Positions 1 through 64,000 of a DNA stretch of 64,000 nucleotides are shown one piece after another (within the stretch, counting starts at the first letter, position 1; each line of letters begins with the position of its first letter). The stretch is taken from the NCBI GenBank assembly GCA_014871385.1, contig CM026423.1, positions 5,928,967 through 5,992,966 of the forward strand, written 5' to 3'. The position numbers and the translations under genes are program-made. This DNA comes from Ceratodon purpureus. Lineage: Eukaryota; Streptophyta; Bryopsida; Pseudoditrichales; Ditrichaceae. A model generated the notes under the pieces. It had not been told where the DNA came from, searched no databases, and worked only from the letters and a program-made list of their open reading frames with translations.

Positions 1-1058
1 AGGAGAAGTCCAAAGGCCAAGACTTATGAACCGAATATCTAAACATTTATAAAATATTGAAAAACAAGCAATAAATTTTCGGGAAAAAAAAAGAAGAAGG
101 TGTCAACACTGATTAAGAATTTTTCATAGGATTCCTTGATTTTTGGTCATAAAAGTCAATGATAGCTCAAATTCATCTATGAGCAATAACAACGCATAAT
201 AAAGGATGTGAGTGATATTAAAAATGGACATTGAACAGTCATCTAAACTCGAGCGACATGTAGTGAAAGTGAATAACACCAAGGAAGAAAATGAATGTTG
301 AACGTGCACAAAAACCACACCTCTGCAAAAACTAGATCGGATACAACTTAGTTAGTTGAGCTATCTATAATGCCAAAAGCATTGGCCGGCATATGTCCAA
401 AATTGGATTAGCTAATTGCCATGGCCATGGCTGTTGGGCAGTGCATGGCCAAGAACCAATTATGGGAAATTCCACGCAAAATTGCACTGCTAGTAGGATC
501 TAACCTTTGAAAGGCCAATGTCATGTATGACCCAATTCGAAGTCCACGCCGTTGGATGCTCCTTCCGCGCAAAACAAAGTGCGACTCTACAAAACTTTAA
601 ATTCCAATCTTAATTGTGTATCTATCCCGCATTTCCATGCTTGTTGTTCCAAACTTTGAATCTCAATCTCAACTCCGCTTTAGCCTGCACCTCCATGTTT
701 GTTGTGCATTGGAAATTTGATGCTTGTACCTTTAATGACCTTCTTTGAACACACCTTCATTCCACATGTGAGTGGCTTGAGTAATGCTAGTGTGTTTATT
801 GTTGTTGCGCTAGATGTGCTATGGCCTTGACATTTCTCTTTTGTATCTTCAATTGCAATCTTATCTTTTCAAAACGTAGGTTCCAAATGTAGATTGGAGT
901 GATAGTGCTGTAGAATTTAGCACGGTATGAACTTGTTAAAGAAGATCTTTGCCATTTAATGAGCTTTTATAATTGATTTTTCCAGCTAACATCCTTTACA
1001 CCTTTTCAGTATAGCTCTAATCATTTCTTTATTGTTCTCCCTTCTGTTTTTTGTGCTG
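1..1058. other. gene-free AT-rich DNA
   Basis: No reading frame here looks coding and no RNA gene or repeat structure was recognised. The sequence is AT-rich intergenic plant DNA. Confidence 0.5.
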
Positions 1059-1795
1059 GGGAGAAGCACAATAAAGTGGACCAAAAAAGTGATTAAGTAT
1101 TTGCCAATTTCAGCCTTTTTGCAAAAAATGCACAGAAGTGATGAAAACATGTAACTGAAGTCAATTTGTTTTGCTAATATGGATTCTCAACTTGTTTTTC
1201 TACAACTTAGAAAAGTTTCGTGTAAACTAGACACTTTAAAGTTATTGTATGAAGGCTTTAAATTCAATCAAAGTGAATGCAGTCATTTGAAAATGTGGCT
1301 AGAAAATAATAAAAAACTATCGAAAAATCACTTTTGATGAAGTGGTGCCCTTTGAATGTTTAAGGGGTATTCTAAAATAGTCAATTCATATATTCATTAA
1401 TTGGTTTACGGTTCCAAAAGTATCGCAAGGATGTTTTTTAAGAGGGTCACTTCCGCAGTACTTTATGTGAGTTTTTTTTCACCAAACATGGTTTTTCAAT
1501 TGAAAAAAACATCTTTTGAAGACAATAGAGGGCACCAAATGAAGAAATTAAGACTTTGGAAAAGTTCATTTTTGTGATTTAGAACTAGTGGTCAAATTAA
1601 GTTTCAATTGAAGATGTTCTTTTAATAAAGGTGCATGTAAGATACCTTATGACACCCAAATAAGTGACTAAAATGCTCAAAAACTACACCAAAATGCTCA
1701 AAATCAGCTTTTGAGCTTTAAAAAACAGCACACTTCATATTCACTTCTTACTGATCACATGTTGCTCTTTGTGGTCCACTTTATTGTGTTCTCGC
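1059..1795. repeat. possible inverted-repeat (MITE-like) element
   Basis: A segment at about 1059-1088 contains CACAATAAAGTGGACCA. Its near reverse complement lies at about 1766-1795. The arms are about 30 bp with a few mismatches and enclose roughly 680 bp of AT-rich non-coding DNA. I saw no clear target-site duplication, so this could be a decayed non-autonomous DNA element or a chance inverted repeat. Confidence 0.3.
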
Positions 1796-2047
1796 ACTGC
1801 TTGCTTTGTTGCTTTAATTTATTTTACTTCTACGTACTTCCTCCTATGATCAATGGCCTTCAAGTTTGCAAGCTAAGCAACTTTTGTTGCTACAATTCTT
1901 TGCGCGGCAATCTGATTCAGGCCTTGTACATGACTATTGTGGGTGAGATTTAGGGACTTCAAAAACGTCTACATATATCTCTCTGATTCACTTCTTTCCA
2001 TGCGGTAGAGTGGTTGTTGAAAGGTACAACTTGTTCTGAATATTTCT

Positions 2048-3411
2048 CTAGCTGCGCTCTTTGCTTGACATCACAACGCTTTGGCCAGCCAACGCATCTT
2101 TAAAAGCCTTGTAGTCACTGTCGCAGTCCACGTCAATGTCAAATTCGGAGCAATCCTCCATATATAAGAATGAATCCTCCAAAGATTCCTAAAGTAGATT
2201 GTCATAGTTTCTTTCCTCTTTGTCTTGCATGTCAATAGCGTTCACAAATACTTCAAAGGGTTTGTATTTTGTATTGAGGGCATTAGGGCTCAAGGGATAA
2301 ATTCTTGTCCATATGAATATGCTCTAAATTTTTGTAGGTGTCAATGCTTTCTTAAGTGCATTACATGTGTTATAACTTGCTAGGATAGCTTTAATAGCTC
2401 ATTGCCCCTATTGTATATTGTCACATAAATCTTTGTAGATTCAAAATGCTTATTTGAATGTTTTGAAGCACCTCATGTGTAGGGATGGTAGAGCATGAAA
2501 ATTATGTGGGGGAAGCGTGAGCATGTCTAGACCTGACTTGCTTGCTATCACAATCACATCTTGAGTGACTTGAATTATGTCTATCTAATAACAAAAGCTG
2601 ACAATTTGATAGTAGCACAACCCCCCCTCTTCTCTGGCTCATTCACAAAGAAATCTACCGACTTTCATAACAAGTATCTTCACATCCAAATGTTTTCTTA
2701 CATCCCACATTTCGCCCCTCTTCACACCTTCCAATATACGCTCTTCAAGCACAATTGCCCTTTAGAACATTGTAATTTGGTATGTGATTTTGATGTATGA
2801 TAGCATCATGATATACTCTTGTTTTCTCAAAATTATGATGTGAATGTTGTGGGTGTCTGCTTTTGCAAGCACATAAGTGTTGTCGTAGGCTTCACCATGA
2901 TGTCGCCTCTGTCATCAGCATTCTAGATGTGTACGAGGTTGAATTTCAATTTCGCATATGACACTTCAAGATTCATGTAGAGCGTGACTACATTCTTGTG
3001 ACATAATAGCCTTGGCTTGGCTTGGCTTGCTCAAACTCCTTTGCACTTTGCATATTGATCTCTGAATGTCGACACTTAATCTTACGCATCTACCTATTCC
3101 CAGAATATTGCGGTTGAAGGAATTTGCCTTGACTTCTTCTGCACAATACTCGCCACCTTAATCTTTAGATGCAGCCATATCAATGAAAATCTCCATGTCG
3201 CTATATCATACACGTACTGCACTAACAAGACTTTCTTATTTGTTGTCATGGCAGATTGCATATCCTGCTTGTGTGTCAAAATTGTGCCATGGACATACCT
3301 TCTTATGATGGATCTTGAAATGCCATGATATATTCTTGCTGCAGAGATAGTCGCTTTCCTGTAGTGTGCACACATGGCAGGATCTAGATCCCTGCAATGT
3401 CTACTTACCAT
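2048..3411 (-). pseudogene. decayed coding-like fragments, unrecognised
   Basis: Two pieces on the minus strand look like former coding sequence. At 3411-3094 an open frame encodes a basic, Arg/His/Tyr-rich stretch including RIYHGISRSIIRRYVHG and THKQDMQSAM, vaguely reminiscent of MULE/FAR1-type transposase regions. At 2188-2048 a 46-codon acidic frame (EFDIDVDCDSDYKAF) ends in TAG. The DNA between them has stops in all frames. I cannot assign a family; the most likely reading is an old transposon relic. Confidence 0.3.
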
Positions 3412-3934
3412 TCTTCAATTTTTTTTCTTTCATTGTTTTTTATTCTTCTAATGTGATGTTTGGACTTGAATTCCATCTGCATCAGCTATTGCCATATTAG
3501 ATTGCATGCGTCGGCATTCTTGAGCATCATATCATTGCACAATAAGAAACTTGCGCTTCTTATGATATATCAAATACCTTTGGGAAATGTCCCAAAAAAA
3601 AAGGTTAATGTCAACAATAATATCACCACAAATTAAGCAAATAAAAAACAGGAAAAAATCACATTCAACATGCATAATGTTAACTTCAATATTTATTTTT
3701 AGACATATACGTAGGTGCCAAGAAGTTGTGCTATTGTTGTGGACGACAACTCTAAGATAGAACAAAGGACTAAATTGAAAGGATGCCTCAAAGGGAGACC
3801 AAAATAAACTAGAAGTGAGGGGATTCCTCAAACATGACTCAAAAAAACACTCGAAGTGGAAAAACTAGAAGTAATATTGATAATTTGAAGAATATGTACA
3901 ATTGGTGTTGAAGAGAGTGAACAACCCTCAACTC
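3412..3934. other. gene-free AT-rich DNA
   Basis: No coding sequence or structured repeat was recognised. A minus-strand open frame at 3532-3831 has the phenylalanine/isoleucine-rich composition expected of AT-rich random DNA. Confidence 0.4.
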
Positions 3935-3935
3935 T

Positions 3936-4236
3936 TTATATATAATAGGCTAGAGGAAATTTCCGAAGAAAGGTCGTAGAAACCTTGGAAAGCATCCATA
4001 GGACCTTTCAGAAGCTTATGGGAGCTTCCGAAATCTAAGAAGGTCAAGCGAAACCTTCCGAAAGCTTGTAGAAGCTTTCGAAAACAGTTGGATCCGTATA
4101 GAACCTTTTGAAAGCTTGTTGAAGCTTCTGAAAACTACTAGAAAGATATGGGATTTTGTAGAAGCTTGAAGAAGCTTCTGGAAACTAGTGGAAGGTTCTA
4201 GAAGCTAGTGGAAGCATGTAGAACCTTCTAAAAGCT
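3936..4236 (+). promoter_or_regulatory. TATA-like box and heat-shock-element-like GAA/TTC array
   Basis: A TATATATAAT box at about 3938-3947 is followed by roughly 280 bp of diverged GAANNTTC units. At 4161-4240 the triplet GAA recurs every 10 bp. Two perfect three-unit heat shock elements of the form GAANNTTCNNGAA lie at 4171-4183 and 4191-4203. Alternating GAA/TTC at 5-bp spacing is the known binding site of heat shock factors. No convincing gene follows; the next frame (4276-4503) is short and unrecognised. It may be a regulatory relic of a transposon or simply a minisatellite. Confidence 0.45.
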
Positions 4237-5334
4237 ACCAAAACTAATAGCATCCAAACACACTTAGTCACTGCTATGTGGGAAGCTTTTGTGTTGCGGG
4301 TCAATATAGGTCTTACAAGAAACCCTAAGGATGTGGATAAAGTCCGCTTTCGCACGCCCATAAGAGCCGTGCGGATGCCATGGTGGAACTACATTTGTAC
4401 CCTCTTCAACGGGCAGTGCCTCATAGGAATGATTTTCATTTGGCTTCGTGGTAATGTGTTAGGTGACGTATTCTCGTCAAAATTTGACATGGCCGCTACA
4501 TAATTCAACATGGATTAGCTCCAATTGATAACGTTGTTAATGTTTGCTTCTCATCATATCTAACAATGAGTATCACTTCAAGTCCAAGGCTGACCTCGTA
4601 GCGTCTATGACCTTCCGCCTGCAAGACGACACTATCTGCAAGTGTGCTTATGTTATCGTCATGCATAAGCTTTGCAAATTTGTAGAAGAGCCCACGTGCA
4701 AGATCGGAAAGCAAGGTCATGCTAAATGCTACTAGGCATTATCTATTTGAAAATGAACTATATTGCAATGACACATTAAAATTTTGAAGTTGATCTTTAT
4801 TGAAATGATCATGTATGTTTACAAATTGTAATATGTAAGCATATGTGACCATTTGCAATGTATGTAAGCTTACTGTTTATAAGAGATATTTAGTACTATT
4901 GGTTTTTTTTGCTTATGTGGAATTTGCTAAGTGTGGCTGCTTTGAACAATGCGCGTAGTGTCTTTCAACAATAGACTCATGTTCTTGATCTTATTATACA
5001 ATGTTTGGTGTAAACCATAGATCAAAGTATGGAGAATGTTCATAGAATGGTAGAAAACAAGATCGCAACAGTTGCATAACATTGAAAAGTTTTATATGGT
5101 TGTTTTATATGTAATACAAGTTGTCATATCTACTAAAGAAAACAACAATGAAATTCAATGTTGTTGTATGTGGCTTGGATAGTTGTAAAAAAAGATAAAT
5201 GTTCATATAAATTATTGGTGTTTTTAAATATGTAAGTTGTCATATTAGTGAAGTTATCAATTTGATATTATATAGGATTGGGCAATTTGAGGGTAGAAAT
5301 TCATTATTAGATCAAATGAAGATAAAATTTTATT
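4237..5334. other. no recognisable gene
   Basis: Short frames at 4276-4503 and 4544-4735 are more GC-rich than their surroundings and could be remnants of coding sequence. Neither matches a family I recognise. The rest is AT-rich. Confidence 0.3.
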
Positions 5335-6056
5335 GTAACCCCTGAAATTCTACAAAATCCAAAGTGGGTCGCAGGAATTTGGGCAGGCTGCTACAATTGG
5401 AATTTTTAATATTTTTCGATGCCCTTTTTATTGTAGATTCTATAAATCATACTCTATTGGAGGTACTTTATTTCATTGCATTTGGTTCTTTTCTGTGATT
5501 GCAAGACATAATCAAAGTTGACTGCAACCAAGTAGGCACGTTCTGATAATGATGTTGTAAATTCTGACCAATGAATAATGTGGCTGCATCAGTGTTGGGG
5601 TGCATGATGGGCTTGATTTTTTTTTGAAATAATCTCAACTTATGAACATACCACCCATCTATGCATGTCCACCATCTCATCAAATTATTCTTGGTTTTTT
5701 TTTTTTTTTCCCAAACCATTTTTTTTTGCATAATCGCAATTTCAAGCCTACATATTTATGTAATTTTTCAAATTTGGTTGCACATAGAACTTCAGTTATT
5801 GAATTTCAAAGTGTACAAACACATTCGGTCATGTGTCAAAAATAAAAATAAAAAATGTTTGACTCTTATTATCTTGAGATCCGTACGGTCAAAAATTCTA
5901 AATTTTTTACCATGCCTTTGATTCAATGTGAAATACAACATCTTTTGCTTAAAAGTTGATTTTTGGATTTTTGGATTTTTTTTGGGATTTTTCTTTTAAA
6001 ATTAGTGTTTTAGAGGTGGAAATTAACAAAAATGAGCCTGGAAGTTTAGGGGTTAA
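5335..6056. mobile_element. TTAA-bounded non-autonomous element, copy A
   Basis: The segment begins GTAA-CCCCTGAAA and ends TTTAGGGG-TTAA, giving short terminal inverted repeats CCCCTRAA/TTTAGGGG around 714 bp of AT-rich DNA. It is the most diverged of five similar segments in the window (the others at 14.3, 18.1, 32.6 and 35.8 kb). Its left TTAA is mutated to GTAA. It has no coding capacity. The TTAA flanks recall piggyBac-type insertion, but that is inference. Confidence 0.45.
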
Positions 6057-7649
6057 CTAGTTGAAAGAAGAAGACTTGTTTGACCAGGTATTAAAAAGAG
6101 GTTTGTTTGACTAATTATGAAAAAGATGTTGGTTTAGAAATCTCTTGTCTAAATTCTAGTCTTTTGACTTATATTCATGACAATAGAAGAATATGGTGAT
6201 AAAAGATAAGTGATTTCATACTACTTTTAGGATGAAGGCATACGGATAATATGCTTATTAGTACATGGTAGATATTTTCATGATAATAAATCCATTATAC
6301 TACCATTAGAGGGTGGTTATTGGCAACTTAAATGGTTGGTAGATTGTTCAACTCATGATTTTTGATATTTTTATTTTTGATATTATTTCAGTTGAATTTA
6401 TAATATTAAATACTATATAAATAATCAATATCTATTAATTTATTTTTTGAAGTTCCATAGATTTTCAAAACCATTCTTTTTACTACCAATTTTTCATATT
6501 CTTTTTTATATTCTTTATTCATTGTGATTTAGCACATTGTTTCTTTTGGCAACTCAAATCATGCATATATTGAAAAATCGTTTTTTAAAAATAATCTTAA
6601 TATATTAGTATCACTAAAGCATAATTGGCTACCAATATGCTTTATATTTTGTATAATGGAAAGAGATCATACATGTGCACTTTTCAAATGCCTCATGCAC
6701 TTTTAACAAAACCGATGTTATTTGCAAAACATTGCATTCTTTATTAATGCGGTATAAGGTTGTTTTCCCTTAGAATTGACTTCATGGCATTGAATATTGG
6801 TTGGTGATTTTTCTCTACGTTTTTATGATCTATTAGTCATTTAAGCCAATGTTTCATCTCAACACCTACTAATTTTTATAAATTGATGAAAAAAATATCT
6901 AGAGTGGTAAAGATGTAAAAAATCATAAATATTAAGTTTGAAGTTTATAAGTAGCATATTTTTTTTTCTTTTTCCCCTATGTTTCCATATATTTATTACT
7001 CTATCAGTTTTGGACCCAAGCCTATCTATGAATCAATGTTTTGGAGTTACAATATGATATCAAATTTTGTTTTTATCAATGTAATTATTTCATATCATCA
7101 ATTAAAAGATGTGTTTTAATCCAAAGTGAATAGTGAGACAAAGAATAGCAAGGAAATTTGAAAGAGAAGAAGAAAAATGAAAAACATAAATAAATAGAAA
7201 AAAATGAAATTGAAATCTCATATTTAACCTTTATCCTTTGCTACAATCGACGATCTCATTTTAATTCGCAATTATTCAAAAAATACAAATTAATTTGAAC
7301 ATTTTATTTAAATAGCTTATATTAACAATTCAATAAGAAGACATGTTCATGCTAACAAATCATTGCCTCTAAAGCGTCAGCATGCATTCATGTTGAAAAA
7401 TAAGACATCTATAGTTGGATTTTCTCTCAATGAATAGGAAACTCAAAAATTTAAGAAAAATTCATGAAGCATATGTAAATTATGAAATCTTTGTAGGAAG
7501 AATACTTCAAGGTTTTTACAATTTAGTTCAAGCGTATTGTGCACGAAAGACCAATTCAAACTATGGCCAAACTTTGAGAGACATATTCATTCTGGACATA
7601 GTTGGGTTTTCTCTCAATGAATATGAATCCAAACCAAAGCATTTGGACC
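6057..7649. other. gene-free AT-rich DNA
   Basis: Very AT-rich sequence. The only long frame (7415-7672) has no recognised motif. No gene or structured repeat was identified. Confidence 0.4.
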
Positions 7650-8075
7650 AACAACAATGCCAAAATGCTTAAAGTTTGTCTTAGCCTTTACGTTATAAGC
7701 CAATGTCTGAAAGAAGTCACTTCCCAAAGAAACCTAAGTGGCAGCACTTTTAGGAAGTTATAGCGCTAAAAGTTTGGCGTTTTGAGCAAAATTTGGGTCA
7801 AGCAAAAACCTTGACCCAAACTTCCGTTATGAAGCCATGGAATATTTTACTAAAATATGCAGAATAAGGCAAGGTTGTTGGGCTATTAAGATATGGTCAT
7901 GCTCTACAAGCCTTGTAATACTCTATTAATAAACCTTTTGCCAATCATTGGCACTACAGCTATGCTGGTCAAAAAACAAGGTGAATTTCAATTAATTGTA
8001 ATTTTGTCATAAAAATGTATACATTGTAGAAAAGTTTCAACACATTCTTCATTAGTTTTTACACTTTATTATTTA
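7650..8075 (+). repeat. dispersed repeat, uninterrupted copy (empty site)
   Basis: This stretch is diverged but collinear with 32,345-33,705. Shared blocks include AGCAAAATTTGGG, ACAAGCCTTGT and CATTCTTCATTAGTTTTTACA. The copy near 33 kb is split by a TTAA-bounded element. Here the corresponding point, near 7845-7855 in TTTTACTAAAATA, is uninterrupted. The repeat has no coding capacity and its class is unknown. Confidence 0.6.
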
Positions 8076-8252
8076 TATATTTTTTTCTATAAAATTTAAT
8101 ACTAGGGCTTCGCTACTCTTCGCATTACCAGTGACGATTGATATCTTATGATAGATTTGGAAGTCTCTACCATTGAATTTTCAAGTGTAAAAATTTTTCT
8201 TCGTAATGTAGTATATAGTGTAGTATATATATAATATAGTATAATATAATTT

Positions 8253-8254
<2 letters not shown>

Positions 8255-8323
<69 letters not shown>
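8255..8323. repeat. (TA)n microsatellite
   Basis: About 34 uninterrupted TA dinucleotides, flanked on both sides by imperfect TATAG/TATAA-rich sequence. The tyrosine/isoleucine frames across it are artefacts. Confidence 0.95.
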
Positions 8324-8329
<6 letters not shown>

Positions 8330-8383
8330 AGTATGTGTAGTATAGTATAGTATAATATAATATTGTATGTTGTATATAGTACG

Positions 8384-8588
8384 AAAAGTAGCAAAAGAGG
8401 TAATATAATGACCATCGTATAAAAGTAGCAAAAGAGGTAATATAATGACCATCGTATAAAAGTAGCAAAAGAGGTAATATAATGATCACCGTATAAAAGT
8501 AGCAAAAGAGGTAATATAATGACCACCATATAAAAGTAGCAAAAGAGGTAATATAATGACCACCGTATAAAAGTAGCAAAAGAGGTAC
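8384..8588. repeat. 37-bp minisatellite, about 5.5 copies
   Basis: Units start at 8384, 8421, 8458, 8495, 8532 and 8569 (AAAAGTAGCAAAAGAGGT...). They are nearly identical apart from C/T changes near the unit end. The last unit is partial. Open frames through it only reflect the lack of stops in the unit. Confidence 0.95.
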
Positions 8589-10003
8589 TTAGATTTAGTG
8601 GTTGGGCCAATGAATCTAAGCACCACTTATACTACTTTTATTTGTCTCTTGTGTCCTCCCAGACTAATGAGCACCTCCAACGAGAATCATAAGCAAGATC
8701 GTCATTCCGGAATTGATTAAAAAAAAAGGAAAGGATTCAGCTGGAAAGGAGCTCTGATATGCTAAAAGCCAAAAGATGCAATGTACTTCGAGGTTTTGGA
8801 ATCTACGGATACACTAATTCTAATACTGAAGAAACGGGTTCTAAATAATCTTGTGCTGTGTTATTTTTTAATCTGTTTTTGGTGTTTCCACGTCAGACTG
8901 TAGGGTTGTGTATCCGGCATGTGGGATGCCGGTTGGGTCCAAGTGTCATCCCCCGTGGAATAGTATATCTTTACTTTGCTGCAGTCTTTGGGTTTATTCA
9001 AAGACATGAAGTCAGAGTCATCCGGGCATCTTCATATACTGCAGAGCAACACGGGTTCTGACAATCGATGTGGGTTTAAAGCCTTTCCCACTACTCAAAT
9101 TCTTCTCGTCCGCACAGTCCAGCAACGGATTGAAGCTCGAAATAGGTACGCATGAACATTTGAACTGGTGCACAGTTCCACAAAGAGTTTGTAAAACAAT
9201 TTTGTATTCCTCTACAGATAAGAGAATTCTCTCTCCTACAGACTTCCTAAGCTATACAAGGGTCGTATATGATACATTATGGGCATTATACTTGCATGTG
9301 AACTGCAGTCCAGTGATGATGACAACTACCATGATGATGAAATTCCAAATTGCTTTGAACTGCCGAGAATTCTAGTTTAACGATGACACAGATCGGCAAT
9401 GTTGAACAGTATGAAACTTCGCAAGACCAACTATGGTTTTACTGGGAATTACGTTGTCGTATGTAGAGCAAGCACTAGACCAAGTGAAAATTCAGTCGAG
9501 TATGCCAGCATAACATAATATTAGTCCAGACGTTGTATTTGCTTGTCAAGTATGTGTCTCTCCAAATATTCTAATATCTTGTGGACTACCCAAATTGCAA
9601 ATTATTAGCTGACAGTAGATTGAATTAGATGACATCTGCCATGTTCTGAAAAATGAGGAGCACTGCACTCACCTATCAAATGTAATTGGCTCACACATCT
9701 TCACTTATCTAGTTTCTGTAGTTCCTGAATAAGCTTTCTTGGACAACACTAACATCATACCATTTGACACGCCCAAGGACATGGCAATATGTCAAATTAT
9801 GCTCGAGAGCCTCACTTGTCAAGGAGCAGAGGGAAGTATTGCTATTAATAACATGTAAATCAGCCACTCCTGGGACACGGACCAATCTGTGTTTGGAAAA
9901 GTAAAGCTTACTAACAGAGGTAAATTTCCATAATGAGCACCTTGAAAGCCCAACTATCCAGGTTTAAAGAAAAGAAATACCGTTGTCAGACTAGAGAACT
10001 CAG
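8589..10003. other. intergenic DNA and 3' flank of the BTB gene
   Basis: More balanced base composition than the first 8 kb, but no recognisable coding sequence. The part nearest 10,003 is presumably the 3' UTR and downstream region of the minus-strand BTB gene. Confidence 0.4.
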
Positions 10004-12874
10004 TTATGCCTTTTTCTTCTTTGGCCTTCTCTTTCGCTTCGGTTTCGTTGGCTGTACAGGCCCATCAGACACCGAGCTCTTGGTGTTCTCATAGCTTGTT
10101 GAGCTGCTTGTAGGGCCACTTCGAGCTTGTTGGCTACTTCGAGCTTGTTGACTACTTCGAGGCCTAGCAAGATCACCAGTGGCACTTGAAGCGCCCTGGT
10201 ACCGTGGTCTCTTGGAAGTGTCTGGCAAAGTGGATGGCCAGATATTTTTGTTCTTGTTCCTGCTGCCGGCGTTGTATGTATGCTTCCGAGAAAGACTTGT
10301 GTGGTTGGAAGACAATGCATGGCGAAGAAAAGAACTGCCGTACCTTCCTCGTCCAGAAACACAGAGCGATGTCGTAAGCTTGCGTCATACAACACCTACG
10401 GGTCACGATGGCGCTCTAATGACTCCTTGCATCTGCAGAGATTCAAGTTGGACCACGAAAGTTCCTCCATTGAGACTTAATGGTCAGGGTTGACAAATGT
10501 ATTCTTTTAGCAAGACAGAGGCACTCACTCTCCACGAAGTGGCTTCAAATTCTGCAAACAAAGACACAAAATAATTAGTAACGGTGTCGTTTTAGATTTC
10601 TCCACAAAAGTGTTTTCACAGCTTTAGGAATGCAGTAAACGAGGAGCCAGTGCAGATCGAAGTTGCAGGATTTATACATAAGCTGCTCGGAGATTGTTGA
10701 CTCCCTTCCAAAGCACCCTGTCTGATACTACAAGTCTTGAAAGTGCCCCAGTGCTTAGCCTGAAAAATCAACATTATCTCATCAGGAAAAACGTATATCA
10801 ATCCATAGGTACTCTCGAACACGAGGTACAAGCTGCACGATCTCCTAATAAGAAAGCCAGTTCCCTTGTCAATTACCCAAGAATCGCAGCGCATTCTGAG
10901 ATGGAGCCTTTAGTAGCCCCAAGCAAGTCAAGCAATGGCTGAACGCCCTGTCATCACGATATTCAGAAGCATTCAGAACTTGAAATTAGTATCCTCTTAA
11001 CGCGCTCTAAACTGGAAAAAACAGCATGCAGTCCTTTCTAGTCATTTATTAGGTTAGGAGTATGCACAAGGGTCTGATTGAAAACGTTCAGACAGGCCTT
11101 GCATACAATGTAAATCGAATGTATACAATGTTAAGTATACAGGTAAATTATACTCACAGGCAATCGAATTTGAAATTCTAATAAAGATAACATGCTCAAC
11201 AATAAAAGCACGAAAACGCGTTTCAGATCACTAAGATAAGCGGAATATTCATAAGGGAGATCGAATAAAGTGATCGTGCAAACCTGTGGATTACCAGATT
11301 AGAATGGAATTGAAAAGTAGAAACCGAACCTTATTAATCCAAACCTCTTTTAGTAACTCCTCTTGCTCGGCCATAAGTGGCCAGGGCTGAATTAAGCCGA
11401 GGCATAAAACATGAACATCAAACTCGCCACCTGCTTGCTTCATCATCCTATCACATCATGCATTATATAAAGCAGCAGTTGTTATCGAAATTAATGACGA
11501 GGTAATTGCAAGAAGATATCCATCTACTGGTGCAGCTGTAACAAAGTAACACCATCCAAGTATGGGAGATGTGAGGGAACTTAAGAGTTCCAACTGAGAG
11601 AAAAAAAAGTACCTACGCACAAAATCACACAGAAGACTACGATATAAGTCGCTGGCTGCCAGCTCCTGCAAAAAAAAAAAAAAAAAAAAAAAACACCCTA
11701 ACATTGAATTCTCAATGATCGAGAGACATTACTTCAGATTCATAAGATTAGAACATCATTCCTTTTGATTCCTCGGAAAATGCTTGCACTCTGTACGTTC
11801 AAGTATCTCTCATTCTCTCTGCATACAATGCAAGTCCCTGCATCTCTTTCATCTACCGCACGCTCGTGCCATCAGATATTCTCATATGGGGGTATTAAAC
11901 ACACAAGTAAAATGAGAAACAGCTGCTACATTCACCTAATAATATCTTACTTAACTCCAAATTTAACTAACATTGATTAAGACTTTTAGGGGTGAAAATG
12001 GAGACTTACAAAATTGATGGCAAGGCTTCTTACGCAGAGCTCTCCAACATATTTCTCTCCTTCAAAAGAAGAACATCAATGCTTAGTATAAAGATAAGCA
12101 AATGCATTGTAAGTTTTGTTTTCAAACAGAAGCAACCAAAGAGGTTAAATCGAACAAAGAACAAATATTCAGTTCATGGCTACTCTGGAAAAGGTCCAAA
12201 CCAATTTCTGTTGCAGTAGACCGAATCGACAAAAGGTCGGAAAGAAAGTCATCCTCAGTTCCGCATCTAACGTTGCACATTTCAGAATCCACCCAATTCT
12301 TGCATCTAGTAATGGCTTCGTCCACACCAAAATAATCTACAGCCTACACAGTCATTGAGTTAAACCCAGATAAAGACAGATGCAATACAAACGAGTCCAC
12401 AACATGAATAGACTGAATGCGGATAGACTCAATCAAAGGTACTCAAACATGCGACCATCAACTGAAGGGTCTAATCACAAACAATCCCTACGAGATGGTG
12501 TAGAAGAGAAAGAGAGGAGAAACCTGAATAAGTCGCGCAATCACACAGGATGAAAAGGAAGACTGGAAACCATGCATACACTGCAAGAGAATGCAGAATA
12601 TCGGAGGATCCCAATTCACATTCAAGCTCTCACGATTTAATTCGCTAAAATACTCAAGGCTCCGGAAGTAAGTCGAGTGCTCCAAGAGCCGCTCCCTATC
12701 CACCCGTACACTAATCACATCGAAATTCTCCGCTTCTGCAACAAGAGACCGCCATTCTTCACTCCCCATCTCCCGCCCATCAACCACCATTGTCAAACGC
12801 CCAGCTCCTGACTCATCACAACCTACTCGGCTTATCACCAGCAGCACCGCGTTGCTTGCATCCTCCTTCCCCAT
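10004..12874 (-). CDS. BTB/POZ-domain protein gene, FBL11-like (multi-exon, possibly decayed)
   Basis: The first exon starts at the ATG at 12874 and runs to about 12534 (donor CAG/GTTTCT). It encodes an N-terminal BTB/POZ region with RERLLEHSTYFRSL and VNWDPPIF, matching the plant FBL11 type of BTB protein known to me. Further exon-like pieces with GT-AG borders are 12336 to about 12164 (YFGVDEAITRC, the next BTB helix), 12059-12010 (GELCVRSLAINF), 11665-11613 (ELAASDLYRSLLCDFV), 11386-11345, 10759-10678 and 10551-10529. A frame at 10315-10004 ends in a lysine-rich, NLS-like tail (KPKRKRRPKKKKA). BTB proteins usually act as adaptors for cullin-3 ubiquitin ligases. Splice phases between the first two exons do not match, so either an exon is unseen or the gene is damaged. 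The join to the last exon is uncertain. Confidence 0.55.
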
Positions 12875-13226
12875 CTTGCAAGCTCACCCTGAACCAAAAC
12901 CTACATCACACAGACAAACAAAAAAACTCCTCAAACCCACAAAACCCATCCCAACTCAAACTCCAACCAACCCATCAACATATGTTTACCCAACGATGGC
13001 ATAGAAATCAACCAACAATCCTCTCGAAACAAAGTGAAGAGCATCAAGAGTAGGACCATCTAGTCGCTCGTCTCCACCCTAAAACACACACTGAAGACGC
13101 AATACCCCGAACCCATCATCGAAAGCTCAAGCTCAAGCTGAATTGAATCAATCACTTACCAAAACACATTCAATCAAACACTGGCGACATCCGAATCGCT
13201 CCACATCTCCGAATCCTCGTCTCCTG
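12875..13226. other. upstream region of the BTB gene
   Basis: Likely 5' UTR and proximal promoter of the minus-strand BTB gene. It is C/A-rich on the plus strand and no distinct coding sequence was seen. Confidence 0.4.
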
Positions 13227-13392
13227 CACACCAAAAAGCCCTCAAAAACCCCTCACTCCCGCATTCAAAGACGATTTCCAGCAGTAGCATGTATAACCCA
13301 CAACAATTGCACACCAAAAAGCCCTCAAAAACCCCTCACTCCCGCATTCAAAGACGATTTCCAGCAGTAGCATGTATAACCCACAACAATTG
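13227..13392. repeat. 83-bp tandem duplication
   Basis: Two adjacent, essentially identical 83-bp units start at 13227 and 13310 (CACACCAAAAAGCCCTCAAAA...). A truncated third start lies at 13393. The duplication sits in the presumed promoter of the BTB gene. Confidence 0.9.
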
Positions 13393-13540
13393 CACACCAA
13401 ACGACACTCCCTCCGTATATAACTCCCGCTCACTCTTCCACTAAAACGCAGATTCCGCAACGGTGAAAGTGAACCGCCACCGGGAACGTCGGCACGCCGG
13501 GAACGCGATTACTGGGAACCAAAGTATCGGGAACAATGTT

Positions 13541-13655
13541 GGAACTGTCGTGGGTGACGAAATGGAACTGTCGTGGGTGACGAAATGGAACTGTCGTGGG
13601 GGCCGAAATGGAACTGTCGTGGAGGCCGAAATGGAACTGTCGTGGGTGACGAAAT
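13541..13655. repeat. 23-bp minisatellite, five copies
   Basis: Units start at 13541, 13564, 13587, 13610 and 13633, with core GGAACTGTCGTGGG. Two middle units carry GGCC in place of TGAC. Like the 83-bp duplication, it lies upstream of the BTB gene. Confidence 0.9.
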
Positions 13656-14271
13656 AATTGTTATGTTGACGAACGACCCTCCCAGCCATGCTAAACCAGA
13701 TCCGACTTAGGTCGTCACTGGAATTCTTGGATTATAAATCTTGGCCTTTGGACTTGGACCTTGGAGCTTCACACTATGACCGGCCAAAGGCTTCAAGTGA
13801 ATTATTTAAATATTCCTTTTTAGCCCAAAGGCTCGGCCTCTCAACATAGTTTGGTCTAGAAAAGTGACTGTCATCCTCTCATCTTGGGCATAGTCCAACA
13901 CAACACATGTATGTGAAAATTCTAAAAATGGCAGAACAAGTGATCCTACCATCTAGTTTGGTTAGATGCGCACCTTCTAACTAGCGATACATCAAGCATG
14001 AGTTATATGAATCCATTTCAAAAGAGTGACCCACTCCAGTTTCAAAAGGAAATAGCAATGGCCCATTCATATCCATTGTTGTTGCTACAAGTGCATCATG
14101 CCGCTAGGATAACTTAGTACGAAAACAAAAAATATTAGTGGGAGACCTCAATTGTTTATCCAATTTTATTGGAAACATTGTCTATTGGTAAGCAATCTAC
14201 CCCCAATCCAAAACCCACAAGACAAAGGTATGGAAGTAAAGATCTACTCCCCCTTTTTGAGAGTAAACACT
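13656..14271. other. no recognisable gene
   Basis: Non-coding, AT-rich sequence between the minisatellite and TTAA element copy B. Confidence 0.4.
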
Positions 14272-15120
14272 TTAACCCCTATTGTCAAATGCCCTCAAAA
14301 CTGCAAAAAAACCCTAAAATTGTCCTCTTTAAATGCAAGGTGAAATTTTTTAATTTTTGATGTATTTTTTAGTATGCAACCGTAAGATCTTGTACCTAAT
14401 TTGTATGTGCATATGTATGTTAAATCTTAGATTCAAATTCCTTACCAATTGTGAGATCGTAATGTTTAAAGATAGAAAAAAGTTTTTTTTTGCTTGTTGG
14501 AAAAAAGACAACATTGTTTTTTTGAGGGCCAAAAAAACCATTTTTGGTAGAAAATTTGATGTGAGGCTCTTCACATTCTTGTTTTTAGGTGAGTTAGGAA
14601 CATGCCTTTGCAGTTTTTACCTCATACGACCTATAAAACCTAAAGAAATGCTTGAATATTCACATAGAGGTATGCTGAAATTAACTACAAGACCAATCTT
14701 TGACAATATAAAAGGCAAGTGAAAAATAATTGGATTGAAAATCCAAACGGTGAGATCATGCCTTAAAACCTTATTTACTTGAACAAAAAACAAAACTTGA
14801 AAAAAAGTAAAATCTCAATTTTTGATGAATTTCAAAGTTTCTGCAATTTAATTGATTTTGGGCAGTTTTTGAGAACAAATGAGCATATACCGCAGTTTGG
14901 GCTGTTTTGGGCAGATTTCAAACAATGTTTTCAAACTTTGACTGTGAATATCTCCTAAAGTACAAGGAATTTTGAAGCATGAGATGAATTTTCGGAAAGG
15001 TATGAAATAAATCTACAATTTGCAAAAAATAGCAACTTCATTTTATCTAAATTTAGAAACTGCAAGCTTGATCTGACCAAAATTGACCTTGAAAGGATTG
15101 ATTTCAACGTTAGGGGTTAA
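14272..15120. mobile_element. TTAA-bounded non-autonomous element, copy B
   Basis: Bounded by TTAA-CCCCTATT on the left and TTAGGGG-TTAA on the right, enclosing 841 bp. It carries the family-specific internal box AACCGTAAGATCTTGTACCT at about 14,380 and the phrase GGGCAGTTTT in its right half, both also found in copy C. There is no coding capacity beyond short phenylalanine/lysine-rich frames. Confidence 0.65.
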
Positions 15121-16017
15121 TTCTGATGCAACATTGGCATATCACAAATGCTTTCCACACTCACATTGGCTTCTAGTAAACATAGGTTTAGGGGTGGAAC
15201 AAACAAACACTTCATTCATGTTGGTCTTCTTCGGAGACCAAAGTTTCTCTTCTTCGTGACTTCCACTGTGAATGGGCCATAAAAGACTTTTGTAGATTTG
15301 CTCATTCAAAGGTTGAGTTGCACCAACACTAACCGAGTAGTGCAAGCTGTTTGTTGTAAGTTGTGATAGTCTGAGCTGTGTGCATCTTAGATCCAGTCAA
15401 TTAATCCAGCGGTTTGCAGAAAGTACACATCTTCCTTCGATTCTATGAGCTTGACATTCTTTGCATTGTTCCTTTCAACTTGGCAAGAGCGTGTGTGCGA
15501 CACCTAGGTGAGCGGTGTCAAATGATAAATAAAAGATTCCTTGTCAAATCGGTAGCAACTTTTAAGATGTTCCATACAGAAGTTAGTAACAGAATATAAC
15601 CATCCACCTCTTTGTTGAATGTCAACAGCTAACAAGTCATGTAAGGTACTGATAAACGTTGGAAAATTGGTGCTGCTTGGCATGTTGTATGTGGTTACTT
15701 CACATTGGTAATAAAGTTTTGTGTTTGTAACTAAATGATCAAATAATGATGGAAAATTATCAAGGATGTTAATCAAATGCGGTTGAAGAAGTATGAACAG
15801 TGTTAACCACTATTTTCATATCTTCTCCTGAATGTGATAATATTTTTATAGATTTATTACATCAACATTTTGTATTTGCATATGGCTAATACAAACCTTT
15901 TATTTAAAACCTATAGATGATTTAGTAGTAAAATATATACATGGATGGAAAGCTTCTATTTTTATAGCACTAACGTAGGGTTTCTCTTTAGTTTTTAATA
16001 AAATACAAGTTCTTTAC
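15121..16017. other. no recognisable gene
   Basis: AT-rich DNA. Frames at 15,142-15,345 and 15,504-15,776 show no known motif. Confidence 0.4.
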
Positions 16018-16161
16018 CAGTGTTGGTCTGTTATGGCATCTTTCTACAGTGAAACCTTGGACAATGGTTCATTCTAAATACTCGTTTGAGGTCCACAACT
16101 TCTCATAACGACTCTAATTGATTCATTTCACTGTAGAAGATGCCATAATAGACCAACACTG
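16018..16161. repeat. short inverted repeat (hairpin or MITE relic)
   Basis: Arms at 16,018-16,054 and 16,126-16,161 are near-perfect reverse complements (core AGTGTTGGTCTRTTATGGCATC) around a loop of about 70 bp. The size suggests a miniature foldback element. Confidence 0.75.
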
Positions 16162-17879
16162 TTCTTTATCCCTAAAGGCTGTTGGTGTTTTTGGAGCAGA
16201 TATTGCAAAAAACCATCCCCCTATTGATAGCAATCTACTCATTTCTACAATCTAAAATCAAATGGAATATGTAACAATAAGGTCTTGTACCTACCTTCTC
16301 CGTAAAGGTATATACCAAATTTGAGCTCATTCCACCATACAAATTGCAAGATTATAAGGTTTGAATTCAATATAAGAGTTTTATTTTTTTATTTTTATTT
16401 TTTATTTTTTATTTTTTTATTTTTATTTTTTTATTTTTATATATAAGATTGTAAGGTTTGAATTCAGTGTAGAAGTTTTTTTGACATTGCCTCAGTAGTA
16501 CCAGTATACCTAAGTTTTGATGCCTTAAAGATATAGATTGCAAACAAATCTTTTCCATGAAAGATCATCAATTCCTACAAGTATAGAAGTTAGGTAACAC
16601 TTACAAAGTTTGAGTCCCATACGAGCTTGAAAAGGAAGAAAAATCCTTGCTTTTGTGAAAAGGGGTGTGTTGAAAATGCATTACATTCTCCAAAATTAAA
16701 ACTACCAAAAGAGTTGTATAAACGATTGGAAATCCAAACAATTGGAAATCCAAACAATATAAATGTTCATGTCAATGAGAGAAAGAACCAAAAAATTTCA
16801 ATGCAATCCCAAAAAACTCAAATTTTTGGATTTTATTGAAATCATTATGGTATATTTCTCTGTAATCGCAAAGGGCAATTTTGGAAATAACGGGTCATAG
16901 GAATGGACTAGCAGCCCACATCATACAAATTGGATGACATATATTAAGTTTGGGTGAAAAATGAAGATATGATGTATTATTTTCTATGGATGGAAAAAAC
17001 TATTTTGAATGCAAACTAAGTTATAGATGATAACTTTCATCTGGACCAAAAAAACTCATAAATGAAGACTGCACTTCTAGATAAAAACGGTTAGTTAGAT
17101 TTAAAATGTTTATCGGATGAAAAATTGTCACCAATGTGTATGGATGGAAAATATTGGGCCCATTATGTTGTAAGTGCCAACCCCTTGAAATTTAGTATTG
17201 TCACTTTCTGTCCTTGTTAATGAGATTTCATAGAAGCAATTTACCCTAAATTTGTTTAAGATTTATATTGTTCTAAAAACACCATTTGAATTTTCTAAAT
17301 AACATGATCTTCTGACTTATGTTTCAAGTTCTTGGAAAAATAAATAAACTTTAGTAGTTTTAATTTTGGAGAATGTAATTGCAAATACACTTGGTAGTTT
17401 TATTTTCAAACTGATTTCTTCTTAATTATTCTGTGCAATCTTGCTATGTGCTATGGTGTACTTTTCATGTATCAGAAATATAAACTTGAAAAATTGTCAT
17501 ATGGTATATGATAAGATTGGTTTTAAATCTGAAGCCCAAATCCATGTGTCTGGCTTTTCTGGGTAAAGAAATGTTATTGCAAAGGACACAAAGCAAAAAA
17601 AATTAGCTCCATGAAGGCACCCTTTTGAAACCTTCACTATGAAGCTAAAATACTTGCGGCAAACAGTGCTGTAATTTTGACACAAATGCTTTACATGGCA
17701 ATGTGTTGATGAACAGCACTTAGCATATTCTCAGAGCAAGTATGGACATTGGACAAGACACAAACAGCATGATAAAAGTTGAATGGCATGCAGAGATTCT
17801 AATTTCTAATTCTGACAAGTTGTTGGTGTCAAAATACACCTCCAAGTTCAAAATTCCTAACGACAAGGTCACCTTCCCT
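16162..17879. other. gene-free DNA with a T/A-rich simple repeat and a possible degenerate TTAA-family copy
   Basis: A low-complexity TTTTTA run occupies about 16,378-16,440. Near 16,170 a TATCCCTAAAGG start, and near 16,280 the string AAGGTCTTGTACCTACC, resemble the left end and internal box of the TTAA-bounded family. No matching right end was found. No genes were recognised. Confidence 0.35.
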
Positions 17880-17968
17880 TGGATTATGGGTACGGTGTTG
17901 TCATAGTTGTGTATTGTGATCTCACCCATCAAAATACACAACTATGACAACACCGTACCCATAATCCA
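17880..17968. repeat. perfect 34-bp inverted repeat (hairpin)
   Basis: Positions 17,880-17,913 and 17,935-17,968 are exact reverse complements around a 21-nt loop. The stem begins TGGATTATGGGTACGG. A perfect stem of this length implies recent origin or maintenance. Confidence 0.9.
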
Positions 17969-18075
17969 CTACAAAGATTTGCCACTACAAAGATTTTGGT
18001 CATATTTTTTATCTTCTTTTTTACTTAATTGGTTGCTTTTGTGATTGGAGTAAGATGATAATATTCTACTTGTTA

Positions 18076-18943
18076 TTAACCCCTAAATTTCTGAGGGTAT
18101 TTTTCATCAAAACTGCCTCAAAACAGCCCCTCTTCAAAGCAAGGTGGATTTTGCAAACTTAGGGTCTTTTTTAGTACATCTAACCGTAAGATCTTGTAGC
18201 TAACTTCTATGTCTGCATGTTTATCTAATCTCACACAGTCATTCTTCACCAATTGCAAGATCATAACGTTCAAAGTTGAAAAACAAGTTTTTTTCCCTGC
18301 GAAAAAAGGGGACATCAGAGTTTTGAAGGCCCAAAAAACCATTTTTTTGCATTATGGATTTTGGCGGATTTGATGCACGGCAAAGAAGACTGAGTTAGCT
18401 AATTGTACTACAAAAATTATATTCAAAAAGGTTGTGGAAGGTTGCCAAAAAAATCATTTTCTGCTAGGGGGTATACTGAAATTCACAAACAAAGGCCGTT
18501 TTTGGACAATAAAAATAGCACGTGAAAAAATTTTGGATTAAAAATCCGAACGGTGGGAACATGCTCTACTGCCTTCTCTATACATAGAAATTTTTATTAT
18601 TGAAAAATATCAAAATCTCAATTTTTGGTGGAATTTCAAAGTTTTGTCTTTGGGCAGATTTTTGGAGATTTTCGCAATTTTGGGCAGTTTTGGGCAGAAT
18701 TTGCTGCATTCACAGTGGCTTAGAAAATTTCAGCAGCTGCCTAATGAGCAGAGTTTGACACTTAAACCTTCATAACTTTTGATCCCGATGTCGGAATTGA
18801 AAAATAAAAATATGCACACGGAGCTCTCAGAACGGCACACCTTCATTTAAAATTTCAAAAAATACCCATCCAAATTGAAGTTGCAGGTACATGCCCAAAC
18901 TCCATTTGCACCCCCAGGGGGTGCATTGTCGTTTAGGGGTTAA
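18076..18943. mobile_element. TTAA-bounded non-autonomous element, copy C
   Basis: TTAA-CCCCTAAA on the left and TTTAGGGG-TTAA on the right enclose 860 bp. The internal box CTAACCGTAAGATCTTGTAG at about 18,180 and the phrase TTTTGGGCAGTTTTGGGCAG near 18,670-18,700 are shared with copy B. It is non-coding. Confidence 0.65.
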
Positions 18944-20430
18944 TCAAATCACTTATTAAATATATTTAAAATGTATTATATATATATTTTTATAAAAAGT
19001 GAGTTTAAAAGGCATCTTTGATCTTAGGGGCATAGCAAGTCATTTATTCACACAAAACTTTAATGCTTACGATTTTTTGTTATAAATGAATAATACCAGA
19101 TAATTCATTTATTTCAAATACATTATTTATTTTGTACTTGACTTTGGATCCTATGTTTTGTTGATCCTAACTGTTGAAAGTTTTAGAGTTTAGAATTCTT
19201 TCACGTAGTATATTTAGAAAACAAAATATTATTTTGCCTTTAGTTGAATGTGTTGAATCCAACTAAAATTATTTTATAGAATATTGTGCATACTATTTAC
19301 ATTCAAATTTCTCTACATTACTTTGTTCAAAATATATTTTTTAAAAGAAATCTCCAAAATTCAAAAATATCATTTCCTTATCATACAACAGTGCAACATG
19401 ACAAAGATCTAAAAAGAAAAAATTAAGAATATCCAAAACAGTACCTGCATCCAGTCCTCAGCTCCACTTCACAAATCACAATAGTGGAGGAAAGGAAATC
19501 CAAAGATAGTGTTTTCTGTCAAACTAATAATGACATGCATGGAATCATTATTTTCCACAACTGAATACATGGCAGCTCCAGTACAAGAAATATATATGTA
19601 TCTTACATCTCCAACCTTTTTTTTTTTTTTTTTTTTTTTTGAAGCAAATGAACGGAATTCATTGCAAAGGAAAAAGAAAACAATGGCCCTCATCGGACTT
19701 ACATCTCCAACCTTGTGGCCCATCCCATTCACATATCCAACCACTAAAAATCCCATACAAAATTGCCCCAACTCATCCCATCATGGGCCCTAACTCAAAA
19801 TTCATGAATCCTTTGGACCAGGGTGGGATCTGTTGTACTAGTCCTCCATACCCCAATAAACTGTTCCCCTAATGTCCAAAAAAAAAACCAAAAAAAAAAC
19901 CAAAAAAAAAACAACAACCAAAATTACTCAAACTTCATCAACTTCCGTGCGCAACTGAACGCCAGTCGAATCCATCCTCAATCAACACACAGGGGCTCCA
20001 TATCATTGCTGATGCATGGTCCTTGCAGACACAACCACTAAAAAAATCCACACCAATCCACAACAAGTCCATGAATAATTATGTCCCTCATGTCAAGGCT
20101 CCAAAAACAGTAAAACAAAAAAAAACCATCAACCAAAAGAAAGGAGAAAAAAGAAAGAAAGAGAAACAGTCCATGGACCATGGTCCATGATTTCAAGCAA
20201 CCATAATTGAATATAGAAAACAAATCCCCAAAATCCGAAACCAATGTTGGAGATGATGATGGTTTTGGAGCAAAATGATGGCAATGGTACACTGGCGCAG
20301 ACAGTCATCAAGAGCAGCCCCTCGGACAGAGATTCTGCAAGCGTAGCTGCACAGTGCCAGTTTGCTTTGCTGTGCATGCCATGCCATGGTTGCTCTGTTT
20401 CCAGCGCTGTCTGGACTCTGTCTCCGTCTC
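18944..20430. other. gene-free DNA upstream of KDSB
   Basis: Contains a 24-T run at about 19,617-19,640, an (A)8-9CC simple repeat at about 19,877-19,910 and an 18-bp perfect palindrome (CATGGACCATGGTCCATG) at 20,172-20,189. The last few hundred bases probably include the KDSB promoter. No coding sequence was recognised. Confidence 0.4.
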
Positions 20431-20494
20431 CTCACCAGTCAGAGCCGGGATATATCACACACCCCGTGCTGCAGATGAGCTCTTCTTGCCCCAG

Positions 20495-21088
20495 GTGAGG
20501 TCAAGGTGGAGGTTTTGGGATTGGATTCGGAGCTCGGATGAGCGTTTTGTTTGGGACTCATGGAGATGACTGTGGAGCCTCCCAGGTTACAGCTCTGAGG
20601 TTTCTTTAACCTCCCACTTCGGCACTACAGGTGGGTTGGGAGTTGTAGTTTTGGAGTTGAGGAGTAAGGTTTTGGATGTGGTTGTGTCAGTAGGTTGGGT
20701 GTTTTGATGTTGATGATGATGATGATGATGATGGTGTTGTGTGTTTCTGTATTGGTAGTAGAGGTTGATTGTTTGTTGGAGTGTTGGTTGAGTTGGGAGG
20801 GATTTGTTGTTCAGAGGTTTGTAGAGTGTTGGAGAGGTTTGGGTTTGGTGGTGGTTCAGAGTTTGTGGGGTTGAGAGTTGTGAGGGTATTTTTTTTATTT
20901 TTTTGATTTTTTTATTTGGTTTTTGGTATTTGGTTTTTGGTTTTGATTTTTAGAGTTGGTAGTGATGGTTTAGGATGGTTTGGGTATGGTGGTGTTAGGT
21001 TAGGTGTGATGTGAGAGTCTGATGAGGGTGTTATGAGGGTTGATGTCGTTTTATATGTGAGAATTGGGATTTGGTGTTGTTTTTGCAG
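20495..21088 (+). other. probable 5' UTR intron of KDSB
   Basis: A donor (CCCCAG/GTGAGG) at 20,495 and an acceptor (TTTTTGCAG/GG) at 21,088 bracket a T/G-rich stretch with the low-C composition of an intron. The acceptor lies 18 bases before the KDSB start codon. A (GAT)n microsatellite lies at about 20,711-20,733. The upstream exon boundary is inferred from splice signals only. Confidence 0.5.
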
Positions 21089-21106
21089 GGAATACCAGGC
21101 ATATAA

Positions 21107-23438
21107 ATGAGCTGCAAGAGTGTGATGGGCGAGCATGGCAGCAGCTCGCCGTGGGCACCATGGCTGGTGCACACGGCGGTGGCTGTGAGCGCCATCACCA
21201 TTGCAGCAGCCGCAAACCATTACTGGTTCCACGCAAGGTCGAAGGGCCGGCCTCGCGTGGTGGGCATCATCCCTGCGCGCTACAAGTCCTCTCGCTTCGA
21301 GGGCAAGCCTCTGGTGCACATCATGGGCAAGCCCATGATCCAGGTTCTCTATTTTCTTAAGCCTTTTGAAGCGATTGGTACTTCTATAATGCCACTTGAA
21401 TTCTGTAATTTATATATTATTGCTACTCTTCAGTTTGGATTTTGGTATTTATCTCATCTTAGCAATCATGGCAATCAGATTTTGCCAATCAATGCAAGTT
21501 TAGGGTTAAACAAGTGTTGAACTGAGTTGGAGTTAAACGTGACTGGATGTGTAGAGGACATGGGAGCAAGCGAAAAAATGTACCTCGCTTCAAGCTGTTG
21601 GTTAGTTTTACTTGTTCCTAAGACTTTTATTTTATTGTTTCTTGTCAAAGATCCTTGCTAAACCCTAAAACCCTAGTGCTCACGCTCCTAAAGCAGAATG
21701 AGATGTTTTCTTTTCTGCTCATTAGATTGAGATGCGATTTAATCTTCAGATGGAATCCACTTGCATTGATGTGTTGCAAAATTTCCAAATGTGAACTCGG
21801 ATGCAAGTACTTTGTTGGACTGTTGATGAATGGGATTTATTTCTTGGTATGCAGTGGTGGCCACTGATGATGAGAGAATTGCTGATTGTTGTCGTGAGTT
21901 TGGCGCCGACGTCATTATGACTTCGGAGAATTGTCAGAACGGTGCGTTTTCCCTTCTTTGGTTTAGGTGTTCGTGTGCTGACACGTTACAGATTCTGGAG
22001 ACGAGTAAAGTTTTCCGACTATAAAATACACCAACTATAGCAATGTTATTCATTTTAGTAGAATATGGGTTTGGATCTCCATTCATGGTTCTCGTTGGCA
22101 CACTTTGTGAAAGAGTCTGTGCTATATTGCAGGGACAGAACGGTGCAATGAGGCCCTTGAAAAGCTCAGCACAGAGTATGATATTGTGGTGAATATTCAA
22201 GGTGACGAACCTCTTATCGAGCCGGTCATCATCGATGGCATTGTCCTGGCACTGCAGGTATTACTTGATCTATTTGAGAGCGAGGTCTGTTTTCATTATT
22301 AGATGTTGCAGACTTATAGAGGACTTATTCTCGTCGATTTACTGTCGATCTATATGGTTAGGTCTTGGGACTCATGTGTTTCACATTATGCAGAGGTCTC
22401 CAGATGCCATATACAGCACTGCCGTAACCGCTTTGAAGCCGGAGGACGCTAGTAATCCCAACCGGGTTAAATGTATTGTGGACAAAAATGGCTATGCCTT
22501 GTATTTCTCACGCGGGCTTCTGCCTTCTAACCTGTAAGTTGAATCCATCTACGCAATCTTTTCTCTTTTCTCTAATTCACATTCTATAGTTCAAGTCATT
22601 ATGTATATGTCAAATTTGTCTCACGCTCTTATTTCTTAGGTGCAACTTCGCAGAATGACGCACAGCTGTGATCACTGTATGTATTGCTCAAAAATTAAAC
22701 CACATAGACTTGTCTCTGTGAGCTGCTGTAGATATCATTCTGCTCCTGAATCTGACACATGCTGTTTGCTTAACCTTAGAAAAGGGAGCCCTAATCCAGA
22801 CTTTCCATATCTTTTGCACCTTGGCATACAGGTTGGATTCCTGACCTCAGCAGTTATAGTTATGATGTTTCTTTGAAAGTGTTGAATGCTTAACACTAAA
22901 CAGTTTTAAAACGTGTTTCTTGGTTGTCACGTAGTCACAAAATTGGTCGATATGTCACATCCTGTCAATGGTTCGGCTCCTTAAGACTATATTTGATCTT
23001 TTTTTATTGATGATGTGGCAGTGTTACGATGCAAAATTTCTGAAAGTTTACGCTAGTATGCCATCGTCTCCATTGCAAGTGGAAGAGGATCTGGAGCAGC
23101 TCAAAGTTCTAGAAAATGGCTACAAACTGAAGGTTAACCACTGTCAGTGTGTCACTTTTGTTTTTTATTTTCGCGTGATCAAACCTGGCAAACGGATAGC
23201 GAAAAATTAGGCTTATCTTTTGGCTTCAACATATCGTATGCACTTAAAATCCTGATCGCTGTGTTCACTGTCATTGTAGAAAACAATGTAAATATGATGG
23301 TCTTCAATAGGGTATACCTCAATCTACCGTAATTTCTGCGTGCAGGTGATTAAGGTGGATCATGAAGCACACGGGGTTGACACCCCTGGTGACATCGCCA
23401 AAGTTGAAGCCGTGATGCGGGCTCAACATCTTGACTAA
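21107..23438 (+). CDS. KDSB: 3-deoxy-manno-octulosonate cytidylyltransferase (CMP-Kdo synthetase), 8 coding exons, 296 aa
   Basis: The enzyme joins CTP and Kdo to make CMP-Kdo, the activated sugar that plants need for Kdo in rhamnogalacturonan II of the pectic cell wall. Coding exons are 21107-21343, 21555-21600, 21855-21941, 22133-22257, 22394-22533, 22780-22831, 23022-23132 and 23346-23438. All have GT-AG borders and joined phases. Residues 18-38 form a hydrophobic anchor before a basic stretch, as in the mitochondrially anchored plant enzyme. The catalytic domain shows IIPARYKSSRFEGKPL (54-69), VATDDERI (96-103), NIQGDEPLIEP (144-154), NRVKC and HGVDTPGD (275-282). The second coding exon is only 46 bp (RTWEQAKK...). 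Length and motifs match the plant family and no lesion is visible. The ATG at 21107 gives the full anchor. The gene appears intact and is the only clearly healthy host gene in the window. Confidence 0.95.
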
Positions 23439-26400
23439 CCTGTTTTGTAGTTTAGGAGTGCACTAGACACTTAGAGCACCGGATTCAGATGCTGTTTCTC
23501 AAATTTATTGAGCGAGAAACAATCTACTAAACTGGAATTTTATCAACTCCTGTTGAACTTTCAATCGGCAAGTTAATAACCCTACTTTACACCATCATTT
23601 CTGTGCTTGGCATCTTAGAACGTTTTAATTAGCCTGGAGGTTTAATGAAGCCCCATTTACATGTAGAAAATCATCAAGAAGTTTCCTGATCTATGAGCCC
23701 TAAAGTGTTAAGTTACCTGTCAAAATCGTATTGTGTACGCAATTAGTAGTTCCTATTAAACTCCACGAGGACAAGGAGGCAGTGGAAGAAACAGCAATTG
23801 GGATATTGAGGAACACCATACAATTGTTGAAACATTGTTATCGGAGATTCCCTTAATTACGCAGGCCAACTATCATGTGAGATTTATGGCAGGAGGAGAG
23901 TGTTCAGGCACCAAGCAGGTGAAAAATTGACCTGGTTTTTGCCACAACGAACATGGGCATTTGGTTGCTGCAGTTGGAAAAACTAGTTCAGTCTCTGACG
24001 CCTCGATTCAGTTTTCTAACGAGACACTGTCCCACTCAAAGCACCGAGTTCCTCCCAAACTGGCTGTGAACGACTTAAAACTCTCGAAGGTAGAGAAACC
24101 AAAAACCGTGAATGCCCACAAGCCGTGTAGTAGAGTTTTCCAAAATCAGAAAAGTGGTAGAATGAAGACCCAAAATTTCTGCATGGTTGTGGTGAACCAG
24201 CCAGGTTTTGACACATAATGTCAAGTTTTGGTTTTCTTAGTAGTCTTATGTTCAATTTTCTGTGATATTAGTAAATGGTTTTAGAACACCATTATAGTTG
24301 GTTCAGTTAGAGTCTAGTATACAGGAAGGGGGTTGACAAACTTCCCACTTAAAAAAATTCTAGACAATTGTTTTCAAGGAATAAAAATACGAAACAAGTT
24401 GCATTCTTCATCATTTCTTCTTCTTCATTTTAAAAAAAAATTACAGAGTACCTACCTTCATCATTTATAGTCAAATCACTTTATTTTCACGGTTTTTGGT
24501 TTCTCTACCTTAGTATTCATAATAGTGATAGAATCGACGTTAGTATATATCAGGCGGACATTAGGCAAACGCATATAGTGAGATTCAGCCCCGCCACCCG
24601 CCACCCGCCAAGAGAGGTGGCTCGGTGTCGTTGGTGGAAGGATCGATGGCTGGCGGGGGCATGCATCCCCCACAAGTAACTCCAAATCCTTTCGATAGCA
24701 CTGAGTTTGGAGTGAAACGACGTTGGAGTAGCGTCTGGCGGAGGTCAAACACGACGAGAGAAGTCCTATGGCAATGTTGTGAGAATTGGATGAAATCAAT
24801 AGGCACCCGCCAGGGTCCGCCAAGATTTCTCTTCATGTGCGTCTTCCTATTGTTGCCAAAGTAACAGTTTAGATTAGGCTCCACGTCGAGGCAGGTCGAG
24901 GCTGCATATAGTACATGATTGTTGATATAGTAATGCATTATTCTTAGATTCTGACTGTTCTCTTTGATGTGTATACCACATTTTGAAACTACGCCGCAAT
25001 TGATTTTTTTGAAATGTACATTATTTTTTGAAATATCCACCAGAAAAGAGATGTTGCTTCCAGCGTAGTGCAAGAGAAGTCGTTGAGCATGAAATTTGAC
25101 CGGCCACCACATGGTGTAAAATGATTTAAATTTTGAACCTTATTGAAGTGAATGTTGAAGTATGCTACAAAGGTAATGGAGTTTATCAAAGTATGTTAGT
25201 AAGATAATAGAGTTTACTTTTTGATGAAGTTAAAGTTTTGAAAAGAAATTTACCAAAACATACATCAATAGTATTGTCTTCTACACATTGTTTACCACCT
25301 AATGTCACCTATGCAAGCCTCAATTAGAGAAATCACATAGATAGGCATGCTAATGATGAATACTTCTATGAGTTTCTAGGGACATGTCTTTCTATTCATG
25401 TAGAATGATATAGAATAATATTTTTGGATGTTTGATATGATGTTTTTTTAAAGAACATCTCTATTTTATGTTATGGACATTCTAAAGTTTGACAAATTTG
25501 CAGGCTACTTTAGCTTTTGTATGCAATGTGCATCCCTCTAATTTTTTGGTTTTGCATTGTAGAATATCATAGCATTTACGTTGATAAGCATCATGGTTCC
25601 ATGATTGTAGAAGAAATAAAAGCCACTTAATCTTCATATGAATAATGTAATATAAAATTTATCTTTGAAGTCATACATCCTTCAAAATCTCATTTTTATG
25701 AGTGCATTATACATTTAAAATACATACTATAATCTTCCAATCTAAGAATCCAATCATATTAGAATTTAATTGCCACTTGTTTAATTAAGGAATGGTTACA
25801 TTTATGTAGTTAAATTTTATAAATAAAATCACCAATTTAAACAACAAGAATTTGAAGAAAAAAAATTCAAAAATCTTTCATTTAACTTTGAATTTATAGA
25901 GTATGCAAAAATATTGTGAGTTTTATAAGTGATAGAGACTTATTGCTATATTTTTGCATTTTTACACATGTATGTAGGTAGTTGCATATCTCCAAATTGA
26001 AATTTTATTTTTCCAAAATATATATTCATACTTTTCCAATTCAAAACATCAAAATTTCAAATCCAATTCTTTATGAATTTTCTATAATTTGTATTTTTGA
26101 CACACTAGTGGTTAGTTGAGCATCGTAGGATTAAGATAAATTTAAAACCATAGATGAAAGTACTTAGTGCCTTAAAAATAATCTAAATTTGTTGTTTACT
26201 CACTATGTTGTAAAGAAAGTCTTAAAAAATTGCCTTATAGCATGTCAAAAAGAGGTTGAGCAATAATCCTTGTTTTTGTCATTAATCCCTAAAGTTTCTT
26301 ATGGTTTTTTTTGTCAAAAATATTAAAACTAGTCTTTGAAACTTAATATCTAATAAATCTCAATGTAAACATTATTAACATATTCAACAGTAGGATTTTA

Positions 26401-27820
26401 AAACTTTCTAGATATATTATTCACTTATTGATATTGGAATATGTATTATTCTTTGTTTAGAAGATTGTGATGATTAAAGGATATTGAAAAAAAATTAAGC
26501 ACCATAGAAAATTCTTTGCTTCAAACTTTGATGCATGCTCTTGTAAAATTAATGCATAGTATAACTTTGGCCAATTGGCACTTTGAATAAGAATATGGTT
26601 AATAATGTATTCCAAAAAATATATTCAAAAAAAATTTAAGATTTTTTTTTAAGCAGCTCTAATTGGATTCTAAATATATAAAGTTTCATAATTTGTGAAC
26701 CATGAGTCTCTTTCTTGTAAAAATTGGCTTCTTGTAAAGCTTTTTGAATTCTTTACATTCACTAAAAATATGAAAATGGAAGAATAAAAGATTGCTACTT
26801 CATTGAAATTGATCAAAACCTTCAAAATCCAAATCGGATTTTTAAAAACTTTGGGATTGACGTAGCACAGACAATCCACAACATAGTGATTAAATTGGTT
26901 CCTCACATCTTGCTGCCAACCCACAAGTTTGGCAATTTGAACAAAATGCAATTTGAACAATCGACTTCACACATATAGACAAAGGCCTTAGCTATCCATC
27001 TATCCATCATTTATAGGAGCCACAAATAAAATTGTAAAATTGCTAATACATTATGAGATTCCACTATTCTAGAACCACCAAATTTGTTGTAGTTGTAAGA
27101 TTTCTTGAATATTATGAAAATGATCTACATTGGGACCACTAAACCATATTACACCAAGAATAAAACCCAATCCACGGTACATTCCCAATAACTTGAAGAT
27201 CCTTCCGTTAACAGCCCTTTGAAGAACTCATTCCATTTTGTAATTAAGACAAAGTAAAAATGCTTCTTGCTCGTCATTTCAAAATTCTGACACTCAAACC
27301 ATTACGTCCACTACAGTGGTAACTAATTGCATTGCCATGAAATTTACTGAACATAAAAATTACTGCAACAAAAGCAAAGCCAGCAAAATTGCAAATTCTC
27401 TAGAAGATCAGGCTTTATTGACAAAGTACAGAATTTTCCCAATCTGCCAAATATTATTCTAATCAACCACCTCTGTACAGCCTTCATATTTGAATTCTCA
27501 AACTCACCCATGTCATCTCTGCCTGGTAATAACACAGTACAGTATTTACACCTGTTAAGTTACCAAAAATGTTTGTCAATGCCCCACTTAATATTCCTTC
27601 GGTTGTTATTATTCACAGGCCATCAAATTAGTGTCATAATTCAGCTGGATGAAATTGGAACGTTCATGAAACATAATGTTCTGTGTTTAATAGATCTCAT
27701 AGAAAGCTCTACACTACAGTGGTGCAGTGAAATTAATTTTTCATTTATACCTTGTAGTAACTTTGCATCATGTTCTGTGTAAATAAGTTTTTGGGTAGTC
27801 CTGTTACTCCATTCAACTTT
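23439..27820. other. KDSB 3' flank and long gene-free stretch
   Basis: The 3' UTR of KDSB should lie within the first few hundred bases. A GC-richer patch at about 24,580-24,850 (CCGCCACCCGCCACCCGCC) stands out from the AT-rich surroundings but has no consistent frame. The rest, especially 25.1-27.3 kb, is very AT-rich and shows nothing recognisable. A TTAATCCCTAAAG string at about 26,283 resembles a lone left end of the TTAA-bounded family. Confidence 0.4.
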
Positions 27821-27821
27821 A

Positions 27822-30175
27822 CAGAGTGCGGAGAGGAGTCCGCCAGGGTTGCCCCTTGGCTTCCTCCCTCTTTATTCTCATCACTGAGGTACTCAACCTA
27901 ATGCTCAAGAAGGCTGAAGCTGAAGGGAAGATTTCAGGTGTGAAGACTCAGAACTCCTCCCAGATATAGCTCATTTCTCAATTTGCAGATGATACGTCCA
28001 TCTCTGTTCTGGTGGATCAACCGGACTCAGTTCGCAACTTGATTGAAATTCTCAATCTTTTTAAGTCACCGTCGGGATTAGAGATAAACTGGAGCAAGAG
28101 CCACGCCTACTGGTGGTCTAGCTCCAGAAAACCGACGTGCATCCTCAAGATGGGGTTGCAATGGGCGGAAAAAGGGGATGTTTCGAAACTACTTGGAACA
28201 CCCTTTGGTCTTGACCTGCAATATGAGGATCTGGACAACTTCGTTACTCGTAGGATCCACGCGAAGCTGCATTAGTGGTCCTCAACCAAATTTTCGTTGG
28301 CTGGTCGAGCCCTCATAGTAAAGCAAGTGTTACTGTCTTCATTGTGGTTCTTTTTCTCCCTATGGGGAGGCACAGTGAGAACGCTGGCAAAAATTAAGGC
28401 CCTCCTAAGAAACTACTTATGGTCAAACACTGAGCACTCTACTCGTACTCGGGTGAACTGGAGAGACGGTTGTGTTAAGAAAAAGGCGGGAGGCCTTAAC
28501 CTCATTGACCCGCAGGAAGGTACTTCCAGTCTGCTTTGCAAATGGGCCATTCTGGCCTACCTTCTAGGAACATCTAACTTGCAGGGTATGTTGAGGAACA
28601 AACTCTGGACCTCGAGCCCAAGTAAGCGTACAAAGCGGCCGAGCAACCCCTTGTAGAGACTAGTCCCAAACCATGCCCCGATTCCAGGTTCGAAGTTGTG
28701 GACCAAAATGCACCTCGCGTGGAAGAAGATGCTAAAGAGCCTCCGTGAAGTTGATCCTGTGAATGTAGCGGATGCTTGTCAGAAGCCTTTATGGTGGGAG
28801 TCGAGTACAAGGGAAGCGACTTCAACTTACTGCAGCAAACTGCCCTTTCCCTCTACCAAAGAGGACTCTCAACAGTGGAAGACCTTTGGAACCCATCTTT
28901 GAATAACCTCAAGCCTTTGGCTTAACTTGAAGCAGAGTTTTCCCTCACCGATCAGGAAATTCCTGCAGTTCAAGCCATTGGCCATTGGGTCAGTAACCAA
29001 TATGGTAATCAGCTGCGCACTAGCGCTCAAGTAACCCCCCCCCCCCCCCCCCCCCCCCCCGAGACATGGCTCGGAGGTTACTCCACTAATGACAGCGAAC
29101 CCAAGGTTACATGACAGAAGTTGGCAACTCAACCCTGTTAGGAGACCCTTCCGCCTTAGCAACATCTCATCAAGATATTCGGTGTAGAGGGTCGGCTTGC
29201 AGTCTAGATCAGTGATTCTAGACACTTCGGCAAGCTTTCTCAACTTCGTCCGCACCTGGACAAGACCGATTAAGCAGGCTAGAGTTATGCAGGTGGACAA
29301 ACACAAGTAAGCTAAAAAATTAATCATGGTGTATTTTGGTAGAGTAGGTAGGTTACATCACTTCGACCCCTTGCACTGGAAGTGGAAAAATGGAATGGCG
29401 TTCACGATGTATAACTCGAAGATTGACAAGGAGCTTCTGTCCAATAAGAGCACCCTACAAAAATTGATCGTAGACAAGTGGCGCCATGAGCAACCACCCA
29501 GAACAAGATTAAATTAGAACGGAGTTTGGAAGAATTGCTCTTAGAAGGAGGCATGGTTCCTCTGGTCCCTTTTACACCAAGCAATTGCAACGAACACTTG
29601 GCGAACAAAGTTCAACTCCCACATTGACTTTGGCTGTCCACTCTGCCCGGTGAGCACCCTAGAGACTTTTATTCACAGATTTTACAAATGTCCTTTTGCT
29701 CAGAGGTTCGGGAACCTTGCCTATGCGATCACACACTGGCTCTTGAAAGGTCCACATAATACTCAGCCCATTAGGACGAGATCTATGGAGCAATGCATCT
29801 TCGGGAAACATGTCCGCTTTAGACTCATGGGAGTCTGCCGAGTGTCGTATCATCTGCTGCAAAGCATAGTGGTTTGGAGATGTTGGATCCTCATAAACGA
29901 AGCATTTTTTTGAGAGCAAGATTTGGCATGAAGATAGAACTAAGAATTATGTGTGGGACTCTCTTTTAGATTATAGTAGGGTAGATTGGCTTAGGACTAC
30001 TAGGGCTGTCAGTAATGCCAAGGCCCTAGAGAAAGCTCAAAATGCTCTTAGCAAATTTGATTGAGTTTGGACTCCTTTTTATTTAATCTGCACTAGAATT
30101 GATATGCAGGTTAGCTTGGAAGCCCCTCCCGGCTTCTTTGCCGGTTGTTATTTGGTGAACTTCTTTTCCTATCAA
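27822..30175 (+). pseudogene. LINE (non-LTR retrotransposon) remnant, 3' part of reverse transcriptase to C-terminus
   Basis: The reading runs through several frames and stops. It begins with the RT motif GVRQGCPLASSLF near 27,830, then FADDTSISVL (the catalytic FADD box) near 27,985. Next come LEINWSKSHAYWW, KLLGTPFG, AGRALIVKQVLLSSLWFF and a C-terminal zinc-knuckle-like region with FYKCPFAQRFG at about 29,680. This order is typical of plant L1-type ORF2. The endonuclease and the start of RT are missing, as expected from 5' truncation. In-frame stops (near 27,967 and 28,273) and frameshifts make it dead. A 26-C run interrupts it at 29,035-29,060. Confidence 0.85.
29035..29060. repeat. poly-C run of 26
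   Basis: Twenty-six consecutive C residues inside the LINE remnant. Long C homopolymers are rare in plant DNA and error-prone in sequencing. Confidence 0.95.
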
Positions 30176-31814
<1,639 letters not shown>

Positions 31815-32344
31815 GCATTAGATAGGCCATCGCATAATCTAGTTTGGATGCCTTTAATGATTTTAGTCAATCACAAAAAAAACAACTATTAAAGATAGGA
31901 ATTTGTACTTTGATAATTTCACAAACACATTATATAAAAATAAAAATAAAAACATGTGTTGTTTATAAATTTTGAACCTTCATTCTTATAAATAATTAGA
32001 GATCCTTCAACCTTATAAATGAGTTTTGGCTATGATGAAATAAAAATTTGTTAGAATTAAAGAAAGCATATATTATGATACTTTTAAGTTTGGTCAAATA
32101 CCGGTGGTTCTTTAGGCATATATGTAGGCCACTTCAATTTTAAGATCTAAATTGTTTTATTTATATTATGACTCATGTTGTTTTATAATCAAAATTAAAC
32201 CATGTCCTTGTAAATTACCAAGGAGTGTATATTTAAAAAACTGATACAGCTTTTTATTTTAAATGCATTCAATGTTAGGTTTCAAAATTCAATATAACAT
32301 CATTTGATAAATTATATTTAGAAATTTTTTACACTACGATCAAA
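31815..32344. other. gene-free AT-rich DNA
   Basis: Nothing recognisable between the microsatellite and the dispersed repeat. Confidence 0.4.
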
Positions 32345-33705
32345 TCATTTGTTTGCACCAATCACATTGCTAGAATGCCCAAAGTTCAACCTCTTGGCCT
32401 TTACACTAAAGGCCAAAGTCCAAAAGCCGTCGCCTCCAAAAGAGCTTACATGGTAGCACTTTTTAAAGTTTTTGTGCCAAGGCAACAATCTTTGGAGCAA
32501 AATTTGGGTTTAGCAAAATGCTCGCCCCAAATTTCCATCGAGAGGTCATGGATTTTCTTAACCCCTAAAGAAACATTGTCCTAAAATGGGCATTTTTAGA
32601 ATTTGGGCATGTACATGTGACTTCAATTGAAGTCGAGATTTTTTGAAACTTTTTGTGAATGTAGGCCACAACAAGAACTTTGAGGGGATCTAATTTTTTT
32701 TCAATTGGACATTTAGAAAAATAGTTCTGGTACCCACAGTGGAAAAAACTGTTAAATGGGCAATTCAGGCGGCCATGCTAAATACATCAATTATCTCTGA
32801 AAATATTTCTATAAATGCTTCATGATGTCATCTTTGAGGTTTCCAAAAACAACGACTTTGAGTGCATAACGTTCACTCCACATAATATCAAAATTTTCTC
32901 ACCGTTTCGGTCAGTGTACAAAAAAATTTCTTCCTTCCTTCATAAAAGTTAGAAAAAATATTGTTTTAAGTATTTTCTTTTTTTGAGTGAAAATATGGAC
33001 ATCAATCTTTACTTTGACCGTTTGGATTGGGACTTCATTGAATAATGGAATTTCTAGGAAAGAAATAAGATTTAACACTCTTATGAATTTAACTTAATAA
33101 AATAATTGTTTTCAACATGCTACACTTGAGTTTTTGGTGTAATTTTTTTATAAAATTAACTAACTTAGTCTTCTTTGATATGCACCAAAACCTCCAAAAT
33201 CCATAATGCAAAAAACCTAAGAAAAAAGAAATTAGAGTGTGTCAACCTAGTCAAAACTCTTGTCAAAAAAGTTTGTTTTTAAATTTCAATTGCTATAATC
33301 TTCTATCTTTACTTCCAATTACAATGAATTTTTTTGAACTGTCTAATACAATAATCTAGTTGAAGATCTTACAGTTAGAATTAGGAAATAATGATTTTTA
33401 AGTCATTCAAGCTTTTTACATTGGAAATGGCAGTTTTGGAGCGTTTTTTGGTGAGACATAGTCAAGGAACTTTAGGGGTTAAAATAAAACATGTAGAAGA
33501 AAACAAGGCTCTTGGGATGTTAAACATTTATCATATTCACAAGCCTTGTCATGCTTTATTAATCAACATTTTCACAATCATTGGCACTACACCTATATTA
33601 ATTGTACATAAGTTCAATTCACTTAATCATAACTTTGTCATAAGAATGAATTTATTGCTCAAATGTTTTTACACACATTCTTCATTAGTTTTTACACTTC
33701 CTAAT
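32345..33705 (+). repeat. dispersed repeat, copy interrupted by a TTAA element
   Basis: The left part (32,345-32,557) and right part (33,483-33,705) together align collinearly with 7,650-8,075. The alignment breaks exactly at the TTAA-bounded insertion described next. It is non-coding and of unknown class. Confidence 0.6.
32558..33482. mobile_element. TTAA-bounded non-autonomous element, copy D (with a related empty site)
   Basis: TTAA-CCCCTAAAG on the left and CTTTAGGGG-TTAA on the right enclose 917 bp. The termini are a 9-bp perfect inverted repeat. The flanking repeat at 7.65-8.08 kb shows the corresponding uninterrupted site with a single TAAAATA, so both boundaries and the 4-bp TTAA duplication are supported by comparison. 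An internal box near 33,357-33,385 is the reverse complement of the box in copies B, C and E, so this copy lies in the opposite orientation. Confidence 0.75.
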
Positions 33706-35031
33706 TTTCTACAATTTTTCAATTTTTTTTCAATCTCTATAGACTTTCAATATTTAGCTCATTGCTCTCGGCCTATGGGGCTTCACAACGTGACCACTCA
33801 AAAGCTCAAAGTGGACTATTTCATTATATCTTCTCACTCCAAAAGTTGGAATTCTCTTCTTAGTTCCGACCAGAATTTTGACGGTCGGCCTCTCGACTTG
33901 CCCACAATGTGAAGCGCCCATAAGTAGAATGAAAAGTGTACTGGTTTTCAAAAGAAATGTTTATGTGTATGGAGTGTACAGTTCTGAAGCTTTTTGGCCG
34001 GCATATTGCAGTGGTGTCAAATGGACAATGGAGAAGCCAGGTCAAGCAGTTAGGAACAAATTTCTTTCTAGGATTGAGTGTTGTTGGAGTCTTCGAGTGT
34101 AACTTAACTTATGTACCATTCAACCTTGTCCCATGCAATCATCCTGCCAATCTAAAATTTTAGATGAAATTAGCTCAGGTCAAGTAATTCTGGAGTGCAG
34201 GAATATAGCATTCACAACAGAATTTTCCATAAACTAGAAGTGAGTTGGGCTATGAACTTCAACATAACAAATTAAATTGAATATGAAGGTCATATATTAG
34301 GTCAACTCAACAATCTCAATTGAAGGTTATTGTACTGTAGTATACACGGAGACAAGTGATGTCACAAAAAAGTAAAATTATGGAGGTGAATCCACCCACA
34401 ACCATTATTCTTTACATAAACTTATTTGACACACAACAATAGTTACATTTGAAAATAAAACAATTGCTTTTGGTCCCAATACTAACAAGGTCTCTAAATA
34501 AATAAATTAAATATTAAAGGTTGACATTGGATATTGTAATCTTTAAAGGATGAAGGAATTGTTTGCACCATTAAATTTTGGCTAGAACCAAATGACACTT
34601 GTAGTATTGTGTTAAAAGAGTAAAAGGGTAAAACAAAGGAGTTAAAGTGGATCATGATTTTAATCTATATTTCTACATTTTCAAAATTTTGAGAAGGATG
34701 GAATATATTCTTCACTTTGAAAAATTGTAGAGTAATATCTACATGGGATAAAAATATGAAATCACTTTGCCACTTTATGATTTCTTCTCTTTTATGTAGA
34801 TAAATCGAGTCCTAAGATAAAATTTGATTTTTGATATTCAAATCTCCTTGTTTTCATAATTTATAATGTTTCTATGATAGTAAGGAACAATGAACAATGA
34901 ACATGTTGCTTAGTGCTAACATCACTCAAGAATAAAAGCAAGATATCAATAGATACAAAGGACCCTATAATAAATCAATAGTGTTTTCCTAACAATAATA
35001 CCTCAGTGTGATATGGGATAGAAGAATGTGA
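33706..35031. other. no recognisable gene
   Basis: A small imperfect palindrome (arms around 33,767-33,790 and 33,905-33,930, core GGGGCTTCACA / TGTGAAGCGCCC) is the only structure noticed. The rest is AT-rich non-coding DNA. Confidence 0.35.
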
Positions 35032-35264
35032 TACCGTAACACCATAGAGGGTTTGGTCCTCTGCAAACAAATATCTACTTTTTTTGGAAATTAAGGTTCG
35101 TCTCTTAAAAATTGAATTTCTCAAATATTTTTTAGCAAATAACAAAATATTGCAAAAACTAATTTATTCTGTTTTCATTTTTATATCTTCATATTTTTTT
35201 TATTTTTTTTTTGTTTTTTATATTTAGAGTTATTTAAAAACGAACCTGCTATGGTGTTACTGTA
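35032..35264. repeat. small inverted-repeat (MITE-like) element
   Basis: TACCGTAACACCATAGAGG at 35,032-35,050 has a near reverse complement at 35,245-35,264. The two enclose about 190 bp of AT-rich DNA. The size and terminal inverted repeats fit a miniature DNA element. No target duplication was confirmed. Confidence 0.45.
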
Positions 35265-35809
35265 AGGCATACTTTAGTCCAGGATTTCTAGTGGTACTAG
35301 TTTTTGATCATGATGCAATATGCCCACCCTAGCTGAAAGGACAGAGCCAAACAAATCTGCAATTCAGTGCAGGCAGAACTCATCCTTGGACTTCGATTAC
35401 AGGTACCAGACACATATCATTATCAACAAGATTGCAACAACTGTCACCTTGGAACTATCAAGCACCTGGGTAAAATGTCAATGAGTCTTTACACCGCAAA
35501 TTGATTATTTTCCATTTCCCAAGGCTCTTCAGTCAGGCTTTTCATGACAATGAAGATTACTTTTCTTCCCTAAGTGGTTGAAAGTAATGATCTTCATTAT
35601 TTGAAAGTATGTGAGAGAAAACAATTCCACAATACCATAGCTCTCTCACTAAAACTGCTTACAGTAAGGTAAGTGTACCAGTTGTCATGACCAATTTACG
35701 ACCACTAGGCAAAATCTTCATTTTCTACTATAAAATCTTTGCTTTTCTTGAACATTTTACGTGGAAATCTTCAATGATAGTAAACTAGTACAATGCACCT
35801 TTCGCCTCC
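35265..35809. other. no recognisable gene
   Basis: Non-coding DNA between two repeat elements; nothing recognised. Confidence 0.4.
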
Positions 35810-36747
35810 TTAACCCCTAAAGGTTCAAGCCGTTTTTGGACCTCCAAAACCCAAAACTGTGATTTTTGACGACCTTGTAGAAGTTGAAGTATGATTCTTA
35901 ATGTTTTAAATTTTTTGATACATCCAACCGTAAGATCTTAAACCTAACTACCTGCACTAATACCATGTTAAATTTCAACGGTTGGATCTTTACCATTTGT
36001 GAGATTATAACGTTCAAAGTTTACTGTTTTTTTTTTTTTTGGCTTTGCGGGAAAGGCATACTCTAAATGGTGCCAAGGGAGACTTGATTATTGTTACCTC
36101 AAACATTTTGCTCATATTTTTTTCCATGTAGGTAACTAAGTTGAGCACCTCCATGCAAAATTTTAGAGTCTCATTACAGTTTTTTGGCCTTCATGCAAAT
36201 TAATTTCCACAAGAAGGTGCAAAAACCACAATATGGTAAAACCTAAATGACGTGAAATGCTTTTGGTTTTTTTAAAAAGTGAACGGTTAAAAGTTATGTC
36301 CATGATTTTTTGAATTATTGGAAAAAACAAATTTGAAAAATTCCTAAATCTCAAATTTTGACAAATTTTGAAAGAAAAAATTGTAAAATTACCAAAAAGT
36401 GAGAAGGTTGTTTCTGTGATTTTTGGAGGCTGCCCTTCTAAAATTGGTAAGCTTTTTGACATAGGCCACTTTGCATTTTGAGTAGTGAATTGGTAATGAA
36501 CACATTTCCAAAAAAAAATTCTAAAAAAACCTAATTTTAAACTGCCCGTTTTGGACTTGAAACCTAAAATTCCTAGATGAAGGTTGTAAAAGTGAAATTT
36601 GGCATCGAACTTTTTACCACATACACTTTGCTGTATAACGAGCATCCAATAAAATTCTTAGGCAAAAATATTACTTTTAACCCCTTCATCTAGGCTGCCC
36701 GAAACAGCCGAGAGCCATTTTGGATTTCCAGAACCTTTGGGGGTTAA
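35810..36747. mobile_element. TTAA-bounded non-autonomous element, copy E
   Basis: TTAA-CCCCTAAAGG on the left and CCTTTGGGGG-TTAA on the right enclose 930 bp. It shares CCAACCGTAAGATCTTAAACC near 35,930 and GATTATAACGTTCAAAGT near 36,005 with copies B and C. Non-coding; the minus-strand frame at 36,163-36,645 has no known motif. Confidence 0.65.
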
Positions 36748-37058
36748 AATTCACAGTAATTTCAATTTTTGAGGAAAATTTCTTAAAATTTCTATACACA
36801 CACATACCTTATCTTCCTACATGGGAAAAAATTCTGCCACATCATACTTTGAAAAGTAACCTCCAAAATTGCTTAAATGGTTGGTTACTGGTAAACTTAC
36901 CTTAGCTCATATCCATCAAAAAACTTGGAATAAGGTAGGAGCAACCAAAATCGCCACTCTTCTAAAATTGTTCAACCATACTATGTTAGTCCATTTAAGG
37001 GTGGAAATATAGTTAACTAGTACATTCCTTATTCATTATGACCTAAAAAATAACCAAT
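36748..37058. other. no recognisable gene
   Basis: AT-rich DNA between TTAA element copy E and the foldback; nothing recognised. Confidence 0.4.
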
Positions 37059-38060
37059 GTAGAGTCAGGTACAACACATTTACGAATTCTTGCATTCACA
37101 GGAGGAAAAAAGCTTCATTGCTGCCAACTTTGCCGCCCTCCCATGAGCTCAAAATATGGTATTTTACCATGAAAATTTTACCACAACATCATCTTTGAGT
37201 TAATAACACGTGTACCAAATTTCAAGGCCACAAGTTCTACACAAAAGAAGATATTTAAAATCTACCAACATGTGTAGCTAAGAAAAAAAAAATTCAATAC
37301 TACCAACTTTGACACCCTCTCAAAGATTGGAAAAACAAAATTTGGCCATGAAAATTTTAGCAAGAGATCATCTCTATGTTGATAATATGTGTTGAAAATT
37401 TCAAGTTCAAAAGATTTGACCACAAAGAGATATATGAAATCTACTAATTGACAAGTGTAGTTTGAAAAGAACAATTTCACTACTACCGACTTCAACACCC
37501 TCCCAAGGGTTGAAAAATTGTTTATTTACTAAGAAAATGTTGGGAATTATATTATCTCTATGTTGGTATTATGTGTGACAAATTTCAAGTTCAAAAGATT
37601 CAAACAAAAAAAAGATATTCAAAATTTACCATCATGTGTAGTTGTGAAACTTTTCTAAAAACACTACACATATAGGTAGATTTCATATATCTCTTTGTGG
37701 TCAAATCTTTTGAACTTGAAATTTTCAACACATATTATCAACATAGAGATGATCTCTTGCTAAAATTTTCATGGCCAAATTTTGTTTTTCCAATCTTTGA
37801 GAGGGTGTCAAAGTTGGTAGTATTGAATTTTTTTTTCTTAGCTACACATGTTGGTAGATTTTGAATATCTTCTTTTGTGTAGAACTTGTGGCCTTGAAAT
37901 TTGGTACACGTGTTATTAACTCAAAGATGATGTTGTGGTAAAATTTTCATGGTAAAATACCATATTTTGAGCTCATGGGAGGGCGGCAAAGTTGGCAGCA
38001 ATGAAGCTTTTTCCCCCCTGTGAATGCAAGAATTCGTAAATGTGCTGTACCTGACTGTAC
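37059..38060. repeat. large foldback: about 385-bp inverted arms built from about 180-bp tandem units
   Basis: The left arm (37,059-37,444) and right arm (37,676-38,060) are near-perfect reverse complements; only scattered single differences are seen. The left arm contains two diverged units of about 180 bp (start phrases near 37,115 and 37,297). A third, more diverged unit (near 37,478-37,650) fills the loop. The order is U1-U2-U3-U2'-U1'. Unit hallmarks are a CTNCCAACTTTG start, ATGAAAATTTTA and TTTCAAG. There is no coding capacity. A transcript would form a long hairpin. Confidence 0.85.
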
Positions 38061-38886
38061 TAAATATCTACATTTGGGCCCTAAAATAAGTTCATGCAAG
38101 ACATGCAAGACAGTTGAGTGATTTTAGAACAATGACAATTTTACGGCATCTTACCTTAATGGATGTTACATGTCCAGTGTCCACATTCAGGCAGCAGAAG
38201 TAAAAGAAAGGACAATTGTGAACACACTGTAACTTACAGTGCACCAGGAAGGTTCAATGTCCATGGGTTGTGATTTCATCAAATCAGGCTTGGTACTGAT
38301 GAATAACTTAGTAGGTTATTGTTTGGTGTAGCTTAGCTTTCATTCTGATTGTAGTTCAATTTATCAATAAAGCTCACCAACTTGTTGAAAGATACAAATA
38401 AAATTGAGAAGGAATCCCCAACAACTATTGTACTGTGTTAAGTACCCAATGATACAGTTCAAACAAATAGTCACAAGGACTTTGCCACAACACTAATAGA
38501 GCATTAAGGTTGGATGGACTGTAATTACAAACTTAAACCAGGAGTCCGCATGCATACAGGGGGGATAGACTCTGCCCGTTTGTAACCAAAATTTTGTAGC
38601 TTCTCCTTACCTCTCTCGGAGCTCTCTTCTAATCATATTACTAATCAAGCAACTTTTGACCTGTGAATGGAGTAACTTAATATCTTCACCCTGAATTTCC
38701 CCTTTAAGCTTACTAATCCACTTTTAGTTTCTTCTATATGTGGTAAGATTTATTTTGTGGATTTGTAATAGAATATCACAAACATTGCAATTTTTACACC
38801 CATTTATTTCCTCCTATTGAGATTGCTACATATTTTCAAATTGGGAAGTAAACTGAAACCCATACCGTGACATGTAAGTTGTACTG
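38061..38886. other. no recognisable gene
   Basis: Intergenic DNA; nothing recognised. Confidence 0.4.
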
Positions 38887-39135
38887 CTAATGCCCACTCA
38901 TGACAATACTAGTCAGTAAGAGCACAAGAGACTCCAAAGGTAGAGCTAGAAGATTTAAAGCTAATCTATTGAGAACCAAAAGTAGTCCTTTAAGCCACCT
39001 AAAACCACCATGAGCCTGTCTCACAACTCCAATCATCTTGCTTTCCTCTGGCCCAACTGGGTAATTATTTACAGTGTCAACTACAGTCATGACAAAAACT
39101 ACTTGCTGCATTTCCCAAAATAATTTCACTGCCAC
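38887..39135 (-). pseudogene. possible hAT-type transposase scrap
   Basis: A minus-strand frame contains FVMTVVDTVNNYPVGPEESK, which faintly resembles the VVTDNAANY region of plant hAT (DUF659) transposases. The rest shows no supporting motif. It may be coincidence. Confidence 0.2.
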
Positions 39136-39425
39136 AAACCATATGATTGGGGTATTTCACTGATGGTTTTATGGAGGATTACACTATCCATTCTGAGGTG
39201 GGTGGTAGTAGTTCCACCTTTTCTAAGTGTTGGAGCATTTGCCTCTAAGGTGAGGGTGAAAGTATAAAAAGTGGACCATTTGTGATCCGTATGTAGATCC
39301 AACAATTGAAGGATCTAAACATGTCCATTTGTGCAACCTCTCCATTCCCTTGGGTCTCTCTATTTTGCCCCAACGAGCGTTGCACAGCGGGCAGGTCTCC
39401 ACGCGGGCAGCAGCCTCGTGGGGAT

Positions 39426-39443
39426 CACTAGAGGAAAACAGTG
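39426..39443 (+). repeat. CACTA terminal inverted repeat, left end
   Basis: CACTAGAGGAAAACAGTG. The core GAGGAAAACAGTG recurs in slightly changed form (GAGAAAACAGTG) in every unit of the internal tandem arrays. Confidence 0.7.
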
Positions 39444-40560
39444 TCCAAAGTAACGTCGTTTAACGCGGTTTTTAACGCGGTTTAACGCAGTTTAACGTGG
39501 ACAGTTTTGTTGACGCAAAAATGGCAAAAAGGTCACGGACGTCGCATTGGCTTGACGTGCTGCGTCAACGTTATGTTAACCCGTTTAACAGGAGATGACG
39601 TTATGTTAAAAGTGACGCAAAACACAGATTATGGAAGTTACCCAGGGTAAGTAACTTCGAGGGTGACGTGGATATTTCCCGCGACTACGATGGATGAAAA
39701 ATTGGCTGACGTGGCATGGAAATCTGAAGTCTGGCTGAAGTTCTCAATGGCCAAGATTGTGACACGTGGCGTCATCTTCGATTTCCAGCATTCTCTGTCA
39801 ACGTAAACCTAGAATGACGTGTTTTTTGGGTGGAGACTAGATGTTATCTTTGACGGGTCGTGACGCAGAAACAAAGGCAATGCCACACTTAATAGCGTTT
39901 ACGTAGACGTGTACAAGTAGTGGATTATGTTTGAGAAAACAGGCAGATCATGCACCCAATTCCAGGTTTCTGTCAAAGGAAATACAGCATTATGTAAAGG
40001 TTGACGGTGATAAACATATTGGAGGTAGTTTAACGCGTTTACAGAGACGTCGGAGGACATAGAATTATGAAAGAGAAAACAAGCATTTCATGCACCCAAC
40101 TAGAATTTTGTGTCAAAAGAAACAGAATATAGTGTCGAAGTTGACGCTGCTAGACACATGGAACCGGGAATAACGCGTTTATTGAGACGGCTTTAGACGT
40201 GCTGTGACACGGGCAATGACAATCATTTCAGGCATCCATTTCCGTGTTCCTGTTAAATGAAACAGAATGCGATGTTCGTGTTGATGCATGGTCAGCGTTC
40301 GATGTAACGTACAGTGACACTCCTAAGGTGGAACGAAAACGTCAAAAGTGACATGAAAAAACGTTTTCCAAGACGCAGCTGGAAGGTCATATATAACGTA
40401 TATTCACGCAAACATAAACGTCACTTTAAACGCAATATAACAAATTCGAACACGTTTATTGCAAAACGCAACTGAAATGTCACTGATGACTACAGATCCT
40501 ACACAGTAGTTCAGGATAGTATGTACGCTAGGTACCAATGGACAGTCATTCAAAAGCATT
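39444..40560. promoter_or_regulatory. CACTA subterminal region with dense ACGT-type motifs
   Basis: More than 30 short motifs of the type TTTAACGCG, TGACGT, AACGTC and GACGC occur in both orientations in about 1.1 kb; flanking DNA is nearly devoid of them. In studied CACTA elements, subterminal repeats bind the TnpA protein. Whether these motifs do so here is inference. Confidence 0.6.
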
Positions 40561-40810
40561 ATGCAAAATGGCTACCTGTGCGCAGTGTCAGCGAGCATCT
40601 TCCTACAGAAACTGGCTACAGTCTATTTGTTAGAGATGCTGGTTTCTCGTCCTGGATTCTTCTTAATCTGCACAATCCACATCACATACCGAACAGTTAG
40701 AAAGCATAGCATAAAATGTCTCCTGATAAATCATCAATGGAACTTAGGATTTCAAGCGAAGGTAGATCTGTCGTACCTTCTTGTAGCACTTCACGGGTCC
40801 TGTCGGTTTC

Positions 40811-43800
40811 TCAACCGCTGACTTCTCCAAACCCCCAGCTTCTCCCTGTATACACAATTGACTCATCATCACAGGGGTAGAGGAAAGCAACGGCCTGCGT
40901 CAACGCCTCCAAACGGGATCTACTGACCAGTTCAGATCGTAGGGGAACCCTCCGACACCGTGTACGACCAGAATATACCTGCAACTCAACCGAATACAAA
41001 GGGCAGTCTACATGTAAAATGATGGTCAATTCAGTGTTCAAATCGCCCTCTAAGGTGTGCGAAAAAAGACGAGGGTGACCACTTACCTGTGTTGCCTCAG
41101 AGGCAACTCTTTTTTTGGAGTTTGCGGATTCGTCCTTATTTTGCGGTCGCTTGGATTGCGCCTTCTTTTCCGGGGGCGGGGACTTCAGCTTCTTTGAGGC
41201 CGCCCGTGTTGAAACTCGAAACTGGTCTGGAATTGCGGGGGGAGGGTCTTCACCAGCAGCCCCCACTGCCGCTACTATCCCTTTGACGGCGCCCACTGCC
41301 CGCACTACCGGTGCAACCCCATCACTGGGTGCACGCCTGAGGTCTGTCGCGGGCCACCGAATGAAGTACCCGATGGCCTGATTCATGGTCACTACGTCTT
41401 CATCTTCTAGTGGGCATTGGAGGTCGTGGTCGTCCTTGATGCTTGTAGTCACCTGCACGGAGAACTCGTCATCGTCTATTCTCTGGCAGTGGATCGACTC
41501 TCCTGGCATTCCGTGCAGCACTCCACAGCCAACCAATGTGGTGAAGGCGTCGTCATAGGCGCTACTCAACAACTCCACCGCCATTCCTTTGGTGAATGTC
41601 CTCTGAAACGCCAACAATGAACATACGAGAACACGGGTTTAGGGTTAACTTTCACGAATGGTTACGTTTTAGTAACGTCACTGGAGACAAGAGCGTATGT
41701 CATTAGAAACGCAAATTGAAGTCATTACATACGCGATTTTACGTCACCCTAAACACAAATACATGTCATGTCTAACGCAAATGTCTGTCAAAGAAGACGT
41801 GCTGAAGGGAGTGATTCACAGGGAAATGTAACTTCTAACTTAGTTACGACAGAGTTAATATGGAAAAAAAAGCGTGATCTACGTAGTCATCTACAACGTC
41901 AGGTGCCTACGTCATCTGGAGCCGGCTTCTCGGTGGATAGGGTGGCAATCGCAGAGACAACGTCCTGCTCGTCTGACTGAGGTGAGGAGACCTTGTCCTC
42001 CACAGGTGCAGAAACACCGGAAGTGATGTCGTGTGGAACTGGAGCTGGAGAATGTTCGTCGTCGTCTGTCTCCGACTCCGAAGCCTCCACATCCTGTTCT
42101 GGGCCCCTCTCTTCCGTGGTGGCACCTTCCTCGCGCCCATCGTGCACCATATCCTCGGCTGCATCCGCTTCCTCGATCGTCCCCGTTGTCGTGAGAGCCC
42201 CCTCATCCTGTGTTGCCTGAATACAATCTGAAATGACATCCATCTTCCTCTCTGCTTTCTCCTCCGAAGTCACCATAGGTTTGGGGTCGGCAGCATCGTC
42301 CCTTGGTATGATGTCATCCTGGGACCGCAACGGCATTGGGGGAGTCTTCGAAGAGGTTGGAGGCGCCACGACTTCCTCTACTGTGTTGCTGCTGGTCCGT
42401 TTAGGCCGGGGTCTTGCTCCAGATTTCCCCTTCTTCGACTTCTGTTTGGGCGGCACGGTCTCCACGACTCGTGGAGTAGACACCCTCGTGATGTTGGCGT
42501 ATAACTCTGTCATCATGTCCTCGATCCTCTTCAGCCTGGAGTCCTGGGCCGCACATAGAGCTTCAAGCTTTTCCATCCTCGTATCCTGAGCACCTGCAAG
42601 CTTCTGCTTCCTTGCAGCGGCGCGTTCTTCCAAGTCTCTCTGTCGCATTGCCTTCACCTCCGCAGCAACTTCCGCTTCTGACGGCTGCCGTCCAAGTCTG
42701 ATACTCTGCCACAGAAGTTTCCCACTTTGTCAACTCTATAACTCCTAGAAAACCGCAACAGTGCTCGGAAATAGTGCGCCACATGTAACATTGAACCGTT
42801 CAAATACGTTTACTAAGACACAAACATGTTACCTCCCGTCTTGGTGAAACGCAAACTCATGTCACTTGAAACGCAAGTGACGTGTCAAAGGAAACATTAT
42901 AAGAAACGCGAAGTACCGTCACTAGTAACACCCACATAAATGTAACTTCAATAACTACCGTCAGGAGAAATGCAATGTGAGGGTAGATAACGTAGAATTT
43001 TTGTTACTCGAAAGCAGAACTTCACTAGAAACGAAGACAGAGCAGCGAATGAACACTTACCAGCTAGGATAGGCGTGCAAGGGAGGTTAGTACTCAGAGA
43101 GAAGGCCGGAAAACAGCCCAGGATTTCAACATAACACGCATTCACATACTTCTACCTAGAACCGTGAACGTGGAGTCAGAATAGAATTCAGACTGGACAT
43201 TGGACTAGAATGCTACAGCGGAATATGCGACCTCAAAAAACTTACAAGCATTTGGAAAACAGAACTCACTCATGCAAACAGTTAAAGAGGGTCTCGGCTT
43301 TGAGAAAACAGTGGTCGCGTCACAATAATCATAATGTTGTGTCACAAAAAACAAAGACACACGTCATGCACAAAAAAAACGGACAAACATTAAAAATAAA
43401 ATCTCAGAAGGCTACCAAAGAGTTGAAGAGGGTCTCGGCTTCGAGAAAACAGTAGTCACGTCACACTAAGCATAATATTATGTCACAGAAAACAGAGACA
43501 CACGTCATGCTCAACATAAACTTACAAACATTAGAATCAAAATAAAATTCAGAAGGCTACCAAACAGTTAAATACGGTCTGGGCTTCGAGAAAACAATGG
43601 TCACGTCGCATTAAACATAATGTTATGTCACAGAGAACAAAGACACCCGTCATGCACAACAAAAACTTACAAACATTTAAAAAAATAAAATTCATAAGGC
43701 TACCAAACAGTTGAACAGGGTCTGGGCTTCGAGAAAACAGTGGTCACGTCAAAATAAGCATAATGTTATGTCACAGAGAACAAAGACACACGTCACGCTC

Positions 43801-46800
43801 AACAAAAACTTACAAACATTAGAATCAAAATAAAACTCAGAAGCGACCAAACAGTTAAATACGGTCTCGGCTTCGAGAGAACAATGGTCACGTCACATTA
43901 AACATAATGTTATGTCACAGAAAACAAAGACAACCGTCATGAACAACAAAAACTTACAAACAGAAGGCTACCAAACAGTTAAAGAGGGTCTCGGCTTTGA
44001 GATAACAGTGGATACGTCATGATAAACAGAATGATATGTCACAGAAAACAAAGACACACGTCACGCTCAACAGAAACTTACAAACATTAGAAAATAAGAA
44101 AATCAAAACGCAACCAAACAGTTGAAGAGGGTCTCGGCTTCGAGAAAACAGTGGTCACGTCACATTAAGCATAATGTTTTGTCACAAAAAAAATAGACAC
44201 ACGTAATGCTCAACAGAAACTTACAAACAGTAGAACCCAAAAAAAATCAGAAGGCTACCCAACAGTTACAGAGGGTCTCGGCTTTGAGAAAACAGTAGCC
44301 ACGTCCCATTAAACGTAATTTTATGTCACAAAAAACAAAGACACACGTCATGCTGAACATAAACTTACAAACATTAGAGAAAAAGAAACTGAGGAGGCTA
44401 CCAAACAGTTGGAGAAAAAGAAACTTAGAAGGGTACCAAACATTAGAGAAAAGGAAACTCAGAAGGCTACCAAACAATTGAAGAGGGTCTCGGCTTTGAG
44501 AAAATAATGGTCACGTCACAATAAACATAATGTTATGTCACAAAGAACAAAAACACAAGTCATGCCCATCAAAAACTTACAAACATTAGAGAAAATAAAA
44601 AATCAGAAGGCTACCAAACAGTTGAAGAGGGTCTCGGCTTTCAGAAAACAGTACTGACGTCACACTAAGCATATAGTTATGCCACAGAAAACAAAGACAC
44701 ACGTCATGGTCAACAAAAACTCACAAACATTAGAACCCAAAAAAAACTCAGAAGGCTACCAAACAGTTGAAGACGGTCTCGGCTTTGAGAAAACAGTAGT
44801 CACGTCACATTAAACATAGTGCTATGTCACAAAAAAGAAAGACACACCTCATGCGCAACAAAGACTTACAAACATTAGAGAAAGAAAAAACTCTGAAGGC
44901 TACCAAACAGTTGAAGAGGGTCTCGGCTTCGAGAAAACAGTAGTCACGTTACACTACGCATAAACGTAGGTCAATGGAACCAAAGACACACGTCAGGCAG
45001 AACAGAAACTTACAAACATTAAAAATAAAAAACACATTGGGCTACCAAACAGTTGAACAGGGTCTCGGCTTTGAGAAAACAGTAGTCACGTCACATTAAA
45101 CATACTGTTATGTCACAAAAAACAAAGACACACGTCATGCTCAACATAAACTTACAAACATTAGAGAAAAAGAAACTGAGAAGGCTACGAAACAGTTCAA
45201 GAGGGTCTCGGCTTCGAGAAAACAGTAGTCACGTTACACTAAGCATAAACGTAGGTCAATGGAAACAAAGACACACGTCATGCAGAACAGAAACTTACAA
45301 ACATTAACTCCTAAAAAACACATTGGGCTACCAAACAGTTGAACAGGGTCTCGGCTTTGAGAAAACAGTAGTCACGTTACACTAAGCATAAACGTAGGTC
45401 AATGGAAACAAAGACACACGTCATGCACATCAAGAACTTACAAACATCAGAGAAAAAGAAAACTAAGAAGGCTACCAAACAATTGAAGAGGGTCTCGGCT
45501 TTGAGAAAACAGTAGCCACGTCACATTAAACATAATTTTATGTCACAAAAAACAAAGACACACGTCATGCTGAACATAAACTTACAAACCTTAGAAATAA
45601 AAAACACATTGGGCTACCAAACAGTTGAAGAGGGTCTCGGCTTTGAGTAAACAGTAGTCACGTTACACTAAGCATAAACGGAGGTCAATGGAAACAAAGA
45701 CACACGTCATGCAGAACAGAAACTAACAAACATTAGAAATAAAAAACACATTGGGCTACCAAACAGTTGAGGAGGGTCTCGGCTTCGAGAAAACAGTAGT
45801 CACATTACACTAAGCATAAACGTAGGTCAATGGAAATAAAGACACACGTCATGCACATCAAGAACTTACAAACATCAGAGAAGAAGAAAACTAAGAAGGC
45901 TACCAAACAATTGAAGAGGGTCTCGGCTTTGAGAAAACAGTAGCCACGTCACATTAAACATAATTTTATGTCACAAAAAACAAAGACACAGGTCATGCTG
46001 AACATAAACTTACAAACCTTAGAAATACAAAACACATTGGGCTACCAAACAGTTGAAGAGGGTCTCGGCTTTGAGTAAACAGTAGTCACGTTACACTAAG
46101 CATAAACGGAGGTCAATGGAAACAAAGACACACGTCATGCAGGTAGGAAACTAACAAACATTAGAAATAAAAAACACATTGGGCTACCAAACAGTTGAGG
46201 AGGGTCTCGGCTTCGAGAAAACAGTAGTCACATTACACTAAGCATGAACGGAGGTGAATGGAAACAAAGACACACGTCATGCAGGTAGGAAACTTACAAA
46301 CATTAGAAATAAAAAACACATTGGGCTACCAAACAGTTGAAGAGGGTCTCGGCTTTGAGAAAACAGTAGTCACGTCACACTAAGCATATAGTTATGTCAC
46401 AGAAAACAAAGACACACGTCATGCTCAACAAAAGCTTACAAACATTAGAAGCAAAAAAAAAACTCAGAAGGCTCAACAAAAACTTACAAACATTAGAAAG
46501 GAAAAAACGCAGAAGGCTACGAAACAGTTATAGAGGGTTTCGGCTTTGAGAAAACAGTGGTCACGTCAAGTTAAACATAAAATTATGACACTGGAAACAA
46601 AGACACGCGTCATGCTCAACATAAACGTCACTGAAAACGCCGTGTCAGTAAAAGAGAACGCAAAATGGTGTCACTAGAAACACAATATAACTAGAAACGC
46701 TGTGTGAGCTGACTTTTTTTGAGAAAAGTCCCTTTTCAGTAAAAACAGTGTAAATAGGACCAAGTTACCATGTCAATTTGAAATCCATGTAGATAGTGGC

Positions 46801-49800
46801 TGTAGAAATCTGGTTGAGAGTCAAATGGACATAGTGTAGAATTCAGGGGACATGGCCCTACCTAGAGACACGACTTGTCAAATTGACTCTACGTACAGGC
46901 ACACCCTTTAGAAATTAAGGCATAACTAGGAATTAAGGAAGAAGAAAGAATTACTTCACCACACCACACAACACTGTGTGAGTGATAGTCACATTATGTA
47001 AAAAATATAAAAATAGAATTCCATTGTCTAATTGATTGTCAACTTGACTCTGAGTAGCTCACTGTTTAATTGATTCACAGATGCTCTTTGTCAAATTGAA
47101 CTATAGCTTTGATGCACAGTGTATTACTCTGTAGAATTAGAGAATCAGAATGGAAAACTGGAGCAGATTGGCCACTGTCTAATTGACAATTGAATTCAGA
47201 TTAGTTGATGCATAATGTCTAGTTATCACTGGTCAAATGGACAAGATGGTGGTTCGGTATGCATCCATGGGCATGCATACATTGTCAACTTGACTTGCAT
47301 GGACCATGTCTAATTGACTCAGTGGAGAATTGGTGAGAGTTACAGTGAATGTGGTGACTCACACTGGATACTGTCTAATTGAAATGGATACTGTCTAATT
47401 GAAATCGAAGATATTGATGGAGCAAAGTGAACAGTGGATGAGATTGTCTATTTGAACTCAGAACGAAGGAAGAGTTACTGAGTGAATAGAAAATAGAAAT
47501 TATGGAAAATAAACACAACAGTTTGTCCAATTGACATTGCATTGTTGTGAATGGGAATTATGGAGAATGAGAGTTCCATGTGAGTACTGGAACAGTGAAG
47601 TGAGTATTACTTGATAGTCTTTTAAATTAGATTGGCCATCTGAAATAGAAGACTGAGAATGACTTAGAGTTTATGGAAGCCAGATTGAGTACATTGATGG
47701 ATAAAAGTGGCAATTAATTATTAAGGAGTGATCAGCCTTAGTGATTATTAGTTCTCATTATAATAAAACTTGAATGTATTCAACTGAGCAATAGTACAGT
47801 CATTGTAGTTGAGTAATACAATTGAGAAGCATAGTTGTGATGAATGGTAGAGTTGGAGTATGATTGAATGTGAATGAGTAGACAGTGATTACATGTCTAT
47901 TTGAAATGCGCTGGATGGGAGGAAAAAGATGAAGACAAGCAAGGAGTTGCTTGAGATAAGTTAATCTATCATAACATATCCCAAAGCATCATTCATAGGC
48001 ATAAATAGGTTGAACATTAGATTCTAACCTAGTAATGAATGAACTTGCATATGCATAATAAATGCATTGTCTAATTGAACTTGGAAGGGAGTGATGGCAA
48101 TAAACCGAGAGATGGTACTTGTCAATTTGAACTCCCATTACCCTTGAACCAATTGAGAGTATGGGTTACTTGGGTTTTATGTGACTTGGGGTAATTAAGA
48201 CATTAGAGTTATAAAGTGATTCTTTTAAGGAAATACTTTGCATTCTATACATTCTTTACTTACTACAGTGACCTTTAGTTACGTTAAAAGCTAAACGAAA
48301 AGACCTATTCCCATGACTTACCACTATTTGTAAATTTCACCAATTACATTTTGGCGCCGCTGCCGGGGAATAGGTTCCGGTTAAGCGGTAGCTAAAAGTG
48401 TAGATAAAGTAAAGAATAGAAGACTCTTTGTGCTTTAAGCTAGAAGATACCTCGTGTTTCTTTAAGAATTTAAAATTTCAACTTCTTCTTAAGAAAAACT
48501 TCTTGAGCAAGTGGTTGTGAATTCTTTTAAGGACAAAGAGGAAATCTTTATAATTAGCTTTAACCTTTAAAGGAATCCTTTAAGTGAAGAAAGGGTCATA
48601 GTAAAAGTAAAACATAGATTAAGTATCGAATTAACTCAGAGAAGTGTATGGTAACAAAGTATTGTACTATACCATGGGTTAATAAAAGAACCTTTAGACT
48701 TTTGAAATGTCTTAAGATGTGAGTTTATGAATTCTCTTAAAGGTTGATTGAGTGATAGTAATTAATCTTTCTGAGATTGTGAGTAAGAGGTAGAAGATCG
48801 TAATTAGAAGATTGCGATATAGGTTTAGAGTATATGAGTTTTGATTGATGACGATCAATAGTAAATAATGTATCCATTTCCATGGGAAGTCCAACAAAAG
48901 GATATTAATCAATTCTTTGAGGGACCTTTCCTATTTGCTGCACTTTACCGAGTTTATAGGGGAGCATATTTTGGGCAAGGTTTTCAAATTTGTGGTACAC
49001 ACTCTAAATTTGATTCAAACCTTCAGAATAAATTTGACCAACTACCCATTGATATCAAAAGAATAATATTAGCAAAAATTTGGGATAATGGAACAAGGTT
49101 TAATGCTTTGATAGTTTTCAAGGGAGAATTATTTTTACAAAGCAATTTACATTTTCTATTTGCCCAATATGGGAGATTGAAAAATTTAACTTCACCTATA
49201 ATCTCTAAAGGTTGTGGAGCATGGAATGGATACAAATTAGATACCAAAACTTATATCTTTAAATACGGACCTCAGAAACTAGATAGTCAAGTCTTAATTC
49301 CAGATTTTCTATCTAGAGAATCTGATAAACCAATTTCAATTGCGTTTGGATTATTATGTCTTTAAAGACATGACAATCGAGAGTGAAACAATTATCGAAC
49401 AATTAGTCAGATTAAGACGATTGTTGATAATTTATGAGGGTATACAAAGAAACGAAGAAGCATTGATTCACCTTTTAGCTAAAGAGATAGATCAAATTAG
49501 CAAGGAAGGTGAATCAAATTCTGAGCAGAACTTCTTAATAGAAAGGTTGATTAGTGAACATAATTATCCTAGGAATTTTCAAGAGGAAGAGGTTGATGAG
49601 ATATTTGAAGTAGAACCTTTCACCTTGAATACTTGGATAATATTTTGGTTTGATACCAATAAGAGTTAGTCTTTATTCTAATTGAATGGAATAAAGAAAA
49701 TGGTAAAAGTAGAGGAGGAAAGGTTAAGGGAATTAGCCAAACTTGGGCGACAAAACTACTATAGACAATTCAGAGCACCTGTAAAACAAAACAAGATTGG

Positions 49801-52800
49801 GAGAAACCGTTTGAAGTTTATGTAGATGCATCAAATTATGCTATTGGAAGTGTTCTCAGTCAAAAGGACGCAAAAGGTCATGATCGACCTATATATTTTT
49901 CTAGTAGACAATTAAGTGCTGCTGAGAAAAATTACTCTGTAACGGAGAGAGAAGGGTTAGGAATGATATATTCAGTTCAAAAATATAGACATTATTTATT
50001 AGGTTATAAGTTCACTTTTCATGTAGATCATGATGCACTTAAATATATGGTTAATAAACCACAATTGAGTGGGAGAATAGCTAGATGGGTATTGTTACTT
50101 CAAGAATTTGATTTTACGGTTAATGTAAGGCCTGGCAAAAAACATGCCAATGCTGATTTCTTATCACGGATTAGTAAGGAAGTGAATCCAGAATCCATAG
50201 ATGATAGTTTTCCAGATGCGCATATTTTTCAAGTGGATATCATTCTAGCAGAATATGCTGATGTTATTCATTACTTGAGTACCAATACCTTCCCTCGAGA
50301 TTATACAGATAAACAAAAACAAAAATTAATATTTAAATCTCAACCATATACATTAATTGCAAAAGTTCTATATAAAAGGGGTAAAGACGGACTTTTACGG
50401 AGATGTATTAATCCAAGTGAGGTACCATTAATTCTTAAAGGTTGTCATGACGCTGCATGTGGCGGTCATTTTGCCGGAATGGTAACTGCACATAAAGCGT
50501 TACAATCCGGATATTGGTGGCCAACACTCTTTGGGGATGCACATAGATATACCAAAAAATGTGATCCATGCCAAAGAGTGGGAAAACCTACACCTTCAAA
50601 GGCAATGCCTTTAAATCCAATTTTAGCTCAAACGCCGTTTGAGAAATGGGGAATTGATTTTGTAGGACCTATAAAACCACCTAGTAGACATGGTCGAAAT
50701 AGATACATATTAATTGCAACTGAATATGTAACTAAATGGGCAGAAGCTCAACCTACGAAAACCGATGATGCTAAAACTGTTGCCAAATTTTTATATGAAA
50801 ATATTATTACAAGATTTGGATGTCCAAAAGAATTAGTAAGTGATCGGGGAACTCATTTTCTTAATGAAATAATTGAACAACTAACTGAAAAATATTCAAT
50901 TGAACATAGAAAATCTACACCGTATCATCCTCGTGCTAATGGTCAGACAGAGAAAACAAACGGTATATTATGTCGGATAATTACTAAAACTGTACAGGGT
51001 TCAAATACAGATTGGGACGCAAGAGTACCAGATGCATTATGGGCTTATCGATGTGCATTTAAAGTATCTACAAAATTTACTCCATTTCAATTAGTTTATG
51101 GTCAAGAAGCTATCTTACCAATTGAAATGGAACTCCCGTCTTTAAGAATTGCATTAGATGAACGATTAGGAGATGAAGAATCTTTAAGACATAGACTTTA
51201 TATGCTCGAAAAATTAGATGAAACGAGAGCCCAAGCATATCTTAATAATGAAGCTATTCAAAAACATCGTAAAACATATTATGATAGCAAATTGGGACCC
51301 AAAGTTTTGAATCCTAATGATTTAGTATTATTATATGATAGCCGATTTCAAAAATTTCCAGAAAAATTTAGAATGCGTTGGTTTGGACCATATCGGGTAT
51401 TAAAATCGTATCCCAATGGTTCAGTTGAACTTCAAGATTTTGCAGGAAAAATTCATGCCACAAGATATAATGGTTTTCGTTTGAAACCATACATAACTTG
51501 AGGACAAGTTCTAGATTTAAGAGAGGGGCAGTAAGGGTAAAAAATTTAAAAATTCTAAACTGTCCTACCTAAGTACTAGAAACTGTGAAATTTTGAAGAA
51601 ATTAAAAAACCAGGGATCTAAAAAATTAAGTTACAAAAAGCAAAAGTTCAACAAATTTAAATTCTGAACTTGAGAATTTTTCGAAGCAAATGGAAATTAC
51701 TAATTGACAAGTAGACACTAACTAAAATGATGAGTAAGTAGTAATTATCAGAAAAATACAATTAGTAAGTAAAAGACGGCTGATATGATTACTGGGAATG
51801 GGGGCTGGGAACATCATTACCACGTAGCATGGAAATGAGTGCCAAGATCCCACTAACTGTCAAATAGACAAAAGAGACTGGTCGAGTCGAGTAGACCACA
51901 TCATCTCCTCCAAAACTGAAACAGGAAACCTCAAACAACACGCATTCTTGAGAAACACAGAGTGCGAGGGAGTGAGGAAACGGAGGTCAAGTAGACAGAG
52001 TGTTACGCTCTGAGCGATCAGGGTTAGGAGTGGAGAGAGATAGTTGTCAAGTGGACTGAGGTTTCTTACTTGTGAGGAGATCAGAACGAGACGAAGCGAG
52101 ATACCGAGAGGACTGAGAGAAAAAGCACTTTAAGTCGAGGGTCGCATTGTTGCATTTTGTGTAACCAAGCTGTGAGAAATACTGAGCGATCCGAGAAAGA
52201 GAAAGGAGTGAACTGGAAGACCACATTGCTGCAGCAAGTGTGTGCGAGAAGATTGAGTAATCGAAGGGGGAGCAAAGGGTGTTTCAGGTTGCATACTGAG
52301 GGTGAGTTGTGTTGTTGTTGATTTCGCATACTGTTTTGTCAATTGGACAACCTGATTAGCTTTGGACAGTTGCAGATATCTTAGGTTAAGTGGACACGAT
52401 GTTGTTGAAAGGAGTGTTGCGATGATCTCGATGTTAGAGTAAGTTGGATATGATACCTTAGGTCAACTGGACCTAGAGTTTCTGATCATTGTGAGTATGT
52501 CAATTGGAAACAGTGCGACAGAAGGGGAAGACGAAGCATTGCATCTTGAGAGGCATATCTCTCGTAGTCAAGTTGACACATACATTCGGGTGAGTTTCAT
52601 TGCATCCATTCTGATTGTGTCAAGTTGATTGCATGTTGTTTTCGCATCTTCTTCTTGCATGTCCAATTGAACTGTTACTTGTGAAGAATGGTGACTGTCC
52701 AGTAGACAAAGATGTTAGGAGACACAAGACACAACTTGCCGAGAGAAAGAAAGGATAAAAGATCAAAGGAACGAAACTGAAACTTGGTGCTGTGATGCAT

Positions 52801-55800
52801 GATGATAGTAATGTAGGAAAATATCACAAACTGATTGCCGAGAGAAAGGAAGGAGAAAAACAGAAAGAATGAAGCTTAATATTTTCAATGGAATATGATT
52901 GTGAAGTAGAAAATTAGGGATAGAAGTGATTGCCGAGTGGAAGAAGTGTTTTATAGTTTTAAAGTAAGGAAATAACAAAGATAAAATTCCCGAGAGTTCA
53001 AGTAGACAGTGCCGAGAGTTTCAGGGAGAGTCAATGCCGAGAAAAATTTCAATTAGACAAAGTAAGAATTGAAGCAAACTAACTGCCGAGTGTGTAGTCT
53101 AATAGACAGAAACAAGGAACCATGGTAAACGAAGGTCAAGTTGACAGAGAAGGCAGAGGAACTGATCAAGGGAGGCCACAACCCGAAGTTGAAGGATCGG
53201 TCAAATTGACAAGGCCAATTGCTCGGCCTAAGGTGAAGGCAATGAAGAACAAGAAGTCGAAGAAGACTGTGCTTGCGGATGCAATGCAACAGGACTTGTC
53301 AAGTGGACCAAGACGTCAAATTGAACACTTGGAGTTGAAGAAGATTGACCGGGAGGCATGGCCGCAGTTTGAAGCCAACCGGGAGAACTTTGTGAAGGCA
53401 GGACTTTGGGACTTCGTGATGGTTGTCTTCGAGGATCAGGATGATGGGAGGATCAATCAATTCCTGACTTCTTCGGAGTATGGATCCAGAGGGATGGCCG
53501 TGGTGGATGGAAGAAGCGTACCTTTCAACTCGACAGCCATCTCCAAGATGTTGAAGCTGCATCAAGGAGACAACTTGTTGATGGAAGAGGTGGGCGGTAT
53601 TTCAGAGGACGATTTGACCAACGTCTTTGACAGAGCTGCCAAGACACAGAGTGGCTATAAATTGGTGAATGCGAAAGAGACGTGGAAGGAGTGGCTACTT
53701 TTCTTCAATCAGAGGATTATGCTGGCGGAGAAGGGGCCTCTGATCATGTCGAAGGAAGGAGTAGCAGCCGCAATTTACGGGTGGAATGGTGTCAAATTGA
53801 GTTGGGGAAACATTCTATTTGACAACATCAAGGTGGAGATTAGTAAGAAACACACGCGGTATCCAATCACACTCTACAGTGCGATTTACCTCTCAGAGCT
53901 GACCAAGCCATCAAGTCAAGTGGATTCAGGTGTGTCCACTGGACCGGTGAGAGTGCTTCCAGACTTGCTCAATTTGACAAGAGAACCAGAGCCTAGAGCC
54001 TCGACTCCATCATCCTCGAGAGTGAACAAGGTCAAGAAGAGGAGAGTAGAGGATAACTCCTTACCTCAATGTCTATTTGAACTGAACCCGAGGTTGGGAA
54101 GAGGAGCAAGATCAGCCAGTCAAGTAGACAACCGTGAACCTGCAAGGCAACCAGCGTTGCAGCTCACGCAGGCTGAGGTGGCTGCACAGCTCAAGGATGC
54201 ACTGGTGAGAGAAACACAGCTACGGTTGAAGATCAAAGAACTGGAGCGTACGGTGTTCAACTTGACCACTGAGAACAACCTAGCTGTGGAAGACATTCGG
54301 AGGTTGAATACACAGTTGGATAACTTGGCGGAATTGAATGAGGAATTGACGAAACCCACTGTAGCAGACATTGAGATTGACACTGGGAAGTCGTTCCAAG
54401 AGCTGTATAACGATGAGAAGCAGCACCGCATCGAACTTCAACGTCAATTTGACCAACTTAATGATGCCAAGATCGCCATTTCCAAGCTCTGCACCGAGGA
54501 GAGGAATGAGAAGAATAAGCTCAAGGCAGAATTGGAAAGCTTGAAGAAAAATCCGATGGTGAAGGTTGTCAACCCCTCGGATTATGCGACTCTAAAGACC
54601 AATAACAAATTATACCACCGTACTATCGAGATTGGTAAGAAGCAGTTGCAGGAGGCCTGGATGGAGAACAGGGCATTGAGAGGAGAACTTTGGAAGGTCG
54701 ACTTGACATCACCACCAAGTTATTCCCTTTTCCATGCATACGAATTGCAAAGGGATAACTGGTTGGCTATGGTGGGGAAAGACAGGGAATGTCTATTGGA
54801 CAGCGGTGATTTCGATGCGGTATGGGCAGCGTCTAGTAGACACGCTAATCAGCAGAATCTCATCTGTGAGATGATCGCAAGAGGCGATGTCCAGTTGACC
54901 GACCAGAAGAAGTTGTTGCTCCCCATAGGTCACTTGGGAGCTCGAGTGGTGTTATACTACACCACTCTGGAGGAGCAACTCCAGAAGAGACGTCAACTTG
55001 ACATGTCGGTGAAGAGTCACAGACTGGTGAAGATGGGCGATTCGACTAGACAGGTGGTGGATGTTGCGGAGAAGGTGCCAAGTTAGGAGCTCAAGGAGTG
55101 GACAGCAACTTTGGAGGGGCTGCTCAAGGAGTTCGACGACCGTGATAACATCCTTGTCAAGTTGTCATGTGTGCTGGAGAGGGAGACTTATGCTCAAAGG
55201 GGCGAGTTGACCACAGCACACTATGTCTACGGGATGCACAAGGTCAGGCAGCAGATCATGGACACTTTGAGGGAGTTGAAGAAGGATCACCTTTCTATCA
55301 CCAGCCATGATCTTCAAGTCGAGTTGACCTTGCCTCCACCCACATACAAGGCACCGGGGTGGCTGTCTATTCGAACACCGGTTACAGGATCCACCTTAAC
55401 AGTCAAGTACTTGGGGAATTATGCGAGTCTATTTGACAATGAAGCGGTTTTTCCGCTACCCACGTGGACTGCGATTGAGTGGCTGCTGGAGGATTACGGA
55501 CTGTCTCGAAGGGAGGAGCGGTCATGGGATTTGATCTACAAGGAGATAGTAAATGTCAATTGGACCGATGCGGCTCCTGAGGCTGTGAGGACAAATGGAC
55601 ATTTCTGCGACTGTAGAAGAAGATTCAAGTGGGCTCCAGATAGTCTAATTGACTCGGTGGAGTATAATTGGCCTCTAATCCCTGGTCAATTTGACACGGC
55701 ATGGAATTGTGCCATGGCCTATGAGGGCTTCTGGCAGATTCACCACACACACACCGACCCTGTGTGTTTCCGAGCAGCCATATTTTCCAAGTTTTTAGCT

Positions 55801-58800
55801 CGGATTTGCAGGGATTTCAAGGTGGTGGTGAATGTAAACCGTTACGATGAGAGGAGGCCGGAGTTCTTGATCAACCTCAAGCTCCGTTACCACTCAAGTC
55901 GTTGGGGGAGAATGCTGGAAGTCATGGCCATGACTCATTTTCTTTACGGGTCTAATGGATGCTTCATCAACGAATTCAGGGGAACTCGGAAGATAGCCAT
56001 TGACAACTGGCTAACCTTCCAGCATTCCAATAACACTGAATTACTTCGGAAGGATGATGAAGTAAGGAGGGAAGTGTCTAAGCTCATGGCACAGCGGATC
56101 CAGAAGGAGAGCCATTACGGTGACCAGCACCGTAATCACCACCGACGTCACCATGTCTAGTAGACAGTAGCTGCAGGGTGTGTGCAAGCTAATCTTTGTA
56201 TATAATTTTTGAGTCTAGTTGACATAGTGTCTAGTAGCCAACGCTGTAAATGTGGAACTTGCCGGGAGTCAAGTAGACAAAGAGGGGGGCTATGTGAGCT
56301 GACTTTTTTTGAGAAAAGTCCCTTTTCAGTAAAAACAGTGTAAATAGGACCAAGTTACCATGTCAATTTGAAATCCATGTAGATAGTGGCTGTAGAAATC
56401 TGGTTGAGAGTCAAATGGACATAGTGTAGAATTCAGGGGACATGGCCCTACCTAGAGACACGACTTGTCAAATTGACTCTACGTACAGGCACACCCTTTA
56501 GAAATTAAGGCATAACTAGGAATTAAGGAAGAAGAAAGAATTACTTCACCACACCACACAACACTGTGTGAGTGATAGTCACATTATGTAAAAAATATAA
56601 AAATAGAATTCCATTGTCTAATTGATTGTCAACTTGACTCTGAGTAGCTCACTGTTTAATTGATTCACAGATGCTCTTTGTCAAATTGAACTATAGCTTT
56701 GATGCACAGTGTATTACTCTGTAGAATTAGAGAATCAGAATGGAAAACTGGAGCAGATTGGCCACTGTCTAATTGACAATTGAATTCAGATTAGTTGATG
56801 CATAATGTCTAGTTATCACTGGTCAAATGGACAAGATGGTGGTTCGGTATGCATCCATGGGCATGCATACATTGTCAACTTGACTTGCATGGACCATGTC
56901 TAATTGACTCAGTGGAGAATTGGTGAGAGTTACAGTGAATGTGGTGACTCACACTGGATACTGTCTAATTGAAATGGATACTGTCTAATTGAAATCGAAG
57001 ATATTGATGGAGCAAAGTGAACAGTGGATGAGATTGTCTATTTGAACTCAGAACGAAGGAAGAGTTACTGAGTGAATAGAAAATAGAAATTATGGAAAAT
57101 AAACACAACAGTTTGTCCAATTGACATTGCATTGTTGTGAATGGGAATTATGGAGAATGAGAGTTCCATGTGAGTACTGGAACAGTGAAGTGAGTATTAC
57201 TTGATAGTCTTTTAAATTAGATTGGCCATCTGAAATAGAAGACTGAGAATGACTTAGAGTTTATGGAAGCCAGATTGAGTACATTGATGGATAAAAGTGG
57301 CAATTAATTATTAAGGAGTGATCAGCCTTAGTGATTATTAGTTCTCATTATAATAAAACTTGAATGTATTCAACTGAGCAATAGTACAGTCATTGTAGTT
57401 GAGTAATACAATTGAGAAGCATAGTTGTGATGAATGGTAGAGTTGGAGTATGATTGAATGTGAATGAGTAGACAGTGATTACATGTCTATTTGAAATGCG
57501 CTGGATGGGAGGAAAAAGATGAAGACAAGCAAGGAGTTGCTTGAGATAAGTTAATCTATCATAACATATCCCAAAGCATCATTCATAGGCATAAATAGGT
57601 TGAACATTAGATTCTAACCTAGTAATGAATGAACTTGCATATGCATAATAAATGCATTGTCTAATTGAACTTGGAAGGGAGTGATGGCAATAAACCGAGA
57701 GATGGTACTTGTCAATTTGAACTCCCATTACCCTTGAACCAATTGAGAGTATGGGTTACTTGGGTTTTATGTGACTTGGGGTAATTAAGACATTAGAGTT
57801 ATAAAGTGATTCTTTTAAGGAAATACTTTGCATTCTATACATTCTTTACTTACTACAGTGACCTTTAGTTACGTTAAAAGCTAAACGAAAAGACCTATTC
57901 CCATGACTTACCACTATTTGTAAATTTCACCAATTACACGCTGAGAGTGGTAAAGGAACTTACCAGCGCCGACACTGCTGCGATTGATTGGCTCCATGCG
58001 TGGCCATGCTTCGAAGGCCGCCCAAGTGAGATGCTCGACATCATCTGCGACTTTTCTTGGACTGCTGGCTCATCCCGCATCTCCACCAGCTTATCCCAAT
58101 GCTCTGTGGCTATATCTGGTGGCTTTGAATGTCCAAGTCTGATCAGCTTGTTGATAGCAAACTTCACCCTAGTCACGCACCTCGACATCCTCATGTTGAA
58201 CCATTTCTCACTTAGTTCAGTGCTGTCACCGTAGAACTCAAACTCTGTCCGCACTCGCTCAATCAGAGATGCCTTAGCCGCCCTCTGTTGTCCCTTCCAA
58301 CCCGGTGTTGCAGTCGGATCCAAGGCGCGTGCAAACTTCTGTAGGGCCGCGTTGAGGAGTGGTTCGTGGGATCCGACTGGCTTGCCATAGCGATCCAATT
58401 TGATTCGCATCGGCTCCTTCGGTGACCCGTCGTCTTCCTCCTCGTACCCCTCCATGTCTTCCTCCTCCTCCATGTCCTCTTCCTCGAACTCCTCCTCCAT
58501 CTCCTCATCGAATCCACCCTCCTCGGACTGAATTGCCTGCGAGCTGTGGGAGTCGCGAGGCATGCTGCGCATGGGCACCCTCCCCGATGCAACGGGGGTG
58601 CGGGAGCCCGAGGAACGTCGCCCCACAGGTGAGGAGATGTCTGATGTAGCACGCCATCGCCTCGGGGGAGTGGCGTCTTCCTCTTCGTCTTGCGATGCTG
58701 CCCTGTCCACGCCGCGGAGTCTCTTCAGAACACCTGCAGGTTTTCTCTGACCTTGTCCCTGAGACACCTTCCCACCACCCGCAACCCCTGCCTTTGACGT

Positions 58801-59628
58801 TGGTGGGCATCCTCCGCCCCCTCTCTCCATCCAGCCTGTCTCCACGCGCCGGGGCTTGCCGATGTTGCTACGGCTGCGGAGGCGGGACTTCCCTCTCGGA
58901 TCCTCCAGGTCCTCTTCCATCTCCGACCGCGAAGCGAATTCTCCTCCAAGCACCGATCGGAGAGCCGCCACCGACAGCGAATTCCTGCGACAAAGAACCT
59001 TTGGAGCACGCTGCCTCCACTGTGCAAAAACCTCGCCTTTGTCCTTCCGATTCTGACAAATGCGAAGATAGAGAAACCCTAATTGGTGAAAGCCGCTCAC
59101 CTAACTACTGAAATGACGGCCCTGTCCATAAACCCTGACAAGAATTACATGGATTTGTACCCTCAACAATTATAATGCGCTAATTGCCAATCAGAAAGTG
59201 AGCATAAACTAACAAATTGCAATACCTACTCTAACTGATGATACATGAAGACAGTGCATAGGTGGATTGGAGAGCACAGACATAGCGATTAGGGTTTAGG
59301 GTTTACTCACAGTCTTTGGAAGGGCAGTCTCCCTCGTGTGCGCTACCTCCGCTCCCTCCCGGTACGACACAGCACTCCTTTGGCGCGTGCTCCGCCTGGG
59401 TTGGAAGTCCGACTCCACTGAGGAGGATCGGCGTCTCCTCCGGCTTCGTGGTGCGGTTGGAGCACCGGAGGACCTGATCGACGAACACCCACGTGAAGGA
59501 AGCAAGTCTGTGGCGAAGTCCGGGTCAAAACCTGCGTCCTTCAATCGGAGCGCCACCTCTCTCCTGTTGGCGTCCACGATTGCATCACGGAGGACCTCGT
59601 ACGCAGGAATTAAGTTGGCTGCCGCCAT
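40811..59628 (-). CDS. CACTA tnpA-like protein gene, five exons, about 961 aa; intron 2 holds an LTR retrotransposon
   Basis: Exons are 59628-59311, 59052-57964, 42705-41911, 41602-41087 and 40978-40811. All junctions are phase 0 with GT-AG borders (donors GTGAGT, GTAAGT, GTAGGC, GTAAGT). Exon 1 starts MAAANLIPAYEVL and is Arg/Ser-rich. Exon 2 has a long Glu/Asp-rich tract, then a conserved block with KLDRYGKPVGSHEPLLNAAL, MRMSRCVTRVKFAINKLI and EKSQMMSSISLGRPSKHG, like the Ptta/En/Spm plant transposase region. Exon 3 starts with a charged coiled-coil-like helix (EVAAEVKAMRQRDLEERAAA). Exon 4 has a DUF8039-like segment ending MNQAIGYFIRWPATDL, typical of CACTA proteins. Such proteins bind subterminal repeats. 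The C-terminus is less sure: intron 4 is also open, and a +1 frame could extend to about 40,749. No TNP2 catalytic transposase is visible. Confidence 0.65.
43230..46640. repeat. tandem array of about 23 copies of a 143-bp unit (left array)
   Basis: The phrase GTCTCGGCTT recurs at 43291, 43432, 43577, 43720, 43864, 43988, 44131, 44275, 44487, 44631, 44776, 44920, 45062, 45205, 45348, 45492, 45634, 45776, 45920, 46062, 46204, 46346 and 46537. Spacing is mostly 141-145 bp, with one 124-bp unit and two longer intervals. Each unit carries GAGAAAACAGT, CACGTCAC, ACACACGTCATG and ACTTACAAACATT. At least two variants alternate (TAATGTTATGTCACA versus TAAACGTAGGTCAATGG). The array lies in intron 2 of the CACTA gene. 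Confidence 0.95.
46703..48348 (+). repeat. 5' LTR, 1,646 bp
   Basis: It starts TGTGAGCTGAC and ends CCAATTACA, and has the same length as the 3' LTR. It is studded with the GTC...GAC dyad (about 17 instances, for example near 46876, 47172, 47282, 47302 and 47524). Confidence 0.97.
48352..48369 (+). promoter_or_regulatory. primer-binding site, tRNA-Asp type
   Basis: TGGCGCCGCTGCCGGGGA lies 3 bases after the 5' LTR. It differs at one base from the tRNA-Asp-complementary site known for Tat/Athila-type elements. Confidence 0.85.
48370..48867 (+). other. retrotransposon 5' leader
   Basis: Non-coding leader between the primer site and the first ORF. No GTC...GAC dyads were seen here. Confidence 0.6.
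48868..49365 (+). CDS. retrotransposon ORF of unknown function, 165 aa
   Basis: The first ORF after the primer site starts MYPFPWEVQQKDINQFF. It is rich in Phe, Tyr and Gly and shows no zinc knuckle, protease or polymerase motif. It occupies the position of gag but does not resemble a gag I know. It overlaps the next ORF in another frame. It may be a relic of the region removed by the internal deletion. Confidence 0.5.
   Translation: MYPFPWEVQQKDINQFFEGPFLFAALYRVYRGAYFGQGFQICGTHSKFDSNLQNKFDQLPIDIKRIILAKIWDNGTRFNALIVFKGELFLQSNLHFLFAQYGRLKNLTSPIISKGCGAWNGYKLDTKTYIFKYGPQKLDSQVLIPDFLSRESDKPISIAFGLLCL
49340..49669 (+). CDS. retrotransposon small ORF, 109 aa, unknown
   Basis: It overlaps the end of the 165-aa ORF by 26 bp in a different frame. 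The likely real start is the internal MTIESETIIEQLVRLRRLL, a charged, helix-forming segment that could be a coiled coil, followed by an acidic stretch (FQEEEVDEIFEVEPF). No catalytic motif. It could be a small structural or accessory protein, or a fragment of gag. Confidence 0.4.
   Translation: MRLDYYVFKDMTIESETIIEQLVRLRRLLIIYEGIQRNEEALIHLLAKEIDQISKEGESNSEQNFLIERLISEHNYPRNFQEEEVDEIFEVEPFTLNTWIIFWFDTNKS
49771..51501 (+). CDS. RNase H-integrase polyprotein fragment (reverse transcriptase absent)
   Basis: The open frame enters after a stop near 49,770; its first ATG is at 49,963, within the RNase H domain. RNase H begins near 49,800 with KPFEVYVDASNYAIGSVLSQ and continues through YFSSRQLSAAEKNYSVTERE and the HADALSR-like HANADFLSRI. 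Integrase follows: an H-H-C-C zinc finger (CHDAACGGH to CDPCQ), the catalytic D in GIDFVGP, D in LVSDRGTHF and E in NGQTEKTNG, then the GPYRV C-terminal module. There is no chromodomain. The polymerase YxDD box and protease are absent because the sequence joins unrelated upstream DNA just before RNase H. Codon use is AT-rich, unlike the accessory ORF downstream. Confidence 0.9.
   Translation, partial: QSTCKTKQDWEKPFEVYVDASNYAIGSVLSQKDAKGHDRPIYFSSRQLSAAEKNYSVTEREGLGMIYSVQKYRHYLLGYKFTFHVDHDALKYMVNKPQLSGRIARWVLLLQEFDFTVNVRPGKKHANADFLSRISKEVNPESIDDSFPDAHIFQVDIILAEYADVIHYLSTNTFPRDYTDKQKQKLIFKSQPYTLIAKVLYKRGKDGLLRRCINPSEVPLILKGCHDAACGGHFAGMVTAHKALQSGYWWPTLFGDAHRYTKKCDPCQRVGKPTPSKAMPLNPILAQTPFEKWGIDFVGPIKPPSRHGRNRYILIATEYVTKWAEAQPTKTDDAKTVAKFLYENIITRFGCPKELVSDRGTHFLNEIIEQLTEKYSIEHRKSTPYHPRANGQTEKTNGILCRIITKTVQGSNTDWDARVPDALWAYRCAFKVSTKFTPFQLVYGQEAILPIEMELPSLRIALDERLGDEESLRHRLYMLEKLDETRAQAYLNNEAIQKHRKTYYDSKLGPKVLNPNDLVLLYDSRFQKFPEKFRMRWFGPYRVLKSYPNGSVELQDFAGKIHATRYNGFRLKPYIT
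51502..53121 (+). other. non-coding spacer between integrase and accessory ORF, rich in GTC...GAC dyads
   Basis: About 1.6 kb with no long ORF on the sense strand. From about 51,700 the gapped dyad occurs repeatedly (for example near 51705, 51850, 51985, 52045, 52335, 52496, 52565, 52695 and 53095). It may serve as the leader or promoter for the accessory ORF. Confidence 0.6.
53122..55086 (+). CDS. retrotransposon accessory ORF, first part (654 aa), plant-transposon-protein-like domain plus coiled coil
   Basis: The ORF lies in sense orientation between integrase and the 3' LTR. After a basic N-terminus (KAMKNKKSKKT) comes a globular region, residues about 70-260, with DDGRINQFLTSSEYGSRG, VDGRSVPFNSTAISKML and KHTRYPITLYSAIYLSELT. 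This resembles the uncharacterised 'putative plant transposon protein' domain found in gypsy-type elements. Residues about 345-480 are a strong predicted coiled coil (repeated Leu/Glu heptads). The frame ends at TAG (55,084-55,086) and stays open for another 357 codons. Base composition is more GC-rich than the integrase ORF. Function unknown. Confidence 0.7.
   Translation: MVNEGQVDREGRGTDQGRPQPEVEGSVKLTRPIARPKVKAMKNKKSKKTVLADAMQQDLSSGPRRQIEHLELKKIDREAWPQFEANRENFVKAGLWDFVMVVFEDQDDGRINQFLTSSEYGSRGMAVVDGRSVPFNSTAISKMLKLHQGDNLLMEEVGGISEDDLTNVFDRAAKTQSGYKLVNAKETWKEWLLFFNQRIMLAEKGPLIMSKEGVAAAIYGWNGVKLSWGNILFDNIKVEISKKHTRYPITLYSAIYLSELTKPSSQVDSGVSTGPVRVLPDLLNLTREPEPRASTPSSSRVNKVKKRRVEDNSLPQCLFELNPRLGRGARSASQVDNREPARQPALQLTQAEVAAQLKDALVRETQLRLKIKELERTVFNLTTENNLAVEDIRRLNTQLDNLAELNEELTKPTVADIEIDTGKSFQELYNDEKQHRIELQRQFDQLNDAKIAISKLCTEERNEKNKLKAELESLKKNPMVKVVNPSDYATLKTNNKLYHRTIEIGKKQLQEAWMENRALRGELWKVDLTSPPSYSLFHAYELQRDNWLAMVGKDRECLLDSGDFDAVWAASSRHANQQNLICEMIARGDVQLTDQKKLLLPIGHLGARVVLYYTTLEEQLQKRRQLDMSVKSHRLVKMGDSTRQVVDVAEKVPS
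55111..56160 (+). CDS. retrotransposon accessory ORF, second part (349 aa), same frame after a TAG codon
   Basis: It is in the same frame as the 654-aa ORF; only the TAG and eight codons separate the two. Together they would be a protein of about 1,011 aa. It is Trp/Tyr/His-rich (NWTDAAPEAVRTNG, YNWPLIPGQFDTAWNC, RYHSSRWGRMLEVMAMTHF) and ends in a basic His/Arg tail. No family recognised. Either it is the C-terminal half of one protein interrupted by a recent nonsense mutation, or it is reached by stop readthrough. The following bases (GAGCTC) do not match the known leaky CARYYA context. Confidence 0.6.
   Translation: MEGLLKEFDDRDNILVKLSCVLERETYAQRGELTTAHYVYGMHKVRQQIMDTLRELKKDHLSITSHDLQVELTLPPPTYKAPGWLSIRTPVTGSTLTVKYLGNYASLFDNEAVFPLPTWTAIEWLLEDYGLSRREERSWDLIYKEIVNVNWTDAAPEAVRTNGHFCDCRRRFKWAPDSLIDSVEYNWPLIPGQFDTAWNCAMAYEGFWQIHHTHTDPVCFRAAIFSKFLARICRDFKVVVNVNRYDERRPEFLINLKLRYHSSRWGRMLEVMAMTHFLYGSNGCFINEFRGTRKIAIDNWLTFQHSNNTELLRKDDEVRREVSKLMAQRIQKESHYGDQHRNHHRRHHV
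56278..56290 (+). promoter_or_regulatory. polypurine tract
   Basis: AAAGAGGGGGG lies just before the 3' LTR, with only a few bases between. This is the expected plus-strand priming site. Confidence 0.8.
56293..57938 (+). repeat. 3' LTR, 1,646 bp
   Basis: Same length as the 5' LTR and without a noticed difference. It is followed by the target duplication CGCTG. Confidence 0.97.
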
Positions 59629-60065
59629 TTCGAGTATCCTTCTTCATGTTTGATGAGCCGGCTGCCATAAGTGATCTCCACTTGGGGACCCTAAGGGCGT
59701 GCGCATGTCAAACTACCCTGCGGTGATCAGGTAATTATCCCTTACTTCCGTGCTATGAATTAATTGTGCGTTCATGTTTTATTATGTCTTTCCAAACATA
59801 ATATATCGTCTAGAGAAACGCGAAATCCTATCAACTGTAACATGGTATACTGTCCACCGTAACGTGATGTTAACATAAACTTCTGTCATTTTTAACGTAG
59901 TGAAATGTGATATGATGTCATCTATGTTACAATGTAATGTCACCTGTGACGAGATTTACTGTCAGCTGCGACGCGTTTTTATGTAACATTTAACATATCC
60001 GGAGCTCTTTGATAATGGCTGGTAACTGTTGTGTGGTTCATGTTTTTGCTTTCCATAGCCTACAT
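59629..60065. promoter_or_regulatory. upstream region of the tnpA-like gene
   Basis: DNA before the start codon at 59,628. From about 59,810 it carries the CACTA-type motifs AACGTGATG, GTGACGAG and GACGCG. It probably contains the promoter. No TATA box was assigned. Confidence 0.4.
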
Positions 60066-60290
60066 GTGAGTAATCAGAATTAATTAATTAGTCAATGTAA
60101 ACGGTTAGAAAAAAGGAAACTACGCTATTGTTAGTCAATGTTAATGGTTCCCGACTCTGCCTCAACGGCTTGAAGTTGATGCTCAGTGTTACAATGTTTT
60201 GGAGATGTTTTATCGTCCAATGCCCTGCGCCTACGTGTCCGATAATCTAGGGGCTTTTCATAACAAGGATTACTAGGGTATTCTAGTAGG
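60066..60290. repeat. long direct repeat flanking the right array, copy 1
   Basis: About 225 bp starting GTGAGTAATCAGAATTAATTA. It is repeated in the same orientation at 61,948-62,174 with about 90 percent identity by eye. The two copies bracket the right tandem array. Confidence 0.85.
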
Positions 60291-60439
60291 CATGTCGAAT
60301 TTACTACCTCTAATGTTTTCAGGATGTCACATTTTCCATAGATAAGTTCATGGACATGGTCATGGTAACAGCCTCTATGTAGTTAGTAATGCAGGAGCAG
60401 TAGTTCCATGAAAATGCATGTAAAGTTTTAGAGAGAGGT

Positions 60440-61935
60440 GTACCAGTTTTTGTTGAGCATGACGTGTGTCACTGAAGTTGATGACATAACATTATGCTTA
60501 GTGTGACGTGACTACTGTTTTCTCATAGCCGAGACCCTCTTTAACTGTTTCGTAGCCTTCTGATTTTTTATTCTTGATGTTTGTAAGGTTTTGTAGCTCT
60601 TGACGGGTTTTTTTTTTTTTTTGTAACATAACATTATGTTTATTATGAGGTATCCACTGTTTTCTCAAAGCCGAGACCCTCTTCAACTGTTTCGTAGCCC
60701 AATGTGTTTTTTATATTTTTAAATGTTTGTAAGTTCTTGATGTGCATGACGTGTGTCTTTGTTTCCATTGACCTACGTTTATGCTTAGTGTAACGTGACT
60801 ACTGTTTTCTCAAAGCCGAGACCCTCTTCAACTGTTTGGTAGCCCAATGTGTTTTTTATTTTTAATCTTCCTAAGTTTCCTACCTGGCTGACGTGTGTCT
60901 TTGTTTCCATTGACCTACGTTTATGCTTAGTGTAACGTGACTACTGTTTTCTCAAAGCGGAGACCCTCCTCAACTGTTTGGTAGCCCAATGTGTTTTTTA
61001 TTTTTAATGTTTGTAAGTTTCCTACCTGCATGACGTGTGTCTTTGTTTCCATTGACCTCCGTTTATGCTTAGTGTAACGTGACTACTGTTTACTCAAAGC
61101 CGAGACCCTCTTCAACTGTTTGGTAGCCCAATGTGTTTTTTATTTCTAAGGTTTGTAAGTTTATGTTCAGCATGACGTGTGTCTTTGTTTTTTGTGACAT
61201 AAAATTATGTTTAATGTGACGTGGCTACTGTTTTCTCAAAGCCGAGACCCTCTTCAATTGTTTGGTAGCCTTCTTAGTTTTCTTTTTCTCTGATGTTTGT
61301 AAGTTCTTGATGTGCATGACGTGTGTCTTTGTTTCCATTGACCTACGTTTATGCTTAGTGTAACGTGACTACTGTTTTCTCAAAGCCGAGACCCTCTTCA
61401 ATTGTTTGGTAGCCTTCTTAGTTTTCTTTTTCTCTGATGTTTGTAAGTTTTTGATGTGCATGACTTGTGTCTTTGTTCTTTGTGACATAACATTATGTTT
61501 ATTGTCACGTGACCATTATTTTCTCAAAGCCGAGACCCTCTTCAACTGTTTGGTAGCCTTCTGATTTTTATATTTTTAAATGTTTGTGAGTTTTTGTTGT
61601 GCAGGACGTGTGTCTTTATTTTTTGTGACAAAACATTATGCTTATTTTGACGTGACCACTGTTTTCTCAAAGCCAAGACCCTCTTCAATTCTTTGGTAGC
61701 CTTCTGATTTTTATTTTTTTAAATGTTTGTGAGTTTTTGTTGTGCAGGACCTGTGTCTTGTTTTCTGTGACAAAACATTATGTTTATTGTGACGTGACCA
61801 CTGTTTTCTGGAAGCCGATACCCTCTTCAACTGTTTTGTAGGATTCTCAGTTTTTTATTCTTAATTTTTGTAAGTTTTTGTTGTGCATGACGTGTGTCTT
61901 TGTTTTGTGTGACATAACATTATGTTTAATGCGAC
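60440..61935. repeat. tandem array of ten 143-bp units (right array), inverted relative to the left array
   Basis: The reverse complement of the left-array unit recurs with GAGACCCTCTTC or variants at 60531, 60673, 60818, 60960, 61102, 61244, 61388, 61532, 61675 and 61817. The same two unit variants are present. The inverted orientation of the two arrays matches opposite subterminal parts of one DNA transposon. Confidence 0.95.
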
Positions 61936-61947
61936 GTGACTAATGTG

Positions 61948-62174
61948 ATGTGAGTAATCAGAATTAATTACTTCGACAATGTAATCGGTTAGAAAAAAGG
62001 AAACTCTGCTATTGTTAGTCAATGTTAATGGTTCCCGACTCTGCCTCATCGGATTGAAGTTGATGCTCAGTGTTACAATATTCTGGAGATGTTTTATCCT
62101 CCAATGCCCTGCGCCTACGTGCCCGATAATCCAGGGGCTTTTCATTACGAGGATTACTAGGGTATTCTAGTCAT
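61948..62174. repeat. long direct repeat flanking the right array, copy 2
   Basis: Second copy of the 225-bp segment at 60,066-60,290. Differences include small substitutions such as AATGTTTTGG versus AATATTCTGG. Confidence 0.85.
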
Positions 62175-62293
62175 TTGTAACGTGATGAAATGTAACTGAA
62201 GACGTGTTGTAATGTTTCCTTTGACGTCAGATACTGTCCGCGGTGACGCAATGTAACGTCGGTGATGACGTGAAATTAGAGCGTGCGCGAGAT

Positions 62294-63929
62294 TTATTTC
62301 ATCAAGCTTTGACAGAGGTGAGAATCCTCAATCCACGACGGATTGCTTTCAGTTATTGCAAGCATAAACCCGAAAATGGCTCTCAAGCTACGTTCTTCTA
62401 ATGGAATTCTGTTAGACATGCTGCTTCTAGACAGACGGTCAATAGTGAGGTGTGTTGAGATTATACCGTGACTTCTAACTTTCAAATTGTTTAGCAGGTT
62501 CTGGAAGCGGAAAAAGCCCTCTTTCTCTACAATATGCAAATCAAGAAGAGTCACGTTGCCTAACCAAACATGCCAGGTACGCGCCGGAGAAAAACGTGTA
62601 GCCACTGTTAAAGCGATTCATACTTAGAAGTATGACTACTGTTATCGTAGCAAATTCTACTGTTTTCACGAAAGCTATGACTGTTCTCGGTTATTGACCA
62701 CACAGAGCGTCAAGTACTGCCTTTTCTAACGGAATATAACTGTTACTCGCATGTCATTTGTGACGTGACATACAGTTAAACATAATGGATGCTACGTCAC
62801 TAGTAACGTAGGTATACAGCAAAGGGATAAACAAGCAAAGCAGCTTCAGTGAATAAATCAAGACAAAGTGATATATCTCTCTCTCTCTACGTTTCATAGT
62901 TGTGCAGGGAAAACAGCCAATACTTCGGGTACTGGAGAAAACAGAAGTGAAAACGCACTACCAACCACAAAATGATGAACGTAATTACAGTTTTTCTGAA
63001 AGGCAGTCCTGTAGTCTGAGATGCTATAGCTAATGCCTTTGAATCTAACATAGCCGTATGATTCTCTATGCTATACCAGACCGAGCCCACCTCGCGGCCA
63101 ACATCTAGTTTGGTGCGGTACATGATCCCTGGCTGGCACTGAAAAAAACTTCAGACGGTGTGTTAACGGGCCCAATCAGAGAAGAACAGTCCGAGGTTCT
63201 GAATGAGTGAGACCACAGACGAGAGTCTCCGGTGTCCTCAGTGACATCCTCCACATTGTCATCGTCGAGGAGAATTGGATTAGCGGGGGAGGCTCCACGG
63301 ATGCTCGGGGACTGACGGTGGAGACGTAAGAAGTCGGCCAAATGGATGCCGGACGCTTGCCCTAGATCCAGCACTTCCTGGTAACAGAAATCACTCCAAT
63401 TGAACTCGTTAGTAAATTGAACAAAAAAAGCAAGGGCTGGGACATTTGGAAGCTCCACACCGTGTGTTAGTTGTCTCAAGTGGACCTCAGACAACCACCT
63501 AAAGAACTCGTGCTTCTCCATTTCCAGTTCGCGGCCAGAACCCTCAAGTCGGAACAGGGAGGAAATGCAGCGGAACAGTGTAGCAGTCAACCTGAACAGC
63601 CTCTCTCGGAACTGAAGAAGGGAGGAAGCAGGAGTTCTCCGCCAAATAACCGATCAGAGCTAAGACAACTACTCTCTACAACTCTCGGGAGGTACGTGAT
63701 GTGCCATCGCACCCAATGCTGGGAAAGGAAAGAGGCGCAGGGAGCCCAAGGTCAAATAGGTCCTATGGATTCGCTGTATGTCACTCATGATCTCTCATTT
63801 GCGTGAAAATATTACTGCATGCTTCGAAGGTGATTGGGGTGGAGGTACAGGGGTCAAAATAGAAATCATCACTGTCTAAGAATGCGTACTGAACTAGCTT
63901 GTAGAGTTGTACCACGCCTCTAAAATTTT
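62294..63929 (-). CDS. unrecognised multi-exon coding block, probably CACTA-encoded, start beyond or damaged
   Basis: Phase-0 exons with GT-AG borders are 63611-63168 (FRERLFRLTATLFRCISSLF, EKHEFFRWLSEVHLRQL), 63138-62989 (MYRTKLDVGREVGSVWYSI) and 62500-62294, ending with TAA. Upstream, 63929-63785 also looks coding (YKLVQYAFLDSDDFYFDPC). The join is unclear: one frame meets a TGA and a TAG within a few codons, while an alternative exon 63788-63696 keeps phase 0. An intron of this block carries CACTA-type ACGT motifs (62,640-62,830), so it probably belongs to the transposon. I see no TNP2 catalytic motif. It could be the 3' part of the tnpD-like gene, an accessory gene, or a captured host fragment. 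Confidence 0.4.
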
Positions 63930-64000
63930 CTGAAACCGGAACGTGCATGCAATCCAGTCAGCTGATTGCAGGTACCATATGTACATGAAATCTATTCACT

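Follow-up and report, generated by a model that had tools for sequence, protein, structure and literature searches.

The retrotransposon and its repeated palindrome

The window, the whole 64,000-nt stretch of Ceratodon purpureus DNA analyzed in this work, contains an LTR retrotransposon at 46703-57938 that is bordered by the target site duplication CGCTG (46698..46702, with its partner at 57939-57943). All features described below lie on the forward strand. The 5' LTR (46703..48348; 1646 bp, ends read from the sequence) and the 3' LTR (56293..57938) are identical across 1645 bases compared, and the insertion is a recent one. The 5' LTR is followed by a leader with two small ORFs (48349..49764), which includes a putative primer binding site starting with TGGCGCCGCTGCCGGGGA (48352..48371), a tRNA-end-like sequence that we take to resemble the end of tRNA-Asp. 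The RNase H-integrase ORF (49765..51501; 578 aa) has Pfam matches to RT_RNaseH, RT_RNaseH_2, Integrase_H2C2 and rve, and no chromodomain was called in it. An additional CBM65_1 row in the same scan (E 0.056) was taken as chance. Gag, protease and reverse transcriptase were not found in the window copy; many relatives have a single frame of ~2190 aa at the place of its RNase H-integrase ORF. Downstream, a non-coding stretch (51502..53097) leads to an accessory ORF in two parts, the first of 662 aa from stop to stop with an in-frame TAG at its end (53098..55086), and the second of 357 aa in the unchanged frame (55087..56160), with a Cys/His-containing region kept in four relatives. The last internal segment (56161..56292) comprises a 3' non-coding stretch and the polypurine tract AAAGAGGGGGG.

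The initial annotation had described a gapped dyad, about GTC[A/T]A-N-T-N-GAC, repeated more than fifty times in this retrotransposon. The repetition is real: with one mismatch allowed, we counted 17 sites in each LTR and 53 at 51700-56280, as compared to the ~17 and ~45 noted previously. The dyad itself stood, and its form was refined to the 11-base palindrome GTCNANTNGAC, in which bases 4, 6 and 8 are free rather than base 4 being A or T (A 20, T 9, C 4 and G 3 among 36 unique exact sites). The motif is symmetric and its centre base is uniform; we read its recognition as symmetric with a free centre. The motif string was not found in the open-licence literature.

Altogether the window has 45 exact sites, 44 of them within the element, or 36 unique ones when the 3' LTR is left out. 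The flanks contain one exact site in 46.7 kb on the left and none in 6 kb on the right. Both LTRs carry the same 8 exact sites, which in the 5' LTR all fall in its first half (46820-47535) and are supplemented by 9 one-mismatch sites. Neither exact nor one-mismatch sites occur in the leader and small ORFs. The RNase H-integrase ORF has no exact site and two one-mismatch sites; the initial annotation had noted none at 48.35-51.69 kb. The other 28 exact sites are located at 51502-56292, with 26 wholly inside one segment and 2 across segment borders. The non-coding stretch has 8, with a ninth starting at 53097; the first accessory part has 11; the second has 5, its end being overrun by the site at 56155; and the 3' non-coding stretch has 2, including one (56268-56278) that adjoins the polypurine tract. 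The density of exact sites per kb equals 4.9 in the LTR and 5.5 and 4.7 in the two accessory parts. No tandem array was found at 48349-56292.

Controls and selection at the sites

Dinucleotide shuffles (500 per segment) gave at most 1-2 sites, as compared to the observed 8, 8 and 16, which rules out chance and composition as the cause of the repetition. Exact sites at 53098-55083 occupy all three codon phases (three in phase 0, five in phase 1 and three in phase 2). The initial annotation had made the same point from positions 53200, 53298 and 53315, all of which hold, the last as a one-mismatch site. Synonymous-codon shuffles (2000 each) resulted in a mean of 0.62 and a maximum of 4 sites in the first accessory part, where 11 are observed, and in a mean of 0.51 and a maximum of 3 in the second, where 5 are observed. 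Since the sites fall in all phases and the synonymous shuffles fall short, protein coding is ruled out as their cause. Both kinds of shuffled control proposed in the initial annotation stayed below the observed counts and do not refute it.

Polymorphism was analyzed in an alignment of 29 copies, of which 28 were scored, the window copy being left out; of the 30 accessory loci, L015, a likely duplicate of L014, had been dropped beforehand. The polymorphic fraction is 0.062 for the motif core (240 positions), as compared to 0.211 for the free bases of the motif (90) and 0.224 for other positions (4656). The trinucleotide-matched expectation for the core is 0.220, and none of 5000 resamples was as low as the observed value. 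At third codon positions of the core, 2 of 45 are polymorphic, against a fraction of 0.344 at other occurrences of these amino acids. A similar picture was obtained for the LTRs (30 compared), with 3 of 64 core bases polymorphic versus 0.231 matched, although some conservation there extends to the free bases of the motif (0.125 of 24, other positions 0.220). The same applies to the non-coding positions 51598-53097, where the fractions are 0.138 for the core (of 65), 0.208 for free bases (of 24) and 0.348 for the rest. Because core bases and core third positions are far less polymorphic than their matched counterparts, the motif sites are under purifying selection at the nucleotide level, third codon positions included. 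Selection for a nucleic-acid-binding code, as suggested initially, is strongly supported by the codon shuffles, the alignment polymorphism and the matched expectation.

Relatives, genomic distribution and the accessory protein

Family A, to which the window element belongs, has 47 near-full-length copies. The expectation that the motif would recur in related copies was borne out, with 27-33 sites in each of the 30 sequenced accessory loci (the window's included). Of the 47 copies, 30 keep the accessory frame open over 1019-1020 aa, their match being free of stops. The motif is also maintained in a diverged element, L062, whose accessory protein is 38% identical. This element has 24 sites, all after pol and mostly at other positions; 5 of the window's 16 coding sites are found at the same aligned place, and the stretch aligned to the window's polypurine-tract region also bears a site. 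Its coding counts of 10 and 4 compare to 0.80 (maximum 6) and 0.13 (maximum 2) in synonymous-codon shuffles. Other accessory relatives are poor in the motif: L064 has no site in 7 kb, and L063, a broken copy in which decay is possible, has one in 6 kb. No alternative enriched dyad stood out in these two. Another accessory relative, at 766-769 kb, lies within C1:672,082-915,459, where no site is listed and the background expectation is ~2-3 sites. A search for relatives in viral contigs found none.

Genome-wide, we counted 593 motif pairs versus 2 for a control pattern, and 53 triples versus 0. Among 50 listed pair places of the 593, 34 belong to family A, 5 to the L062 element and 11 to L065, with none elsewhere. 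Fifteen listed triple places (on C3, C6, C7 and C10) coincide with no match to the element or to accessory relatives. L065 shows tandem amplification of motif-bearing units and is the only place where an array was seen.

Profile scans of both accessory parts found no Pfam DNA-binding domain. The first part matched Mod_r (E 0.0023) and Transposase_32 (E 0.025), with one member each, as well as five weaker Pfam families, and gave five weak rows against PDB (E 0.14-0.98). In the C-terminal region, the Pfam profile search returned DUF6270 (E 0.026) and STI1-HOP_DP (E 0.13), one member each, and PDB profiles gave no match. Transposase_32 (PF20167) matched three of five accessory pieces weakly (E 0.0035-0.019, 15-18 bits at a cut-off of 45), and the Athila ORF1 domain had no match in the same search. 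A rough heptad score for coiled coils was within the range of shuffles.

Candidate readers of the palindrome

We propose that GTCNANTNGAC is recognised by a sequence-specific, dimeric DNA-binding protein. This would most likely be the accessory protein of the element, tagging the element's DNA so that it is expressed or escapes silencing; we give this proposal an even chance. The element would have accumulated sites over its LTRs and 3' third, where selection retains them. The accessory protein, as the most likely binder, would coat code-bearing DNA copies, and the probable outcome would be higher LTR transcription, protection of the copies from silencing, or both, as for VANC and VANDAL. Since accessory relatives without the motif exist, either binding was gained in the lineages that carry the motif, or the sites have a different binder. 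A more specific version, held somewhat more tentatively, is a self-recognition code: a palindrome present tens of times in the LTR and the coding 3' third would be read by the accessory protein, and code and reader would be passed on as one module, separately from gag-pol, the latter being exchanged between families.

The motif-free accessory relatives are consistent with a host transcription factor that binds the palindrome. In that case, the element would have multiplied the sites to gain strong transcription in some cells, and its accessory protein would be unrelated. The placement of LTR sites in the first half, where enhancers would sit, and the presence of TTGAC in 65 of 120 half-sites agree with such a factor. 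We nevertheless consider it unlikely, as the 3' coding sequence is as site-dense as the LTR, a feature not required for promoter activation, and the 50 listed pair places (of 593) are all within the element group. The half-sites also do not fit the W-box, with TTGAC[CT] in just 32 of 120, so the WRKY alternative raised in the initial annotation is weak and a W-box cluster was rejected. A role of the sites in the RNA or cDNA, where Gag or the accessory protein might recognise them as signals for packaging or dimerisation, for instance, is decidedly improbable. The same silent-site selection would be expected from it, the window copy has a site adjoining its polypurine tract, with a counterpart in L062, and the commonest one-mismatch class of L062 includes wobble-compatible changes (8 of 19). 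However, the commonest such change in the window breaks the outer pair rather than wobbling it (19 of 34), and exact sites are absent from the RNA over its leader and RNase H-integrase region. Bases 4 and 8 are complementary in 21 of 60 sites, as compared to a shuffled mean of 22.3, and an RNA hairpin was rejected on this lack of covariation. Together with the symmetry of the motif and its uniform centre base, the absence of covariation between bases 4 and 8 favours dimeric recognition at the DNA level over a hairpin. Repeated palindromes could also draw a host repressor, but sites serving as silencing targets should decay in successful copies, whereas polymorphism at their core bases is below that of matched bases; such targets, or a by-product of mutation, seem very improbable.

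In Drosophila gypsy, a Su(Hw) cluster of about a dozen sites occupies one untranslated stretch and is bound by a host insulator protein. Putative protein-binding sites are likewise clustered within an LTR retrotransposon here, but they also extend throughout coding sequence. VANDALs are Mutator-like DNA transposons, whereas the present element has LTRs, RNase H and integrase. The analogy to VANDAL and VANC drawn in the initial annotation is a fair working model, although its simplest version is opposed by accessory relatives in motif-less lineages. Tandem amplification of motif-bearing units, in L065, is shared with VANDAL, as is the restriction of dense motifs to the family, found here among the 50 assigned pair places of 593. 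According to the sections cited, VANDAL21 and VANDAL6, which have VANC anti-silencing proteins, also share a short motif at high density, strongly enriched in one element family (PMC5735166, PMC10398659). The VANC21 motif YAGTATTAY is described there as mainly non-coding, often in tandem repeats and in a single orientation (PMC5735166, PMC10398659); in contrast, the present motif is palindromic, and the accessory ORF fully contains 16 exact sites, which occupy all codon phases.

Among plant retrotransposons, OTA (Athila/Tat) Ty3/gypsy elements resemble the window element in a long integrase-to-3' LTR region with a forward extra ORF (PMC6317226, PMC11728184, sections cited). The weak, below-cut-off Transposase_32 (PF20167) similarity of the window's accessory ORF may be a further likeness, as such similarity is given in the cited section for a sunflower Athila extra ORF (PMC11728184). 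The window element has gypsy-type RNase H and integrase, with no chromodomain called, as well as the extra ORF. A dispersed palindrome code is not described for OTA elements in the sections cited (PMC6317226, PMC11728184). The Phygy lineage is described as short, its polyprotein covering nearly all of the internal part. Retand elements, found in flowering plants only according to the section cited, have TRP28 ORFs in antisense and tandem repeats downstream of pol, and their extra ORF was proposed, by prediction only, as a DNA-binding regulator of the element (PMC11963269). The latter proposal resembles ours; in contrast to the antisense ORFs and tandem arrays of Retand, the present element shows a forward ORF, dispersed sites and measured selection. 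The MAIN/MAIL1 'DOWN' motif was also considered, and its letters are not given in the cited section (PMC7156037).

Plant Ty3/gypsy elements commonly carry extra ORFs, and whether these are functional is described as an open question in the section cited (PMC6317226). A selected, countable target motif in and around such an ORF makes its function directly testable by one binding assay. The sites also represent regulatory selection overlaid on coding sequence and measurable at silent sites. If the self-recognition code is real, the relatives with a reader-like protein and no code would show the gain of a code in one lineage, and sequence-specific self-marking would extend from DNA transposons to LTR retrotransposons.

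Anatomy of the retrotransposon and its surroundings

The LTR retrotransposon occupies positions 46703-57938 of the window (C3:5928967-5992966) with both ends present and is bordered on both sides by the target duplication CGCTG. Its two 1646-bp LTRs show no difference across the 1645 bases compared, and by this identity the insertion is recent. A putative primer binding site is located at 48352 and a polypurine tract upstream of 56293. The RNase H-integrase ORF of the window copy encodes 578 aa, whereas the corresponding region in many relatives is a single frame of about 2190 aa; this copy thus seems to have lost gag, protease and reverse transcriptase by deletion. A 1.6-kb non-coding stretch separates integrase from an accessory reading frame (53098-56160), which has one in-frame stop at 55084-55086. 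In the 362.5-Mb genome, with the compared loci lying on 13 contigs (one of 110.5 Mb and 12 of 16.5-29.0 Mb), the accessory protein has at least 72 matches (67 of 114 candidates scored). Nearly the whole query is covered at 82-100% identity by 47 of the 72, and in 30 of these 47 the frame measures 1019-1020 aa with no stop within the match.

The LTR at 46703-48347 is strongly CpG-poor (observed/expected 0.18); this ratio is 0.53-0.74 in the leader, RNase H-integrase, 51502-53097 and the accessory ORF. A 142-bp repeat forms arrays on both sides of the retrotransposon, at 43275-46473 and 60482-61946; the two are inverted relative to each other and match at about 79-85% when one is reverse-complemented, as if the element had landed inside a larger unit bounded by inverted arrays. 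A 388-aa open frame on the minus strand (57934-59100) adjoins the 3' LTR and gave nothing in a Pfam search at E 0.1. A TCTA array of 97 perfect copies lies at 31427-31814.

Abundance and form of the dyad motif

The exact 11-bp gapped palindrome, with core GTCNANTNGAC, was found 45 times in the window, and 44 of these sites lie inside the element (36 if one LTR is counted). The repetition of a dyad within one retrotransposon, reported in the initial annotation, therefore stands, as does the confinement of sites to the LTRs and the 3' part: exact sites number 4.9 per kb in the LTR, 5.0 per kb in the non-coding stretch and 5.5 and 4.7 per kb in the two accessory parts, and the leader and RNase H-integrase have none. 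The motif-rich part also has 34 sites with one mismatch, whereas 10 mononucleotide shuffles averaged 1.9; the outermost base is the changed position in 26 of the 34.

Chance and base composition are rejected as the source of the motif, since 500 dinucleotide shuffles per segment gave maxima of 1-2 sites, far below the actual 8 in the LTR, 8 in the non-coding stretch and 16 in the accessory frame. Protein coding, which the initial annotation had also discounted, fails in the same way: 2000 synonymous-codon shuffles of the window's two accessory parts gave means of 0.62 and 0.51 and maxima of 4 and 3, against 11 and 5 actual sites, and those of L062, the locus of a diverged relative, gave means of 0.80 and 0.13 and maxima of 6 and 2, against 10 and 4. 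Among the 120 folded half-sites of the 60 exact sites pooled from L062 and the window copy, no base predominates at the centre (A 32, C 28, G 28, T 32); bases 4 and 8 vary but do not covary (21 of 60 sites complementary versus a shuffled mean of 22.3, sd 3.1). An RNA stem would leave covariation, and none is seen between bases 4 and 8. A symmetric motif with a uniform centre and no such covariation is the pattern expected of a symmetric protein dimer on DNA.

Selection, turnover and genomic distribution

The motif recurs in related copies and, as the initial annotation suggested, is under selection. Exact sites number 27-33 within about 5 kb in each of the 30 near-full-length copies compared by sequence (of 47, window's included). 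Variation was scored among 28 copies, window copy excluded, from a single-orientation alignment of 29 without L015, a likely duplicate locus. The polymorphic fraction is 0.062 for core bases, 0.211 for free bases inside the motif and 0.224 elsewhere; the trinucleotide-matched expectation for the core is 0.220, and none of 5000 draws fell as low as the observed value. Only 2 of 45 core third codon positions vary, versus 0.363 for trinucleotide-matched positions and 0.344 for the same amino acid elsewhere, and 8 of 17 free third positions within the motif vary. Strictly fourfold sites, small in number, give 0.118 of 17 for the core versus 0.371 of 388. In the LTRs (30 of 40 scored, both window LTRs among them), 3 of 64 core bases vary versus 0.231 matched; the contrast with free bases is less clear-cut there, as these also vary little (0.125 of 24 versus 0.220 elsewhere). 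The non-coding stretch is likewise less clear-cut (core 0.138 of 65, free bases 0.208 of 24, elsewhere 0.348). The 30 LTR loci have 7-10 sites in the matched first part and none in the following 1500 bp.

The accessory protein of L062 (C1:9941001-9949000) is 38% identical to the window's in its first part, for which the best other genome match is at most 49%, and 58% identical where the second parts align; over 655 bp compared, its LTR aligns with the window LTR at the start only. All 24 L062 sites are downstream of pol. The window copy has 16 coding sites, of which five share an aligned place with an L062 site; 9 of 14 compared L062 coding sites have no exact partner in the window copy, and at three of the places without a match a single core base is changed. 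Site density is thus maintained while positions turn over. An insertion of about 740 bp at L062 1295-2034 splits its integrase frame relative to the window. The motif-rich locus L065 contains 39 sites in 3.5 kb, mostly in a tandem array of motif-bearing units (1498-2614) with sites mostly 25-34 bp apart; nothing in it can be aligned with either L062 or the window. Because its immediate neighbour is a stretch with 69% identity to the L062 LTR, L065 probably represents the body of a related LTR.

Among diverged relatives, L064 (same accessory family, 28% overall) has no site in 7 kb and L063 has one in 6 kb. Among matches listed, none falls within C1:672,082-915,459, where background would give about 2-3 and an element of the window's family about 40; this interval includes a 1061-aa accessory frame at 766-769 kb. 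Genome-wide, there are 6193 occurrences of the motif and 3757 of its reversed pattern, with 593 pairs versus 2 and 53 triples versus 0. Fifty listed pair places of the 593, all on C1, belong to the window's family (34), the L062 element (5) and L065 (11). Fifteen triples on contigs C3 (C3:20534129-20534722), C6, C7 and C10 coincide with no located match of the element group, and 11 of them are exactly 90 bp long.

RNase H-integrase identity to the window is 92-95% for L062 and, in three motif-poor lineages, 73% (L064), 74% (L063) and 76% (C1:763 kb); for the C-terminal accessory piece the values are 60% versus 51, 43 and 50%, respectively. L062 is thus far closer in pol, but its lead in the accessory protein is only moderate. 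At the DNA level, its unbroken similarity to the window ends near 51.53 kb, a little short of the first site (51859). Together, these identities suggest that pol may have moved between families, with LTR, accessory frame and motif travelling together.

A candidate self-recognition system

A dimeric DNA-binding protein would recognise the motif, and the accessory protein is the leading candidate, since it and the motif have the same distribution in both the window's family and that of L062. Its first part has clusters of basic residues, and three of five pieces weakly match Transposase_32, a domain that PMC11728184 also reports in the extra ORF of a sunflower Athila element. Binding would activate the LTR or shield the element from silencing, a likely outcome by analogy with VANC proteins (PMC5735166 and PMC10398659). 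Tandem growth has been described for VANC targets, and the L065 array resembles it. PMC5418596 discusses host silencing proteins with a gypsy-related domain, a precedent for a link between extra-ORF domains and silencing; at the thresholds used, the proteins searched here showed no similarity to that domain. The motif arrays of the element would represent a new form of transposon self-recognition, carried by an LTR retrotransposon and lying partly within coding sequence.
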